Part shown: piece after piece, positions 1 to 64,000 of the stretch
Position numbering within the stretch: the first letter of the stretch is position 1
Layout: the number at the start of each line of letters is the position of its first letter
Origin: Gammaproteobacteria bacterium
GTDB taxonomy: Bacteria; Pseudomonadota; Gammaproteobacteria; Pseudomonadales; Azotimanducaceae
Direction of reading: 5' to 3'
Assembly: GCA_012269545.1 (NCBI GenBank)
Contig: JAAXKB010000039.1
Span: 91,670 to 155,669, forward strand
Length of the DNA stretch: 64,000 bases
Notes under the pieces: model-generated
The model's input: the letters and a program-made list of their open reading frames with translations, nothing else
What the model was told of the DNA's origin: nothing
The model's database searches: none
Position numbers and translations under genes: made by a program

Positions 1-2
1 GC

Positions 3-362
3 ATTTTCAGCGCGCGCTATGCTGGCGAGAGGGCGAGCGACGCCGACAACAATGCGCGACTGCTCAGTGAGCTTGCGTCTCACGCTGATCGTGACGCCTA
101 CTTTTTTTGCTGCATGGTTTTCTTGCGATCCGCACAGGACCCGACACCCTTGATAGCTACCGGTCAATGGCATGGCGAAATCTTGACGGAGCCCAGAGGA
201 GACGGAGGCTTTGGTTACGATCCGCTGTTCTGGGTACCGGAACTGAAAAAAAGTGCGGCTGAACTGGGCAAAGCAGAAAAGAACGCCATCAGTCACCGCG
301 GCCAAGCCTGCGCTGGAATGCTGCAATCGCTCAACGCACAGTCTGTCACTTCGACTCCCTGA
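3..362 (+). CDS. rdgB: RdgB/HAM1 XTP/dITP pyrophosphatase, C-terminal part (truncated by window start)
   Basis: Open frame from window edge; motif GDGGFGYDPLFWVPE...SAAELGKAEKNAISHRGQA is typical of the RdgB C-terminus; followed by hemW. Confidence 0.9.
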   Translation: MFSARYAGERASDADNNARLLSELASHADRDAYFFCCMVFLRSAQDPTPLIATGQWHGEILTEPRGDGGFGYDPLFWVPELKKSAAELGKAEKNAISHRGQACAGMLQSLNAQSVTSTP

Positions 363-366
363 CCCA

Positions 367-1512
367 ATGCTCATCGACCCAAGAACGGACAGTCGTGCAC
401 TGGGACTTTACGTGCATTTCCCATGGTGCATCAAAAAATGCCCCTACTGCGATTTCAACTCACATCCACTAAAAGAAAGCACGGACCAAGGCGCTTATCT
501 GGATGCCTTGCTGTCAGACTGGCAGCACCAATACGAACTTTTGGGAGAGGGTAGGTTAGCCGGGACGCCCTTGGGAAATTTCACGTCCATTTTTTTCGGC
601 GGCGGCACGCCAAGCTTGTTCAAGCCCGACTATCTGCATGCTCTCATGAACGAGATTCCAAGCCTAGGCGCCGAGACCACCTTGGAAGTAAATCCCGGAA
701 GCGCCGAGTATTTCAGTTTCGAAGACTATAAAGCTGCTGGTATCAACCGACTGTCCATTGGTGCTCAAAGCTTTTCCAATGCTCAGCTTGCCGCCTTGGG
801 GAGAGTGCATCAAATGCAGGAAACCCTACAGGCGTTCGAGCGGGCCAGAGGCGCCGGTTTCGACAACATCAACTTAGATCTGATGTGGGGACTTCCCGGG
901 CAAACCGTCGCCGGCGCGTTAGCTGACTTACAGCAAGCCATCGACCTGTCGCCACAGCACATCTCGTGGTATCAGCTCACCATCGAGGCGAAAACGGAGT
1001 TTGCTCGCCGCCCGCCCGTATTACCCAAGGATGGTTTTTTGCAGGACATAGAGACGGCGGGACTGGCGCTTCTGGCGGACGCGGGTTTCGAGCGATACGA
1101 GGTGTCCGCGTTTGCCAGGCCCGACAAAAAGTCCATACACAATCTCACGTATTGGAGCTTCGGCGATTATTTGGGCATCGGGGCAGGAGCCCACGGAAAA
1201 ATCGGCGTTGAGCACCGCGTAGTGCGGACTCAGCAGCCCAGCCAACCCCGGCTATATCAACACAATCCTAGGACCATAGCCCCGGTCCCGGTGAATACCG
1301 AACAACGTGCACTCGAGTTCATGATGAATACGCTGCGGCTGATCGACGGCGTTGAGCAATCCATTTTCGAGGAACGAACATACATTCCTTGGGAAAGCAT
1401 ACAGACGGTTTGGCATGAACTGGTAACTCTGGGTTTGGTGGCATCTGATCGATGCGCGCCCACGCCGCTGGGCCTGCGCTATCTGGACAGCGTTCTTGAG
1501 CGATTTTTATAA
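367..1512 (+). CDS. hemW: HemW-like radical SAM protein (heme chaperone / coproporphyrinogen III oxidase-like)
   Basis: LYVHFPWCIKKCPYCDFNSH radical SAM CxxxCxxC motif, FFGGGTPSL; ATG at 367 preferred over the upstream ORF start at 253. Confidence 0.95.
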   Translation: MLIDPRTDSRALGLYVHFPWCIKKCPYCDFNSHPLKESTDQGAYLDALLSDWQHQYELLGEGRLAGTPLGNFTSIFFGGGTPSLFKPDYLHALMNEIPSLGAETTLEVNPGSAEYFSFEDYKAAGINRLSIGAQSFSNAQLAALGRVHQMQETLQAFERARGAGFDNINLDLMWGLPGQTVAGALADLQQAIDLSPQHISWYQLTIEAKTEFARRPPVLPKDGFLQDIETAGLALLADAGFERYEVSAFARPDKKSIHNLTYWSFGDYLGIGAGAHGKIGVEHRVVRTQQPSQPRLYQHNPRTIAPVPVNTEQRALEFMMNTLRLIDGVEQSIFEERTYIPWESIQTVWHELVTLGLVASDRCAPTPLGLRYLDSVLERFL

Positions 1513-1530
1513 AGCAAGCCGGTACCGGAC

Positions 1531-2220
1531 TTAGGGCCGGCGCCGATAGTGTAAATCACGGATCTCATGACCGAGCCGCTCTCCGCGCGCTTCAAACTTC
1601 GTTATCTCGCGCACCTCTTCAGCAACCACGGACGGTTCATTGGCCGCCCGTATTTCATCCTGAACCAGCTCAAAACCAGGGTGTTTGGCAAAGTGCTCTA
1701 CCATCCACTCGGCATAGGCTGCCCAGTCGGTTGCCAAGCGCACCGTACCCCCGGTAAGGAGTTTTTGGTGCAGTTGCTCAAGAAAATCCGGCTGAATGAG
1801 TCGCCGTTTATGGTGACGTTTTTTGGGCCAAGGGTCCGGGAAGAATATGCGCACCTCCGACAGACTTTCGTCGGTTAACTGCTGCAGCAAAAGTTGGGCG
1901 GGCTGATCAACCAAGCGAACGTTCGCGATGCCCAGAGTTTTTAGCCGAGACAGCATAGATCCTATACCCGGCTGATATAGCTCAACGCCCAGAAGCCGCC
2001 ACCTGGGTCGCTGTTGGGCCCATGCAAGCAGCTCATAGCCCATGCCGAAGCCGATCTCCACACCCAGCGGGCGCTGATCTAAATCCTCGCTGGTCCAACG
2101 ATACTGTTCGGTGAGTGCATCGAAAGCGGCGGCCTGAGCCTTGGTGAAGCGGCCGCGCCGTCGAATGTAGTTAAATGCCGTATCTGGCTCACTCGATTCC
2201 GAATTCCGGGTGGAAGACAT
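1531..2220 (-). CDS. trmB: tRNA (guanine-N7-)-methyltransferase
   Basis: VEIGFGMGYELL, FPDPWPKKRHHKRRLIQPDFL motifs; internal Met chosen as start. Confidence 0.95.
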   Translation of the reverse strand: MSSTRNSESSEPDTAFNYIRRRGRFTKAQAAAFDALTEQYRWTSEDLDQRPLGVEIGFGMGYELLAWAQQRPRWRLLGVELYQPGIGSMLSRLKTLGIANVRLVDQPAQLLLQQLTDESLSEVRIFFPDPWPKKRHHKRRLIQPDFLEQLHQKLLTGGTVRLATDWAAYAEWMVEHFAKHPGFELVQDEIRAANEPSVVAEEVREITKFEARGERLGHEIRDLHYRRRP

Positions 2221-2257
2221 GAAGCTCCTATGATTTTTCAAGTCTGAGTAACAGGCC

Positions 2258-2653
2258 TTATTTCGACTGAAACGCTGCCACCAGCAAACAGCTCCAACCG
2301 GCAATCAAACACAAACCACCGACGGGGGTCACCGCCCCGAGCCAACTGGCTTGCAGCAGCACCAAGGCGTAAATACTGCCGCTAAAGGCCAGTACACCGG
2401 TGACGAACAAAACACCCGCCACCTTCAGCAGGCTCGGTCCGCCTTGGTGTAACCAAAACCCAGTGACCAGCAGCACGAGTGCGTGAGTCATTTGATAAGT
2501 CACAGCCGTTTGCCAGCTCGCCAAATTCGATGCTGAGAGAACATCTTTCAGCCCGTGAGCGGCAAATGCCCCCAGCAAGACGGCAGTCAGGCCAAAAGCG
2601 GCGCCGACGCTCATTAACATCCTGGCGCGAACCGAGATTGGCAGCATGCTCAT
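2258..2653 (-). CDS. DUF423 family small membrane protein
   Basis: GAAFGLTAVLLGAFAAHGLKDVLS...WQTAVTYQMTHALVLL pattern of the DUF423 family. Confidence 0.85.
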   Translation of the reverse strand: MSMLPISVRARMLMSVGAAFGLTAVLLGAFAAHGLKDVLSASNLASWQTAVTYQMTHALVLLVTGFWLHQGGPSLLKVAGVLFVTGVLAFSGSIYALVLLQASWLGAVTPVGGLCLIAGWSCLLVAAFQSK

Positions 2654-3133
2654 TACCCTTATGCGAGAGGTGAAACCGGACCGAGACCCGGCGCAGAACT
2701 ATACCGGATGGTCCAATTGAACGCTTGAATTTCCCGACAAATCCAAAGCCTTAGCGACGACTGCTCAAACAGCAGTCGCCGTTAGACAGCTGGAGAGAAC
2801 GGTGACCTTCAAAACAGAATAACCCTCGGTGGATCGGCGCCCTTGATTAACTGCCAGAGGGCAGGTGTAGACGCTGCATCAGGCTGACTGTCGGCTATCC
2901 AAGGCCAAAAAACCAACTGTGCAAAAGCATTTCAAACGCGGCAGTGCAGGGCGCTTAACGCGATGCAACTCGGAGCATAATTTTGCGATTAATTACTCGA
3001 TCACAGGCTTACAGCCCCGGGCCCCGCGCCGCATACATCAGGGTCAGATCAGAGGGCAGAATGGGCTTTGATCGCCTTTGACGTTCAAACCGCGTAATTA
3101 GGATGCCGATTAGCGGTACCTGGTCGTCTGCTG

Positions 3134-3162
3134 CAACAAAAAACGCCCTTTTGGCGCTTTTG
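3134..3162 (-). terminator. Rho-independent terminator downstream of rpoH
   Basis: Minus strand AAAAGCGCC-AAAAG-GGCGTTTTTT hairpin plus T tract just after the rpoH stop. Confidence 0.7.
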
Positions 3163-3200
3163 CATCAAGCAAAAAGTGAATCAGGCGGCATGTCCACCGT

Positions 3201-4049
3201 TCACTCAGCGATGGCAGCCTTCAACTTGTTCATCGCATTTTTCTCAATCTGGCGTATCCGCTCTGCGGAAACTCCGTATTCGGCGGCCAACTCGTGCAGG
3301 GTGGATTTATCATCACTGAGCCATCGCTGCTGCAGGATGTCACGACTGCGTTCGTCCAGCCCAGCCAGTCCCGCGCTGAGGCGTAAGTGCATATCTTTAT
3401 CGCTGTTGGCGTCTGCAACCAGATCCGCCGGATCCGGAGCTGCAGAAGGCAGAAAATGCACCGGCGCTGACGGCGTTTCATCGTCGCTTCCGTAACCGTC
3501 GAAGGCCATATCGCTGGCACTGAGCCTGCTTTCCATACGAGTTACCTCGGCAGTAGGCACGCCCAGTTCGTCAGCGATCGCTGCTGTTTCTTCAACGCTC
3601 AACCAACTGGTGGATTTCTTTGCACCGCGCAAGTTAAAAAACAATTTCCGCTGAGCCTTGGTGGTTGCGACTTTAACGATGCGCCAATTACGCAGAATAT
3701 ACTCATGCATCTCTGCCTTGATCCAATGCACGGCAAAAGAAATGAGGCGCACGCCCACGTTGGGATCAAAGCGTTTGACCGCCTTCATCAATCCAACATT
3801 ACCTTCCTGAATCAGGTCCGCTTGGGATAAACCGTATCCTTTATACGAACGCGCCAGATGCACGACGAAGCGTAGATGGCACATGACGAGTTCGCGAGCC
3901 GCGTCTATGTCTTCGTTGTCTCTGAGCCGGTGGGCAAGCGACCGCTCGTCTTCTGGGGTGAGAATAGGAAATTGGCTGATCGTGCGCAGGTACGCGTCGA
4001 GGTCAGCCCCTGGCGCCAAACTTGGCATTTTCATCACGTCGGTTGTCAT
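3201..4049 (-). CDS. rpoH: RNA polymerase heat-shock sigma factor sigma-32
   Basis: QADLIQEGNVGLMKAVKRFDPNVGVRLISFAVHWIKAEMHEYILRNWRIVKVATTKAQRKLFFNLR (RpoH box) and sigma4 HTH; start MTTDVMKMPSLAPG chosen because the ORF start at 4163 lies inside the CIRCE element. Confidence 0.95.
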   Translation of the reverse strand: MTTDVMKMPSLAPGADLDAYLRTISQFPILTPEDERSLAHRLRDNEDIDAARELVMCHLRFVVHLARSYKGYGLSQADLIQEGNVGLMKAVKRFDPNVGVRLISFAVHWIKAEMHEYILRNWRIVKVATTKAQRKLFFNLRGAKKSTSWLSVEETAAIADELGVPTAEVTRMESRLSASDMAFDGYGSDDETPSAPVHFLPSAAPDPADLVADANSDKDMHLRLSAGLAGLDERSRDILQQRWLSDDKSTLHELAAEYGVSAERIRQIEKNAMNKLKAAIAE

Positions 4050-4149
4050 TTTTTCTGCCCTCAATTGGGTTTGCCCGAGCAAATTTCGCGGGCTTATGGC
4101 ACTCACTGCTGTCGATTGAGTGCTACTTTCAGTAACGATGCTCGATATC

Positions 4150-4176
4150 TTAGCACTCGTCAACTGAGAGTGCTAA
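4150..4176. promoter_or_regulatory. CIRCE element (HrcA operator)
   Basis: Perfect TTAGCACTC-N9-GAGTGCTAA, about 100 bp upstream of the proposed rpoH start. Confidence 0.92.
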
Positions 4177-4225
4177 TCGTGTTTTGAGACAGAGTTCAAA
4201 AATTCAACCGCCGTGGAAACGGCCA

Positions 4226-5233
4226 TCACTTTGCTGGATTGTCCGATACGCCGCGCTGCAACAGAGCCAGCAAGGCCCCGGCAACCCCTAAGAACCAACC
4301 CGCCAACAAAATGACAAGCAAAAACCCCGGGGTAAAGCCGGCAATCTCAATACCCGCACGGTAAGAAACCAGCAACGATTGCAGAGGCGTTTCGATTTGA
4401 TTTAGGAAAACAGCGGTCAGCACAATCGCCATCACCCCACCGCCGATGCCATAAGCAGATCCAAAGTATAAAAACGGCCGGCGCATTTGGGCAGGAGTCG
4501 CCCCGATCAGCGCCAACACACGCAACTCACCCAAACGCGACTCAATTGCCAGCCGTACAGATGCGAAAGCGACCAGTACAGCTGCGATCAACAGCATGAC
4601 CGACAATGCGCCTCCCATTCGATTTGCCAAATCCGAAAGGTCACGCAATCGCTCTAGCCAGGTCATTTCGATAACAACGTTGTCGACCCCAGTTTGCGCC
4701 GACAGCTTGCGACTGAGCGCTTCTAGCTGAAGATACGAGCTATTGTCTGTCAACACGACGGCAAAGGAGGCTGGAAGCGGATTGCTGCCCACTGCAGCCA
4801 AGGCGTCACGAAGAAAAGCCGAATCGTCGCTTTGCGCCAGCAGTTCCTGCAGGGCCTGATCCGGGGTAGTCAGAACCACTCGTTCAACCTCAGCTTCGCG
4901 GTTCAGCCTCCCCTCCAAGTCGATGATCGACTGCGCCGGTGCAGCCACTTTCATATAAACCGTCAAAGCAGTGCTACCCGGCCATTGCTCGCCGAAGGCT
5001 TTAGCGTTGCTCTGGGCGATCCAAAGCAACCCCGGCAAGGTCAGCGCAACACCAACCATAAGCCAAACCAGAAAGCTGCTCATCAGACGCTGACTGACAA
5101 ATAGACTGGTATCTGCTGCCACTCGCGCATGGTCAGCAAACCAAGCGTGCAGGAGCACGCCTTTCGGCCGCCCGACGATCACCGTGCTCGTTGCGCCTTG
5201 CGCGCTATCTGCTCTCGATTCGTCGACCATCAA
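4226..5233 (-). CDS. ftsX: Cell division ABC transporter permease FtsX
   Basis: FtsX-type 4-TM permease with large periplasmic loop; ftsYEX gene order. Confidence 0.93.
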   Translation of the reverse strand: MMVDESRADSAQGATSTVIVGRPKGVLLHAWFADHARVAADTSLFVSQRLMSSFLVWLMVGVALTLPGLLWIAQSNAKAFGEQWPGSTALTVYMKVAAPAQSIIDLEGRLNREAEVERVVLTTPDQALQELLAQSDDSAFLRDALAAVGSNPLPASFAVVLTDNSSYLQLEALSRKLSAQTGVDNVVIEMTWLERLRDLSDLANRMGGALSVMLLIAAVLVAFASVRLAIESRLGELRVLALIGATPAQMRRPFLYFGSAYGIGGGVMAIVLTAVFLNQIETPLQSLLVSYRAGIEIAGFTPGFLLVILLAGWFLGVAGALLALLQRGVSDNPAK

Positions 5234-5919
5234 GCACGGGCCTCTTCAGGGCTGGCGGTATCCTGAACGAGTGCGCCCTGAGAAAGATGCAAAATGCGAC
5301 AGCCTTGATCCTTGATTAAATCGATGTCGTGACTGGCCACCAGCACCGTCGATCCTAAATCGCAGAACTGGTGGAACAAAGACATGACTTGACGCGATAA
5401 GTAGGGATCTAAGTTACCGGTCGGTTCGTCTGCCAAAATAATGCGTGGTCGGTTCACAACTGCCCGAGCAATGCCAACACGCTGTTGCTCACCGGTAGAC
5501 AGGTGCCTCGGCAAGAGGTGACCCTTCGCGCTCAAATCTACCGTCGATAAAGCGCCCCGTACGCGGCGCGCTATGTCCTTTGCCGGCAGATGGGTAATGC
5601 GCAATGGCAGAGCCACGTTATCAAACACGGTTCGATCTTCGAGGAGATTGTGGTCCTGCAGAACGATGCCAACCTGACGCCGATACCAAGGCATCTGCTT
5701 GGGGCCCAATTGACTGACATCACTGCCATCCACCAGCACTCTTCCAGTGGTTGGCGTTTCTGCACCAATCAACATTTTCAGCAGGGTGCTTTTCCCTGCA
5801 CCGGAGTGACCGGTGAGAAACACCATAGAACCTGGCTCAATGCTCAATGAGACATCAGACAAACCCTCTTGCCCGTTGTCGAAGCGCCGGGTCACATGTT
5901 GAAGCTGCAAGCGAGCCAT
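5230..5919 (-). CDS. ftsE: Cell division ATP-binding protein FtsE
   Basis: Walker [10 protein letters not shown], signature [14 protein letters not shown], Walker [12 protein letters not shown]. Confidence 0.95.
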
Positions 5920-5921
5920 GA

Positions 5922-6926
5922 TTACACGACGTCATCGGACTGCAACAACGCAGCCACGAATGCCTCCGGTTCAAAATCACGCAGATCTTCAACGCCTTCG
6001 CCAACGCCAATAAAACAAATGGGCACCTGCGGGGCACCGTCGGACTGAGACGCCAGAGCAAAGAGCACTCCGGCCTTAGCAGTCCCGTCCAATTTGGTCA
6101 CGACCAAGCCTGTCAGCGGCACCGTTTCATTGAACACTTTGACCTGACTCAGCGCATTTTGGCCCACACCGCCGTCGAGCACCAAAATCACTTCGTGAGG
6201 TGCTTCTGGGTCAAGGCGTTTCACAACCCGCTGAATTTTTGCCAGTTCATCCATTAACTGACTCTTTGCCTGCAGACGCCCCGCAGTATCCACTAACAGC
6301 ACATCGACACCCTTGGCCTGCGCACTTTGTACCGCGTCGAAGGCTACAGACGCACTGTCTGAACCCTGACTTTGAGCGATAACAGGAATGTCTTCACGTT
6401 GGCCCCAAGCCTGCAGTTGCTCAACCGCTGCTGCGCGAAACGTATCTCCCGCCGCGAGCATGACATTAAGACCCTGAGTTTTATAACGCTTGGCAAGTTT
6501 GCCGATGGTGGTGGTTTTACCCACTCCGTTTACGCCAACGAAAAAAATCACCTTGGGCTGGCCCTCTGGCTTTCGCGTTTCAAACGAAAGCGGCCGGGCC
6601 ACACCCTGCAGACGCTGCACCAATAGCTCATGCAAGGCCTGCAGGAGCGCGGTCATATTTGCCAGTTCACGACGTCCCGCGCGATCGGTCAGCTCAGTCA
6701 TAATTGCTTGGGTAGTTTCCAAGCCAACGTCGGTCGTTAGCAGCGCAGTTTCCAATTCGTCCAGTGCGGACTCGTTAATTTCTTTTTCGCCCAAGAGCAA
6801 GTTGCCCAAACCCGTGGTCAATTGGTCTCGGGTTTTCGACAGACCGCTGCGCAGTCTGCCGAAAAAACCTTGAGCAGCGCCCTGGCCTGAACTGGACGCA
6901 GATTCCGTTTCGGTCGACTCGGTCAT
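5922..6926 (-). CDS. ftsY: Signal recognition particle receptor FtsY
   Basis: GVNGVGKTTTIGKLAKRYK, DTAGRLQ, TKLDGTAKAG SRP-GTPase motifs. Confidence 0.97.
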   Translation of the reverse strand: MTESTETESASSSGQGAAQGFFGRLRSGLSKTRDQLTTGLGNLLLGEKEINESALDELETALLTTDVGLETTQAIMTELTDRAGRRELANMTALLQALHELLVQRLQGVARPLSFETRKPEGQPKVIFFVGVNGVGKTTTIGKLAKRYKTQGLNVMLAAGDTFRAAAVEQLQAWGQREDIPVIAQSQGSDSASVAFDAVQSAQAKGVDVLLVDTAGRLQAKSQLMDELAKIQRVVKRLDPEAPHEVILVLDGGVGQNALSQVKVFNETVPLTGLVVTKLDGTAKAGVLFALASQSDGAPQVPICFIGVGEGVEDLRDFEPEAFVAALLQSDDVV

Positions 6927-7037
6927 GTTTCGTTATCTCTTGCGATATGGGCGAAGCGACAGGCAATCCGCCCATCGTCTGACTGTGATGAATTCTATAG
7001 CATCCAAGACGCAAACTTAGCGTCTGGATACGAAGCT

Positions 7038-7625
7038 TTGAAAAAAAATGTTCGCGTCAACAAACCTCAAGAAGTCCGCATCAATAGCGGCCGGCTTCGA
7101 GGCAGGAAATTAACGTTCCCATCCGCCCAAGGCCTTCGACCCACATTGGGGCGATCTCGAGAAACCTTGTTTAACTGGCTGCGCCCGATGCTCTCAGGCG
7201 CCACCTGCTTAGATCTGTTCGCCGGCTCTGGCGTGCTGGGTATCGAGGCTGCGTCTATCGGCGCGAGCCAAGTCGTACTCGTTGAGCAGCACAATGAGAC
7301 CGCCAAGCATTTAGCCAAGTCAATCAAAGCGCTGAGTTTAGGGGAAATTTGCACACTGGAATCCGCTGATGCGCGATCCTATTTAGGTCGCTGCCGCTCA
7401 CCGTTTGACGTCATTTTCGTGGACCCTCCATTTGCCGACACCGCGTTGCTAGAAACCGCTGTGACTATCATCTGCGAGCGTAGCTTGTTGAGCCAATGGC
7501 TGTATTTGGAATTTGACCAACAGCAGGAAAACGCGGTGCGCCAGTTACTGCAAACAAATGGCTTGAGCCTGGCAAAATCTGCCAAGGCCGGAGCCACCCG
7601 AAGCTGGCTTCTTCGGTCCGAGTAA
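7038..7625 (+). CDS. rsmD: 16S rRNA (guanine966-N2)-methyltransferase
   Basis: INSGRLRGRKL, RPTLGRSRETLFNWL, LDLFAGSGVLGIEAAS, FVDPPF motifs. Confidence 0.95.
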   Translation: MKKNVRVNKPQEVRINSGRLRGRKLTFPSAQGLRPTLGRSRETLFNWLRPMLSGATCLDLFAGSGVLGIEAASIGASQVVLVEQHNETAKHLAKSIKALSLGEICTLESADARSYLGRCRSPFDVIFVDPPFADTALLETAVTIICERSLLSQWLYLEFDQQQENAVRQLLQTNGLSLAKSAKAGATRSWLLRSE

Positions 7626-7734
7626 CAAAGCAACCTTTCGAGCCTTGTGCCAGATTGCAGATGCACTGGGGCAGCGTTAGCATCGCTTCCCAACTCAAAT
7701 CGTTACGCACCACCCGTTGTAAGGAAATCGCGAC

Positions 7735-8214
7735 ATGGCAGAACGCATCGTGGTCTACCCAGGCTCTTTTAACCCGATTACCAATGGCCACACCGATTTG
7801 GTTGAACGCGCCCTGACCCTTTTCGACCATGTGGTCTTAGCAATAGGCACTTCTGCTCAAAAAGATCCTGCTGTCGCGCTGAAGGACCGCATGGAGCTAT
7901 GCCGCGAAGTGCTAGAACCCTTTGGCGACCGAGTTTCTGTTGACGGATTCAACAGCCTGCTCGTGGATTACGTTCGATCAAAAGGCACTCGCTTCGTGCT
8001 GCGAGGCTTACGCACCGTGACAGATTTCGACTACGAGTTCCAAATGGCCGAAATGAATCGATCTTTGGACCCGCAATTGGAGTATGTCTTCTTGCCTACC
8101 TCCAGAGATTGCTCCTTTATCTCCTCTACCTTAGTAAGAGAAATTTCTGCCTTGGATGGGGACATTTCCCAATTCGTGCACCCTGCGGTCATTGCCGCGT
8201 TAGGTAAGGGCTAG
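7735..8214 (+). CDS. coaD: Phosphopantetheine adenylyltransferase
   Basis: VYPGSFNPITNGHTDLVERA; RGLRTVTDFDYEFQMAEMNR. Confidence 0.97.
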   Translation: MAERIVVYPGSFNPITNGHTDLVERALTLFDHVVLAIGTSAQKDPAVALKDRMELCREVLEPFGDRVSVDGFNSLLVDYVRSKGTRFVLRGLRTVTDFDYEFQMAEMNRSLDPQLEYVFLPTSRDCSFISSTLVREISALDGDISQFVHPAVIAALGKG

Positions 8215-8226
8215 GCGGCCCCGCCC

Positions 8227-9063
8227 CTAGCAAACGGGCCTTTTCCAGCCTGAGAACGTCTGACACGAGGGACAGTAAACGGTACTGCGCTGTCCGAGTG
8301 TCTGGAGCTTAAGCGTGGATCTGCACACACGACATGCCTGATCTTGCCGGCCATAAACATTGAGGCTTTGTTTAAAGTACCCGGGTTGACCATCGGATCC
8401 CACAAAATCACGCAGAGTGGTCCCTCCGACATTTATCGCATTGGCTAGAATTTGACGAATGGCCTCCGCCAAATACTGATACGCCAAGCGGCTGACACGA
8501 TGCGCTGCCACCCCCGGCCGTATACCAGCACGGAACAGAGATTCTGCGGCATAGATGTTGCCGACGCCCACAACGACCTTGCCGTCCATGATGAAATTTT
8601 TCACGGCAACACGTCTGTTTCGCGATGTTTCAAAAAGGTAATCACCGGAAAATTCATTCCCCAGCGGTTCCACTCCCAACTTGTTTAACAGCCAATGGGT
8701 TTCCGTTGGGTTGGGAGCAAAGTGAAAACTGCCAAAACGCCTAGGATCGTTATATCTCAGCCAAGGACCGTTTTGCATTTCGATATCGACATGATCGTGC
8801 AGTCGCGGCTCATCGTCTGGTGACACCACTCGCAAGCTGCCAGACATGCCTAGGTGAACCACCAAGGCGCCAGCCAGAGTTTCTATCAATAGGTATTTGG
8901 CGCGCCGACTGACGCTAAGTACAGGGCTGCCCGACAGGTGCTCGGGCAGCGATACCGGCCATCGCAGGCGATGATTGCGCACATGAACTCGTTGGATCGT
9001 GTGCCCGGTCAGATAGGGCTCAATCCCCCGTCGAGTCGTTTCGACTTCCGGGAGTTCGGGCAT
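8227..9063 (-). CDS. mutM: Formamidopyrimidine-DNA glycosylase
   Basis: [19 protein letters not shown]-terminus; C-terminal zinc finger CRVCRSTL...CPSCQ. Confidence 0.97.
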
Positions 9064-9066
9064 CTC

Positions 9067-9222
9067 TTACTTGATCTTGCCTTCTTTGTAGATCACATGC
9101 TTTCGTACGACAGGATCGTACTTTTTGATCTCCATCTTGTCTGGCGTGTTCTTCTTATTCTTGTCGGTAGTGTAGTAGTGCCCTGTTCCGGCGCTTGATA
9201 CCAACTTGATCTTATCTCGCAT
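9067..9222 (-). CDS. rpmG: 50S ribosomal protein L33
   Basis: Short ORF not in the supplied track; minus strand translates [51 protein letters not shown]. Confidence 0.95.
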
Positions 9223-9273
9223 GAAAATTTTCCTATTCGTGTCGAGTGCTATCGCAAATCAGCCTGCGGTAAT

Positions 9274-9510
9274 TTAAACCTTGTGGCCTGCTGCGCGTAC
9301 GTCTTTGAGTACCTCGTCAATACCCTTCTTGTCGATGATCCGCATGCCGTTAGAAGACACTCGCAATTTCACATAGCGCCTTTCTGATTCAACCCAAAAA
9401 CGGTGGGTGTGAAGGTTCGGCAAAAAACGGCGACGGGTCTTATTCATCGCGTGGCTGACATTGTTTCCAGCCATCGGGCGCTTTCCTGTGACTTGGCATA
9501 CTTTGGACAT
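9274..9510 (-). CDS. rpmB: 50S ribosomal protein L28
   Basis: [39 protein letters not shown]. Confidence 0.97.
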
Positions 9511-9627
9511 AATGGGAGTCCCAAAAAATTTGAGGCGCGTTTATACCAAAGTGGTTCAAACAGGGCAACAAAAGCGGCCCAAAAGGGTCCAAAAACACGC
9601 TTTTTCGTATTATCCCGGCGTGGGCTG

Positions 9628-10359
9628 CTAGAGCAAGCCCCGCATTTGTAGCGAGACCCAAGAGTGAGAACTGACCACAATGTGATCCACTAATCGTATC
9701 TCCACTTGAGCCAGTAAATCAGAGAGCGCGCGAGTTAGCACGATATCCGCTTGGCTAGGCTCCGCGTTTCCGGAAGGGTGATTGTGACCAATAATGATTG
9801 CTGCAGCATTGTGCTCCAACCCACGCCGCAGAACTTCCCTTGCATGCAAGTGTGTTCGGTCAATGGAGCCATGAAACATTATCTCGAATCCAAGCTGTTC
9901 ATTTTTCGCATTAAGAAACAAACAGGCAAAGGCCTCATGGGGCAGCGTGCCCATGCGTTTACGCAGGTACTCAGATACCGCTGAGGGATCCTGAAAACAC
10001 TTCGTTTTAACCAGCACACTTTCTGTATCCCGCACGCCCAACTCCTGGATAGCCTTGATTTGCGCGGCCTTTGCTAAACCTACGCCGTGAACTGCCCGCA
10101 AAAGGTCCATCGGCGCGGCAAGCAGGCCACTGATGCCTCCAAATTCGCCAAGCAGGCGGCGGGCCAATTGCACTGCATCTTCACCGGGCGCACCACTGAC
10201 CAGACAAATCGCCAGCAACTCAGCCGTGGACATCCCGGCGGCACCGTAACGACTCAAGCGTTCCCTTGGCTGTTCGCCTTCTACCCAGTTTGCAATAACG
10301 CTAGCACTCGCTTCGGTGTTACCCTTATCGCGAAGCTGTTGAGGTCTTTTTGAAGCCAT
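9628..10359 (-). CDS. radC: RadC family JAB/MPN-domain protein
   Basis: RERLSRYGAAGMSTAELLAICL; HNHPSGNAEPSQAD; start at MASKRPQQ. Confidence 0.95.
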   Translation of the reverse strand: MASKRPQQLRDKGNTEASASVIANWVEGEQPRERLSRYGAAGMSTAELLAICLVSGAPGEDAVQLARRLLGEFGGISGLLAAPMDLLRAVHGVGLAKAAQIKAIQELGVRDTESVLVKTKCFQDPSAVSEYLRKRMGTLPHEAFACLFLNAKNEQLGFEIMFHGSIDRTHLHAREVLRRGLEHNAAAIIIGHNHPSGNAEPSQADIVLTRALSDLLAQVEIRLVDHIVVSSHSWVSLQMRGLL

Positions 10360-10417
10360 TTTTTTACCTTGATCCGACGCTGTATTTCCATTCGCGCACC
10401 ACATAGAGGAATGGGCC

Positions 10418-11662
10418 ATGCCCGAGACGTCAAACCTGTCAGGACAACACATTCTGCTTGGTATCAGCGGCGGAATCGCTGCCTACAAAACTCCGATTCT
10501 TGTGCGCCGACTCGTCGAGGCAGGTGCGTCCGTTCAGGTCGTGATGACCGCAAATGCTCACCAGTTTGTTACCGCTACCTCGCTTCAGGCAGTCAGCGGC
10601 AACCCCGTTCGCGACGATTTATGGGATGCCGCAGCGGAAGCGGCCATGGGGCATATCGAGCTGGCGCGCTGGGCGGATCAAATCCTGATCGCACCGGCAA
10701 CAGCCAGCATGATCGCCCGACTGGCCACTGGTGAGGCCTCGGACCTGTTAAGCACACTGTGCTTGGCGAGCCCGGCTCCTGTGAGCGTCGCTCCTGCCAT
10801 GAACCAGCAGATGTATCAGCATCCCGCGGTTCAGCGAAATCTGGCGTCCCTCGAAGCGGATGGATACCGCATCATTGGGCCTGATAGCGGCGATCAAGCC
10901 TGCGGCGATCAAGGCCCCGGACGCATGACCGAACCCGAGGATTTGCTCTCGGCACTTGCCCAGCACCCCCTCTCAGGCGACGACGCCGGATCTCTCACTG
11001 GCTGCACTGTAATGGTGACGACGGGGCCAACACGTGAGGCCATTGATCCTGTGCGCTACATCAGCAACCACAGCTCGGGTTTGCAGGGCTTGGCAATTGC
11101 TGAATCCGCGCGACGGGCGGGTGCCACGGTGATTTTGATCGCCGGCCCTGGGGTCCCAAGCGCGCACTGGCAGATCGAACGACGAGACGTCACAACCGCT
11201 CAAGAGATGTACGAAGAAGTGCATAACTCCCTGCCTGCTGCGGATATTTTTATTGGCGTTGCAGCAGTCGCCGACTACCGGCCCGCCAACTCAGAGGCGC
11301 AAAAAATCAAGCGTCATCGTCACGCGGATTCCGATATGAAGCTGGCGCTGGTGGAAAATCCGGACATCATTGCCAGCGTGGTTCAGTCTGGTCAGGTTAA
11401 GGTTGTGGTGGGGTTTGCCGCCGAAACCAACGACACCCTGAACAATGCAAGGGAAAAACGAGCACGCAAAGGCTTGGACGCAATCGTGGTCAACGATGTT
11501 TCTGACCGCAGTATAGGCTTCAACAGCACCAATAATGCCGTGACCTTGATTCATGAGCACGGTGAAGTGGCTTTTGGAACGCAGCCCAAAACAGTGATCG
11601 CCGACCAGCTTATTCGCGAGCTCACACCGATTTTCACCGCAAAAACCGCGCAGAAGCTTTAA
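10418..11662 (+). CDS. coaBC: Bifunctional phosphopantothenoylcysteine decarboxylase/synthase
   Basis: LGISGGIAAYKTPILVRRL; APAMNQQMYQHPAVQRNL; TTGPTREAIDPVRYISNHSSG. Confidence 0.96.
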   Translation: MPETSNLSGQHILLGISGGIAAYKTPILVRRLVEAGASVQVVMTANAHQFVTATSLQAVSGNPVRDDLWDAAAEAAMGHIELARWADQILIAPATASMIARLATGEASDLLSTLCLASPAPVSVAPAMNQQMYQHPAVQRNLASLEADGYRIIGPDSGDQACGDQGPGRMTEPEDLLSALAQHPLSGDDAGSLTGCTVMVTTGPTREAIDPVRYISNHSSGLQGLAIAESARRAGATVILIAGPGVPSAHWQIERRDVTTAQEMYEEVHNSLPAADIFIGVAAVADYRPANSEAQKIKRHRHADSDMKLALVENPDIIASVVQSGQVKVVVGFAAETNDTLNNAREKRARKGLDAIVVNDVSDRSIGFNSTNNAVTLIHEHGEVAFGTQPKTVIADQLIRELTPIFTAKTAQKL

Positions 11663-11685
11663 CGCAGATAAGGACCAACAGCACC

Positions 11686-13077
11686 ATGAGCGATGTAGAG
11701 CAGGCATTAAACCTTGATTCGGGTATTTTTCGTGCCTACGACATTCGTGGCATATCCACCCAAAATTTGACCGACGAAGTGGTCTATTGGATCGGCAGAA
11801 GCTTCGCGACAGCCGCGTTAGCCGAAGACCAACGCACCGCAGTAGTGGGGCGCGATGGGCGCCTTTCCAGTCCAGCTCTCGAAAAAGCCCTAAGCCGCGG
11901 ACTGTGTGAAGGTGGGATGGATGTCATCTGCATTGGCTTGGTGCCCACACCCTTGCTCTACTTCGCGACGCACGAACTAAAAACCGGTACGGGCATCATG
12001 ATCACCGGCAGCCACAATCCGCCGGAATACAATGGTCTGAAAATGATGATAGATGGCGTCACGCTGGCTGAAGAGCGCATCCAAACTCTGCTGCACAACT
12101 TGCAGCGCAACACGCTAAGCACGGGTAGCGGCGATGTCTCAACTACCGATGTCGCGCCGGCTTTTATCGCCAAAATGCTGCCCATTTGCGAACTTAGCCG
12201 CCCGTTGAGCGTGGTTGTAGACTGCGGAAATGGGGTCGCCGGAGGCATAGCTCCCAAAATCATTGAGGCCTTGGGCTGCACCGTAACACCCCTGTTTTGC
12301 GAGGTTGACGGTAACTTTCCGAATCATCATCCGGACCCCGCAGAGCCTGAAAATCTGCAAGACCTGATTGCCAAGGTCAAAGAAACCGCAGCTGATATCG
12401 GCCTAGCATTTGATGGCGACGGCGATCGGGTTGGCGTCGTTACGCCGACGGGCAACATCATCTGGCCCGATAAATTGATGATGTTTTTTGCAGAGGACAT
12501 TTGTCGCCGTCACCCGGGCGAAACCGTGATTTTTGATGTGAAGTGCAGCCGCTACCTGCCCGAAGTCATCCGCGAGGCGGGCGGCATCCCATTGATGTGG
12601 AAAACTGGGCATTCGCACATCAAGGCCAAGATCAAGGAAACCAACTCACCCTTAGCCGGAGAATTCAGCGGCCACCTTTGTATTGCGGAAAATTGGTACG
12701 GCTTCGATGACGCCATTTTTGCTGCGGGCCGCTTGCTCCAGCTCCTTAGCCAAACCGACGCTGGTGCTGACGAATGCTTCGCCAAGTATCCGCAGACCGT
12801 TACGACCTCCGAGATTAAAATCCAGACCACGGAAGAGCACAAATTCGCCGTCATGCAGGCGCTGACGGAAACAGGCGATTTTGGTGATGGTGCTCTGACC
12901 GAAATCGACGGCATACGTGTGGACTTCGACAAGGGATGGGGGTTAATTCGTCCCTCCAACACCAGCCCGGTTTTGTCGCTGCGATTCGAAGCAGACACGA
13001 AGTCGGCCTTACTTGATATTCAAAAGCTGTTTCAAACCGAACTACAAAAAGTAGACAGCTCATTAGTGTTTCTGTAG
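11686..13077 (+). CDS. Phosphomannomutase/phosphoglucomutase (AlgC-type)
   Basis: FRAYDIRGI, GIMITGSHNPPEYNGLK, FDGDGDRVGVV, GEFSGHL. Confidence 0.93.
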   Translation: MSDVEQALNLDSGIFRAYDIRGISTQNLTDEVVYWIGRSFATAALAEDQRTAVVGRDGRLSSPALEKALSRGLCEGGMDVICIGLVPTPLLYFATHELKTGTGIMITGSHNPPEYNGLKMMIDGVTLAEERIQTLLHNLQRNTLSTGSGDVSTTDVAPAFIAKMLPICELSRPLSVVVDCGNGVAGGIAPKIIEALGCTVTPLFCEVDGNFPNHHPDPAEPENLQDLIAKVKETAADIGLAFDGDGDRVGVVTPTGNIIWPDKLMMFFAEDICRRHPGETVIFDVKCSRYLPEVIREAGGIPLMWKTGHSHIKAKIKETNSPLAGEFSGHLCIAENWYGFDDAIFAAGRLLQLLSQTDAGADECFAKYPQTVTTSEIKIQTTEEHKFAVMQALTETGDFGDGALTEIDGIRVDFDKGWGLIRPSNTSPVLSLRFEADTKSALLDIQKLFQTELQKVDSSLVFL

Positions 13078-13086
13078 ACCCAATAG

Positions 13087-14608
<1,522 letters not shown>

Positions 14609-14617
14609 GCTCCGAAT

Positions 14618-15259
14618 CTAGAGCGCGCAGTGCTCCTCAACGTAAACCTGCATGGCATCGAGAGCCTCAGATTGGGCAGGCTGCTGGCTGAGATAAGCCA
14701 ACACGTCTGAAACGTGAGCGATGCTGATCACCGGCGCTGCTAACTCATTGCGCAATTCGGACACTGCAGTTTCGTCCGACCCCGCCATCACTTCCGCACG
14801 ATCCATCGCGATAACAACACCAGCAATCTCGGCATCTTCTGATTGAATCAGATTCGCAGCACCGCGTATGGCCTTGCCCGACGTCAACACGTCATCGAGC
14901 ATGAGCACTCGACCGCTGACCGGTGCGCCAACCAACAGGCCGCCTTCGCCATGGTCCTTGGCCTCTTTGCGATTGTACGCAACCCCAACATTGACGCCGC
15001 GCTGGGCCAAGGCCATTGCAGTGGCAACAGCAATCGGTATGCCTTTGTACGCCGGCCCGAACAGCAAATCGAATTCCACTCCGGAATGCAGCGCAGCCTC
15101 GGCATAGGCGGCGCCAAGTTCCGTATAGGCAGCGCCACTGGCGACCGATCCGAGGTTAAAAAAGTAAGGGCTGACGCGCCCGGAGTTTAGGGTAAAACGT
15201 CCGAATTTCAGGACGTTTTGCTTCACCAGAAAGTCTATGAATTGTTTTTTATCTGTCAC
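14618..15259 (-). CDS. pyrE: Orotate phosphoribosyltransferase
   Basis: RFTLNSGRVSPYFFNLG; VLMLDDVLTSGKAIRGA. Confidence 0.96.
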   Translation of the reverse strand: MTDKKQFIDFLVKQNVLKFGRFTLNSGRVSPYFFNLGSVASGAAYTELGAAYAEAALHSGVEFDLLFGPAYKGIPIAVATAMALAQRGVNVGVAYNRKEAKDHGEGGLLVGAPVSGRVLMLDDVLTSGKAIRGAANLIQSEDAEIAGVVIAMDRAEVMAGSDETAVSELRNELAAPVISIAHVSDVLAYLSQQPAQSEALDAMQVYVEEHCAL

Positions 15260-15270
15260 AGCATCCTACC

Positions 15271-15966
15271 TCAGGCCAGTGCAGCCTGCTGAACCTGCAG
15301 CAATTGTTCCGTGCCTTTTTCTGCTAAATCGATCAGCTGAGCGAGCTCCGATTTGGTGAAAGGCGCAGCTTCTCCCGTGCCCTGAAGTTCGATGAATCCA
15401 TCGCCCAAGCGGACCACATTCATATCTGTTTCGGCGTTGGAGTCTTCAGCATAATCCAAATCGAGAACTGGCGTGCCGCGATAGATACCAACGCTGACGG
15501 AAGAAACAAACCCCACCAGCGCATCCTTCGCTGGAATACTGTGAATGGCATCCGCCAAGGCCAAAGCACCCCCGGTGATCGATGCGGTTCGAGTGCCACC
15601 GTCGGCCTGAATCACATCACAGTCGATGCGAATCGTGCGCTCGCCCAGTTTCTTCATATCAACCATGGCGCGCAGTGAGCGGCCAATTAGCCGCTGTATT
15701 TCAACGGTCCGGCCATTTTGCTTGCCCCGGGCCGCTTCCCGATCGTTTCGTGTATTCGTCGCGCCTGGCAGCATGCCATATTCAGCGGTTACCCAACCCT
15801 CGCCTCGACCACGCAAAAAACCCGGCACAGAATTTTCAACCGAGGCAGTACAAATCACCTTGGTGTCGCCGAATTCCACCAGCACTGAGCCCGCTGCGTG
15901 TTTCGTAAACTGTCGGGTAAAACGGATGTTTCTAAGCTCATCATTGGCTCGTCCACTGGGTCGCAT
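15271..15966 (-). CDS. rph: Ribonuclease PH
   Basis: [44 protein letters not shown]; start trimmed from the ORF start at 16029. Confidence 0.96.
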
Positions 15967-16119
15967 AAAGTCTCCTGATAGACATGGGTAAGGAACGAAG
16001 GCACGGTAAGGAAGTTCTGAGACCGACACAATATAAATTTACGCGACCGGTTACCTTCGCAGGCTTAAAACATGCGTTAAACTCGGGAGTTTCAAGCCAC
16101 CACCAGCGATATCAGCACT

Positions 16120-16980
16120 ATGCACAGTATGACGGGCTTCGCCAGAGGCGAGAGCAAGACGTCCGATTACCACTTGGTGTGGGAACTCAAGACGGTCAAC
16201 CACCGGTATCTCGAAACGACTTTTCGACTGCCAGAATCACTGCGAAGCATTGAACAGCAGCTGCGCCATAGCGCAAGGAATGCGCTTGCCCGGGGCAAGC
16301 TAGACGCCATTCTGAAACTCGAAACAACCCAGCCCGCAAGCGCACTCACCGTCAACGAAACCTTGCTCGATGCGCTGCTGGAAAATGCTGCCGTCATAGC
16401 CGCGAAGGCACCGAACACGGCCCCGATGAGCCAAAACCAGCTGCTTTCATGGCCTGGGGTGCTCTGTCAATCCGACACGGTGCTATCTGACATGGCAGCG
16501 GCAGCCATCGATCTTTTCAACGAAAGCCTGAGCGACCTCGCTACCGCTCGGGCAGGCGAGGGCAGCAAGCTGTACAAGATCGTCAAGTTAAATCTCGACG
16601 CCATCGATGCGCAGGTACAACAATTAGAACCCATTGCCGCGACGCTCCCGGCTCTGCAGCAACAAAAGCTGCAGCAGCGTATCGACGAGTTATCGGTTAA
16701 GGTTGACGCCGAACGGCTAGCGCAAGAAGTTGTGCTTCTGGCCCAAAAGGCCGATGTGCGTGAAGAGCTGGATCGGTTAGCGATTCATGTGGAACAAGCT
16801 CGGGCCCTGATCGAGGGGCCTGGTCCGCACGGCCGACGACTGGATTTTTTAACACAGGAGCTAAACCGTGAGGCCAACACCCTCGGCGCTAAAGCCGTGT
16901 GCAGTGACACATCTCTCGCCTCAATCGAGTTGAAAGTCCTCATCGAGCAGATCCGTGAGCAAGTGCAAAACATCCAGTAG
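16120..16980 (+). CDS. yicC: YicC family endoribonuclease-like protein
   Basis: MHSMTGFARGE...NHRYLE; RLDFLTQELNREANTLGAKA. Confidence 0.94.
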   Translation: MHSMTGFARGESKTSDYHLVWELKTVNHRYLETTFRLPESLRSIEQQLRHSARNALARGKLDAILKLETTQPASALTVNETLLDALLENAAVIAAKAPNTAPMSQNQLLSWPGVLCQSDTVLSDMAAAAIDLFNESLSDLATARAGEGSKLYKIVKLNLDAIDAQVQQLEPIAATLPALQQQKLQQRIDELSVKVDAERLAQEVVLLAQKADVREELDRLAIHVEQARALIEGPGPHGRRLDFLTQELNREANTLGAKAVCSDTSLASIELKVLIEQIREQVQNIQ

Positions 16981-17128
16981 CCGCAGCAATCAACCGCGCA
17001 AATCAGTAGAGATCTCAAGCAAATCTCAACTTCGCTGGGCAAGTTCCATGATACTTGATTAAATAAGCCGCAAGGGTCCACACCGAACACCAGTCATCTG
17101 GCTTCAAAGCAAAAACAAAGAATCCGTT

Positions 17129-17746
17129 ATGCAAGCAGGTAGTCTTTTCCTCGTATCCGCCCCCTCCGGAGCTGGCAAAACCTCTCTGGTTAATGCCGCC
17201 TTGGAGGCCGACTCCCAGTTGGTGGTCTCTGTTAGCCACACGACCCGACCAGCTCGGGGCGGCGAGGTTGACGGGGAAAATTACTTCTTTGTCAGTGATG
17301 ACCAATTCGTGCAGATGATCGAGGAAGGCAAGTTTCTTGAGCACGCCAATGTGTTCGGCAAGCGATACGGCACATCGAAGGCCGAAGTGGCGGCCAAGCG
17401 CGCACAAGGCAAGGACGTGATTCTTGAAATCGACTGGCAGGGCGCACAACAAGTTCGCGAGACTATTCCTGACGCCATCAGCGTATTCGTATTACCTCCT
17501 TCGGTTGACGAACTGGCCGCTCGCCTCACCTCTCGCGGGGAAGACACGGCCCAGAGTATTGAAAAGCGTCTTGGCGAGGCCAAGCTGGATATGTCCCAAG
17601 CCGTTCACTTTGATTATTTGGTCATCAACGCTGACTTTGAAACGGCGGTACAGGACTTTGCAAGTATCGCGCAGGCCGCTCGCCTCAGCAGAGCGGCTCA
17701 ATTGCAAAAAAACGATGTGAAAGAATTGGTTGGAGCAGACTTTTAA
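17129..17746 (+). CDS. gmk: Guanylate kinase
   Basis: [41 protein letters not shown]. Confidence 0.97.
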
Positions 17747-17823
17747 GTTCTCTCTATCTTGTCTTGGAGAGGAGCAGGCTGTATTCTTTCTTTCCCTTTT
17801 CCGCCACCTTAAACGAGAAATTC

Positions 17824-18120
17824 ATGGCCCGTATTACCGTTGAAGATTGCTTAGAGCATGTGGATAACCGTTTTGATCTCGTCATGCTGGCCAGCCGACG
17901 TGCACGCGCACTGCGTAATTACAACACCGAGGCATTGGTGGAAGAAGAAAACGACAAGCCAACCGTGATCGCTCTGCGTGAAATTGCCAAAGGCGTCATG
18001 AGCCACGAGCTGCTGGACAGCCAAGAAATTTCCCCCGAAGACGAGGAAATTAACACCGACTTCAGCGTGGCAAATTTAGACGCTGGTCGATTGGGAGACC
18101 ATGAGTCTGCCGCAGGCTGA
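17824..18120 (+). CDS. rpoZ: RNA polymerase omega subunit
   Basis: [30 protein letters not shown]; internal ATG chosen. Confidence 0.97.
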
Positions 18121-20299
18121 GACTCGCGAAGAGTCCTATTTTGTCGCCCAGCTGGCGGCCGAGGCCAAGCGGCACGATGTCGCGGCTCCCGCTACCATTG
18201 ATTCTCTTATTGCGAATCTCACCTACCTCAGTGACGAGGAAATTAACCTCGTCAGAGACGCCCATGCTTACGCAAGTCAAGCTCATCAGGGCCAGCACAG
18301 GCGAACCGGGCACGACTACATCACGCACCCCACCGCTGTTGCCCAGATTTTAGCCAACATGAACATGGACCATCAGTCTCTGATGGCCGCACTGCTGCAT
18401 GATGTGATTGAGGACTCGGAAACCAGCCGAGCCTATCTGGGTGAAATTTTCGGTTCCTCGGTTGCGGACATCGTTGACGGCGTTTCCAAATTGAGCAAAA
18501 TTTTTGCCAGTCGAGACGAAGCGCAGGCTGAGAACTTCCAAAAGATGGCCATGGCCATGGCAAAAGACATCCGTGTCATTATGGTCAAGATGGCTGACCG
18601 CTTGCATAACATGCGCACGATCGGCGTTATGTCCGACGCCCAGCGCAAACGTATCGCAAGAGAAACGCTAGATTTTTATGCGCCTATCGCCAACCGGCTC
18701 GGCGTCCAGATGATCAAGAGCGAACTGGAGGAACTTGCTTTTCGTGCGCTTTATCCGCTGCGCTCGGACCGTATTGCCCGCGCCGTAACTGCCGCTAGAG
18801 GCAATCGTAAGGCCATGGTCGACGAGGTGCAGACTAGTATTGCCACGGCGCTGAATCGCGAGGGCATCGTGGCCGAAGTGATCGGCCGGCAAAAACATAT
18901 CTTCTCCATTTATCGCAAGATGAAGACCCAACATAAGTCATTCGCTGAGATCATGGACGTCTTTGGCTTCAGAATTATCGTTGACCAACCCGACGCTTGC
19001 TACCGAGCACTCGGCGTCGTGCACGGCTTGTACAGCCCATTGGCCGCTCGCTTCAAAGACTATATCGCCATACCCAAGGTGAACGGCTATCAATCCTTAC
19101 ACACATCTCTCATGGGGCCCCATGGCGCACCTATCGAGGTGCAAATTCGGACCAAACAACAACAGGCCGTTGCGGAAAATGGTATTGCCGGACATTGGCT
19201 ATACCGGTCCAATTCAGAATTTGAGACCAGCCAACAGCGCGCTCGGCAGTGGGTCTCCGATTTGATGGAGCTGCAGAGCCGAGCGGGCAATCCGATGGAA
19301 TTTATCGAGAGTCTGAAAATCGATTTATTTCCGGATGAGGTCTACGTTTTCACGCCTAAGGGCAAAATTCTGGAGCTGCCACGAGGCGCCAGCCCTGTCG
19401 ATTTTGCCTATTGCGTGCATACGGACATTGGCAACAGCTGCATGAGCTGCCGGATTGACGGCCAATTGGCGCCATTGTCCCAACAGCTGCAAAGCGGCCA
19501 AAAAGTTGAAATCATCACCGCGCCGGACAGCAAACCCAACCCGGCCTGGCTGAACTTTGCGGTCACATCAAAAGCTCGCTCCGCCATTCGCAGCGAGCTA
19601 AAACAGCAGCAGGGCAGCCAATCCATCGCACTGGGCCGGAAACTGCTCAACCGTGTATTGGGTGCCGCCAATACCAGCATCGCCGAACTGGACTTCAGAC
19701 GGCTACGCCGGGTGTTTTCGGCGCTTGGCGTGCGCAAACTTGACGAGTTGCTGGAAAGCATTGGCAATGGCGATGTTTCCGCTCACTTAGCGGCACAAAA
19801 GCTGCTGTCCGCTGACAACCCGAACTATCAGGCCATTGCCGTTGAAGGCGCGGGGCCAGTGACAATTGCTGGTGGCGAAGGTCTGGTGGTGAGCTATGGG
19901 CGATGCTGCGGACCCTTACCGGGTGACCACATCGTCGGTCATATGACCCCCGGCAAAGGATTCGTCGTACACGTGGAGACCTGCAACAATTTGAATGAAG
20001 TTCGCCGGCGCACGCCCCATGAAATAACGCCGGCGCGCTGGACCTCTGACGTGGATGATGAATTTCAAACAGTCCTGCGGGTCAATGTGCGTCGGCGCAA
20101 AGGCATCATGGCAGAAGTCGCAGCGGAAATTACCTCTTGTGATGCCGGCGTTGAGAGCATCAATATCGAAGAGCGCAACGCTGAAATCAGCACCGTTAAT
20201 GTGGGCATAACCGTACGCAACCGCGACCACTTGGCCAAACTTATGCGTCGACTGCGACGCATTACCACAGTCATCAACGTCGCCAGGCGCGTCAGCTAA
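18101..20299 (+). CDS. spoT: Bifunctional (p)ppGpp synthetase/hydrolase SpoT
   Basis: HD motif LLHDVIED; synthetase motif [12 protein letters not shown] and ACT domains. Confidence 0.97.
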
Positions 20300-20336
20300 A
20301 ACCAACCCAGCTTCGGGTTAACATCTTAGGAAAACT

Positions 20337-20738
20337 ATGTCCCGGGAAACTATCGTCACTGACAATGCACCCAGTGCCATCGGCACCTACTCTCAGGCGA
20401 TCAAAACCGGCCCGGGGAACTTGGTCTTCATTTCAGGACAGATTCCATTGGTGCCCCACGCGGATCCGGCACAAATGGCACTGATCAGTGATGATTTTGT
20501 CGAGCAAGCCCATCAGGTGTTCAAAAATCTGATTGCCGTTGCCGAGGCTGCTGGAGGCGGATTGGCCGACTGTGTCAAACTCAACATTTATCTCACAGAT
20601 TTAGGCAAGTTCGCAGACGTCAATAGCGTCATGGCCGAGTACGTGCCCGAGCCCTATCCAGCGCGCGCAGCGGTGGAAGTATCCGCATTGCCCAAGGGTG
20701 CACAAATCGAAATTGATGCCATTATGGTGCTTAACTAA
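20337..20738 (+). CDS. ridA: RidA family reactive intermediate deaminase
   Basis: APSAIGTYSQAIKTGPGNLVFISGQIPL; PARAAVEVSALPKGAQIEIDAI. Confidence 0.95.
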   Translation: MSRETIVTDNAPSAIGTYSQAIKTGPGNLVFISGQIPLVPHADPAQMALISDDFVEQAHQVFKNLIAVAEAAGGGLADCVKLNIYLTDLGKFADVNSVMAEYVPEPYPARAAVEVSALPKGAQIEIDAIMVLN

Positions 20739-20754
20739 CCGGCACCGATTACCT

Positions 20755-22770
20755 ATGGCAGCGGACCCCCAAGGCAGCGTCGCCCAACTCAAGGGTATCG
20801 GGCCCAAGCTCCAACAAACTCTGGAACGCTTAGGCGTCTATCGCCTGATGGATTTGCTGATACACCTTCCCACCCGATACCAAGATCGCTCCAAGATCAC
20901 ACCGCTAAGCGCACTGCGGGCGGGGGAAGAGGCATTTGTGCAAGGCGAGATTCTTGGCAGTAAAATTGCTTTTGGTCGCACCCGCAGTCTGGAGGTGCTG
21001 ATCAGCGACGGCCAGCGTGACCTGCGCCTGCGGTTTTTCCATTTCAACAAAGCGCAGCAGCGCAGTCTGGAAGCCGGCAAATACGTACGGGCCTTTGGCA
21101 ACGTGGCCTTTATCGGACGGCATTTGGCCATGGCCCATCCTGAATATCAGATATTCGATGGACCGCCGCCGCCGCCAAAACCCGAGCTGATTCCTGTTTA
21201 TCCCACCACCCAAGGGCTGGGTCAGGCAAGACTGCGTAATCTCACTCGCGCCCTGCAACAGATACGTTGGCCATCCGGGGCGGGCACGCCCTTTGAAAAA
21301 TTGCTATATCTGCATCAACCCGATGACTTAAACCGCATCGACGAGGTCACCGAGGCGCTGGCACTTGATGAACTGTGCGCCTACTACGTGATCATGAAGC
21401 GGCGAGCACTCAAGCGGCGCAAACAGCAGGCCCTTACCTTGCCCCAGAAGGCAGGCCTTGGCCGCCAGCTTAGGGACAATCTGGCTTTTGACCTGACTCG
21501 AGCCCAAAGCCGGGTCATTCGTGAGACGCTCACTGACCTACAAAATAATGTGCCGATGTTGCGACTGGTGCAGGGTGATGTGGGTTCTGGCAAAACCATC
21601 GTCGCCGCTTTTGCCGCCATCCGGGCCATTGAGCACGGCTGCCAAACAGCGATCATGGCCCCAACAGAACTGTTGGCCGAACAGCATCAGCTAAATTTTC
21701 AGCAGTGGCTGGAACCCCTTGGCGTCAACGTGGCCTTATTGACCGGTCAGATGCCAGCGAAGGAGCAACGCGCCACGCTTGCTGCCATCGAAAGCGGCGA
21801 GGTACAGGTAGTCATCGGCACACATGCCCTGTTTCAGGACAGGGTGGCGTTTAACAAACTAGCCTTGGTCATTATTGACGAACAACATCGCTTTGGCGTG
21901 CACCAGCGCATGGCGCTGCAAAACAAAGGCGCCTTCCCACATCAGCTGGTGATGACCGCCACCCCAATTCCCCGCACGCTGACCATGACCCTATACGCCG
22001 ATATGGACGTGTCTGTTATCGATGAGCTGCCAAAGGGCCGTCAACCCATCACCACACACACCGCAGCGCAATCAAAACGCGCCGAACTGATCGCCCGGTT
22101 AGAGCAGATATTGGGGCAAGGCCAACAGGCCTATTGGGTCTGCACGCTAATCGAACCGTCGGAGGAAATTGACGCTCTGTCTGCTGAAGAAGCTTTCGCG
22201 TTGCTTAGCCGCGCACTCCCGAATGTCAAAGTCGCCTTGCTACATGGCCGCATGAAGGGCGATGAGAAGGTGGAAGTGATGCGTGCTTTCAAAGCCGGCG
22301 AATATCAACTGTTGGTGGCCACGACCGTCGTCGAGGTCGGCGTCGACGTTCCCAACGCGACGCATATGTTCATCGAGAATGCCGAACGCTTGGGGCTTGC
22401 TCAACTGCACCAATTGCGCGGCCGAGTAGGGCGAGGCAGTCTGGCCAGTCGATGCTTTTTGCTCTTCAAGCCGGGCGTCAGTCAGGCTGGCCAACATCGG
22501 TTGAACGCGCTGAGGGAAAGTCAGGATGGCTTTTATTTGGCCGAGCAGGACCTCAAACTGCGCGGGCCCGGCGATATTTTGGGCACACGACAGTCTGGCG
22601 AGCAAAGTTTCAAAATTGCCGACCTGGGCGAACACGCACACCTTATGCCGAGGGTTATCCAAAGAGGCGAGGCCTTGCTGGCGGCGCCAAAAGGCTCAGA
22701 CGACCACGTCCTTCTTCTCGGGCTGCTCAACACATGGGCAGCCTCAGACAACGAGCATCTCACTGTCTAA
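20755..22770 (+). CDS. recG: ATP-dependent DNA helicase RecG
   Basis: LVQGDVGSGKTIVAAFA, DEQHRFGV, MTATPIPRTL, RGRVGRG. Confidence 0.97.
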   Translation: MAADPQGSVAQLKGIGPKLQQTLERLGVYRLMDLLIHLPTRYQDRSKITPLSALRAGEEAFVQGEILGSKIAFGRTRSLEVLISDGQRDLRLRFFHFNKAQQRSLEAGKYVRAFGNVAFIGRHLAMAHPEYQIFDGPPPPPKPELIPVYPTTQGLGQARLRNLTRALQQIRWPSGAGTPFEKLLYLHQPDDLNRIDEVTEALALDELCAYYVIMKRRALKRRKQQALTLPQKAGLGRQLRDNLAFDLTRAQSRVIRETLTDLQNNVPMLRLVQGDVGSGKTIVAAFAAIRAIEHGCQTAIMAPTELLAEQHQLNFQQWLEPLGVNVALLTGQMPAKEQRATLAAIESGEVQVVIGTHALFQDRVAFNKLALVIIDEQHRFGVHQRMALQNKGAFPHQLVMTATPIPRTLTMTLYADMDVSVIDELPKGRQPITTHTAAQSKRAELIARLEQILGQGQQAYWVCTLIEPSEEIDALSAEEAFALLSRALPNVKVALLHGRMKGDEKVEVMRAFKAGEYQLLVATTVVEVGVDVPNATHMFIENAERLGLAQLHQLRGRVGRGSLASRCFLLFKPGVSQAGQHRLNALRESQDGFYLAEQDLKLRGPGDILGTRQSGEQSFKIADLGEHAHLMPRVIQRGEALLAAPKGSDDHVLLLGLLNTWAASDNEHLTV

Positions 22771-24038
22771 GACGCCGTTTGCACCTCTGGGGCGGCAAAA
22801 ATCTCACGATCCAGCTTGTCTTCGCTGGACGCCACGATGGTGGCCACCGTGGCATCACCGGTCACATTGACCGCAGTACGCAACATGTCGAGCAAGCGAT
22901 CAACGCCAATGATCAGCGCAATACCCTCGACGGGTAAACCCACCTGATCGAGCACCAAGGTCAGCATGATCAAGCCCACGCCGGGCACCGCAGCAGTGCC
23001 AATCGAGGCCAGCGTCGCAGTAAGCACTACGGTCAGCAGCGCACTTAAGGTCAGGTCGATGCCGTAAAACTGTGCGATAAACACCGTGGCAACCCCCTGC
23101 ATGATGGCGGTGCCGTCCATATTGATGGTCGCGCCTAGGGGAACGGCAAAGGACGATACGTTATTTTGCACACCCAGCTTGTGCTCCACCGTGCGCAAGG
23201 TTACTGGCAGGGTCGCGCCGCTGGACGATGTGGAAAAAGCAACGAGTTGGACCTCACGCATTTTGCGCAGGAACATCAACGGACTGAGACCCGTGAGAGT
23301 TTTCAACAGCAGGGGGTAGGCCACGGACGCATGCACCAGCAGAGCGATGACAACGGTGGCAAAGTACATGGCGACTTTTGCGATTTCAGCCAAGCCTAAG
23401 GTCGCCCCGAGCTGGGTCATCAAACAAAACACACCGACGGGCGTGAGTGAAACGATCATGGAAATAAGACGCACAATGACGTCATTGAGATCCGAAAAAA
23501 ACACCCGCAGTCTTTCGCCGCTTGCCCCTGATTTACTCAGAGCCAAGCCGAAAAGCAGGGCAAATAAAATCACCTGCAGCATCATGCCTTCAGCCATGGC
23601 GGCGATGGGATTGCTCGGAACAACATTAATAAATGTATCTTTCACGCTAGGAGCGGGTTTAGGCTCAAAAGTCGATGCCGAAGCCAGATCACCGGCGCTT
23701 TCGCCGCCGAGCCCTGGGTCGGTGGCCAGCGCAATCATCATGGCCAAGGACACTGCCACCGCTGTGGTCAGCAAGTACAAACCGATCGTTTTGCCGCCTA
23801 AGCGACCCACGCTACCGGTATCACCGAGACTGGCAGCACCGCAGACAAGAGAGACGAACACCAAGGGCACGACCAACATTTTCAGAAGGGCGATGAAGAT
23901 ACGCCCACCGGCATCAATGAACCCATCGAGAACGACAGCGTTAACCAGATGCTCCTGCGGCAGTGCCAGCCACTGAAGAAGAGCGCCGAGGCTTATGCCG
24001 ACGCCCATGGCAATTAGAATTCGTTGTGTCAGGCTCAC
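22767..24038 (-). CDS. Dicarboxylate/amino acid:cation symporter (DAACS family)
   Basis: AFSTSSSGATLPVT and NMDGTAIMQGV motifs of the glutamate/dicarboxylate symporter family. Confidence 0.92.
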   Translation of the reverse strand: MSLTQRILIAMGVGISLGALLQWLALPQEHLVNAVVLDGFIDAGGRIFIALLKMLVVPLVFVSLVCGAASLGDTGSVGRLGGKTIGLYLLTTAVAVSLAMMIALATDPGLGGESAGDLASASTFEPKPAPSVKDTFINVVPSNPIAAMAEGMMLQVILFALLFGLALSKSGASGERLRVFFSDLNDVIVRLISMIVSLTPVGVFCLMTQLGATLGLAEIAKVAMYFATVVIALLVHASVAYPLLLKTLTGLSPLMFLRKMREVQLVAFSTSSSGATLPVTLRTVEHKLGVQNNVSSFAVPLGATINMDGTAIMQGVATVFIAQFYGIDLTLSALLTVVLTATLASIGTAAVPGVGLIMLTLVLDQVGLPVEGIALIIGVDRLLDMLRTAVNVTGDATVATIVASSEDKLDREIFAAPEVQTAS

Positions 24039-24077
24039 GCTATCCCCAATAGCTCAAAGCAGGTGCCCAACTATAGC

Positions 24078-24245
24078 TCAACCGATTTCGATCATCTCGA
24101 AATCTGCTTTACCTACGCCGCATTCTGGGCAAATAAAGTCCTCATCGACATCGTCCCAAGCCGTCCCGGGGGCTATGCCCTCGTCTTCATAGCCTTCGGC
24201 TTCATCGTAAATCCAGCCGCAGACAATGCATTGCCACTTTTTCAT
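24078..24245 (-). CDS. Rubredoxin
   Basis: MKKWQCIVCGWIYDEAEGYEDEGIAPGTAWDDVDEDFICPECGVGKADFEMIEI; two CxxC pairs. Confidence 0.96.
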   Translation of the reverse strand: MKKWQCIVCGWIYDEAEGYEDEGIAPGTAWDDVDEDFICPECGVGKADFEMIEIG

Positions 24246-24355
24246 ATCACAGGTGCTCGCTCTGTAGGGTCGCAAAAGCGGCGTACGCTATAGACAGCAC
24301 CAAAAAAATGCAACGTTAAGGACCGTCTTCGCTGCACCAAAAGCAGCTTCGGCTA

Positions 24356-25294
24356 GTGGAGGTGTTCTCAGGAAATCAATACACTGGACTGTCTTCCGCC
24401 GTTGGATTCACAGCCGTTTTGACCGCCCAATCGCCTTCTGCCGCGACACTGCAAGACTATTTGCGCCTTATGCGGCTCGATCGGCCGGTGGGGACCTTGT
24501 TGTTACTCTGGCCAACGTTGGCGGCACTGGTGATGGCCGCGGAGGGCATACCACCCCTGTATCTGATCGTCATATTCACCGTGGGGACGTTCACCATGCG
24601 CAGCGCAGGCTGTGTGATTAACGACTACGCCGACAGAAAGGTAGACGGCGCTGTCAAACGCACCAAGGATCGTCCGTTGGTGACCGGGGCGATTAACGAA
24701 AGGCAAGCCCTGAGCTTATTCGTCGGCTTAGTGGCAGGATCAGGGTTCTTAATTTTATTTTTGAACACGACAACCCAGCTACTCGCCGTCGCAGGATTGG
24801 GGTTGGCGGTCATATACCCCTTTATGAAACGTCATACTCATCTGCCTCAGGTCGTACTCGGCGCCGCGTTCAGCTGGGGGATATTGATGGCTTGGTCTGC
24901 CCAAGGACTGGGCGTGCCGCGCGAAGCCGGACTGCTCTTCATTGGGTCTTTGTTCTGGATCGTAGCCTACGATACCGAATACGCCATGGTAGACCGGGAC
25001 GACGATCTGATCATTGGTATCAAGAGCACGGCGATTTTATTCGGCGATCTGGACCGGTTTATGATTTGCCTGCTGCAAAGCCTCGCCTTGGGCACCTGGT
25101 TTTTGTTGGGGGTAAGTCTGGATTATCGGAACGCTTTCTTCATCGGGCTCATTGTCGCTACCGGCCTCTTTGCCTACCAGCAACACCTGATTCGAGACCG
25201 CCGTCGGGCAGGCTGCTTTGCCGCCTTCAAAAACAACATTTGGGTTGGCTTCGCCTTACTCACATCAACGCTGATTGAAGTGGCGGCAAGGTAG
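24356..25294 (+). CDS. ubiA: 4-hydroxybenzoate octaprenyltransferase
   Basis: MRLDRPVGTLLLLWPTLAAL; NDYADRKVDGAVKRTKDRPL; exact start uncertain (GTG). Confidence 0.93.
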   Translation: MEVFSGNQYTGLSSAVGFTAVLTAQSPSAATLQDYLRLMRLDRPVGTLLLLWPTLAALVMAAEGIPPLYLIVIFTVGTFTMRSAGCVINDYADRKVDGAVKRTKDRPLVTGAINERQALSLFVGLVAGSGFLILFLNTTTQLLAVAGLGLAVIYPFMKRHTHLPQVVLGAAFSWGILMAWSAQGLGVPREAGLLFIGSLFWIVAYDTEYAMVDRDDDLIIGIKSTAILFGDLDRFMICLLQSLALGTWFLLGVSLDYRNAFFIGLIVATGLFAYQQHLIRDRRRAGCFAAFKNNIWVGFALLTSTLIEVAAR

Positions 25295-25798
25295 ATGACG
25301 GCCCTGCATTTGCTCACAAAGTTGAGTGCCCTGACCCACGCCGTTGTGCGTCCGCTGCGTTGGCTGGCTCTGGTTATGGTGCTGCTGACCTTCGCCATCG
25401 TCATTCTTCGTTACGCCTTAAACACCGGTGGCGTTCTGCTGCAAGAAAGTGTCATGTACCTGCACGGCGTGTTTTTTATGCTGGCCATCGCCCTTGGCGT
25501 CGGTGAAAACACGCATGTGCGAGTTGACATCGTTTACAGTCGTCTCACACCCGACCAGCAGCGGTGGATCGATCTGGCCGGCCACGTACTTTTTCTGATA
25601 CCAGTAGCCGGATTTATTGTCTGGGTCAGTCTGCCCTACGCGGGCAACAGCTGGCAGATTCTGGAAGGTTCCTCCGAAGTCGGCGGTATACCCGCCGTCT
25701 TTCTGCTCAAAACCCTCATTCCCCTGACCGGTGTGCTGCTGATCTTTCAGGGAATCGCCGGTATCGCATCCATTTTGTTGGCCAAGTACCACGCATGA
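25295..25798 (+). CDS. TRAP transporter small permease (DctQ-like)
   Basis: Four-TM protein with LQESVMYLHGVFFMLAIALGVGENTHVRVDI; directly upstream of the large permease. Confidence 0.9.
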   Translation: MTALHLLTKLSALTHAVVRPLRWLALVMVLLTFAIVILRYALNTGGVLLQESVMYLHGVFFMLAIALGVGENTHVRVDIVYSRLTPDQQRWIDLAGHVLFLIPVAGFIVWVSLPYAGNSWQILEGSSEVGGIPAVFLLKTLIPLTGVLLIFQGIAGIASILLAKYHA

Positions 25799-27153
25799 AC
25801 CTGACACCCTTAGCTCTCTTTGCAGTGACTTTTGCAGCGCTACTGGCCGGTTATCCGGTCGCTCTCACCTTGGCCGGCGTGGCCCTGATCTTCGCCTTTG
25901 TCGGCACTCTCACGGGCGCATTCAACCCTGCGGACTTGGGATTTGCTGCGGGCAGGCTGTTCGGCATCATCACCAATCAAACCCTGATCGCCGTACCTTT
26001 ATTCGTCTTTATGGGTGTCTTGCTTGAAAAAACCCGGATCGCCGAAGACTTGCTCGCCAACTTATCGAATTTATTGGGACGATACCGTGGCGGTCTGGCC
26101 ATCACGGTTATTCTGGTGGGCATGCTCATGGCCGCCAGCACGGGTATTGTAGGGGCGACCGTCGTCACCATGGGACTGATGTCCCTGCCCATCATGCTCC
26201 AGCGCGGCTACCCCGCCAGCCTGGCTACCGGAACCATATGCGCTACCGGCACACTGGGTCAGATCATCCCGCCGTCCATCGCCTTGGTGCTGTTAGGCGA
26301 CGTGCTGTCCAACGGCTATCAGCAGGCCCAGCTGAGTATGGGCATCTTCGCTCCCAAATCGATTTCCGTCGGTGACCTGTTTGCCGGCGCGATCATTCCG
26401 GGGCTGTGTTTGGTGGGCCTGTATCTGGCCTACATCTTGGTGCGGGTCATCATCGCTCCGCAGTCCATGCCACCTGCCGAGCGTACCGAAGACGTGGCCT
26501 TGGCGCCGGTACTGGGCGCCCTGGCACCTCCGCTTCTGCTAATCGTTGCCGTACTGGGTTCGATTTTAGGCGGCTATGCGACCCCCACCGAAGCCGCCGG
26601 CGTGGGTGCCTTCGGTGCCCTGTTGCTGGGCCTTTCCTACGGGCGCATTAACCAACAGGTATTATCTGAGGTGGGCAGTGCAACCCTATCCACCACCGGC
26701 ATGGTATTTTTCATTCTCGTCGGCGCATCGATTTTCTCTCTAGTGTTTCGTGGCTACGGCGGCGATGAAATGGTCCAAGCCTTATTTGCCCAAATGCCCG
26801 GCGGTATGTGGGGCGCACTGGGCATCGTCATGCTGGTCATCTTTTTGCTGGGTTTCATTCTCGACTTTATCGAGATCACTTTTGTCGTGGTGCCCATTGT
26901 CGGGCCGGTACTGATGGCCATGGGGGTTGATCCGATCTGGCTGGGCGTGCTGATCGCGGTGAATTTACAAACGTCATTTTTGACGCCGCCCTTTGGTTTT
27001 GCCCTGTTCTATCTGCGCGGTGTCGCTCCGCCGCAGGTCACCACCGGTGAAATTTATCGAGGCGTCATGCCCTTTATCGGCCTGCAGCTAGCACTGCTGG
27101 CAGCCTTGCTGGTTTGGCCCAGTCTGGCGACGTGGTTGCCGTCTCAACTCTAG
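25795..27153 (+). CDS. TRAP transporter large permease (DctM-like)
   Basis: Highly hydrophobic; GQIIPPSIALVLLGD; ATG at 25795 overlaps the dctQ-like stop. Confidence 0.92.
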   Translation: MNLTPLALFAVTFAALLAGYPVALTLAGVALIFAFVGTLTGAFNPADLGFAAGRLFGIITNQTLIAVPLFVFMGVLLEKTRIAEDLLANLSNLLGRYRGGLAITVILVGMLMAASTGIVGATVVTMGLMSLPIMLQRGYPASLATGTICATGTLGQIIPPSIALVLLGDVLSNGYQQAQLSMGIFAPKSISVGDLFAGAIIPGLCLVGLYLAYILVRVIIAPQSMPPAERTEDVALAPVLGALAPPLLLIVAVLGSILGGYATPTEAAGVGAFGALLLGLSYGRINQQVLSEVGSATLSTTGMVFFILVGASIFSLVFRGYGGDEMVQALFAQMPGGMWGALGIVMLVIFLLGFILDFIEITFVVVPIVGPVLMAMGVDPIWLGVLIAVNLQTSFLTPPFGFALFYLRGVAPPQVTTGEIYRGVMPFIGLQLALLAALLVWPSLATWLPSQL

Positions 27154-27165
27154 TCCAGGTTTTAG

Positions 27166-27993
27166 TTAACGCACCGAAGGCCAGTCCGGTGGCCGTTTTT
27201 CAACTAAGGCAGCAATGCCTTCCTTGAAGTCTTCTTCGGTTGCCATGTCCGCGATCAAACGCTCGGATTCTACAACGGAGCTGGCCACGTCACGGTGCAA
27301 GTCCCTGTAGATCTGCCATCGGGTCTGACGCAGGGAATTCGGGGATACGCTGGCAACCAACTGATGTGCGTAGGCGAGAGTTTGCTCCAAAAGATCTGCT
27401 GGCGCGAAAATCTGGTTCACAAAGCCAAGCTGCAGAGCTTCATCACTGGTGAATACGCGGCTGGTCAACAGCAGATCGTTAGCACGACCCAGCCCGACGA
27501 TTTTTGGCAGCATCCATGACAGCCCGTATTCCGCCGGCAGATTTAGCTTGCCGTGGGCGGTGGTAAATTTCACCCCGGGTACGGCAAAGCGCAGATCCGC
27601 AAAGCATGCCAGCGCCAGCCCAACACCGGCGGCAGGACCGTTCATGGCAGCAATCACGGGCTTGTTCAGGCCGAAGTGGTAAGCAAAGGACGCATCAAAA
27701 TTCGCATCGGTTCCGAAACCGGGTTTGGCGATGTCAGCACTGATGCCTGAGTCATAAGCCCCCCGATCCGCATGACCACTGAGCGCTTGGCTGTCGCCGC
27801 CAACACAGAAACCCTTGCCGCGCCCGGTGACGACGATGGCTCGTACCTTATCATCGTCGTTTGCCTGTTTAAGCAGGTATCGATACTCGGTGTGCAGCCG
27901 GCCCGTCCAGGCATTCATGCGCTGAGGCCGGTTGAGCCAAATGATTGCGATGCCCTTGGCGTCGACTTCGTATTGCGTGTTCTTCAGTTCCAT
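27166..27993 (-). CDS. Enoyl-CoA hydratase/isomerase family protein
   Basis: GRGKGFCVGGDSQAL; NGPAAGVGLALACFADLRFA crotonase motifs. Confidence 0.92.
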   Translation of the reverse strand: MELKNTQYEVDAKGIAIIWLNRPQRMNAWTGRLHTEYRYLLKQANDDDKVRAIVVTGRGKGFCVGGDSQALSGHADRGAYDSGISADIAKPGFGTDANFDASFAYHFGLNKPVIAAMNGPAAGVGLALACFADLRFAVPGVKFTTAHGKLNLPAEYGLSWMLPKIVGLGRANDLLLTSRVFTSDEALQLGFVNQIFAPADLLEQTLAYAHQLVASVSPNSLRQTRWQIYRDLHRDVASSVVESERLIADMATEEDFKEGIAALVEKRPPDWPSVR

Positions 27994-27995
27994 AT

Positions 27996-29114
27996 CTACT
28001 CAGTTTGTGCAGGCGCGGGCTCGCTGCGGACATTCAGATAGGCTTGCTCGCTGATACTGTGGTAGCGGCGAACGTCTTGCAGGAACCCCATGTAAGAATC
28101 GTAGATGCGCTTGGCTAGCGGGTCAGCGTCTGCAATCTCGGCCACTACCTCAGCCGACGCTGTCCGCAAGGCCGCTATCACGTCCTCGGGTAAACGCCGC
28201 AACTGCACATTGTGCTCGTTGATCAGCGTATCCAGAGCCGCGTTGTTTCTTGCCGTAAACTCGCTCAGCATGTCTTCATTAATGGCTTGGGTCGCTACTT
28301 CAACCATGGCCTGCAAGTCTGGCGGTAAGGCCTCCCAAGCCTCTTTGTTCACAATGGCTTCCAAGGTTGGACCCGGTTCATGCCACCCGGGGTAGTAGTA
28401 ATACTTGGCCGCCGTGTGCAGTGAGAACGCCAGGTCATTGTATGGTCCCACCCACTCTGTCGCGTCGATAACCCCAGTTTGCAGCGCGGTGAAAATTTCG
28501 CCGCCGGGCAGTACCACCGGCACACCTCCCGCTCGCGACAGTACTTCGCCGCCGATGCCCGGTATACGCATTTTCAGACCCTGCAGATCCTCGATGGAAT
28601 TGATTTCTTTGTTGAACCAACCCGCCATTTGCACACCGGAATTTCCCGCAGCAAAGGGCACCAAATTGAACTGCGCGTACAGTTCTCGCCACAGCTCCAT
28701 ACCGCCGCCATAGTGCAGCCAACCATTCATTTCTTGGCCGTTCATGCCAAAGGGAACGGTCGCGAACATGGCGGCAGCGGGATTTTTGCCGCGCCAGTAA
28801 TAGGCAGCGCCGTGACCCATCTGGGCGGTGCCTTGCGAGACTGCGTCAAAGACTTCGAGCGCGCCGACGAGTTCGCCTGCGCCATAGACTTTGATGTCCA
28901 GCCGACCATTGCTCATCACTCGAAGGCGCTCTGCTAAACGCTCCGGCGCTGCCCCAAGACCCGGTAGGTTCTTTGGCCAAGTGGTAATCATTTTCCACTG
29001 AAAGACCTGCGCGTCCGCTGCGCCCGACTGCACTGATCCTTGCGGCGATTCCTGCGCAGGTGCGCAAGCGCCGAGCACTAGCATCAGACATAGGCCGACG
29101 AACCACTTGTGCAT
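27996..29114 (-). CDS. TRAP transporter substrate-binding protein (DctP/TakP-like), predicted lipoprotein
   Basis: FQWKMITTWPKNLPGLGAAPERLAERL...MGHGAAYYWRGK; N-terminus MHKWFVGLCLMLVLGAC lipobox. Confidence 0.9.
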   Translation of the reverse strand: MHKWFVGLCLMLVLGACAPAQESPQGSVQSGAADAQVFQWKMITTWPKNLPGLGAAPERLAERLRVMSNGRLDIKVYGAGELVGALEVFDAVSQGTAQMGHGAAYYWRGKNPAAAMFATVPFGMNGQEMNGWLHYGGGMELWRELYAQFNLVPFAAGNSGVQMAGWFNKEINSIEDLQGLKMRIPGIGGEVLSRAGGVPVVLPGGEIFTALQTGVIDATEWVGPYNDLAFSLHTAAKYYYYPGWHEPGPTLEAIVNKEAWEALPPDLQAMVEVATQAINEDMLSEFTARNNAALDTLINEHNVQLRRLPEDVIAALRTASAEVVAEIADADPLAKRIYDSYMGFLQDVRRYHSISEQAYLNVRSEPAPAQTE

Positions 29115-29161
29115 CGAATTTTGCGTGTATTGCTGCCTCATGATGGCATTGCTCCTTGACG

Positions 29162-31354
29162 TTAATCCATTACCTGAAGATTGGCGTAGCCAACCATCAG
29201 CCACTTCGCTCCCTCGGCAAAGTTTACTTGCACCTTGGCACGTTCGCCGTTGCCTTCAAACTGCAGCACGACGCCTTCGCCGTACTTACCGTGCATAACC
29301 CGCTGGCCCATGCGCATGCCGTCGGCGGTCTCTTCGAACAGTCCGCCACCACCGCCACCCGCATAACCGCCACTGAACAGGCCTTGGGTGCTGGCTTTCA
29401 TGCGCACCTCCGACAGCAGATCCTGCGGTATTTCCAGCAAAAATCGGCTCGGACGATTGTAGGTATCTTGTCCGTGTAACCGACGGCTCTCAGCATAGGT
29501 CAGATACAACTCCTGCATGGCTCGAGTGATACCCACATAGGCAAGGCGCCGTTCTTCTTCTAGGCGCCCCGGGTCCTCGGAGGACATGCGGTGGGGAAAC
29601 AGGCCTTCTTCCATGCCGCCCAAGAACACCAACGGAAACTCCAGTCCTTTTGCAGAGTGAAGGGTCATCATTTGCACACTGGGGCCTTGAGCACTTTGCC
29701 GGTCTCCGGCGTCTAGGGTCATCTGGTCGAGAAATTCTTGCAGCACGCTGACTTCAGCCCGGTCGCTGTCTTCGAAAGGGAACACCAAGTCGCCGCTGAA
29801 CTGCCGGCAAGCCGACACCAATTCCTGCAGATTTTCTTTACGGGCTAACCCGCGCTCTCCGCGCTCTTGGCTGTGAAAGTCCATCAGTCCGCTTGCCAGA
29901 AGAATGTGGTCGGCAAGCTCATTAAGCTGCATTGGCGCAACGGCGTCGGCCATTTCGTCGATTAGCGCCACGAAGCCGCCCACCGCACCGTTCACACGGG
30001 CAGTAAATGTGCCCCCGGCAAGACCGTCTTTCGCGGCCTGCCACAAAGACGTTTGATTCGCCCGGGCCAGCTGTCGAATACCCTCCAGAGTTTTATCGCC
30101 GATACCCCGGGTCGGTGTATTCACGACTCGTTCGAAGGCAGGATCTGAGTGACGATCTTCCATTAGACGCATGTAGGCGAGGGCGTTCTTAACTTCAGCG
30201 CGCTCAAAGAAGCGCTGCCCGCCGTAAATTTGGTATGGAATGTTGAGCCGCAACAAGGCCTCTTCCAGCACCCGAGACTGAGCGTTGGAACGATACAAAA
30301 TTGCGGCTTCGTTCGCGCTGCCACCCTCTTCAATCCACTGCTGAATCCGCTCGGCTATGAAACGTGCCTCGTCCAGATCATTGAATCCTGCATAGACTTT
30401 GATCGGCTCGCCTTTATCCCCCTGGGACCACAAGTCCTTGCCGAGCCGGTTCGTGTTGCGCTGAATGAGACCATTGGCGGCATCCAATATGGTTTGCGTG
30501 GAACGGTAATTTTGCTCAAGGCGCACGGTAGCGACAGCGGTAAAGTCTTCGGTGAATTGATGAATGTTTTCAATTTTCGCGCCACGCCAGCCGTAGATGG
30601 ATTGATCGTCATCCCCCACGGCCATCACCTTGCCCGTTTTGCCCGCGAGCACCCGCAGCCAGGCGTACTGGATGGTGTTGGTGTCTTGAAACTCATCTAC
30701 CAGTAGGTGAGAAAAACGCTGTTGGTAATGCGCCAGCAGATTGGCGTCGTTGAGCCACAATTCGTGGGATCGCAGCAGCAGTTCCGCAAAATCCAGCAGC
30801 CCCCCCTCGTCGCAGACTTCTTCGTATGCCTGATAGATGCGTTTGTGCGTTATCTGGTAAAGGTCTAACCCATCAGCAACCTCACGGGCTCGCCTGCCTT
30901 CGTCTTTTTGGCCATTGATAAACCAAGCCGCCTGACGGGCAGGCCATTTTTTTTCATCAATGTCCTGCGCCTTCATGATGCGTTTTATTAGTCGAACCTG
31001 ATCGTCGCCATCAATGATCTGAAAATTTTGAGGTAAGTTGGCTTCTGCCCAGTGCATACGCAGCAATCGGTGCGCCAAGCTATGAAACGTGCCGACCCAC
31101 ATGGAGCGTGCCGACACATTAAGCAGTGACTCTGTACGGGCACGCAGTTCCGCCGCCGCCTTGTTCGTAAAGGTCACCGCTAGGATGCCGTGAGGTGAAA
31201 CTCCCTCCACATCAATAAGCCACGCAATACGGTGCACCAACACACGGGTCTTCCCACTACCGGCACCGGCTATCACCAAGGCATTGGCCAGAGGCGCAGA
31301 TACGGCGTCGCGTTGCGCTTCGTTAAGTCCGTCAAGGATATGCGAGATGTCCAA
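29162..31354 (-). CDS. uvrD: UvrD/Rep-family DNA helicase II
   Basis: LNEAQRDAVSAPLANALVIAGAGSGKTRVLVHRI; VGDDDQSIYGWRGA; LEEERRLAYVGITRA. Confidence 0.95.
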   Translation of the reverse strand: MDISHILDGLNEAQRDAVSAPLANALVIAGAGSGKTRVLVHRIAWLIDVEGVSPHGILAVTFTNKAAAELRARTESLLNVSARSMWVGTFHSLAHRLLRMHWAEANLPQNFQIIDGDDQVRLIKRIMKAQDIDEKKWPARQAAWFINGQKDEGRRAREVADGLDLYQITHKRIYQAYEEVCDEGGLLDFAELLLRSHELWLNDANLLAHYQQRFSHLLVDEFQDTNTIQYAWLRVLAGKTGKVMAVGDDDQSIYGWRGAKIENIHQFTEDFTAVATVRLEQNYRSTQTILDAANGLIQRNTNRLGKDLWSQGDKGEPIKVYAGFNDLDEARFIAERIQQWIEEGGSANEAAILYRSNAQSRVLEEALLRLNIPYQIYGGQRFFERAEVKNALAYMRLMEDRHSDPAFERVVNTPTRGIGDKTLEGIRQLARANQTSLWQAAKDGLAGGTFTARVNGAVGGFVALIDEMADAVAPMQLNELADHILLASGLMDFHSQERGERGLARKENLQELVSACRQFSGDLVFPFEDSDRAEVSVLQEFLDQMTLDAGDRQSAQGPSVQMMTLHSAKGLEFPLVFLGGMEEGLFPHRMSSEDPGRLEEERRLAYVGITRAMQELYLTYAESRRLHGQDTYNRPSRFLLEIPQDLLSEVRMKASTQGLFSGGYAGGGGGGLFEETADGMRMGQRVMHGKYGEGVVLQFEGNGERAKVQVNFAEGAKWLMVGYANLQVMD

Positions 31355-31450
31355 GGGCTACCCTGTGTCTATTGCAGAGGGCGTATTCTACCTGAGGGTG
31401 ATAAGGGGTGCTAAAACCGGCATCTCACAGTAACGGTCACCCGTAGACGG

Positions 31451-32104
31451 CTACTCTGTGTTTTGGGATTGGCTTTGCGCATCGCCCGCCTCGGACGCAT
31501 CGTACTCTTCGCCTCGAGCCTGACTGATAAAATCTAGCGTGTGCGAAGTAATCAGGGAACCGAGACCTCGACCTTGATCCGTCATGTTGAGCTTGTGCAG
31601 TATTTCATCCACCAAGCCACGTACCTCCGAGCGTAGCTCGGCCAACTCTTCCTCTGTGGCGGTCAACGACTGACCGCCCACCCGATAGAAACGCTGCACG
31701 TAAGATTGCGGCAGCCACGATTGCACTTCGCCGCGCAAGCCACCTATCGGTGCGCTGCTCTCTGGAACGGACTCGCGATTACGCTGCCGGTCCAACTGCC
31801 CTTGATCAATCACCTGTTCAACGTGGCGCGCCAAAACAAAGGCGTAGCGAGAGCTCAGCTGCTCGATAACACCCGGATGCTTGCCGGGATTTTCCAAGGC
31901 ATCCCATATTGCCTTACCGCTAAAGCCCAACAGGGACCCGCCCCTTTTCTCTTGTTGAAGCGAGGTCGCAGAACCCTCGCCCTGACGTTGCTCTAGAGAT
32001 TTCAAGCGCGTGAAGATGAAGAACACTACGATAAACAATATAACGATCAGGACGATCATTAGGGTAAACAACAAAATCGGCACAACATTCTCTGTCATAA
32101 ACAC
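31451..32104 (-). CDS. Uncharacterised protein with N-terminal TM helix
   Basis: Strong N-terminal hydrophobic segment VVPILLFTLMIVLIVILFIVVFFIF; no recognised domain; same strand as flhB. Confidence 0.7.
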   Translation of the reverse strand: MFMTENVVPILLFTLMIVLIVILFIVVFFIFTRLKSLEQRQGEGSATSLQQEKRGGSLLGFSGKAIWDALENPGKHPGVIEQLSSRYAFVLARHVEQVIDQGQLDRQRNRESVPESSAPIGGLRGEVQSWLPQSYVQRFYRVGGQSLTATEEELAELRSEVRGLVDEILHKLNMTDQGRGLGSLITSHTLDFISQARGEEYDASEAGDAQSQSQNTE

Positions 32105-32237
32105 ACCTATTTACGAACGGCAATACCTTCTCAGGATGACGTCAGCTGGGTACCGGTCACCTGTCCTCGATCTCACGCCTGAGTATCCTCCGACTACCCA
32201 GAGTGAACAAGCATGGCTCAACAGATCACCCATCTTG

Positions 32238-33200
32238 TTACTCGATAACCACGTCTGTCTTTGGGCTTAACACCTGACTCGCCAGTCGTGCTCGCTCAAT
32301 GATGTAAAGATCACCGACCGTAGTTTCTACCTGTACCAAACTTGCTCTGAGCGTGGACAGCTCTTGGCGAACGCTGCGCAAAGCTGAGACTTCCGTTTGT
32401 TGCGCCTGCAAAATCTTCTCCAAACGGTCTAGATTAGGTTTTATCGAGGCATTTTCTGCCTGCAGTACTTTCAGCTCGGCCAGAAGCACCTGTTGCGCCT
32501 GCTCCATCGTTGCGTCGGCATTTGTCGACACAACTTCTGGCAGAGACCTCAGCTGCTCATTCACATTCGCCATAGAAATTTCGTTAGCCGCTAACATCTC
32601 TTTCTGCATCAGTTGATTAGCCAAACTCTCGTCCAAGCGCCCTGCTAGGACGCTAAACGTTTCTATGCCCTTGGTCATTTGCAGCGTTCGCTTCGCCATG
32701 GCCCCCAACATGCCATCAATCTCTTTTACCTTGGAGGACAGTTGAGCAGCCATGAGTACGTAGAAAAGCACAGCCGCCAACAGTGCGATGCACAGAGAAC
32801 CCACGGCGTACTGAGTAAATTGTCTCGACTTGTGTAGCTGCTCGGCAATCTCTTCAATCATCGGGTGAGCGGTGGAAATTCGCACCTTGTCTCCCCCAAC
32901 GCTGATTTGGAGATTTGGCTCGTCTTCTTCCGATGGGTCGACCACAGGCGCAGGCTCACTAGGGGCCGGGCTGGGCGCCTTCGGCAAAGCGGTCGGTGCA
33001 CTGACATCGGCAAGCACATCTTCTATCTCCGACGCCCGTTCTTGAACGTTTTTTGCAATTGCTTCTATCGCTTCCTCAGCGCTGCTGTTCTCTGCTGCAC
33101 TGTCATCAGATGCTTCAATGGTTTCGTCAGTATCGGACTTCGCTGCTTCTGCAACCTCGGTCGTTTGTTCGTCTGCCACCGGTTTTTCTTCGTCTGCCAT
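32238..33200 (-). CDS. Uncharacterised protein: acidic N-terminus, one TM helix, predicted coiled coil
   Basis: EAAKSDTDETIEASDDSAAENSSAEEAIEAI; TM LCIALLAAVLFYVLMAAQL; Leu/Gln/Glu-rich C-terminal half. Confidence 0.75.
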   Translation of the reverse strand: MADEEKPVADEQTTEVAEAAKSDTDETIEASDDSAAENSSAEEAIEAIAKNVQERASEIEDVLADVSAPTALPKAPSPAPSEPAPVVDPSEEDEPNLQISVGGDKVRISTAHPMIEEIAEQLHKSRQFTQYAVGSLCIALLAAVLFYVLMAAQLSSKVKEIDGMLGAMAKRTLQMTKGIETFSVLAGRLDESLANQLMQKEMLAANEISMANVNEQLRSLPEVVSTNADATMEQAQQVLLAELKVLQAENASIKPNLDRLEKILQAQQTEVSALRSVRQELSTLRASLVQVETTVGDLYIIERARLASQVLSPKTDVVIE

Positions 33201-33233
33201 TATTTTTCTCCAAGTGGAATGGATCGGTTTCCA

Positions 33234-34697
33234 TTAGATCCGTGATTGCATACTAAGCACATCGCTACTAACAAAGTACGGGCGCGCAGTGATACCAAAT
33301 TCTGCCAAGTATTGAACCGCTTGCCCTCGATCGATAAAGGGTCCGCTCACTGTTACGAATCGCTCGCCCTTGCTGGCGACTTTGACGCCGGGCAATTGAC
33401 TGTTGTTGCTTTTCCATATCAGCGCGCTTTGGGGTAAGCGAAACGATGCATGCTGTACGTATATGCCGGGCTCAACCACCGGGGTCACAGGCGCTGCTAC
33501 CGGGAACAATGCTTTCAAGTCCTCCTCAGTATCTGTGGCAGTTGATGATGGCTGCTCGGCTTTTGCACCAACGGAAATCGGACTTTCCGCTGATTTCTTT
33601 GCTGGCTCGGTCAGCGCAGCTGCCGCTGGCAGTGTCACGGGATCACCGGGCACGGGGGTCTCTTTGGCTGCGACGGGCACTGTCCTCGATCGCGCCTCGA
33701 CGCTGCTTGCCGGAGCCGTCACCGCAGAGACCTCAGGTGGACCTTCCGTTTTCACCGATGAGGCTCCAGCGCTGGCGATCTGTGCTTGAGCCCAGTTAAC
33801 GCCATTACTGATCGCAGCGTAGGGGTCTAGGTTAGGGCTAAAGTACAGGCCCGCAATCAACACACACGCGATGCCTGAGCTAATTAGGATGCGCGCGTTG
33901 GACACACCGCTGGGCGCAAGATTTACAGTCGCCACTTTGCTTTGCACCGGCGCTGCAGGGGTTGACGGGGCTACCGCCCCTTTACCCCGTCTCGGCATGT
34001 TTTTGGCTCTCGGCAGGTTTTTTTCGGCTTCCTGCATCAATTGGGAAAGACTTGGAACTGAGGCCAGATCCGCCAGTTGTCCCCCGTCCTCATGCTCAAT
34101 TGAAACCCCCAAGGAGCGAATCAACTGATTAACCTGCGCCGCCTCGGGCCGTCCTTTCACGTTTTCTGATAAACGCCGGCACTGTTCCTCATTTGGCGTT
34201 TGAAAGACAAAGTGTTTTGCCCTCAACCTTTGCGCCAGCTTCTGCAAATGCTGAGAATCCGGGCGCGCCTGACGCGAGTGAACGACAATCGACACGCCTG
34301 CCGCTTTGAATTGCCCGACCATTTTCGCTGCCAACTGCAACAGATCAGATTGAGCAGGACCCGGCAATTCATAGAGCCAAATCTCTCGAGTCTTCACTAC
34401 TCGCTTGGTCTCTAACGATGCCATGTCCAAGGAGGCTAAGTGCTCGTTAAGCCTGTCCAGTATCCCGTCACTGGTTTTTGGCATGCGCCTTATCGCAACC
34501 GCGCTTCTCGCCGATCGATTGATGTCCGCCAGCATGGTTCGAGTGTAGTGTGCTAGAAGACTTTCATGGCGTGCTGCAGTGATTACCACATTGCCCGCGT
34601 GGGCAATCGTGCCTTGGCAGCTCAGCAATTGTTCGGCGTCTTCGTCGCTAAAATACAGCGCGGCTTCTAATTTAGGTTCTTCCTTTAACGGGATCAT
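33234..34697 (-). CDS. Uncharacterised protein: degenerate DamX/GspA-like AAA region, TM helix, C-terminal SPOR-like domain
   Basis: TM ARILISSGIACVLIAGLYF; C-terminus GIYVQHASFRLPQSALIWKSNNSQLPGVKVASKGERFVTVSGPFIDRGQAVQYLAEFG resembles SPOR; 32 bp after flhB. Confidence 0.7.
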   Translation of the reverse strand: MIPLKEEPKLEAALYFSDEDAEQLLSCQGTIAHAGNVVITAARHESLLAHYTRTMLADINRSARSAVAIRRMPKTSDGILDRLNEHLASLDMASLETKRVVKTREIWLYELPGPAQSDLLQLAAKMVGQFKAAGVSIVVHSRQARPDSQHLQKLAQRLRAKHFVFQTPNEEQCRRLSENVKGRPEAAQVNQLIRSLGVSIEHEDGGQLADLASVPSLSQLMQEAEKNLPRAKNMPRRGKGAVAPSTPAAPVQSKVATVNLAPSGVSNARILISSGIACVLIAGLYFSPNLDPYAAISNGVNWAQAQIASAGASSVKTEGPPEVSAVTAPASSVEARSRTVPVAAKETPVPGDPVTLPAAAALTEPAKKSAESPISVGAKAEQPSSTATDTEEDLKALFPVAAPVTPVVEPGIYVQHASFRLPQSALIWKSNNSQLPGVKVASKGERFVTVSGPFIDRGQAVQYLAEFGITARPYFVSSDVLSMQSRI

Positions 34698-34729
34698 CCT
34701 AGCTCTTCCTTTTCCAATCTGTTCGTGTG

Positions 34730-35893
34730 TTAGTTCGCCTTCGCGACGCTGTCGGGTCGGCGACCGCTTTCGTCAAAGATCAATTCATCTGGCACCGTGG
34801 GTTTCGGCTTGATCACTTTCTGTCCGTCCGCGCTCACGGCATTCAGGCCGTATACGTAGGCAATAACCTGTGCCACTGCATGAAAGAGTCCTTGAGGTAT
34901 GTACATGCCAACATCGCATGTGAAATACAGTGCTCGTGCCAGCAAGGGTGATTCAAAGATTTCCACGCCATTGTCTGTGGCGGTTTCTCGAATGCGCGCA
35001 GCCATAAAGTTTTTACCCTTCGCGATCACCCGCGGTGCTTCTTCTTTGTCTAACTCGTAAACCAGAGCCACGGCAAAATGCTGCGGGTTAGTGATCACGA
35101 CATCGGCGGACGGCACGTCTTCTAATTGACGTTGTTGGGCCATTTCCCGCTGCTTTGCACGAATGCGTTGGCGAACTTCCGGTTGGCCCTCAATGTCTTT
35201 CATCTCGTCCTTAATCTCTTGCTTTGTCATCTTTAGTTTTTTGATGAATTCGTATCGTTGATACGGCACGTCTACTAAGGCGATGATTATGAGCGCAACG
35301 GTTGAAACCAAGGCTCCCAACAAAACGGTTTCGATGCTTGCAGCAATTGCCGCGTTGATCGGTCCATCGCCGATTTTCATGATCGAATCAAAATTCACGT
35401 AAAGATAGATCCCGCCAATGCCGGCAACGAGTGAGAATTTCATTAAAGACTTACCCAGTTCGACCAAAGCCTTGAGACCAAATATTCGGTTCATACCCTT
35501 GATTGGATTGAGCTTGCTGGCCTTAGGAGCAAAGGCTTTTGCGGAAAAAACAAAACCGCCTAACGCCGTAGCAGAACCGATGGCGGCAACGATTGCCAGC
35601 GCAAAGACAGGAATAACGGTGACAAAGCTATCCAAAGTCAGAATCGACAGTCGGTTCAACGCTAAATTCGTCTCGAATGCGTAATTGGTTGGAATGGTCA
35701 GCGCCTGAGCAAAGGTGTCGACGAAGCGCGGTCCCATCCAAAACCCACCCAGATACAGGGCAGCGATCACCGAACCGGTCACCGCGGCAATGGTCATATC
35801 CTGAGAGCGCAGCACCTGACCGTCTTCCTTGGCTTTTTCAAGGCGTCGTGCGGTGGGCTCTTCTGTTTTGTCGTCTTGTGATTCTTCAGCCAT
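34730..35893 (-). CDS. flhB: Flagellar export apparatus protein FlhB
   Basis: DDKTEEPTARRLEKAKEDGQV; NPQHFAVALVYE (autocleavage NPxH motif). Confidence 0.97.
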   Translation of the reverse strand: MAEESQDDKTEEPTARRLEKAKEDGQVLRSQDMTIAAVTGSVIAALYLGGFWMGPRFVDTFAQALTIPTNYAFETNLALNRLSILTLDSFVTVIPVFALAIVAAIGSATALGGFVFSAKAFAPKASKLNPIKGMNRIFGLKALVELGKSLMKFSLVAGIGGIYLYVNFDSIMKIGDGPINAAIAASIETVLLGALVSTVALIIIALVDVPYQRYEFIKKLKMTKQEIKDEMKDIEGQPEVRQRIRAKQREMAQQRQLEDVPSADVVITNPQHFAVALVYELDKEEAPRVIAKGKNFMAARIRETATDNGVEIFESPLLARALYFTCDVGMYIPQGLFHAVAQVIAYVYGLNAVSADGQKVIKPKPTVPDELIFDESGRRPDSVAKAN

Positions 35894-36663
35894 TACAAAC
35901 CCAACATATTTTCATTGAGTGTGCGGAAAGCCTGAAACCAAAGGCCCTCCATCTTGCTGATGATGATCACCATGCTCAGCAACACCATGCAAAAACCGAT
36001 TGGAATCAACGCCGGAAAGCCCACAGCAAATACGTTCAGGCTGGGGGATGCTCGTGAAATCACGCCAAGGCAACCATTGATCATTAGCAGGCCGAGCATC
36101 ACCGGCAGAACCATGATGGCTGCGCCGATAAATATCTGGGAGGACCAAGTCAGAAGCCCTTGAATGGCATTTGTGTTGAGCAAACCGCTACCAACCGGAA
36201 TTGACGTAAAGCTCTGGACCAATATGCTGATCAAAACCAAATGACCGCCGAGGGCAAGAAACACGAGCAATCCGATGATCAGCATAAACTGTGACAATGT
36301 CGGTACGTTACCCAGATTGGGGTCCATCATATTTGCCATACCCAAACCCATGCTCGACGAAACAGCCTGGCCGCTCACGATGATCGCCGCCGAAACAATC
36401 TGCAGGGTCACGCCCATCAGGGCGCCAACGGTGATTTCGTTGAAAATGCGGTAAATCGCGCCAGCCGTGAAAGGATCAACTTGCGGGATATCGATAAAGG
36501 GATAGATCATCCACGTCAGCACAAAGCCGGTGACGATACGAACCCTAAGGTTCAGGGCGCGCTGAGAAAAAATAGGCGCCGTCATCATTACTGCGGAAAT
36601 ACGGACGAAAGGCCACATGAAGGTCTGCAGCATTTGTACGAGATCGGCAACGAACAATGTCAT
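35893..36663 (-). CDS. fliR: Flagellar export apparatus protein FliR
   Basis: Position and hydrophobic FliR-type sequence; start MTLFVADLVQML. Confidence 0.94.
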   Translation of the reverse strand: MTLFVADLVQMLQTFMWPFVRISAVMMTAPIFSQRALNLRVRIVTGFVLTWMIYPFIDIPQVDPFTAGAIYRIFNEITVGALMGVTLQIVSAAIIVSGQAVSSSMGLGMANMMDPNLGNVPTLSQFMLIIGLLVFLALGGHLVLISILVQSFTSIPVGSGLLNTNAIQGLLTWSSQIFIGAAIMVLPVMLGLLMINGCLGVISRASPSLNVFAVGFPALIPIGFCMVLLSMVIIISKMEGLWFQAFRTLNENMLGL

Positions 36664-36667
36664 GGCG

Positions 36668-36937
36668 CTACAGCGTGACCGTGCGGACACGTTCGAAAAT
36701 GTCGTGGAAATACTCTGCAAGGACTGCGATTTGCCACTCACCAAAAACCACCAACGACAACACCATAACTGCCAGCTTAGGAATAAAGCTTAGGGTCATC
36801 TCTTGAATCGATGTTGCCGCCTGCAAAATACCCACTAACAAACCAGAAATCAGCGCCGCCGCCAGAATCGGAGCCGCTACCAAAATCGTCACTTTCAAGG
36901 AGTCCAATGCGATGTCCATGACTAAGGAAGTGTCCAT
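36668..36937 (-). CDS. fliQ: Flagellar export apparatus protein FliQ
   Basis: LISGLLVGILQAATSIQEMTLSFIPKL; start MDTSLVMDIAL. Confidence 0.95.
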   Translation of the reverse strand: MDTSLVMDIALDSLKVTILVAAPILAAALISGLLVGILQAATSIQEMTLSFIPKLAVMVLSLVVFGEWQIAVLAEYFHDIFERVRTVTL

Positions 36938-36945
36938 AGCTACGC

Positions 36946-37716
36946 CTAGGTCAGGTACGTGGCGACTAGGGAGCCGGTCACCAGCCCCCATCCATCGACA
37001 AGCACGAACAACAGTAATTTGAATGGCATGGAGATCATCATGGGCGACAACATCATCATGCCCATGGACATAAGTACGCTGGCGACCACCAGATCAATGA
37101 TAATGAATGGAATGTAAATCAAGAATCCAATGGTGAAAGCGGTTTTGAGTTCCGAGGTAATAAAGGCGGGAACCAAAACCGTCAGAGGGACATCGGCAAC
37201 GTCATCGACCGGCTTGGTTTCCGACATCTCCATGAACAGCATCATGTCTTTCTCGCGAGTCTGGCCCAGCATAAATTGTTGAAGTGGAATGCGAGCACGA
37301 TCCAAACCCTCTTGAAAGGAAATCTCGTCATTTTGGACGGGCATCAGCGCATCGTCGTATATCGCCTGAAGAATCGGATTCATAATGAACAAAGTGAGGA
37401 AGAGAGCGATACCCACTAACACCTGATTAGGCGGTGTTTGTGCAGTCCCCATGGCCTGACGCAGCAGTGACAGCACTATGATGATCCGGGTAAACGAGGT
37501 CATGAGAATCAAAATCGACGGCAACAAGCCCAGCAGGGTCATGACGATAATGAGTTGGAGAGAGAGGCTATACTCCGTGCCGTCGTCATTGCCCTCGAGA
37601 ATTTTCAGCGCAGGGATTCCTTCGGCAAATCCCGTTTGAGGCAAAAGGCAAAACAACGCCGCAACCAGCATACTGGCCAGCGTTTGTTTGGAAATGCCAT
37701 CGCAAATTCGGTTCAT
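36946..37716 (-). CDS. fliP: Flagellar export apparatus protein FliP
   Basis: MTSFTRIIIVLSLLRQAMGTAQTPPNQVLVGIALFLT. Confidence 0.97.
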   Translation of the reverse strand: MNRICDGISKQTLASMLVAALFCLLPQTGFAEGIPALKILEGNDDGTEYSLSLQLIIVMTLLGLLPSILILMTSFTRIIIVLSLLRQAMGTAQTPPNQVLVGIALFLTLFIMNPILQAIYDDALMPVQNDEISFQEGLDRARIPLQQFMLGQTREKDMMLFMEMSETKPVDDVADVPLTVLVPAFITSELKTAFTIGFLIYIPFIIIDLVVASVLMSMGMMMLSPMMISMPFKLLLFVLVDGWGLVTGSLVATYLT

Positions 37717-37781
37717 GAGACCCTTCTACGTCATGAGCAAGGGTCGGCCCCTGCTAGGATTTGTATTCACTGGGCAATGAA

Positions 37782-37797
37782 AGCAAAGACCGTGCCA
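37782..37797 (-). promoter_or_regulatory. Sigma54 (-24/-12) promoter for fliPQR-flhB
   Basis: Minus strand TGGCACG-GTCT-TTGCT, consensus match, about 66 bp upstream of the fliP start. Confidence 0.85.
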
Positions 37798-38080
37798 TTT
37801 TAATTTTCCATGTATATCAATAGTTTACGAAGGCATGGCGACGATTTGCCGGTCGAACTGCCGCTTTTCTCGAGGTTTTAACCAATGCCGTCGGTTTTTC
37901 GACAGCTGTTCGGCGCTCTGCGCTTCAAGAACAGCTGCAAAGACAGTCGCTTTTGCGAACAATCTGTCTACCATTACGTCACAGCACAGAAATCTCGGAC
38001 TCTGCATGCACGAATTCGGCCAACCACTCAGCCCATGGCACGGGACTCGAGCCTTAACGCCTCCTTTCCCTGGGCTCATT

Positions 38081-39169
38081 GTGAAGACACTCATCAGCAT
38101 GGCGTTGCTCGTGCTAGCACCCGCCGCTTTTGCAGCAACCGCTGACCCCATTGCTGAGACAAATGACACGGTGAGCGACAGCGCCGAGGCGACAAATAGC
38201 GCAGTGGCAAATACAGACGAACCGATAGTCATCGACTTGGACGTGCCCCCAGAACTCCAAGCGTTTCTTGCCGAGCAGGAGGCCCGCCGCTCAACCGAGA
38301 ATGCTGCGTCAGGGCAAAGCAGTGACGCCTCACCTGCAGCGGCCTCGGCCTCGGAGAGCGCACAGGTTGAGACGCCTCAACAAGTCGACGACACGACGTC
38401 GCAACCCCTTGCAGAGGCTGCGATTGACGATCAGCCGCTGGAACAGAACTTACTGGATGACCTGCCGTTTCAATCGTGCTTTGCCGCCGCAGCCACAAAT
38501 TACGATATCGAGGAATCGCTGCTGATTGGCATTGCGATCGTCGAAAGCAGTATGGACCCGGATGCCGTTTCCAGCTCCAACGCCTTGGGACTTATGCAAA
38601 TCAAGTGGCCTATTACCGCCAATCACCTCGGCATTTCTGAGCAAAGAGACCTGTTCGACCCCTGTATCAACATTGATGCAGGCGCACGTTACTTACGCGA
38701 ACTGCTCGACGATCTAGCAGATTTTGCGCCGCAGCCGCGCAAGCGATTGGCCTTGGCGAGCTACCGGTTGGGGCCCAACGGCTTTGACCCAAACATTCCA
38801 TTGCCTGCGGCAGCTCAAGACTACATTGAGAAAGTGGAAGCCCAACAGCAGAACCTGTCCACGCCGATATCGAGCAATCAGACAGCATCCACCGCGGGTC
38901 CAGTTCTTCCTTGCCTCGTGCAAAATCTGCGCAAGCTGGCGGCGATTACTCACGATCCAAGTCAGCGCAGTGCCCAAGTAGGTCGGTGGATAGAGGCTAG
39001 AGGTGCGGGATGCAGCGCCTTGGCGCTAATTCAAATTCGCAACAACTTGCCGGTGTGGCTTGGCACCGCGCTTACCGCAGAGCGAGTAACACAGGTTCAG
39101 CGTTTGTTGGATCAAGCAATTAATGCGCCGCGCAAAGCAGACCCAAGCGCATCACGAATACGAGGCTAA
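38081..39169 (+). CDS. Secreted SLT-type lytic transglycosylase
   Basis: Signal peptide (GTG) KTLISMALLVLAPAAFA; SLT motifs GIAIVESSMDPDAVSSSNALGLMQIKWPITANHLG, INIDAGARYLREL, LALASYRLGP; longest ORF starts at 37835. Confidence 0.85.
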   Translation: MKTLISMALLVLAPAAFAATADPIAETNDTVSDSAEATNSAVANTDEPIVIDLDVPPELQAFLAEQEARRSTENAASGQSSDASPAAASASESAQVETPQQVDDTTSQPLAEAAIDDQPLEQNLLDDLPFQSCFAAAATNYDIEESLLIGIAIVESSMDPDAVSSSNALGLMQIKWPITANHLGISEQRDLFDPCINIDAGARYLRELLDDLADFAPQPRKRLALASYRLGPNGFDPNIPLPAAAQDYIEKVEAQQQNLSTPISSNQTASTAGPVLPCLVQNLRKLAAITHDPSQRSAQVGRWIEARGAGCSALALIQIRNNLPVWLGTALTAERVTQVQRLLDQAINAPRKADPSASRIRG

Positions 39170-39208
39170 CGGGCGTCTGCCTAGCGCAATTCCCCTGAGC
39201 TATAACCT

Positions 39209-39577
39209 CTAATCACGCTGCATAAATTGTTTGAGCTGACCGGCAAATGACATTGCGCCGGAGGGATCGTCCATCAGCGGCGCGCTGCGCGGATTTTCGC
39301 TAACGCCCGCATCAAGTGCGCTGGATTCCTGTGCTTGGTTATCAAGAAGCGTGATTTGATTGGGCGCTACACCCAACAGCAGCCTTCTGCCTGCGTATTC
39401 AACCACGTCCAGACGGTGCTTGCCGCCCAATCTAAGGCTGTTCACCACGCGCAGACCCTGGCCACTCATTGGACCCATGCCAATCCCGCGACTGCGGACA
39501 AACCAGAGAGTCGCCAGCAGCAAAAAGATGACAAAAACGAAGCTCAGAACCGCAGAAACCAGCGGAGACATGTCCAT
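39209..39577 (-). CDS. fliO: Flagellar protein FliO
   Basis: Single TM plus GLRVVNSLRLGGKHRLDVVEYAGRRLLLGVAPNQITLL. Confidence 0.92.
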   Translation of the reverse strand: MDMSPLVSAVLSFVFVIFLLLATLWFVRSRGIGMGPMSGQGLRVVNSLRLGGKHRLDVVEYAGRRLLLGVAPNQITLLDNQAQESSALDAGVSENPRSAPLMDDPSGAMSFAGQLKQFMQRD

Positions 39578-39580
39578 AAA

Positions 39581-39889
39581 CTAAACCGTCTTCACTCGTT
39601 CTAAAGGAGCAACAATTTCGACCACACTGATGCCAAGCTTATCGCCCACGGTGACGATCTCACCCTTGGCGATTACCGTGTCATTGATCTTGACGTCCAT
39701 TAACTCACCAACGCCTCTATCCAACTCCAGTACACTGCCCTGTGAAAGCCGCAGTAGGTCTCGGAGTTTCAGGGTTGTGGATCCAACCTCAACCGCTAAC
39801 GTAATCGGTATAGCGCGAATAACATCTTGATTGATGTTGCCTTCGGGTGCTTGTTCTGGCTCTTGTCCTGTTTCTTCTGTCTCGCTCAT
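39581..39889 (-). CDS. fliN: Flagellar motor switch protein FliN
   Basis: VEVGSTTLKLRDLLRLSQGSVLELDRGVGELMDVKINDTVIAKGEIVTVGDKLGISVVEI. Confidence 0.96.
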   Translation of the reverse strand: MSETEETGQEPEQAPEGNINQDVIRAIPITLAVEVGSTTLKLRDLLRLSQGSVLELDRGVGELMDVKINDTVIAKGEIVTVGDKLGISVVEIVAPLERVKTV

Positions 39890-40884
39890 GACTCTTCCTC
39901 TGGCATTATGCTTTCGACAATTTGTATGGCCACCTGATTCCCTCTGCTACCCACTTCGGCAGTAAAAACGGGGAAGCCATTGACGGCTAATTCAGCGTGC
40001 TCCGGCGGTCGTATGGGCAACCAATCCCCAGCTTTAAGGTTCGACAGCTGATCAACGGAAATCGCCAACTCTGCGGCTGTTACGACCACATCAATGGGAA
40101 CTTCATCCAGACTGTCCTGCAAATTTTCCGTCCACAGCGCGTCGGAGTCTGCGTCACCACCGCTGGTTTGAATTCGCGAGCGCAGCACATCGCGCACCAG
40201 CTTCAAGCTAGCGTAAGGATAGACGATATCGACATATCCTAGGTCTTCGCTGTCACCCATGGTTTCGAATCGATTCAAAATGATCATGTCATCGTCAGCC
40301 GCAATATTCGCAAATACCGCGCTGATTTCGGACGTGGATAAAGAGCACTCAACTTGGAGGAAGGGGGCCCAAGCCTCCGATAAAGAGCTAAATATGACCT
40401 CACGAATTTTTTCGATCACTGCCAACTCCGTCGGCGTGAAAATTCTGCCCGGCGGCACTGAAGTCAGCGACTTTGGCGACCCGCCAAACCAATTATCCAA
40501 GCAGCTAAAGACAACTTGGGAATGAACGACAGCCAGACACTCACCGCGTAGCGGATCGACTTTGGTAACGTTTACGGACAACGGCGGTGACGTGCTTTGC
40601 ACATAGTCACCGTAACGAATGATCTCGATACGCCCCGGTTGCAGCCTTGCGTTATACCTTAATTCTTCGAGCAATCCGGCGCGCATGAATCGATGGAACC
40701 GGTCATTGATTTGCTCAATGGCGGTTACATTCACGCCCACGCTCGTGTCCTGCAGTGTCAGATCATAAGTACTGGCCGCCACACCGACATTGTAGCCCTC
40801 GCCGCCCAAATCACCGGAAGCCACCATGTCTTCTATGGCACTCAGTTCTTCGTCACTTAGCAGCTTGTCGTTATCTTCAGCCAT
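39886..40884 (-). CDS. fliM: Flagellar motor switch protein FliM
   Basis: LLSDEELSAI...; FliM/SpoA domains; overlaps fliN. Confidence 0.96.
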   Translation of the reverse strand: MAEDNDKLLSDEELSAIEDMVASGDLGGEGYNVGVAASTYDLTLQDTSVGVNVTAIEQINDRFHRFMRAGLLEELRYNARLQPGRIEIIRYGDYVQSTSPPLSVNVTKVDPLRGECLAVVHSQVVFSCLDNWFGGSPKSLTSVPPGRIFTPTELAVIEKIREVIFSSLSEAWAPFLQVECSLSTSEISAVFANIAADDDMIILNRFETMGDSEDLGYVDIVYPYASLKLVRDVLRSRIQTSGGDADSDALWTENLQDSLDEVPIDVVVTAAELAISVDQLSNLKAGDWLPIRPPEHAELAVNGFPVFTAEVGSRGNQVAIQIVESIMPEEES

Positions 40885-40934
40885 ATCGATGTTTTCTTGA
40901 ATTACTGTCTATGCACTAGGGTAGGGACTGCGTG

Positions 40935-41504
40935 CTATTGCACGACAAAACCAATGAAATACACTTCTTCGATGCCGGCAAATTTGAATTCCTCAAACTT
41001 CTCAAGTACCTCATTCATGATGATGGTCAAATCTTCTTGAAGATCGCGCCGGAAATTCTCTTCCCGTAGCTCAGCCTCTGTCACCATCCGAAGCCGATCC
41101 AATACTGCCGACTGAATAGCGAACTTATGATCCTCGATGGCGTTCAAGACCCGCTCATCGTAATACGTCATCACGGCAACAGTGATCTGCATGACCTTAC
41201 GCGAACCGGCAACATTGGCCACAAACGGTTGGTCGAAGGTGTAGTAAGTCGGTTTGAACTTCTCCTCTTCGGCCGTTTCTTTGGAGACTTTTTCTGGCAT
41301 CTGTACTGCGTCGGTGCCTTCTATCTCGGCTTCCAGTTCAGCAATGGCTTCTTCAGCCGCGTCCGCCTCTTTCTCATCAAAAAAGCCCGTAAAGAAAAGG
41401 GCTCCCAGGGCAGAGCCCACGGCGATGAGTAAAACAACTACCACCATCAAAATGATCTTTATCAGGCCGCCCTTAGCTGGTGCTTCTTCTTCGACTTCAG
41501 CCAT
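40935..41504 (-). CDS. fliL: Flagellar basal body-associated protein FliL
   Basis: N-terminal TM, YTFDQPFVANVAGSRKVMQITVAVMTYY. Confidence 0.93.
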   Translation of the reverse strand: MAEVEEEAPAKGGLIKIILMVVVVLLIAVGSALGALFFTGFFDEKEADAAEEAIAELEAEIEGTDAVQMPEKVSKETAEEEKFKPTYYTFDQPFVANVAGSRKVMQITVAVMTYYDERVLNAIEDHKFAIQSAVLDRLRMVTEAELREENFRRDLQEDLTIIMNEVLEKFEEFKFAGIEEVYFIGFVVQ

Positions 41505-41532
41505 TGTTAACTCCTGTTATACGTTAGTGAGT

Positions 41533-43077
41533 CTAAACAAAAATATTCAAACCATCCCTAAGAATGTTTCCGCTTGCCATGTCTTGTTGCGACGGCACAA
41601 ATTCGTCCGCCAATAGATCCATAGATATCTCAATTTCTTCTTCGTTTTCCCGTTTTCCACCGCGATCACTGCCATCACCTAACTCGATGTTAACGTTGCC
41701 CTGATCGCCAACTAACTCTTCCAAGGACTGGCGCAGCTTCATCATCGAATCACCTAACAGTTGACGGACATTGGGATCGCTGGCAGCAATTTGTCCCTCA
41801 ATGCCACCACCGGTTACCTGTAATTCCACACCGACCGGCCCTAGGGAGGCGGGATTTAAATTGAGTTTCACCTTCCAGTTACCGTCTTTCACCGCTAGGG
41901 CCAACTTTTGCGCAAGCACCGCTCCAAAGCGTTGAGTCCATGCCTGATAGGGCTGCAAACGAGACTGCATTTGTTCAGGGTCAGATGACATCAGCGCGTC
42001 TGCCAGACTGATCGCTAGGTTGGAAGTCGGGGCTTGGATTAGCCCGCCCTGGCTGTTCATTGATGTCGGGGATGATGCTGCAAACGACTGCGCGTGACCC
42101 TGCTGAGGCATTCCGTCCTGAGCACCGCCATCGCGTGGCGACATTGTATTCTCAGTGTCGATCTCCGCCAAAGCCATATGCGCAGCCATGGATGCCGGCC
42201 TGACTTCTCTTTGTCCTTCGCCTTGCAGCTTCTTAGTCAAGAAGTCCGCGTTAGCCAGAGGATCGAATTGCGCGTCTGAATTCGCCTTCTGCATATCAAC
42301 ACGTCGGGCAGCATTAACGTCGGCAATCGGCTGCGCGGTTGATGATGTCTTCAGCGATTTATCCGACGGCAAACCCACCGCTGGAAGAACATTTCCAGCG
42401 TTGGCCATATCTGCTCCGGAAATCCCAGTGCGCTGTGCGAACTGCAATCGGCTATCCAGCACCGTCGCCGGATCAACCGGCCCTTTAGCAGACGACTCGC
42501 CCGATGCTCTATTTTCTGATGATGTTGGCAACTGGCTCGGTTTGCCTGACAGAGGTTGCGGCTGCCCACCAATCAGACCCTGCAAAATGTTCTGAGTATT
42601 CGGCTTTTGCGCGCCGGCGGATAGGTCCTCTTCAGAACTCCCCGCCATGAGGCGCGGGATGTCCGTGCCCTGACTGCGGGCGAATTGACTCAGGCTTTCT
42701 TCACTGACCTTCGGGTTGGCCGAGGTCAAAATCACTCGCCCCACTTTCAGCGCCGCGGAATGAATGGACAGTCCGGGCAAGGGATTGCCGCTTGCCGGAC
42801 TAACAGGCAAAGCAACCGGCGCATCCGGGTTGATCTTCACGTCCAGCTCGTCGTCTGTTTGTATCCCTTCGGCCGATTTCATCGCTGACCCATGTTCTTC
42901 GCCAACGGCGCCTCCTGCCACCTTCGACCCCGGAGTTTTGCTCCGCTCCTTCTCTAAAATACTATTAAATTCAACACCTTGAGAGGATTTTTCTGAGACG
43001 GATGCGGCCTCAGGAACGCCGGCATCCGCCGATTTTGCTTCGACATTGCTGATAAATGACAGAAAGTTTTCGGACAT
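41533..43077 (-). CDS. fliK: Flagellar hook-length control protein FliK
   Basis: C-terminal LNPASLGPVGVELQVTGGGIEGQIAASDPNVRQLLGDSMMKLRQSLEE. Confidence 0.93.
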   Translation of the reverse strand: MSENFLSFISNVEAKSADAGVPEAASVSEKSSQGVEFNSILEKERSKTPGSKVAGGAVGEEHGSAMKSAEGIQTDDELDVKINPDAPVALPVSPASGNPLPGLSIHSAALKVGRVILTSANPKVSEESLSQFARSQGTDIPRLMAGSSEEDLSAGAQKPNTQNILQGLIGGQPQPLSGKPSQLPTSSENRASGESSAKGPVDPATVLDSRLQFAQRTGISGADMANAGNVLPAVGLPSDKSLKTSSTAQPIADVNAARRVDMQKANSDAQFDPLANADFLTKKLQGEGQREVRPASMAAHMALAEIDTENTMSPRDGGAQDGMPQQGHAQSFAASSPTSMNSQGGLIQAPTSNLAISLADALMSSDPEQMQSRLQPYQAWTQRFGAVLAQKLALAVKDGNWKVKLNLNPASLGPVGVELQVTGGGIEGQIAASDPNVRQLLGDSMMKLRQSLEELVGDQGNVNIELGDGSDRGGKRENEEEIEISMDLLADEFVPSQQDMASGNILRDGLNIFV

Positions 43078-43113
43078 CGTCTTGTCTGCTGGGTTAATTC
43101 GTTAACGGATGGT

Positions 43114-43131
43114 TAGCAATTACTGTGCCAC
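43114..43131 (-). promoter_or_regulatory. Sigma54 (-24/-12) promoter upstream of fliK
   Basis: Minus strand GTGGCACA-GTAA-TTGCTA in the 63-bp fliJ-fliK gap. Confidence 0.82.
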
Positions 43132-43140
43132 TGGCGACGT

Positions 43141-43614
43141 TTACTGCGAATGACGCGTTTTTTGCTGGGCGGAAAAGCGCTGGGTGTTGAGTAAATCGGA
43201 CTCTTTTTGATCCTTCTTTCGCGTGATCTGTTTGAGTTGGTCCTTGGCTCGCGCAGCCAATGTTTCGAATTTAATCCGCTCGCTGTTGAGCTCACGAAAC
43301 CGGGCTGCGATGGCTTGCTGCTGGCGCTGAAGGTCCGCCATCTGATCGGTGATCGCGCGAGTGGTAAGGTCCAGCTGACCCATAAAACGGCGCAGTTGGG
43401 TCGACTGCTGTAAGTCCTCTTGGCTGTCTTCTGCCGCTTTTAGCTGCAAGATGTATTCCTGCTTCATAAAGCGGATTTTTTCCTGCTCGGCACACAAATC
43501 ACTGTGCTGGGTGCGCACCTGCACCAAGGCTCGCTGAGCTTCGTCCGCTTCCTTACTAACGCCATCCGCTATCGATTTCCATCGCTCGATGGATGCCCGT
43601 AATCTGCTAGACAC
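43141..43614 (-). CDS. fliJ: Flagellar export protein FliJ
   Basis: Coiled-coil SRLRASIERWKSIADGVSKEADEAQRAL...; position after fliI; GTG start proposed. Confidence 0.85.
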   Translation of the reverse strand: MSSRLRASIERWKSIADGVSKEADEAQRALVQVRTQHSDLCAEQEKIRFMKQEYILQLKAAEDSQEDLQQSTQLRRFMGQLDLTTRAITDQMADLQRQQQAIAARFRELNSERIKFETLAARAKDQLKQITRKKDQKESDLLNTQRFSAQQKTRHSQ

Positions 43615-44977
43615 GAATACTCTCCCGAAGTTGGGTAACTGCTGCCTCAAATGTGACCAATTCGTCCATGGGTTGACGCAAAAACTCCTCCATCACACCT
43701 CGTAGCGCGATCGCCCGATCGAGATCTGGATTGGTCCCCATCTCGTATGCTCCCACTTGTATCAGATCGAGGTTCTGCTGATAGAGAGTCCAAAGTCTGC
43801 GAAACATGTTCGCCAAGTCCAGATCATCCGCGTCTGCCAACACCGGCATCAAACGTGAAATTGAACCCGCCAAATCGATCGCCGGGTAATGTGCCGCGTC
43901 TGCAAGGGCACGACTCAACACCACCTGTCCGTCCAAGGATGCTCTGGCCAAATCCACCACCGGGTCCTGAAGATCGTCGCCTTCGGCTAACAAAGTATAG
44001 AGCGCGGTTATGCTACCTTCGCCTGACTTGCCGGTACCCGTTCGTTCGATCAAGTTTGGCAACAAACTAAAGACAGAGGGTGGATAACCCTTTGACGTTG
44101 GGGGCTCGCCAATGGCAAGACCAATCTCTCGCTGGGCGTGTGCCACTCGAGACATACTGTCTACCAGCAACAGGACATCCTTACCCTTAGCGCGGAAGTG
44201 TTCGGCATAAAGATGTGCCAAGTTCGTGGCGCGGATACGCAGTAGGGGAGAATTATCTGCAGGTGCCGCTACAACAACCGCATGGCCCATACCTTCTTCG
44301 CCCAAGATCTGTTCAATGAACTCCTTGACTTCTCGTCCGCGCTCGCCGATCAATCCGATGACAACCACATCGGCTGAGGTGAATTTAGTGAGCATGCCCA
44401 ACAAAACGCTTTTGCCAACACCGGACCCTGCGATAAGCCCCAAACGTTGCCCGCATCCTACCGTCAGCATGGCATTGATCGCTTTCACACCAACATCAAG
44501 CACGCGATCGATGGCCTGACGCTGCATCGGATTTATCGGGTTTCCTTGCAAGCCCTTGCTCTCGCTGCAACTGATCGGCGCCAAGCCGTCTAGGGGTTCA
44601 CCTAATGCATCAACCACCCGCCCAAGTAGACTGTCGCCAACCATGGCGCTGTCGGAATCCGAGAGCAAAAAGACTCTGGCCCCCGCGTGCAAACCGGACG
44701 CTTCCCACAGCGGCATCATGAAAATCGTGCCGCTTTGGAAGCCAACAACCTGGGCATCGACATAGCAAGCCCTATCGTTTGGCGGCGCTGCCGCTGCAGA
44801 ATTTTTTAGGATGCGACAAATTGCCCCCACCGTTGCAGTAATCCCCCGGGCTTCGATTGTGAGACCCACAATTCGGGTCAGAACGCCATACTTGCGCGGC
44901 TTAGGCGCCTGCAGGCGCTCGACGGTATGTGCCACTTGGGAGGGAAAATCAGCGATTTGGCTCTGCAAAACCGTCAT
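43607..44977 (-). CDS. fliI: Flagellum-specific ATPase FliI
   Basis: GLIAGSGVGKSVLLGML; LLLVDSMSRVAHAQREIGLAIGEPPTSKGYPPSVF. Confidence 0.97.
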   Translation of the reverse strand: MTVLQSQIADFPSQVAHTVERLQAPKPRKYGVLTRIVGLTIEARGITATVGAICRILKNSAAAAPPNDRACYVDAQVVGFQSGTIFMMPLWEASGLHAGARVFLLSDSDSAMVGDSLLGRVVDALGEPLDGLAPISCSESKGLQGNPINPMQRQAIDRVLDVGVKAINAMLTVGCGQRLGLIAGSGVGKSVLLGMLTKFTSADVVVIGLIGERGREVKEFIEQILGEEGMGHAVVVAAPADNSPLLRIRATNLAHLYAEHFRAKGKDVLLLVDSMSRVAHAQREIGLAIGEPPTSKGYPPSVFSLLPNLIERTGTGKSGEGSITALYTLLAEGDDLQDPVVDLARASLDGQVVLSRALADAAHYPAIDLAGSISRLMPVLADADDLDLANMFRRLWTLYQQNLDLIQVGAYEMGTNPDLDRAIALRGVMEEFLRQPMDELVTFEAAVTQLRESIRV

Positions 44978-46008
44978 CAGTTGTCTTCCGGGCGCTGAAA
45001 AAAGATATCGTCCACCTCTGAATAGTCGCCTTGGATGATCGCTCCCTGTTCATCAATTTCGCGAACAAGAACTTCGTCCTCTGCGCCGGCATCGCCTTCT
45101 GATCTGGCGAGGGGCATTTCTTCGGCGCGCTCTGTGGCTGGTATCGTATTGGATAAAATCTGCTGACCGAGTTCTGCCAACCGATGCTCAATCAGGTCAT
45201 CAATACTGGTGTCTTGAATAGCTAGCCGCACCGAACCGGGCTGCAATGAGTCATCTCGCCGCAAGGTGTAGTCCGCAATTACCCGCGCCAACTCTGGCTG
45301 CTGGAGACGCTCGTACCAATCACCTGAAACGTGTATCACCAATTCACCAACCTGTAGCGGATCGATTTCCATCAGTGAACGCTCAATAAAGGCAGATAAC
45401 GATGCATCACTCAGACTTAACTCAGTACGTGCTATTTGCTCGGCCAGAGCCAATGCCAAGGTTTTGAGCGGATCGAACAAGTCTTGGTGCGCAATAAGAT
45501 GACTTTGCGCATCGCTGATCAGTTCGCCGAGCATGTCTCGTAATTCAATAGAACGCTGGGCCCCGGCGCTTTCGCCCTCCATTTCCAGCATCTGTTTCGC
45601 TTCCTGCTGGCCCTGAGCCTGACCCTCAGCGAAGGCCTGGGCTTTTGCGCGACTGATCTCTGCGTCTTTTTCATTTATTTGCGCTGCAAGCCTGCTTTCC
45701 AGGTCAGCAATGCGCTCCAGATCTGAGCCGTTCGATGGCATCTGGTCGCTCTGTTCGGTAGGCGCTTCCAATTCTGATTCGATCTCGGCGTCCTGCGCGG
45801 GCTGGCCCACCGCCTGTCCAGATTGCGGATCGAGCGCAACGCCGAGTGCTTTCGCGCCGTTCACGCCAGTAAATCCATCGTCCGGACCGTATTTGGGGTT
45901 CGTCAGCAGTTGGGCATCGAGAAAACTCTGTTTCTCTCGAGCCGCCTTTAGTGTGGGATCGGCAACAAATTGCGGGCTCTCAATGATGCTAGACAAAACC
46001 ACCACCAT
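44977..46008 (-). CDS. fliH: Flagellar assembly protein FliH
   Basis: Between fliG and fliI; FliH-type C-terminal domain; start Met at 46008 proposed, overlapping fliG. Confidence 0.9.
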   Translation of the reverse strand: MVVVLSSIIESPQFVADPTLKAAREKQSFLDAQLLTNPKYGPDDGFTGVNGAKALGVALDPQSGQAVGQPAQDAEIESELEAPTEQSDQMPSNGSDLERIADLESRLAAQINEKDAEISRAKAQAFAEGQAQGQQEAKQMLEMEGESAGAQRSIELRDMLGELISDAQSHLIAHQDLFDPLKTLALALAEQIARTELSLSDASLSAFIERSLMEIDPLQVGELVIHVSGDWYERLQQPELARVIADYTLRRDDSLQPGSVRLAIQDTSIDDLIEHRLAELGQQILSNTIPATERAEEMPLARSEGDAGAEDEVLVREIDEQGAIIQGDYSEVDDIFFQRPEDN

Positions 46009-47050
46009 CCGCGGAGGCGAGAATAATTTCGCCTGCATCCTGCAGTTTGCGCGCCTGACGAATGATATTGCGTTGGGCGTCTTCCGCATCGGTCACTCGA
46101 ACCATGCCCATCATTTCCATTTCGTCCATAAACATGGCGCCCGCTCGCTGAGACATGTTCGAAAGGAATTTCTCCACCACCGCATCCGGGGCCGCTTTCA
46201 GGGCGTAAGCCATTTGTTCTTGTTCCAGCGTACGCATCAGCACTTGAATGCTGCGATTGTCCAGATCCACTAGGTTGTCGAAGTCGAACATGTTGTCGGC
46301 TATGCGCATCGCCAAATCTTCATCTTCGCCGCTAATATCGGACATTACCGTCGTTTCAATATCTAGCTTGGTCTTGCCCATAATGTTTGCGGCCGCCTTC
46401 ACGCCACCCACTGCGGCAGAGGAGGTCGTTGTTGATTGTGCAAACTGTTTAGCCATGACCGATTCCAGTTCCGCCATTGCATTTGGCTGAACCGTATCCA
46501 GCAGTGCGACCCGCCGGATGACCTCCGGCCGAATCGCCGGAGGCAAAAACGTCAGCACATCTGCCGCGGTTTCATCTTCCAGAACGGATAAGATAATCGC
46601 GATGACCTGAGGATGCTCGTCGCCAACCATGTCGCATATGGAGCGCGGCGTCATCCAGGACAATATTTCCAGTCCCTTACTGGACGAACTCGGCAAAATA
46701 CGGCTCAGTACAGAGGAGGCCCGCTCAGGCCCCAAGGCTCTGTTCAAAACACCTTCAATGTAGTCGGGTGACCCCAAGCCAAGGTTTGTTTGTTTTTTCA
46801 GTTCCGAGATAAACTCGTCCAACACACGGTCGACTGCCTCTTGGCTAACGTCGCTGACCCCAACCATGGCAGATCCGAGTGCCTGAACTTCTTTGGGGTT
46901 CAGGTACCCGACAATGTCCGAGGCTTGTTGCTCACCCAACAACAGCATCAAAAGAGCCGCTCGTTCGGTGGTTTTCAGTGACTCCATCTCAAGCGCCAGC
47001 TCTGGCGACATGGGGAGACTATTGTCTTGCTCTGCAGCGACTTCAGCCAT
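45989..47050 (-). CDS. fliG: Flagellar motor switch protein FliG
   Basis: ERAALLMLLLGEQQASDIVGYLNPKEVQALGSAM; EHPQVIAIILS; MSQRAGAMFMDEMEMMGMVRVTDAEDAQRNIIRQARKLQDAGEI. Confidence 0.97.
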   Translation of the reverse strand: MAEVAAEQDNSLPMSPELALEMESLKTTERAALLMLLLGEQQASDIVGYLNPKEVQALGSAMVGVSDVSQEAVDRVLDEFISELKKQTNLGLGSPDYIEGVLNRALGPERASSVLSRILPSSSSKGLEILSWMTPRSICDMVGDEHPQVIAIILSVLEDETAADVLTFLPPAIRPEVIRRVALLDTVQPNAMAELESVMAKQFAQSTTTSSAAVGGVKAAANIMGKTKLDIETTVMSDISGEDEDLAMRIADNMFDFDNLVDLDNRSIQVLMRTLEQEQMAYALKAAPDAVVEKFLSNMSQRAGAMFMDEMEMMGMVRVTDAEDAQRNIIRQARKLQDAGEIILASADGGGFV

Positions 47051-47073
47051 GTTATTTACCTGTTTGCGGCGCG

Positions 47074-48879
47074 TTACGCCTTGATCATCCGTTTAATACT
47101 GTTTGCTACTCGGCCCGGATCATCCGCGGCCAACATTCGTAACACTGCAACTTTGTCATCGTAGCTGTTCGCCGTATCTAGCATATCCAATGGAATAGAT
47201 GATTTCTTCGGCTTCAGCTTTGCTTTAATTTCTTCTAGGGTTTCGCCCTCGCCAAGTTTGATCATTTGCAAATCTTGATCCGACAACTCCCCGTCCACCG
47301 AAGCGAGCGGTATATCAAGGTCGTCAGAAACTGGCATGTTGGCTCGAATAATCGGACGCGCCACAAAAATCAGGATTAACAAGATCAGCACCAAGCTCGA
47401 TCCGTATTTGATCAAGTCCACAATGCTGCTGTCTTCCCACCAAGGGATATTTGGCACAACGTCCACAGGCACGGCAAAACTCGACGGTACGACGGCAACA
47501 GTATCGCCTCGGCTCTCACTGAAACCCACCACTCCTTTGACAACTTCAGTCAAACGAGCAAGCTCTTCCGGGCTGATACCCGACTCACCATCTTCCGTTG
47601 GGGATATGTAGGCATCCTGATTGATGACGACGGCTACAGACACTCGGTCAATGCTACCCACCTGTTGTTTAACATAGCGGATCTCGCGGTCAATCTCATA
47701 GTTTCGTGTCGTTGATGAACTCGAGACTCCACTGCTACTAGACGATGACTGCTCGGGCAAATTACCGGTTTGAGCAAAATCCGGAGCTGCAGGCGGCTGA
47801 TTGGAGAAACTCCCCGGCAGGCCCGAGGCGCCGATTGCCGATTCTTGCTCAAAATCTAAAGACTCTGACCGTGTGCGGGGCCCCAGGCCCGCTTTGTCGA
47901 ATTCTTCATAAGTGGTTTCGACTTCGGTGAAGTCAAGGGTTACGTCCACCTCGGATCGCACGTTACCCATACCAACAATCGAAGCCAGGATTTGCTCGAT
48001 ACGCCGGTTGTAAGACATTTCTAACGACCGTTTGTGTTCCGCTTGGGCAGTCGTCAATGTCATCGCATTGTCTCCTTCCGAGTCCGTCAGCAAAGCACCG
48101 GTATTGTCCACGACAGACACATTTTCCGAGGGCAAATAAGGCACGCTTGAGGACACCAAATGAACGATCGCGCGAATTTGCGACTGCGTTACAACACGCC
48201 CGGGATGGGGAACGACCACCACCGACGCCTTGGCTGGCGTCTGATTCCGTACAAACACACTCTGCTGGGGTTCTGCCAAGTGCACGCGTGCGCCGCGAAT
48301 CGTGGCAATTTCTGTAATGGACTTGGCTAGCTCCGTTTCCATCGCCGCCCGATAACTCACCTGCTCCATAAATCGGCTGGTGGTCATAGAGCCCTGCTCC
48401 AACAAATTTTCAAATCCACCAGCGGTAGCACTGCGCGGAATATCTTGGGAAGCAAGTAATATGCGTGCCTCGTGATAACGCTCGTCAGCTACCTGTAGAG
48501 CGCCCGTCGTTACGTCTATACGCGGCGCAAAACCGGCTGCATCCAGCGCATCTTTCGCTTGCTGGCGATCGGACTCAGACATTCCGGGATAAACAGACCG
48601 GTAGGTCGGGGCGGAAACCCAAAGGTAGAGCAAAATGCAAATCGCCAGGGCCAGAGAGCCGATGATATAGGGCAGCACTCTCTGAACATCTGGGTTATTC
48701 ATAAAACCCAGCGGGCCCGTCTCAAGAGCTCCGTCATCCATGGCATCTGGGCCGAGGTTGTCCATCAACCCTTCGGCGTTGCCAATCGGAGCCGCGGGCA
48801 CATCAGTCCGCGCGGCTAAGGGTCCGCCATTAGAGGGTGCTAAAGCCTGTTGATTCGAATCTAGTGTTGCTTCTGCCAT
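47074..48879 (-). CDS. fliF: Flagellar M-ring protein FliF
   Basis: YRSVYPGMSESDRQQAKDALDAAGFAPRIDVTTGALQV; two TM regions; ARVHLAEPQQSVFVR. Confidence 0.97.
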   Translation of the reverse strand: MAEATLDSNQQALAPSNGGPLAARTDVPAAPIGNAEGLMDNLGPDAMDDGALETGPLGFMNNPDVQRVLPYIIGSLALAICILLYLWVSAPTYRSVYPGMSESDRQQAKDALDAAGFAPRIDVTTGALQVADERYHEARILLASQDIPRSATAGGFENLLEQGSMTTSRFMEQVSYRAAMETELAKSITEIATIRGARVHLAEPQQSVFVRNQTPAKASVVVVPHPGRVVTQSQIRAIVHLVSSSVPYLPSENVSVVDNTGALLTDSEGDNAMTLTTAQAEHKRSLEMSYNRRIEQILASIVGMGNVRSEVDVTLDFTEVETTYEEFDKAGLGPRTRSESLDFEQESAIGASGLPGSFSNQPPAAPDFAQTGNLPEQSSSSSSGVSSSSTTRNYEIDREIRYVKQQVGSIDRVSVAVVINQDAYISPTEDGESGISPEELARLTEVVKGVVGFSESRGDTVAVVPSSFAVPVDVVPNIPWWEDSSIVDLIKYGSSLVLILLILIFVARPIIRANMPVSDDLDIPLASVDGELSDQDLQMIKLGEGETLEEIKAKLKPKKSSIPLDMLDTANSYDDKVAVLRMLAADDPGRVANSIKRMIKA

Positions 48880-48921
48880 GAGTTTCTCTTTAGTCCGCGT
48901 TCACGGTGTCGACTGCGATCG

Positions 48922-49293
48922 TTAGACCGGCATGTTCATGATGTCTTCGTACGCACGAATGAGTTTGTTGCGTACCTGCAGTGTCGCTTCAAAACCGATA
49001 GATGCCTTTTGCATAGAGAGCACCACATCGGTGAGGGGAATGTCTTCGCCGCGCTCATAGGCGTTCTTTAACTCTGCACTTGCCTGCTGGACGTCATTGA
49101 CATCGTTGAAAGCGTCGACCATGTAGGTTGCAAAGTTCCCCTTGGCCGGTTCGTTGACCTGACCAATACCGCCAACGCCCGAGGCATCACTGCGGATCAA
49201 ATCCGCCCGATTGCTCGGCACACCTTGATGCGCGCGAATCTGACTCAACAAATCTGCGACCTGATTTTGATAGTGGGTATTTACGCTGCTCAT
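48922..49293 (-). CDS. fliE: Flagellar hook-basal body complex protein FliE
   Basis: DVVLSMQKASIGFEATLQVRNKLIRAYEDIMNMPV C-terminus. Confidence 0.96.
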   Translation of the reverse strand: MSSVNTHYQNQVADLLSQIRAHQGVPSNRADLIRSDASGVGGIGQVNEPAKGNFATYMVDAFNDVNDVQQASAELKNAYERGEDIPLTDVVLSMQKASIGFEATLQVRNKLIRAYEDIMNMPV

Positions 49294-49296
49294 GAT

Positions 49297-50793
49297 CTAT
49301 GCCGAGCGTCGCTTCGGAATCTGGATACCCCGTTCGCGCATCCGCGCAATCTTGTAGCGTAGCGTTCGCTGACTGATGCCGAGCATGTCAGCTGCTTCTT
49401 GTCGCGTACGGGTATTCTTGATGGTATCGACAATGATGCGGAATTCGTTCGCATCCATTGCGCCCTGCAGACCTGCGGAACTCTCGCTCCCTTCGTCTCC
49501 GGATTCGTAAAAAGCACTCTGAGCGCCCAAATGAGCGGTGAATGGATTGGTCGGCGCACCCTGAGCATCACGCCATCGCTCACGCTGGACACTGGCCGGT
49601 TCAAAGGCATGAACATTGTCCATTGGCGCGGGCTCCCGAGCGTACAGCTCGTGATCTGCGGGCTCATCGAATACCAAGTGATTGCCTGCAATGACACCGT
49701 CGTTGCTCAGCACGATGGCGCGCTGAACGACATTTTCAAGTTCACGGACATTACCGGGCCAGGCGTAAGCCAAAAGCTTCGCCGCTGCCTCGGGGGACAA
49801 CTGAAGCGCACGGTCTTCACGGCCGTGTTTGACCAAAAAGTAGTTAGCGAGAGGCAGAACATCGTCCAGACGGGCAGATAAACCCGGCACGTTGATACGA
49901 AATGTGCTCACCCTGAAGTACAGATCTTCGCGGAAGTAGCCGGCACGAATACCTGCGCGCAAATCTCGATTTGTTGCCGCAACAATGCGCACATCGACCC
50001 GCTGGGTTTCTGAGCTACCCACTGGCAAGACTTCTTTTTCTTGAATGGCTCGAAGCAGTTTTGCCTGTAGCGGCAGCGTAAGCTCACCAATTTCGTCAAG
50101 AAACAAGGTGCCGCCCTGGGCCTGAGTAAAAAACCCCTCGGTACTGCGAGTCGCACCGGTAAACGCTCCTTTGGCGTGCCCGAACAGCAAGCTTTCGGCC
50201 AAGGCCTCGGGTAACGCAGCGCAATTCACCGGCACAAAGGGGCCATCTCGGCGGGGTGAAAAATCATGCGTTAACCGGGCCAAGACCTCCTTACCCGAGC
50301 CCGTGGGCCCGTACATCAGTGCGGTAACCTCCGCCGCTCCAACTCGCTCGACCAATGCCAGCAGATGTTGACTGGTTTCATCAACGAAGACGTAAGAATC
50401 GTTTTTCAATAAACGCAGCCTTGCTAAACCGGCGATTTTTTCCCATTTCGCTTGTTGATCGGAACCGTCGGCGATCACATCATCGACCCCACACTTGATG
50501 GCCTCGACGGTGCTTTCTACGTCCGATGGATCAACCCGTAGCACTAGGTAAATCTTCGCACCATAGTGCTGCTTGAGCGTTCGAATCATTTGAATGTCCG
50601 GTAACTCCCGCCGATGCATACAAAGCACACAGGGGCCGAAGCCATTACTCTCTACGTATTGAGCGACTGCGGCTGCCCCCATCGTCCGAGGACTAAATCC
50701 TGCTCGAGTCAAAATCCCCATCACATTGGCATCCATTGGCGAGGATTCATCCCAAATCAGGTCTATCGGGTGTTCTTGATACATAGTCTTCAC
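49297..50793 (-). CDS. Sigma54-dependent flagellar regulator, FleR/FlrC/FlbD-like, with degenerate receiver domain
   Basis: AAA+ GPTGSGKE, GAFTGA, Fis-type HTH TRQEAADMLGISQRTLRYKIARMRERG; adjacent to fliE. Confidence 0.9.
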   Translation of the reverse strand: MKTMYQEHPIDLIWDESSPMDANVMGILTRAGFSPRTMGAAAVAQYVESNGFGPCVLCMHRRELPDIQMIRTLKQHYGAKIYLVLRVDPSDVESTVEAIKCGVDDVIADGSDQQAKWEKIAGLARLRLLKNDSYVFVDETSQHLLALVERVGAAEVTALMYGPTGSGKEVLARLTHDFSPRRDGPFVPVNCAALPEALAESLLFGHAKGAFTGATRSTEGFFTQAQGGTLFLDEIGELTLPLQAKLLRAIQEKEVLPVGSSETQRVDVRIVAATNRDLRAGIRAGYFREDLYFRVSTFRINVPGLSARLDDVLPLANYFLVKHGREDRALQLSPEAAAKLLAYAWPGNVRELENVVQRAIVLSNDGVIAGNHLVFDEPADHELYAREPAPMDNVHAFEPASVQRERWRDAQGAPTNPFTAHLGAQSAFYESGDEGSESSAGLQGAMDANEFRIIVDTIKNTRTRQEAADMLGISQRTLRYKIARMRERGIQIPKRRSA

Positions 50794-50823
50794 ATCGCAT
50801 TAGTTCTTTGATGCAGACTGGAA

Positions 50824-50839
50824 AGCAAAAGGTGTGCCA
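50824..50839 (-). promoter_or_regulatory. Sigma54 (-24/-12) promoter for the fleR-like gene
   Basis: Minus strand TGGCACA-CCTT-TTGCT, about 31 bp upstream of the start codon. Confidence 0.85.
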
Positions 50840-50840
50840 G

Positions 50841-50859
50841 ATTTTATTGTCAATAAAAT
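50841..50859. promoter_or_regulatory. Perfect 19-bp palindrome immediately upstream of the sigma54 promoter; candidate operator
   Basis: ATTTTATTG-T-CAATAAAAT, 9-bp arms, 1-nt centre. Confidence 0.6.
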
Positions 50860-51004
50860 CAATGCCTTATGGATTAGTGGCGGTTTTTTGCCACCCCTAG
50901 GCCCAAGAGTTGCCGGTGCGCCGAGCGGCGTTGTCGTATTTTTGACAACGTGGATTTATCGAGACAGCAGTACCCCTATCAGTCCCCAAGAGCCTGAAAA
51001 CTGG

Positions 51005-52099
51005 CTAGGCGGCGTGCATTTTCAGATTATATTTTTTGATTCTTTCAATAAGCGTCGTCCGCTGCATACGCAATAGCTTTGCGCAGCGAGAGACGTTTCC
51101 GTCGGACTCCTGCAAGGCACGTTCAATAAGATCTTGTTCGATATCACTGAGCATGCCCTTCAACGATTGCCCGCGCTGACGGAAATCCTCGAAACCCTGA
51201 GCGTGCATGACAATGGACTCGACGTCGCTCTCCGACTCTACTACTCCTCCATCGCTGGCAGCCGATGAGTCGTCTTGCGTCATTAAGTCAAACAGTGATC
51301 CTTGATCGCTGTCCGTCGTTTCTGTCACCAACTCTGCCATACCCGCTGGCAACATAGAGGGAGCCACATGATTCATGTGCAGCGTTTGACCCGGATAAAG
51401 TACGGACAAACGGTGAATCATGTTGGATAGTTCCCGGACGTTACCGGGCCATTCGTAACGCTGCATAATGTCCAGAAAGCCATCAGTGAACTCGATCGCT
51501 GAGGTGTCTTGATCGGCAAAGAGCTTGGCGAAGTGCCGGATGAGGGCTGGGAGTTCATCGCGGCGACTGCGCAGTGGTTGCACCTGCAAGGGTACGACGT
51601 TTAATCGATAATACAGGTCGGCACGAAACCTTCCGGCCTTGATTTCCTCTTCCAACACGCGGTGAGTCGCGGCAACAACCCGAATATCAATACTTTGGGG
51701 CCGATTAGATCCCACCGGCAAAACCACCTTCTCCTGCAATACCCGCAACAATTTGACCTGCATGGTCATGGGCATGTCGCCAATCTCATCGAGAAAAAGA
51801 GTGCCGCCGTCTGCCGCAGCCACCTTGCCTATATGATCGGCAATGGCGCCAGTAAAAGCGCCTTTCTTATGACCAAACAGTTCGCTTTCCATAAGCTCAG
51901 AAGGGATCGCGCCGCAATTCACCGCAATGAAGGGTCGACCGGATCGATCAGACTGCTCGTGGATCGCTTGAGCAACAAGCTCCTTACCCGCACCACTTTC
52001 GCCATTAATCAACACGCTTGCCGCCGTAGGGGCAATGGAGCGAATCAGCTGTAACAGCTGTCGCGTATGCGGGCTTTCTCCAACAATGGCCTGTGTCAC
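51005..52099 (-). CDS. Sigma54-dependent regulator, FleQ/FlrA-like, lacking N-terminal receiver-like domain
   Basis: AAA+ NGESGAGKELVAQAIH, ELFGHKKGAFTGA, HTH NVSRCAKLLRMQRTTLIERIKKYNL; ORF begins directly at the AAA+ domain. Confidence 0.85.
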   Translation of the reverse strand: MTQAIVGESPHTRQLLQLIRSIAPTAASVLINGESGAGKELVAQAIHEQSDRSGRPFIAVNCGAIPSELMESELFGHKKGAFTGAIADHIGKVAAADGGTLFLDEIGDMPMTMQVKLLRVLQEKVVLPVGSNRPQSIDIRVVAATHRVLEEEIKAGRFRADLYYRLNVVPLQVQPLRSRRDELPALIRHFAKLFADQDTSAIEFTDGFLDIMQRYEWPGNVRELSNMIHRLSVLYPGQTLHMNHVAPSMLPAGMAELVTETTDSDQGSLFDLMTQDDSSAASDGGVVESESDVESIVMHAQGFEDFRQRGQSLKGMLSDIEQDLIERALQESDGNVSRCAKLLRMQRTTLIERIKKYNLKMHAA

Positions 52100-52320
52100 T
52101 GGAAAGGACCGTAAAACTCAGTTTGTCAACTTTAGCGCAACGAAATTCCCTTGGCGAGATCAGGTTAGTTGGGGCAATCGGCTGCCACTGAACCGATTAA
52201 TCGGCACATAAGTGCCGCTCGAATGGTCTATCTTCATACGTGCTGTGCTGAGATCTATTGTTTAATCCATCAAAACACCAGAAAATAGCGGTTCTTTGTT
52301 AACCACCCTCATCAACAGGC

Positions 52321-52338
52321 TTGGCACGTATATTGCTA
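52321..52338 (+). promoter_or_regulatory. Sigma54 (-24/-12) promoter upstream of fliD
   Basis: TTGGCACG-TATA-TTGCTA, consensus match. Confidence 0.88.
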
Positions 52339-52450
52339 AACATTTTGCGAAGCGGTTCAGCCAAGCCTTTACAAATGTGGTTTGACTCATTGCTAAAGCG
52401 GCGCAGGATATGCGTTGTGTACCTTTAAGGTATTTTTTACTCAAAATTCC

Positions 52451-52477
52451 TCAAGTTTTTCTCGGCACGACCGATTT
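52451..52477 (+). promoter_or_regulatory. Candidate sigma28 (FliA) promoter upstream of fliD
   Basis: TCAAGTTT-N11-ACCGATTT. Confidence 0.6.
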
Positions 52478-52518
52478 GCTTGATGAGAAGAAGACTTTTC
52501 TGCAGAAGATAGTGCGAT

Positions 52519-53895
52519 ATGGCCAGCATTGACTACGTTCAAGCCCTCGGCGCCGGAGCCGGTTTTGACACGAAAAAAATCGTGGAAGCACTGGTGAATG
52601 CAGAAAGGGCACCTGCCGAAGCACGGATCCAATCCAAGATTGCAGAATCCGATTCGAAAATTAGCGGCTTGGGTCAAGCGGTATCCATTCTGAACGTCGT
52701 CAAAGACGCAGCGCTGCGGCTTAACGATGCGAAAGACTTTAAGACGTTTGCCGTCAGCAATAGCCAAACATCAGCTTTCAGCGCCTCGTCAACGACATCA
52801 GCTCGTGCGGGTTCGAACAACATAACCGTAAGCCAGATCGCGCAAGAGCAGCGCAGCGTATCCAATGGATTTGCATCTGAGACCGCTGCCTTCAGCGACA
52901 ACAGCATCACCCTGTCCCTCTCTGTCGGTTCGACGTCTGCAACAACAACGGATATCACCGTTGCCGATGCCAGTCTGCAAGGTGCTGTCAGCGCGATCAA
53001 CGCTGCAGATCTCGGTGTAACGGCCGAAATCGTAGATACCGGAATCGATGGGGATCGATACCGTATTCAGCTCATCGGTGAAACAGGAGCCGATCAAGCT
53101 TTTTCACTAACATCGGATGACGACTCGATCAGCTTCTCTTCGGTCCAATCGGCAACCGACGCTCAACTCAATGTCAATGGTATCGAATTTACCCGATCCT
53201 CTAATGTCATCGACGATGTGTTGACCGGCGTCTCACTGACGTTAAATACCGTGACCGATGGCGCCGCTAACCTCAACATCAGCCAAGATAACGCTCAGGC
53301 TAGGGCCAATATCGTCGATTTTGTCACCATCTATAATGAAGCGCAGCGCCAGCTTAAAGATCTGGCTAACTCCAGTAATGATGGTGCGCTAGCCGGCGAC
53401 AGTATCTTTCGCTCACTAACGTCGTCGCTTCGCAACATTATTTTGGGCAGCTCGTCCTCTGGCAGCGGTGATATCTCAAGTCTTTCTGATATGGGCATCA
53501 GCGTTGCCAGATCAGGCGAACTCGCGGTTGATGACACAAAACTGGATGATGTTTTAGCCAACAATTACGCTGATGTGATTCAAATGTTCAGCGCCAATAC
53601 GGACGATCAAGCCACCTCCAGCACCGACGTTGCCGGTTTAGCGGGCGACATCAATAAACTGATCTCTGAAGCCACGGAATCCGACAGCTACCTCGTAACG
53701 CAACAAGCGACGCTCACAACTGCGAACAGCGAACGTCAAGAGGAGCTTGCAGACCTTGCAGAGCGTATGGAGCGCGTCGAGGAGCGCTACAACCGACAGT
53801 TCTTGGCGATGCAGCAGATCATCGACCAAATGAATTCGACCAGGGAGAGCATGGAAAACAGCTTCGCTAACCTACCATTCTCCAACAAGGACTAA
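52519..53895 (+). CDS. fliD: Flagellar filament cap protein FliD
   Basis: FDTKKIVEALVNAERAPAEARIQSKIAESDSKISGLGQ...; C-terminal RYNRQFLAMQQIIDQMNSTRESMENSF. Confidence 0.96.
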   Translation: MASIDYVQALGAGAGFDTKKIVEALVNAERAPAEARIQSKIAESDSKISGLGQAVSILNVVKDAALRLNDAKDFKTFAVSNSQTSAFSASSTTSARAGSNNITVSQIAQEQRSVSNGFASETAAFSDNSITLSLSVGSTSATTTDITVADASLQGAVSAINAADLGVTAEIVDTGIDGDRYRIQLIGETGADQAFSLTSDDDSISFSSVQSATDAQLNVNGIEFTRSSNVIDDVLTGVSLTLNTVTDGAANLNISQDNAQARANIVDFVTIYNEAQRQLKDLANSSNDGALAGDSIFRSLTSSLRNIILGSSSSGSGDISSLSDMGISVARSGELAVDDTKLDDVLANNYADVIQMFSANTDDQATSSTDVAGLAGDINKLISEATESDSYLVTQQATLTTANSERQEELADLAERMERVEERYNRQFLAMQQIIDQMNSTRESMENSFANLPFSNKD

Positions 53896-53908
53896 TAAGC
53901 TCAACGGC

Positions 53909-54223
53909 TTGTCCGATTGGTACGGCACGCACGTTATGGCTCAATCTCAAAAACCCGTTTGCACGGTCTGCATTCGCATACGATGGTTTCTTCTTTTCGC
54001 TGTACCCTTGGTACTGCTGATGGGCACCCAAACCGACATGCAACCTCCGGAAATACCCCTGCATGAGATCGTAGCGCAGTTCATTCTGCTAGCACTGATC
54101 ATAGTACTTGGCTGGCGTATTGTTGAGTACCGCAATGAGCGGAAGGCGGTGACTAGGCTACTTGAACAAAAGCGGCAGCGTGAGGCGCGCGCGTCGAACC
54201 TAGACGTGACCAACGAAGACTAG
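53909..54223 (+). CDS. Small uncharacterised membrane protein
   Basis: KPVCTVCIRIRWFLLFAVPLVLLMG and a second hydrophobic segment; 13 bp after fliD. Confidence 0.65.
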   Translation: MSDWYGTHVMAQSQKPVCTVCIRIRWFLLFAVPLVLLMGTQTDMQPPEIPLHEIVAQFILLALIIVLGWRIVEYRNERKAVTRLLEQKRQREARASNLDVTNED

Positions 54224-54780
54224 CTCGGCCCGCGTATTTTGGATGAATCCTACGAGTTACATGGCTATTTGATGCGCACAGACGTGCCGTTTCTCAGCAA
54301 GAAGTACCACCACCCGCACAAAGACTGATTCCCAGACTGCCTCATTGGTGATGCCGGCACTTGAGCTGCGCAACTGATTAGACGCCAACCGTGTTCACTG
54401 CATGCGCGCGTTCATTTCTTTATCTCTTTACGCCCAACGGTATTCTCCCGAATCGAAATCGCTTTTCCAATCAGCTACCACGACTTCACTTCGCGGCTCT
54501 GGAGATTTGCAGACAGATCCAGCGGCAATTGCAATCCACAAACCGGCAACACCGGGACTCGGAACGGAAAGCGGTTGCCGCCCAAGGGACCGGCACGAAT
54601 TGCTGAAGAAAAAAAAGTTCATTTTTTTTTACCTCACGGCTTTGCCGCTTTTTGTCTTCATTACCCAGTTTTTAACGTTTTTTCGGCGATCGGTTGCCGC
54701 TTTGGCCGCCGGAAAATCCTATTGCCGGCAGCCGCCTGCCACAGGAAAACGGTTTTTATTCGTTGCGTTTTTAAGCGCCC

Positions 54781-54807
54781 TAAAGAAGGGAATTTGCGGC
54801 CCGACTT
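54781..54807 (+). promoter_or_regulatory. Sigma28 promoter of flagellin 1
   Basis: TAAAGAAG-N11-CCCGACTT. Confidence 0.75.
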
Positions 54808-54888
54808 AGTTTCTGTCGCAAGAAGCGATTCGCGGTTGGTTCGCAAGGGCCCCGCTTACGCAACAGTAACTTAGAAAGGAGAAGACTT

Positions 54889-57060
54889 ATGTCTTTAGTT
54901 GTAAACACCAATGTGAGCTCATTGACTGCTCAGCGGGCTCTTGCTTTTGCCGACTCTCTGCAGGGTGAGGCCATGACTCGACTCTCTACGGGCAGCAAAA
55001 TTAATAGTGCATCTGATGACGCTGCCGGCTTGGCAATCGCCTCTCGCATGACAGCACAAGTTAATGGCCTAAATATGGCGGTTAAAAACGCCAATGACGG
55101 CATTGCTCTCACTCAGTCGATAGAGGGCGCCCTCGTCGAAGTGTCTGACATGCTGCAACGCCTTCGGGAACTTGCGGTTCAGGCCTCAAACGACACCAAC
55201 ACAGATTCAGACCGAGCTTTCATTCAAGAAGAAGTGAATCTCCTGATTGCTGAAATCTCGCGAGTATCTAGCAACACTAGATACAACGGGCAGCTTGTTT
55301 TGGATGGGACCTTTAGCAGCCGCCAAATGCAGGTGGGCACTGAGGGCGGCGAGACGATCGCGTTGTCAATCGATTCTGTGTCTGCAAACCAGCTTGGCGC
55401 GTATCAAATCGTTGGAGAGCGCGTTGAGGCCCAGCTTGGCACAGGTGGTGGCGCCTACGACAATATCACTGACGCCGGCGATGACCTGATAATCAACGGA
55501 AACAGTCTGTCTAAGACCATTGACGTCGGTGTGAAGGATTCTGCAAAGGCCGTGGCTGCCAAGATTAACGCTGTATCTGGCGAGACAGGCGTTACCGCGG
55601 AAGCAAAAACGTACGCGTTGCTCTCTAGTGAGTATGCCACAGATCAAACCTACAGCGTCCGAATCAATAACAAGACGACCGGGTCTTTTGTTATCAGCAA
55701 TTCCAACGTGCTCGATGCCGTTGACAAGATTAATGCCATCTCGGGTTCCACAGGAGTAACGGCAACCGCCACGACAGAGAATAAAGTGCGGCTTTACAGC
55801 GCGGATGGTTCTGACATCCTGGTCGAGAACGAAAGCACTGGCACCGCTCTTAAAGTTCAAACAGTGGGTCATGATGGCGAATCCGTCCAGCCATCCAAAT
55901 ACTGGCACCATGCGTTAGCGGCTGACGCTACAAACAACTACGGCCTAGGTGTAGCCAATGGAACTTACACTGTAAAGCAGTTATCTACAGGCCAGGAGTA
56001 TTCGTTTACTCTTGCAGCAGCCACGACACGAGAGCCGACGATCGCTGAGCTAGAATCGGCCATCAATGGCGGAACCGGATTGTCCGGATTCAAGGTAGTT
56101 GACAACGCGAATCAAGCTAACGCGTCCAGCGCTTACGTGACGGCGTCGGAAGGATTTGGGGCTTTTGAGATCTACTCAGGCACCGATACCTCTGTTGCTG
56201 CAAACAAGCAAACCTTTAGTGGCTATTCAACAGTGGCTCAGTGGGATATGACGCACGCCGATGCGCCTGCTCACACTGGAGGTGAAACAACGAACTTTAT
56301 TCTCCGCAACAACTCAACTGGTGTTGATTACTCGTTCTCGGTAACGGTAACAGGCACAAATGAGGCGACTGCGGCTCAAGTTCAGACTGGCTTAAACGCC
56401 ATAACTGGCCTTTCCGGATTTGTTGTCGACAGAACAAACGGCGCAGCTACTACTCTGGATATTTGGGGACCCGCTGATTTTGGCGATTTCACATTCCTAA
56501 AGGCCGACGGTACCGCCGCCGGAGGCGCCACTTATCAAGCCGGTGACTTGAACGGTTTTGACGTTGCGTTGGCAGCGGCTTCAGGCAACGATTCCGCGAC
56601 TGTTCAAGGTACGATAGCCCTGAATTCTAGCAAAACATTCTCTGTCTCCCAGAGTGATGAAGCTAGCGGGGCTGTTACCGACCCTGCGGTTGCGACCGGT
56701 AGCTTGGCGAACGACAACTACTTTGTGACTCGGTCCTCAGCGTTGAACACTGTGTCCAACGTTGATTTTAGGACCCAGTCCGGTGCTAGTTCCGCCCTGT
56801 CAGTGCTAGACGGTGCAATCGAGAAAATTTCTTCAATGCGCGCCACTCTCGGTGCAGTGGAGAACCGTCTCGATCATGCGGTGTCTAACCTGATGAACAT
56901 CTCGGAAAACACGGAAGCGGCTCGCTCTCGTATCCAAGATGCGGACTTCGCTGCAGAATCAGCAAAATTGGCAAAAGCACAGGTGCTTAAGCAAGCTGGC
57001 GTGGGCATGTTAGCCCAAGCTAATGCTGGTTCTCAGCTAGTGCTTCAACTACTTCAGTAA
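54889..57060 (+). CDS. Flagellin 1 (723 aa, long central domains)
   Basis: Flagellin N-terminus MSLVVNTNVSSLTAQRAL...RLSTGSKINSASDDAAGLAIA; C-terminus RIQDADFAAESAKLAKAQVLKQAGVGMLAQAN. Confidence 0.97.
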   Translation: MSLVVNTNVSSLTAQRALAFADSLQGEAMTRLSTGSKINSASDDAAGLAIASRMTAQVNGLNMAVKNANDGIALTQSIEGALVEVSDMLQRLRELAVQASNDTNTDSDRAFIQEEVNLLIAEISRVSSNTRYNGQLVLDGTFSSRQMQVGTEGGETIALSIDSVSANQLGAYQIVGERVEAQLGTGGGAYDNITDAGDDLIINGNSLSKTIDVGVKDSAKAVAAKINAVSGETGVTAEAKTYALLSSEYATDQTYSVRINNKTTGSFVISNSNVLDAVDKINAISGSTGVTATATTENKVRLYSADGSDILVENESTGTALKVQTVGHDGESVQPSKYWHHALAADATNNYGLGVANGTYTVKQLSTGQEYSFTLAAATTREPTIAELESAINGGTGLSGFKVVDNANQANASSAYVTASEGFGAFEIYSGTDTSVAANKQTFSGYSTVAQWDMTHADAPAHTGGETTNFILRNNSTGVDYSFSVTVTGTNEATAAQVQTGLNAITGLSGFVVDRTNGAATTLDIWGPADFGDFTFLKADGTAAGGATYQAGDLNGFDVALAAASGNDSATVQGTIALNSSKTFSVSQSDEASGAVTDPAVATGSLANDNYFVTRSSALNTVSNVDFRTQSGASSALSVLDGAIEKISSMRATLGAVENRLDHAVSNLMNISENTEAARSRIQDADFAAESAKLAKAQVLKQAGVGMLAQANAGSQLVLQLLQ

Positions 57061-57096
57061 TAGCTCACCCCTTTAGCTATCTACATACTGAAACAT

Positions 57097-57127
57097 AAAC
57101 CGCCGGGGCTTCCCCTGGCGGTTTTTT
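57097..57127 (+). terminator. Rho-independent terminator after flagellin 1
   Basis: AAACCGCCGGGG-CTT-CCCCTGGCGGTTTTTTT. Confidence 0.85.
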
Positions 57128-57272
57128 TATGCCTGAAAATATCGCACCCTCGGATCGTGCGATCCAATACCAGTAAGCAGGCTCCAACTCACGCCGCTAT
57201 CGCCCATAACTACAGCTACCGGCCTTGGAGTCTTTTCGCTGCAAGTTTTTTTACTTTTTTTCAAAATATTCC

Positions 57273-57299
57273 TAAAGATTTTTTCAACCCGCCCGATCA
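57273..57299 (+). promoter_or_regulatory. Sigma28 promoter of flagellin 2
   Basis: TAAAGATT-N11-CCCGATCA. Confidence 0.82.
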
Positions 57300-57308
57300 C
57301 CCTCTTGA

Positions 57309-57360
57309 AACCGGCAATTTATTGCCGCTTTCGTTGCCGAGCGGCAAGTAATTGCCGGTT
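57309..57360. repeat. Long inverted repeat (21-bp arms) in the flagellin 2 leader
   Basis: AACCGGCAATTTATTGCCGCT - 10 nt - AGCGGCAAGTAATTGCCGGTT, two mismatches in 21. Confidence 0.9.
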
Positions 57361-57505
57361 AGCAGCAACTTAACCAGTTGCGAATGCGGTGGGCGCCTTT
57401 AGCGGGGTGCCCTTCTACGAGGGCCTTTAGCGGGGTCTTCGGCTAAATGGTTGGGGTCATCAACCGTATGACGCGGCTATCTAAAACTATTTAGAGGCTG
57501 ATGTT

Positions 57506-58324
57506 ATGAGTTTAGTCATAAACACAAATGTTGCATCGTTGAATGCACAAAGGTCTTTGACTGCTTCCGGAGCAGAATTAAAGACAGCTATGGAACGTCT
57601 CTCTTCAGGCAAGCAAATCAACAGCGCCGCCGACGACGCTGCAGGTTTTGCTATTGCCGAGAGAATGACGGCCCAAATTCGGGGTCTGAACATGGCGACC
57701 AAGAATGCCAATGATGGTCTTTCTATGCTCGCCACGATTGAAAACGCGACAAACGATGTCACGGACATGTTGCACCGTATGCGAGAGCTAGCGGTACAAG
57801 CGATCAATGACACGAACGGTGTTCAAGACCGACTATATCTGGACGGTGAAGTTCAGGCGTTAAAAGCCGAAATCAATCGGGTATCTAGTGATACGCAGTA
57901 CAACGGATCGAACACATTGGACGGCTCGCTGGCCAATTCATCGATTCAAGTTGGCACGGAATCTGGTCAAAACATCAGTTTCTCTGTCGCTGCAGTGGAC
58001 ACTGCTACGCTGGCCATTGATTCGATTGACGTAACCGATGGTACGAATGCGGCCACCGCACTCAGTGCTATCAGTGCCGCAATTGAAACCGTAGCCGGCA
58101 ATCGTGCCGAGTACGGTGCCCTGCAGAACCGTTTGGAATATACGGTCTCAAATCTGATGAATGTTGCGGAATACACCACCGCAGCGCGATCCAGAATTGA
58201 AGATGCCGACTTTGCCGCTGAGAGCGCTCGCTTGGCGAAAGCTCAAGTGTTGCAGCAAACGGGAACGGCCATGCTGGCTCAGGCTAATGCCTCGCAGCAG
58301 CTGGTTCTGTCGCTCTTTCGATAG
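57506..58324 (+). CDS. Flagellin 2 (272 aa, short type)
   Basis: MSLVINTNVASLNAQRSL...MERLSSGKQINSAADDAAGFAIAERM; C-terminal LAKAQVLQQTGTAMLAQANASQQLVLSLFR. Confidence 0.97.
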   Translation: MSLVINTNVASLNAQRSLTASGAELKTAMERLSSGKQINSAADDAAGFAIAERMTAQIRGLNMATKNANDGLSMLATIENATNDVTDMLHRMRELAVQAINDTNGVQDRLYLDGEVQALKAEINRVSSDTQYNGSNTLDGSLANSSIQVGTESGQNISFSVAAVDTATLAIDSIDVTDGTNAATALSAISAAIETVAGNRAEYGALQNRLEYTVSNLMNVAEYTTAARSRIEDADFAAESARLAKAQVLQQTGTAMLAQANASQQLVLSLFR

Positions 58325-58350
58325 GGGCGACCGACGGCTTTAGCCGTTTT

Positions 58351-58397
58351 ATCGGGTGCCCTTGACCAGCCGTTGGTCCAGGCCACCCGATTTTTTT
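58351..58397 (+). terminator. Rho-independent terminator after flagellin 2
   Basis: ATCGGGTG...CACCCGAT followed by T7. Confidence 0.8.
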
Positions 58398-58605
58398 CCT
58401 GAACACCAATCTGGCGAGACGTCTAAAATTCAGGTCCAGCCAGCCCTCGCTAAATACCATTACCCGCCCATTTTTTTCTCTCACTGTCTTCTCAGTGCCT
58501 TTATCCGCCGACGGCTCAGACCTGCCTTGGGAGCACCTTAAGCCCGAGGCGGCAAGGTTATTCCGCTTGGTCGGAAAGTTTTTGCCGCTTTTGCCGCTTT
58601 TTTTC

Positions 58606-58632
58606 TAAAGATTTGCCGCTTCTCCCCGACTA
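58606..58632 (+). promoter_or_regulatory. Sigma28 promoter of flagellin 3
   Basis: TAAAGATT-N11-CCCGACTA. Confidence 0.8.
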
Positions 58633-58671
58633 CTTGTCTGTACGCGGCAATAACCTGCCGCTTTGGAACGA

Positions 58672-58715
58672 AACCGGCAATATGCGACCGCTAATGAGGA
58701 CACAGATTGCCGGTT
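58672..58715. repeat. Inverted repeat in the flagellin 3 leader
   Basis: AACCGGCAAT - 24 nt - ATTGCCGGTT, same outer arms as the flagellin 2 leader. Confidence 0.85.
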
Positions 58716-58765
58716 CAATAACAACACAGATGGGTCTTAACCATCCAACATGACAGGGGTCTGTA

Positions 58766-59581
58766 ATGAGCATTGTAGTAAATACCAACATCGGTTCTTT
58801 AAACGCGCAGCGATCACTCGCTGAATCTTCTCGTGAACTGTCCACCGCCATGGAACGTCTCTCTTCTGGCAAGAAAATTAACTCAGCTGCGGACGACGCT
58901 GCAGGCTTCGCTATTGCAGAACGCATGACCGCTCAGGTGCGCGGCCTGAACATGGCGACTAAGAACGCCAACGACGGCTTGGCTATGCTGTCCACGATTG
59001 AAAACGCGACCAACGATGTGACCGATATGCTGCAGCGCATTCGCGAACTAGCCGTGCAGGCAGCCAACGACACCAACGGCACGTCAGACCGAACCTACTT
59101 ACAGACTGAGGTCGATTCCTTGGTTGCGGAAATCAACCGGGTGTCCACCGATACTGTCTACAACGATACGGTCGTACTCGACGGCAATCTTGCAGGGTCC
59201 ATCCAAGTTGGTACCGACGCAGGACAAACTATCGATTTCGCGATTGATTCCATTGACGCCACAACGCTCGGTGTTGACGCTCTGGATCTTTCAGATGCGA
59301 CCAATGCCGCAACGGCCTTGACGGCAATTGACACGGCTATTGAACAAGTAGCAGGAAATCGCGCAGGTTACGGTGCTCTTTCAAATCGCCTTGAGTACAC
59401 GGTTTCCAACCTCATGAACGTTGCCGAGTTCACCACAGCCGCTCGGTCTCGTATTGAAGACGCCGACTTTGCCGCGGAGAGCGCGCGCCTTGCCAAGGCT
59501 CAGGTTCTGCAGCAAACCGGTACTGCGATGTTGGCTCAAGCGAATGCGTCTTCGCAACTGGCGATCCAGCTGATCCGATAG
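58766..59581 (+). CDS. Flagellin 3 (271 aa, short type)
   Basis: MSIVVNTNIGSLNAQRSLAESSRELSTAMERLSSGKKINSAADDAAGFAIAERM. Confidence 0.97.
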   Translation: MSIVVNTNIGSLNAQRSLAESSRELSTAMERLSSGKKINSAADDAAGFAIAERMTAQVRGLNMATKNANDGLAMLSTIENATNDVTDMLQRIRELAVQAANDTNGTSDRTYLQTEVDSLVAEINRVSTDTVYNDTVVLDGNLAGSIQVGTDAGQTIDFAIDSIDATTLGVDALDLSDATNAATALTAIDTAIEQVAGNRAGYGALSNRLEYTVSNLMNVAEFTTAARSRIEDADFAAESARLAKAQVLQQTGTAMLAQANASSQLAIQLIR

Positions 59582-59742
59582 GGTCGGTCTTTCAGCTGGT
59601 AAGTACCCTGCTGGGCATTAGGCTCAGCAGGACCTTACTCTGGCCGGGGGCTCACGACCCCTTTAGCTGAAAAGCTGAAGAGCCCCTGGTCCGGGGCCTT
59701 AAAAACCGGCCAAGCCTCAGGAGGTTTGATGCCTTTTTCCTC

Positions 59743-59773
59743 GAAACCCGGTCAGGGGGTCTGATCGGGTTTC
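59743..59773 (+). terminator. Putative terminator hairpin downstream of flagellin 3
   Basis: GAAACCCGGTCAG-GGGGT-CTGATCGGGTTTC; weak T tract. Confidence 0.55.
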
Positions 59774-59794
59774 CGCCTTTATTCAAAAAAAACC

Positions 59795-59821
59795 TAAAGT
59801 TTTCAACCGTCATCCCGACTC
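59795..59821 (+). promoter_or_regulatory. Sigma28 promoter of flagellin 4
   Basis: TAAAGTTT-N11-CCCGACTC. Confidence 0.82.
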
Positions 59822-59961
59822 TTTTCGTGTAAGCGGCAATTTGTTGCCAAAAAGACGGAAAAAAACCGCCATTTTTGCCACCTCATTTGCCGCTACCGCA
59901 ACTAAGCCGCCAAAAAGCGGCAAAGATGTGCAGGTATGTAGATAGCTAAAGGGGTTTAGTT

Positions 59962-61449
59962 ATGGGTATGGTCTTAAACACCAATATCGGTGCAATTCAG
60001 GCGCAGCGAGCAATCACAGAGTCGCGCGAAGAAATGGAGAGCGCCATGGAGCGTTTATCCACTGGTAAACGCATTAACAGCGCTGCAGATGATGCAGCAG
60101 GCTTGGCCATGATCGAGCGAATGAACTCACAAATTCGCGGCTTGACCATGGCAACGAAAAACGCCAACGATGGAATCGCGCTAATCCGTACCGTGGAAAA
60201 CGCATTGGTAGAGGTGTCAGGCATGCTCCAGCGTATGCGCGAGCTAGCCGTGCAATCCGCCAACGCAACGAATTCCGCCACCGAGCGGGCGTTTGCCAAC
60301 AACGAATTGAACCAATTGCAGCTGGAAATCTCTCGTGTTTCGGCCAATACGCGTTACAACGGCACCCAAGTGCTCAACGGAACGTTTTCCGCCAAAGCGC
60401 TCCAGGTGGGCACCATGTCTGGCGAGGAAATCAACTTTACTATCGATTCGGTGGAATCTTCACTCCTTGGCGCTTACGTCATGGTCGGCGAGAACAACCT
60501 GGGCGCCTACACTGCGGCGGCCAGTAGCGCCTTTAGCACGACCACCAACCTAACAGATGATGCCGACGACATTACCGTCGTCGGCAATGGCAATACCCGC
60601 GTGATCGACGTTGCTGCCAATGATTCCGCGAAAGATTTAGCCAAAAAAATCAATTCGGTTGCAGGCGCAACCACGGTTTTTGCTCAAGCTAGAACGTACG
60701 CAAACTTAGCATCCGCGAATGCTACGGCCGAAAATTATCAGGTGACGATTAATGGCACCCAAACGGCAGCCTTCTCCATTTCGAGCAATGACGTCAGTGA
60801 TGCTGTGTCTAAAATCAATGCGATCTTTGCAACGACCGGCGTTATGGCTTCTGCAACCACCGAAAATAAAGTACTACTCACCGACGCTGACGGTGACGAC
60901 ATTCTTATCACAAACGGAAGCTCCGGGACCAGTTTACGCGTTCAAGCCGTTGAAAATGATGGTGTCACAGCACAAACCGCGACGGCGATTTCTCTCGCGG
61001 CAAATGGGGGTAACGATACGTCTCAGGTAGTAGGTACGCTAAGATTGTCATCGTCCTCCGGCTTCACTGTAACCCAGACAAACGGCTCCTCAGACACGTT
61101 TTTTGCCGACGGCACTGCGACCGCGGCCTTGGAGTCAGTTGGCGTTATTGATATTTCAACCCAAATCGGCGCCAGCTATTCCATTGCCACTATCGACGGA
61201 GCCCTAGAGAGGGTGTCTGGCATGCGAGGCTCCTTGGGTACGCTGCAGAATCGTTTGGATTACTCGGTATCGAACCTGATGAAAGTCACCGAATACACCA
61301 TTGGTGCGCGTTCGAGGATTGAGGATGCTGATTTCGCTGCAGAAACGTCGCGCCTTGCCAAAGCCCAAGTTTTGCAACAAGCCGGCGCGTCAATGCTGTC
61401 TCAGGCCAATGCGTCCACAGAAATTGTGCTGCAGGTATTACGGGGATAA
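59962..61449 (+). CDS. Flagellin 4 (495 aa, intermediate type)
   Basis: MGMVLNTNIGAIQAQRAITESREEMESAMERLSTGKRINSAADDAAGLAMIERM; flagellin C-terminus. Confidence 0.97.
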   Translation: MGMVLNTNIGAIQAQRAITESREEMESAMERLSTGKRINSAADDAAGLAMIERMNSQIRGLTMATKNANDGIALIRTVENALVEVSGMLQRMRELAVQSANATNSATERAFANNELNQLQLEISRVSANTRYNGTQVLNGTFSAKALQVGTMSGEEINFTIDSVESSLLGAYVMVGENNLGAYTAAASSAFSTTTNLTDDADDITVVGNGNTRVIDVAANDSAKDLAKKINSVAGATTVFAQARTYANLASANATAENYQVTINGTQTAAFSISSNDVSDAVSKINAIFATTGVMASATTENKVLLTDADGDDILITNGSSGTSLRVQAVENDGVTAQTATAISLAANGGNDTSQVVGTLRLSSSSGFTVTQTNGSSDTFFADGTATAALESVGVIDISTQIGASYSIATIDGALERVSGMRGSLGTLQNRLDYSVSNLMKVTEYTIGARSRIEDADFAAETSRLAKAQVLQQAGASMLSQANASTEIVLQVLRG

Positions 61450-61558
61450 GCCACACCCGAAGCAGCGTCTGACGTGGCAAATCAACGCGTAGGTTGCTAT
61501 ACGAGGACGCAACTGCGCAAACGGAACAGGGCCGTAAGGGGCCCAAGGAGAAGAGGAA

Positions 61559-61930
61559 ATGTCAGTTGAATCCGTTGGTTCTGGCGCGACACCCAATCAC
61601 ACGCTTGGCGCCATGGGTCCCAAGCCGCCCGTGGCTGAACAACCCATGCCAAACATCGAGGCCCAGCGTGTTTTGCCAACGCAAGGCACTTCCGCCGGGA
61701 GCTTTTCAGAGCGAGAACTCAGCCAATCTATCGAGCAGATACAGGTCATGATGGACCTGCGCAATCGCTCTGTAGAGTTCTCCACCGATGCCTCGAGTGG
61801 AGTGCAAGTCGTCAAGGTCGTAGATTCAAATTCTGGCGATGTGATCCGCCAAATGCCGGCTGAGGAATTGTTGTCGTTCATGCGCAATCTCACCCGAATG
61901 CTTGGTACCTTCATCGATAAGAGCACTTAA
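61559..61930 (+). CDS. flaG: FlaG family protein
   Basis: VEFSTDASSGVQVVKVVDSNSGDVIRQMPAEELLSFMRNL. Confidence 0.93.
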   Translation: MSVESVGSGATPNHTLGAMGPKPPVAEQPMPNIEAQRVLPTQGTSAGSFSERELSQSIEQIQVMMDLRNRSVEFSTDASSGVQVVKVVDSNSGDVIRQMPAEELLSFMRNLTRMLGTFIDKST

Positions 61931-61971
61931 CCCTTTAAAACGGATGCAGGTGGCGTTCCTGCACAAACCCC

Positions 61972-61998
61972 TAAAGCTGCGCCACTTGTATCCGATTT
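61972..61998 (+). promoter_or_regulatory. Sigma28 promoter upstream of fliS
   Basis: TAAAGCTG-N11-TCCGATTT. Confidence 0.7.
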
Positions 61999-62059
61999 AT
62001 TTAATAGGTAAAACGTGCGGACAAACAGTCGGCGCGAGACTCTCTTGGACAAAAAAAAG

Positions 62060-62437
62060 ATGTACAGAAAATCCGCGCTCGCTTCTTACAGCGATATTGA
62101 CGTAGAAACAAAAACCGAATCTCAGAGCCCTGCGCAGTTGGTTCTGATGCTGTTTGATAAAGCCTGTGTGCTGTTGCGGCAAGCCAACGAAAACCTCGCC
62201 CACGAAGAGGTGGAGGCGTTCGATAAAGCGACCACCCATGCCATGCAAATTGTTATCGCTCTGCGAGGCGTTTTAGACATGGAACAAGGCGGCGAAGTTG
62301 CGCAGAGTCTCTACGATACCTATACGTCGATTGCGGCGAGCCTGTTTAAGGCAAAGAGCGAAAAAGACGCAGATGCGATCGTCAAACTCTACACAGCTAT
62401 GTCTGAACTGCGCGAAGCTTGGCAGACGGTTTCCTAA
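62060..62437 (+). CDS. fliS: Flagellar export chaperone FliS
   Basis: ASYSDIDVETKTESQSPAQLVLMLFDKACVLLRQA; start at MYRKS preferred over 62015. Confidence 0.93.
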   Translation: MYRKSALASYSDIDVETKTESQSPAQLVLMLFDKACVLLRQANENLAHEEVEAFDKATTHAMQIVIALRGVLDMEQGGEVAQSLYDTYTSIAASLFKAKSEKDADAIVKLYTAMSELREAWQTVS

Positions 62438-62445
62438 GATCGTCG

Positions 62446-63000
62446 CTAGGACGCCTTTACCATAAAAAATGGCCGCAGATCCTCGCTAAACAGCCTGCAT
62501 GATCTAGTAACCCTGTAGGTATAAACCATGCAGGGTTCCCCGGCATAGACGCCCTCGCCCATCACCCAATGGTTGTCTATTAGACTGTTGGGGAACACGT
62601 TGGGGTTTAACGAAGGATTTATGCACTGGTCTTGCGCCAGTGCGAGGAACTCACCGCCGGTGGGCACGCGCCAAGAGTCTCCCGACTTTTCAGCTATCTC
62701 GTCCAAGTAAGCGTCTACCTCTGACCAAGCCAACCGCTCAGGCACGCCCACGCACCCACGTTCGGTGTAACGCTGGCCAACAGCGCATCGATACCATTCC
62801 AGCTGAGTCTGAGGATCAAATACGATGCCATTTCCCCGGTCTTCAAAGCGCCCCATGTCGCCTGCTTCGATATGCTCCGTACAGGAGACAGTGACCCGCG
62901 AGAAATCACAACCAGCGAGCATCACAGCGACCACCAGCGTGCTAATCCAGCCTAAATACTGATCCCTCTGCCTGCCAGTTAGCGTGCACATATTCGTCAT
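62446..63000 (-). CDS. Predicted lipoprotein, DUF1566/Lcl-like
   Basis: VVAVMLAGC lipobox; RVPTGGEFLAL and GNGIVFDPQTQLEWYRC. Confidence 0.65.
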   Translation of the reverse strand: MTNMCTLTGRQRDQYLGWISTLVVAVMLAGCDFSRVTVSCTEHIEAGDMGRFEDRGNGIVFDPQTQLEWYRCAVGQRYTERGCVGVPERLAWSEVDAYLDEIAEKSGDSWRVPTGGEFLALAQDQCINPSLNPNVFPNSLIDNHWVMGEGVYAGEPCMVYTYRVTRSCRLFSEDLRPFFMVKAS

Positions 63001-63043
63001 TTCACCGTTTATCCAATTCGTAACCGATACGAGGCGCCCCGTT

Positions 63044-63070
63044 TAAAGTATATGCGCTATCAACCGATTG
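63044..63070 (+). promoter_or_regulatory. Sigma28 promoter upstream of pomA
   Basis: TAAAGTAT-N11-ACCGATTG. Confidence 0.75.
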
Positions 63071-63128
63071 TTTACATGTAATTTATGACGGAGAATCCGT
63101 CTGGCGTTATCACAACTGTGGGAATCAA

Positions 63129-63893
63129 ATGGATATTGCAACAGTCATCGGACTTGTAGCTTCAGTAGGCTTAATTGTTTGGTCGATGGACAACGCGGCA
63201 GGCATCAACGCCTTTATCGACGTAACCTCAATCGCCATTGTTTTAGGCGGCTCAATACTGGTACTGCTGATGCGGTCTCGCTTGAATGACTTTATCGCTA
63301 TGTGGTCCAAGGTCATCATGAAGACGATTTTCGTCGGAGTAGACAAACCTGCCGACCTTATTGAGCAAATCATTGAAATGGCAAACATCGCGCGCAAGGA
63401 CGGACTGATCGCGCTGGAGGGCCAAGACATCAAAAATCAGTACTTGGCAAAGGGCATAGGCCTTTTGGTTGACAGTACGCCGCCTGACATCATCGAGTCC
63501 AGTTTGGACAACGAACTGGCATTAATGAAATCCCGTCACACCAATGCGGCCATGATGTGGCGCTCTTGGGCCGACATTGCGCCCGCTATGGGCATGATCG
63601 GTACCCTTGTAGGGTTGGTCGGCATGCTACAGAACATGAGTGATCCTAAGGCCATTGGTCCGGCGATGGCTATTGCGCTGTTAACCACTCTCTACGGCGC
63701 TTTTTTTGCGAACGTGCTCGCCAAACCCATCGCTGAGAAGCTTGAAGGTTATTCGACCGACGAGGCGGAGAACTGTGAACTCATTGTTGAGGGTATTATG
63801 GGCATTCAAAGCGGCATGAACCCGCGCTCACTGTCTGATTTGCTGGCAACTCGGCTTGCACCGGATGCCCGCTCAGCCCTAGAAGGCGCGTAG
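63129..63893 (+). CDS. pomA: Flagellar stator protein PomA/MotA
   Basis: DVTSIAIVLGGSILVLLMRSRLNDF; PAMGMIGTLVGLVGMLQNMSDPKAIGPAMAIALLTTLYGAFFANVLAKPIAEKL. Confidence 0.93.
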   Translation: MDIATVIGLVASVGLIVWSMDNAAGINAFIDVTSIAIVLGGSILVLLMRSRLNDFIAMWSKVIMKTIFVGVDKPADLIEQIIEMANIARKDGLIALEGQDIKNQYLAKGIGLLVDSTPPDIIESSLDNELALMKSRHTNAAMMWRSWADIAPAMGMIGTLVGLVGMLQNMSDPKAIGPAMAIALLTTLYGAFFANVLAKPIAEKLEGYSTDEAENCELIVEGIMGIQSGMNPRSLSDLLATRLAPDARSALEGA

Positions 63894-63906
63894 AGGCCGC
63901 CATCCA

Positions 63907-64000
63907 ATGGCTGAGGCACAACTAGCAAACGGTGAGAGCGATCCAGATCTGATCGATGACAATGCCGGTGAAAACGAGCCGCCGGCAGAGCCGCCCCCGC
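63907..64000 (+). CDS. pomB: Flagellar stator protein PomB/MotB, N-terminal fragment (truncated by window end)
   Basis: Open frame MAEAQLANGESDPDLIDDNAGENEPPAEPPP... directly after pomA; identity by synteny. Confidence 0.6.
   Translation, partial: MAEAQLANGESDPDLIDDNAGENEPPAEPPP

Follow-up and report, generated by a model that had tools for sequence, protein, structure and literature searches.

Conserved complementarity between the 3' end of one flagellin mRNA and the ribosome-binding site of another suggests antisense control of flagellin synthesis in the K189A clade

In a gammaproteobacterial DNA stretch of 64,000 nucleotides (the window), the end of one flagellin gene, flagellin 1, is linked to the start of another, flagellin 4, by a perfect inverted repeat. 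A repeat search of the window gives arms of 22 nt (57067-57088 and 59934-59955) that are 100% complementary and have 2845 nt between them. Judging from the positions of the arms, their conservation among relatives, and the structures and energies predicted for the two RNAs, it is likely that the 3' end of the flagellin 1 mRNA serves as a trans-acting antisense regulator of flagellin 4. The pair resembles an RNA switch dedicated to choosing the flagellin that is produced, not a switch that works by DNA inversion. The hosts form a small group of uncultured bacteria that, as far as their clade indicates, are probably marine. The features concerned, all on the plus strand, are the following.

54781-54804, plus strand: sigma28-type promoter of flagellin 1, TAAAG-N15-CCGA (pattern match, conserved in seven genomes)
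54889-57060, plus strand: flagellin 1 gene, 723 aa, with the proposed antisense element in its 3'UTR (Pfam Flagellin_N and Flagellin_C)
57060-57080, plus strand: predicted 3'UTR hairpin AUAGCU-CACCCCUUU-AGCUAU, with the anti-SD CCCC in its loop (RNAalifold on 8 genomes; single-sequence fold)
57067-57088, plus strand: putative antisense arm, 22 nt, complementary to the flagellin 4 SD region (repeat search, conservation)
57097-57128, plus strand: flagellin 1 intrinsic terminator with U tract (stem with two compensated pairs, 8 genomes)
57506-58324, plus strand: flagellin 2 gene, 272 aa, between the arms (Pfam search)
58766-59581, plus strand: flagellin 3 gene, 271 aa, between the arms (Pfam search)
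59579-59701, plus strand: structured element in the flagellin 3 3'UTR, a long hairpin (covariance search, structure prediction)
59795-59818, plus strand: sigma28-type promoter of flagellin 4, TAAAG-N15-CCGA (consensus match, conserved)
59934-59955, plus strand: target arm in the flagellin 4 leader, GTATGTAGATAGCTAAAGGGGT (repeat search, conservation)
59942-59963, plus strand: predicted leader hairpin AUAGCUAAA-GGGG-UUUAGUUAU (single-sequence fold and relatives)
59962-61449, plus strand: flagellin 4 gene, 495 aa, the proposed target (Pfam search)

The two arms sit at the stop of one gene and at the SD of the other. The first begins 6 nt past the UAA of flagellin 1 (57058-57060), behind which UAG provides another stop in frame. 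The second takes in the flagellin 4 SD, AAAGGGG (59948-59954), and ends 6 nt upstream of the ATG (59962). An earlier, sequence-only reading of this DNA had reported a perfect 22-bp inverted repeat whose second arm overlaps the AAAGGGG of flagellin 4, and it was right about both the repeat and the overlap. It had also considered such a match to be very unlikely by chance in 64 kb. This too has held up: among inverted repeats with arms more than 200 nt apart, the longest in the window is 22 nt versus 14-19 nt in 30 dinucleotide-preserving shuffles, 19 being the most that any shuffle reached. Furthermore, the 2.85-Mb genome contains just these two copies of the 22-nt arm when up to 3 mismatches are allowed.

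Conservation of the complementarity in related genomes had been proposed as a check, and the pair is kept in all seven species in which both ends are assembled, all of them in the K189A clade of the Pseudomonadales. The relatives with both arms, found by searching the genus and the order, are G012, G024, G025, G034, G021, and G005; each related species is represented by a single genome, in most cases a MAG or another assembly from an uncultured sample. Two more genomes stand outside the count of seven: in G001 the 3'UTR copy is present and the contig stops before flagellin 4, and in G011 both genes are present with a break in the assembly between them. In every case, the first arm lies within about 10 nt of the flagellin 1 stop and the second lies over the flagellin 4 SD. 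When GTDB was scanned with one genome for each species (264 Gb), the exact 19-mer core turned up at these flagellin loci only, the records being titled K189A clade, Pseudomonadales, Gammaproteobacteria, or Proteobacteria.

Within alignment A4, 19 of the 22 pairs are invariant, and 97.4% of the cells pair, compared with 30-47% in slid controls. The exceptions are few: one cell is unpaired in G034, the outermost pair of the 22 is lost in three species, and two pairs at the distal end change on both sides in G005/G021 (A-U to U-A and C-G to A-U). Fourfold-degenerate codon sites, in contrast, are near saturation; those of flagellin 4 are 18-38% identical in most genome pairs, and 53% and 69% identical in the two closest pairs. 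Set against this divergence, the 19 invariant pairs reflect strong selection on the arms. The covariation itself is thin, probably representing a single event in one sister pair (G005/G021), and the co-changes would also fit selection for DNA identity.

Each arm is also part of a predicted hairpin. On the flagellin 1 side, the hairpin starts with the last base of the stop codon, its stem is invariant in 8 genomes by RNAalifold, and a short linker separates it from the intrinsic terminator. On the flagellin 4 side, the SD core GGGG (59951-59954) forms the tetraloop, and the AU of the start codon lies in the stem. The loops of these two conserved hairpins, CCCC and GGGG, are complementary, as in those antisense RNA pairs whose pairing begins with loop contact. 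The predicted energy of a duplex between a 34-nt segment of the 3'UTR and the flagellin 4 leader is -44.5 kcal/mol, the runner-up among 89 start regions of the window being -20.2 kcal/mol, and values of -38 to -45 kcal/mol are predicted across all seven species. In five of the seven, the predicted duplex runs on through AUAGCU/AGUUAU (one G-U pair) to the start codon, in part because both RNAs are hairpins. A genome-wide pattern scan for GCTAAAGGGG followed within 3-12 nt by ATG finds it to recur across species at flagellin 4 only, and in the window's genome the flagellin 1 3'UTR has just a 6-nt match to the SD region of its own gene. Taken together, the conservation of both arms and their fixed positions at stop and start argue strongly for the first of two readings originally offered, namely that the 3'UTR pairs with the SD as RNA; the intrinsic terminator and the complementarity of the two hairpins, as predicted, also speak for it.

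These observations have led to the following model. The hairpin at the flagellin 1 stop codon would expose CCCCUUU in its loop, and the flagellin 4 leader hairpin would expose the complementary GGGG of its own SD. Once the loops touch, pairing would spread from them into a duplex of about 21-28 bp. Such a duplex would lie across the flagellin 4 SD, extend as far as the AUG in most species, and thus block 30S binding, and the flagellin 4 mRNA caught in it would probably go to decay. The active form may be the whole flagellin 1 mRNA or, somewhat more likely, a 3'UTR-derived sRNA of about 70 nt, whose 3' end would be given by the terminator at 57097-57128 and which is possibly helped by Hfq, whose gene is present in eight of nine genomes. 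In keeping with such an sRNA, the 3' end of the mRNA is closed by an intrinsic terminator and, at the level of sequence, a seed of 19-22 nt faces a ribosome-binding site in trans in seven species. Because the flagellins have sigma28-type promoters in common (see below), their transcripts should appear together; the pairing would then add a post-transcriptional setting of the ratio or the order of flagellin 1 and flagellin 4. That mRNA-to-mRNA pairing orders the subunits of the filament, as was suggested earlier, is a guess.

The element has no match in Rfam. Covariance models R1 and R2 derive from the conserved set itself, and the E-values of its members are consequently circular. A search for a wider spread with R1 in 196 genomes of the order returned many matches at E-values of 1e-6 to 0.1; six strong matches outside the clade (two in the genus, four in the order) lack the CCCTTTAG seed and were judged to be terminator matches.

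The 3'UTR of flagellin 3 contains a second candidate element. Its long hairpin has an eight-base bulge, ACGACCCC, at 59654-59661 that presents GACCCC, and the flagellin 4 SD finds its complement in ACCCCTTTAGCT at 59657-59668. The element is present in exactly the seven genomes that bear the pair, with strong E-values (circular for members of the conserved set), while G030 and G033 give just weak matches with E above 0.6. Some of its stem pairs vary yet stay paired (U-G/C-G; G-C/A-U), and in all seven genomes a match of 7-12 nt would allow its GACCCCUUUAGCU to pair with the flagellin 4 SD. This element may act on the flagellin 4 SD too. GACCCC also matches GGGGUC in the SD region of flagellin 3 itself. 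Farther downstream, at 59743-59773, lies a terminator-like hairpin, present in five of the seven genomes, whose GGGGGUC-containing loop is complementary to the upstream GACCCC bulge; it is a possible internal competitor of the flagellin 3 element.

The remainder of the cluster shows other conserved signals. TAAAG-N15-CCGA promoters of the sigma28 type precede all four flagellins and are likewise found in the stretch before fliS, and the separate sigma28 promoter that had been claimed for flagellin 4 is supported by the consensus match at 59795-59818. The flagellin 1 5'UTR (54800-54888) is strongly conserved in seven genomes between diverged flanks, as TGTCGCAA..AGCGATTCGCGG..GGTTCGCAAGGGC, and may be a further RNA structure with a regulatory role. 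CGGCAA/TTGCCG dyads follow closely on the sigma28 promoters of flagellins 2, 3, and 4 (57309-57360, 58644-58715, and 59831-59848, respectively), and the one before flagellin 4 is conserved in seven genomes; these dyads may serve as operators or form hairpins at the 5' ends of the RNAs. In the flagellin 2 leader (57480-57508), a hairpin, UCUAAA-ACUA-UUUAGA, stands immediately upstream of the SD GAGG and recurs, with varied loops, in all six other genomes that have the region. In three relatives, unrelated genes on the minus strand lie between flagellins 1 and 2 (L078, 7064-8317; L074, 7545-9131; L077, 7358-8893) and encode one cysteine-rich protein and two MFS transporters. An MFS transporter (PF13347) lies within the spacer in G012 and G025, and the spacer of G034 has a cysteine-rich protein with a sub-threshold match to PF03692, which we take to be FliB-like.

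What else could account for the repeat? The window itself shows one genome only, and from it alone the pair might be put down to chance, a recent duplication, or an assembly artifact. However, both copies are present in separate assemblies of six other species, shuffled windows never reach 22 nt, and the longest 3'UTR-SD match at 26 tandem-flagellin loci from other genera of the order, in two of which no flagellin was scored, is 9 nt; by the conservation of the pair, this explanation appears already refuted and retains next to no probability. The second reading originally offered was that the arms are recombination sites at which the 2.9-kb segment inverts, cutting flagellin 4 off from its promoter. 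Salmonella chooses between flagellins through the hin/fljBA system, in which a serine invertase acts on inverted hix sites and FljA acts post-transcriptionally on fliC mRNA. As in Hin-type systems, inverted repeats flank the segment here, where a perfect repeat encloses two flagellins; recombination would also yield co-change of the arms, and the window's own genome has two serine recombinase genes, on another contig. In contrast to Salmonella, the inverted state is absent from the assemblies: all five contiguous ones, each of which records one state, have the same orientation, with the flagellins all pointing one way. A dedicated serine recombinase is also missing from most genomes: PF00239 is absent from seven of eight, four of these seven being 93-97% complete, in a scan that covered PF00239 serine recombinases only. 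In addition, the spacer ranges from 2.8 to 5.1 kb across species with differing gene content, the conserved hairpin sequence reaches past the repeat on both sides, and the arms are placed exactly at the stop and the SD. An invertible segment is therefore not supported and is scarcely probable; the repeat appears to be kept for touching two RNA signals, not for bounding a segment. It is also very unlikely that the arms are conserved for separate reasons or bind one protein that acts at both places. The arms do lie in separate hairpins, either of which could serve a purpose of its own, but an exact reverse complement of 19-22 nt in seven species with two co-changes needs a shared cause, and the arm is non-palindromic, unlike the usual DNA operator.

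Other explanations accept the RNA pairing and differ in what it does. Pairing alone does not give the direction of control; the flagellin 4 leader could act on the 3' end of the flagellin 1 mRNA, through stability or by sponging an sRNA, or the duplex could stabilize or activate the flagellin 4 mRNA, as in the known stabilizing mRNA-mRNA pair of hly on prsA2 (PMC8079631). Since the duplex would bury the SD core and often the AUG, repression of flagellin 4 is the simplest outcome, and control in the other sense is unlikely. A less improbable, though still doubtful, extension is a circuit in which the 3'UTRs of flagellins 1 and 3 converge on the SD loop of flagellin 4, the former acting by its 19-22 nt antisense hairpin and the latter by its GACCCC-bulge element, and in which masking at the stop codon couples flagellin 1 translation to flagellin 4 synthesis. 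Since the antisense hairpin sets in at the stop codon, it would be masked by a ribosome that is terminating there; consequently, the regulator's action would be confined to mRNA ends that are untranslated or have been processed. The same masking could count against the antisense model, if the full-length mRNA is the active form, as do the thin covariation, the loss of the outermost pair, and the failure to find ProQ in any of seven genomes. Even so, antisense action of the flagellin 1 3' end on flagellin 4 is the reading that we prefer.

Regulators of this general kind have been described elsewhere. The FlaX sRNA of Vibrio cholerae reportedly has flaB as its main target and blocks 30S binding there. 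FlaX lies inside the flaA 3'UTR, is reported to repress flagellin translation, and is associated with ProQ (PMC12607845, PMC12559287). The likeness is a putative or known sRNA in a flagellin 3'UTR of a bacterium with several flagellins; the differences are that ProQ was found in none of the seven genomes here and that, in the GTDB scan, the exact 19-mer core of the present pair occurs in no other clade. FliX of E. coli likewise originates from a flagellin 3'UTR, that of fliC; it is sigma28-dependent, lowers flagellin, and pairs inside the coding sequences of fliC and of ribosomal-protein genes (PMC10578931), whereas the present match is both long and near-perfect and falls on another flagellin's SD. 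With regard to shared descent with FlaX or FliX, what was seen is that no Rfam family matches and that the exact 19-mer core is confined to this clade. In icaR of Staphylococcus aureus, a C-rich anti-SD in the 3'UTR, UCCCCUG, pairs with the SD and blocks translation (PMC3868564). Although a CCCC anti-SD in a 3'UTR is common to both, icaR uses a short motif on its own mRNA, and the present pair joins different genes over 19-22 nt; self-pairing of the icaR type does not describe the flagellin 1 3'UTR, with its 6-nt match to its own SD region in the window's genome. Across the order, complementarity of flagellin 3'UTRs to their own SDs is at most weakly enriched (mean 5.61 versus 5.41 in permutations). 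In another genus of the order, g8 (L181, L182, L183, and L184), the 3'UTR sequence TCTCTCCTA of one flagellin is a 9-nt exact complement of that gene's SD in four of four genomes, a candidate for icaR-like self-pairing. A parallel in layout is Listeria monocytogenes, where the hly 3'UTR pairs in trans with the prsA2 5'UTR (PMC8079631); there too the 3'UTR of one mRNA meets the 5'UTR of another and whole mRNAs can pair, but the pairing stabilizes its target and does not cover the SD.

Thus, sRNAs from flagellin 3'UTRs and pairing between 3'UTRs and SDs are known already, and what is new, as far as the sequences indicate, is a long, clade-restricted match to the SD of another flagellin. The order and proportion of several flagellins in one filament have so far been explained mostly by promoters. 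At this locus, direct pairing between two flagellin mRNAs is a candidate means of control that is defined in sequence and conserved across species. Alongside FlaX and FliX, it would point to repeated recruitment of flagellin 3'UTRs as regulators of flagellin translation, by way of unrelated sequences in different lineages.
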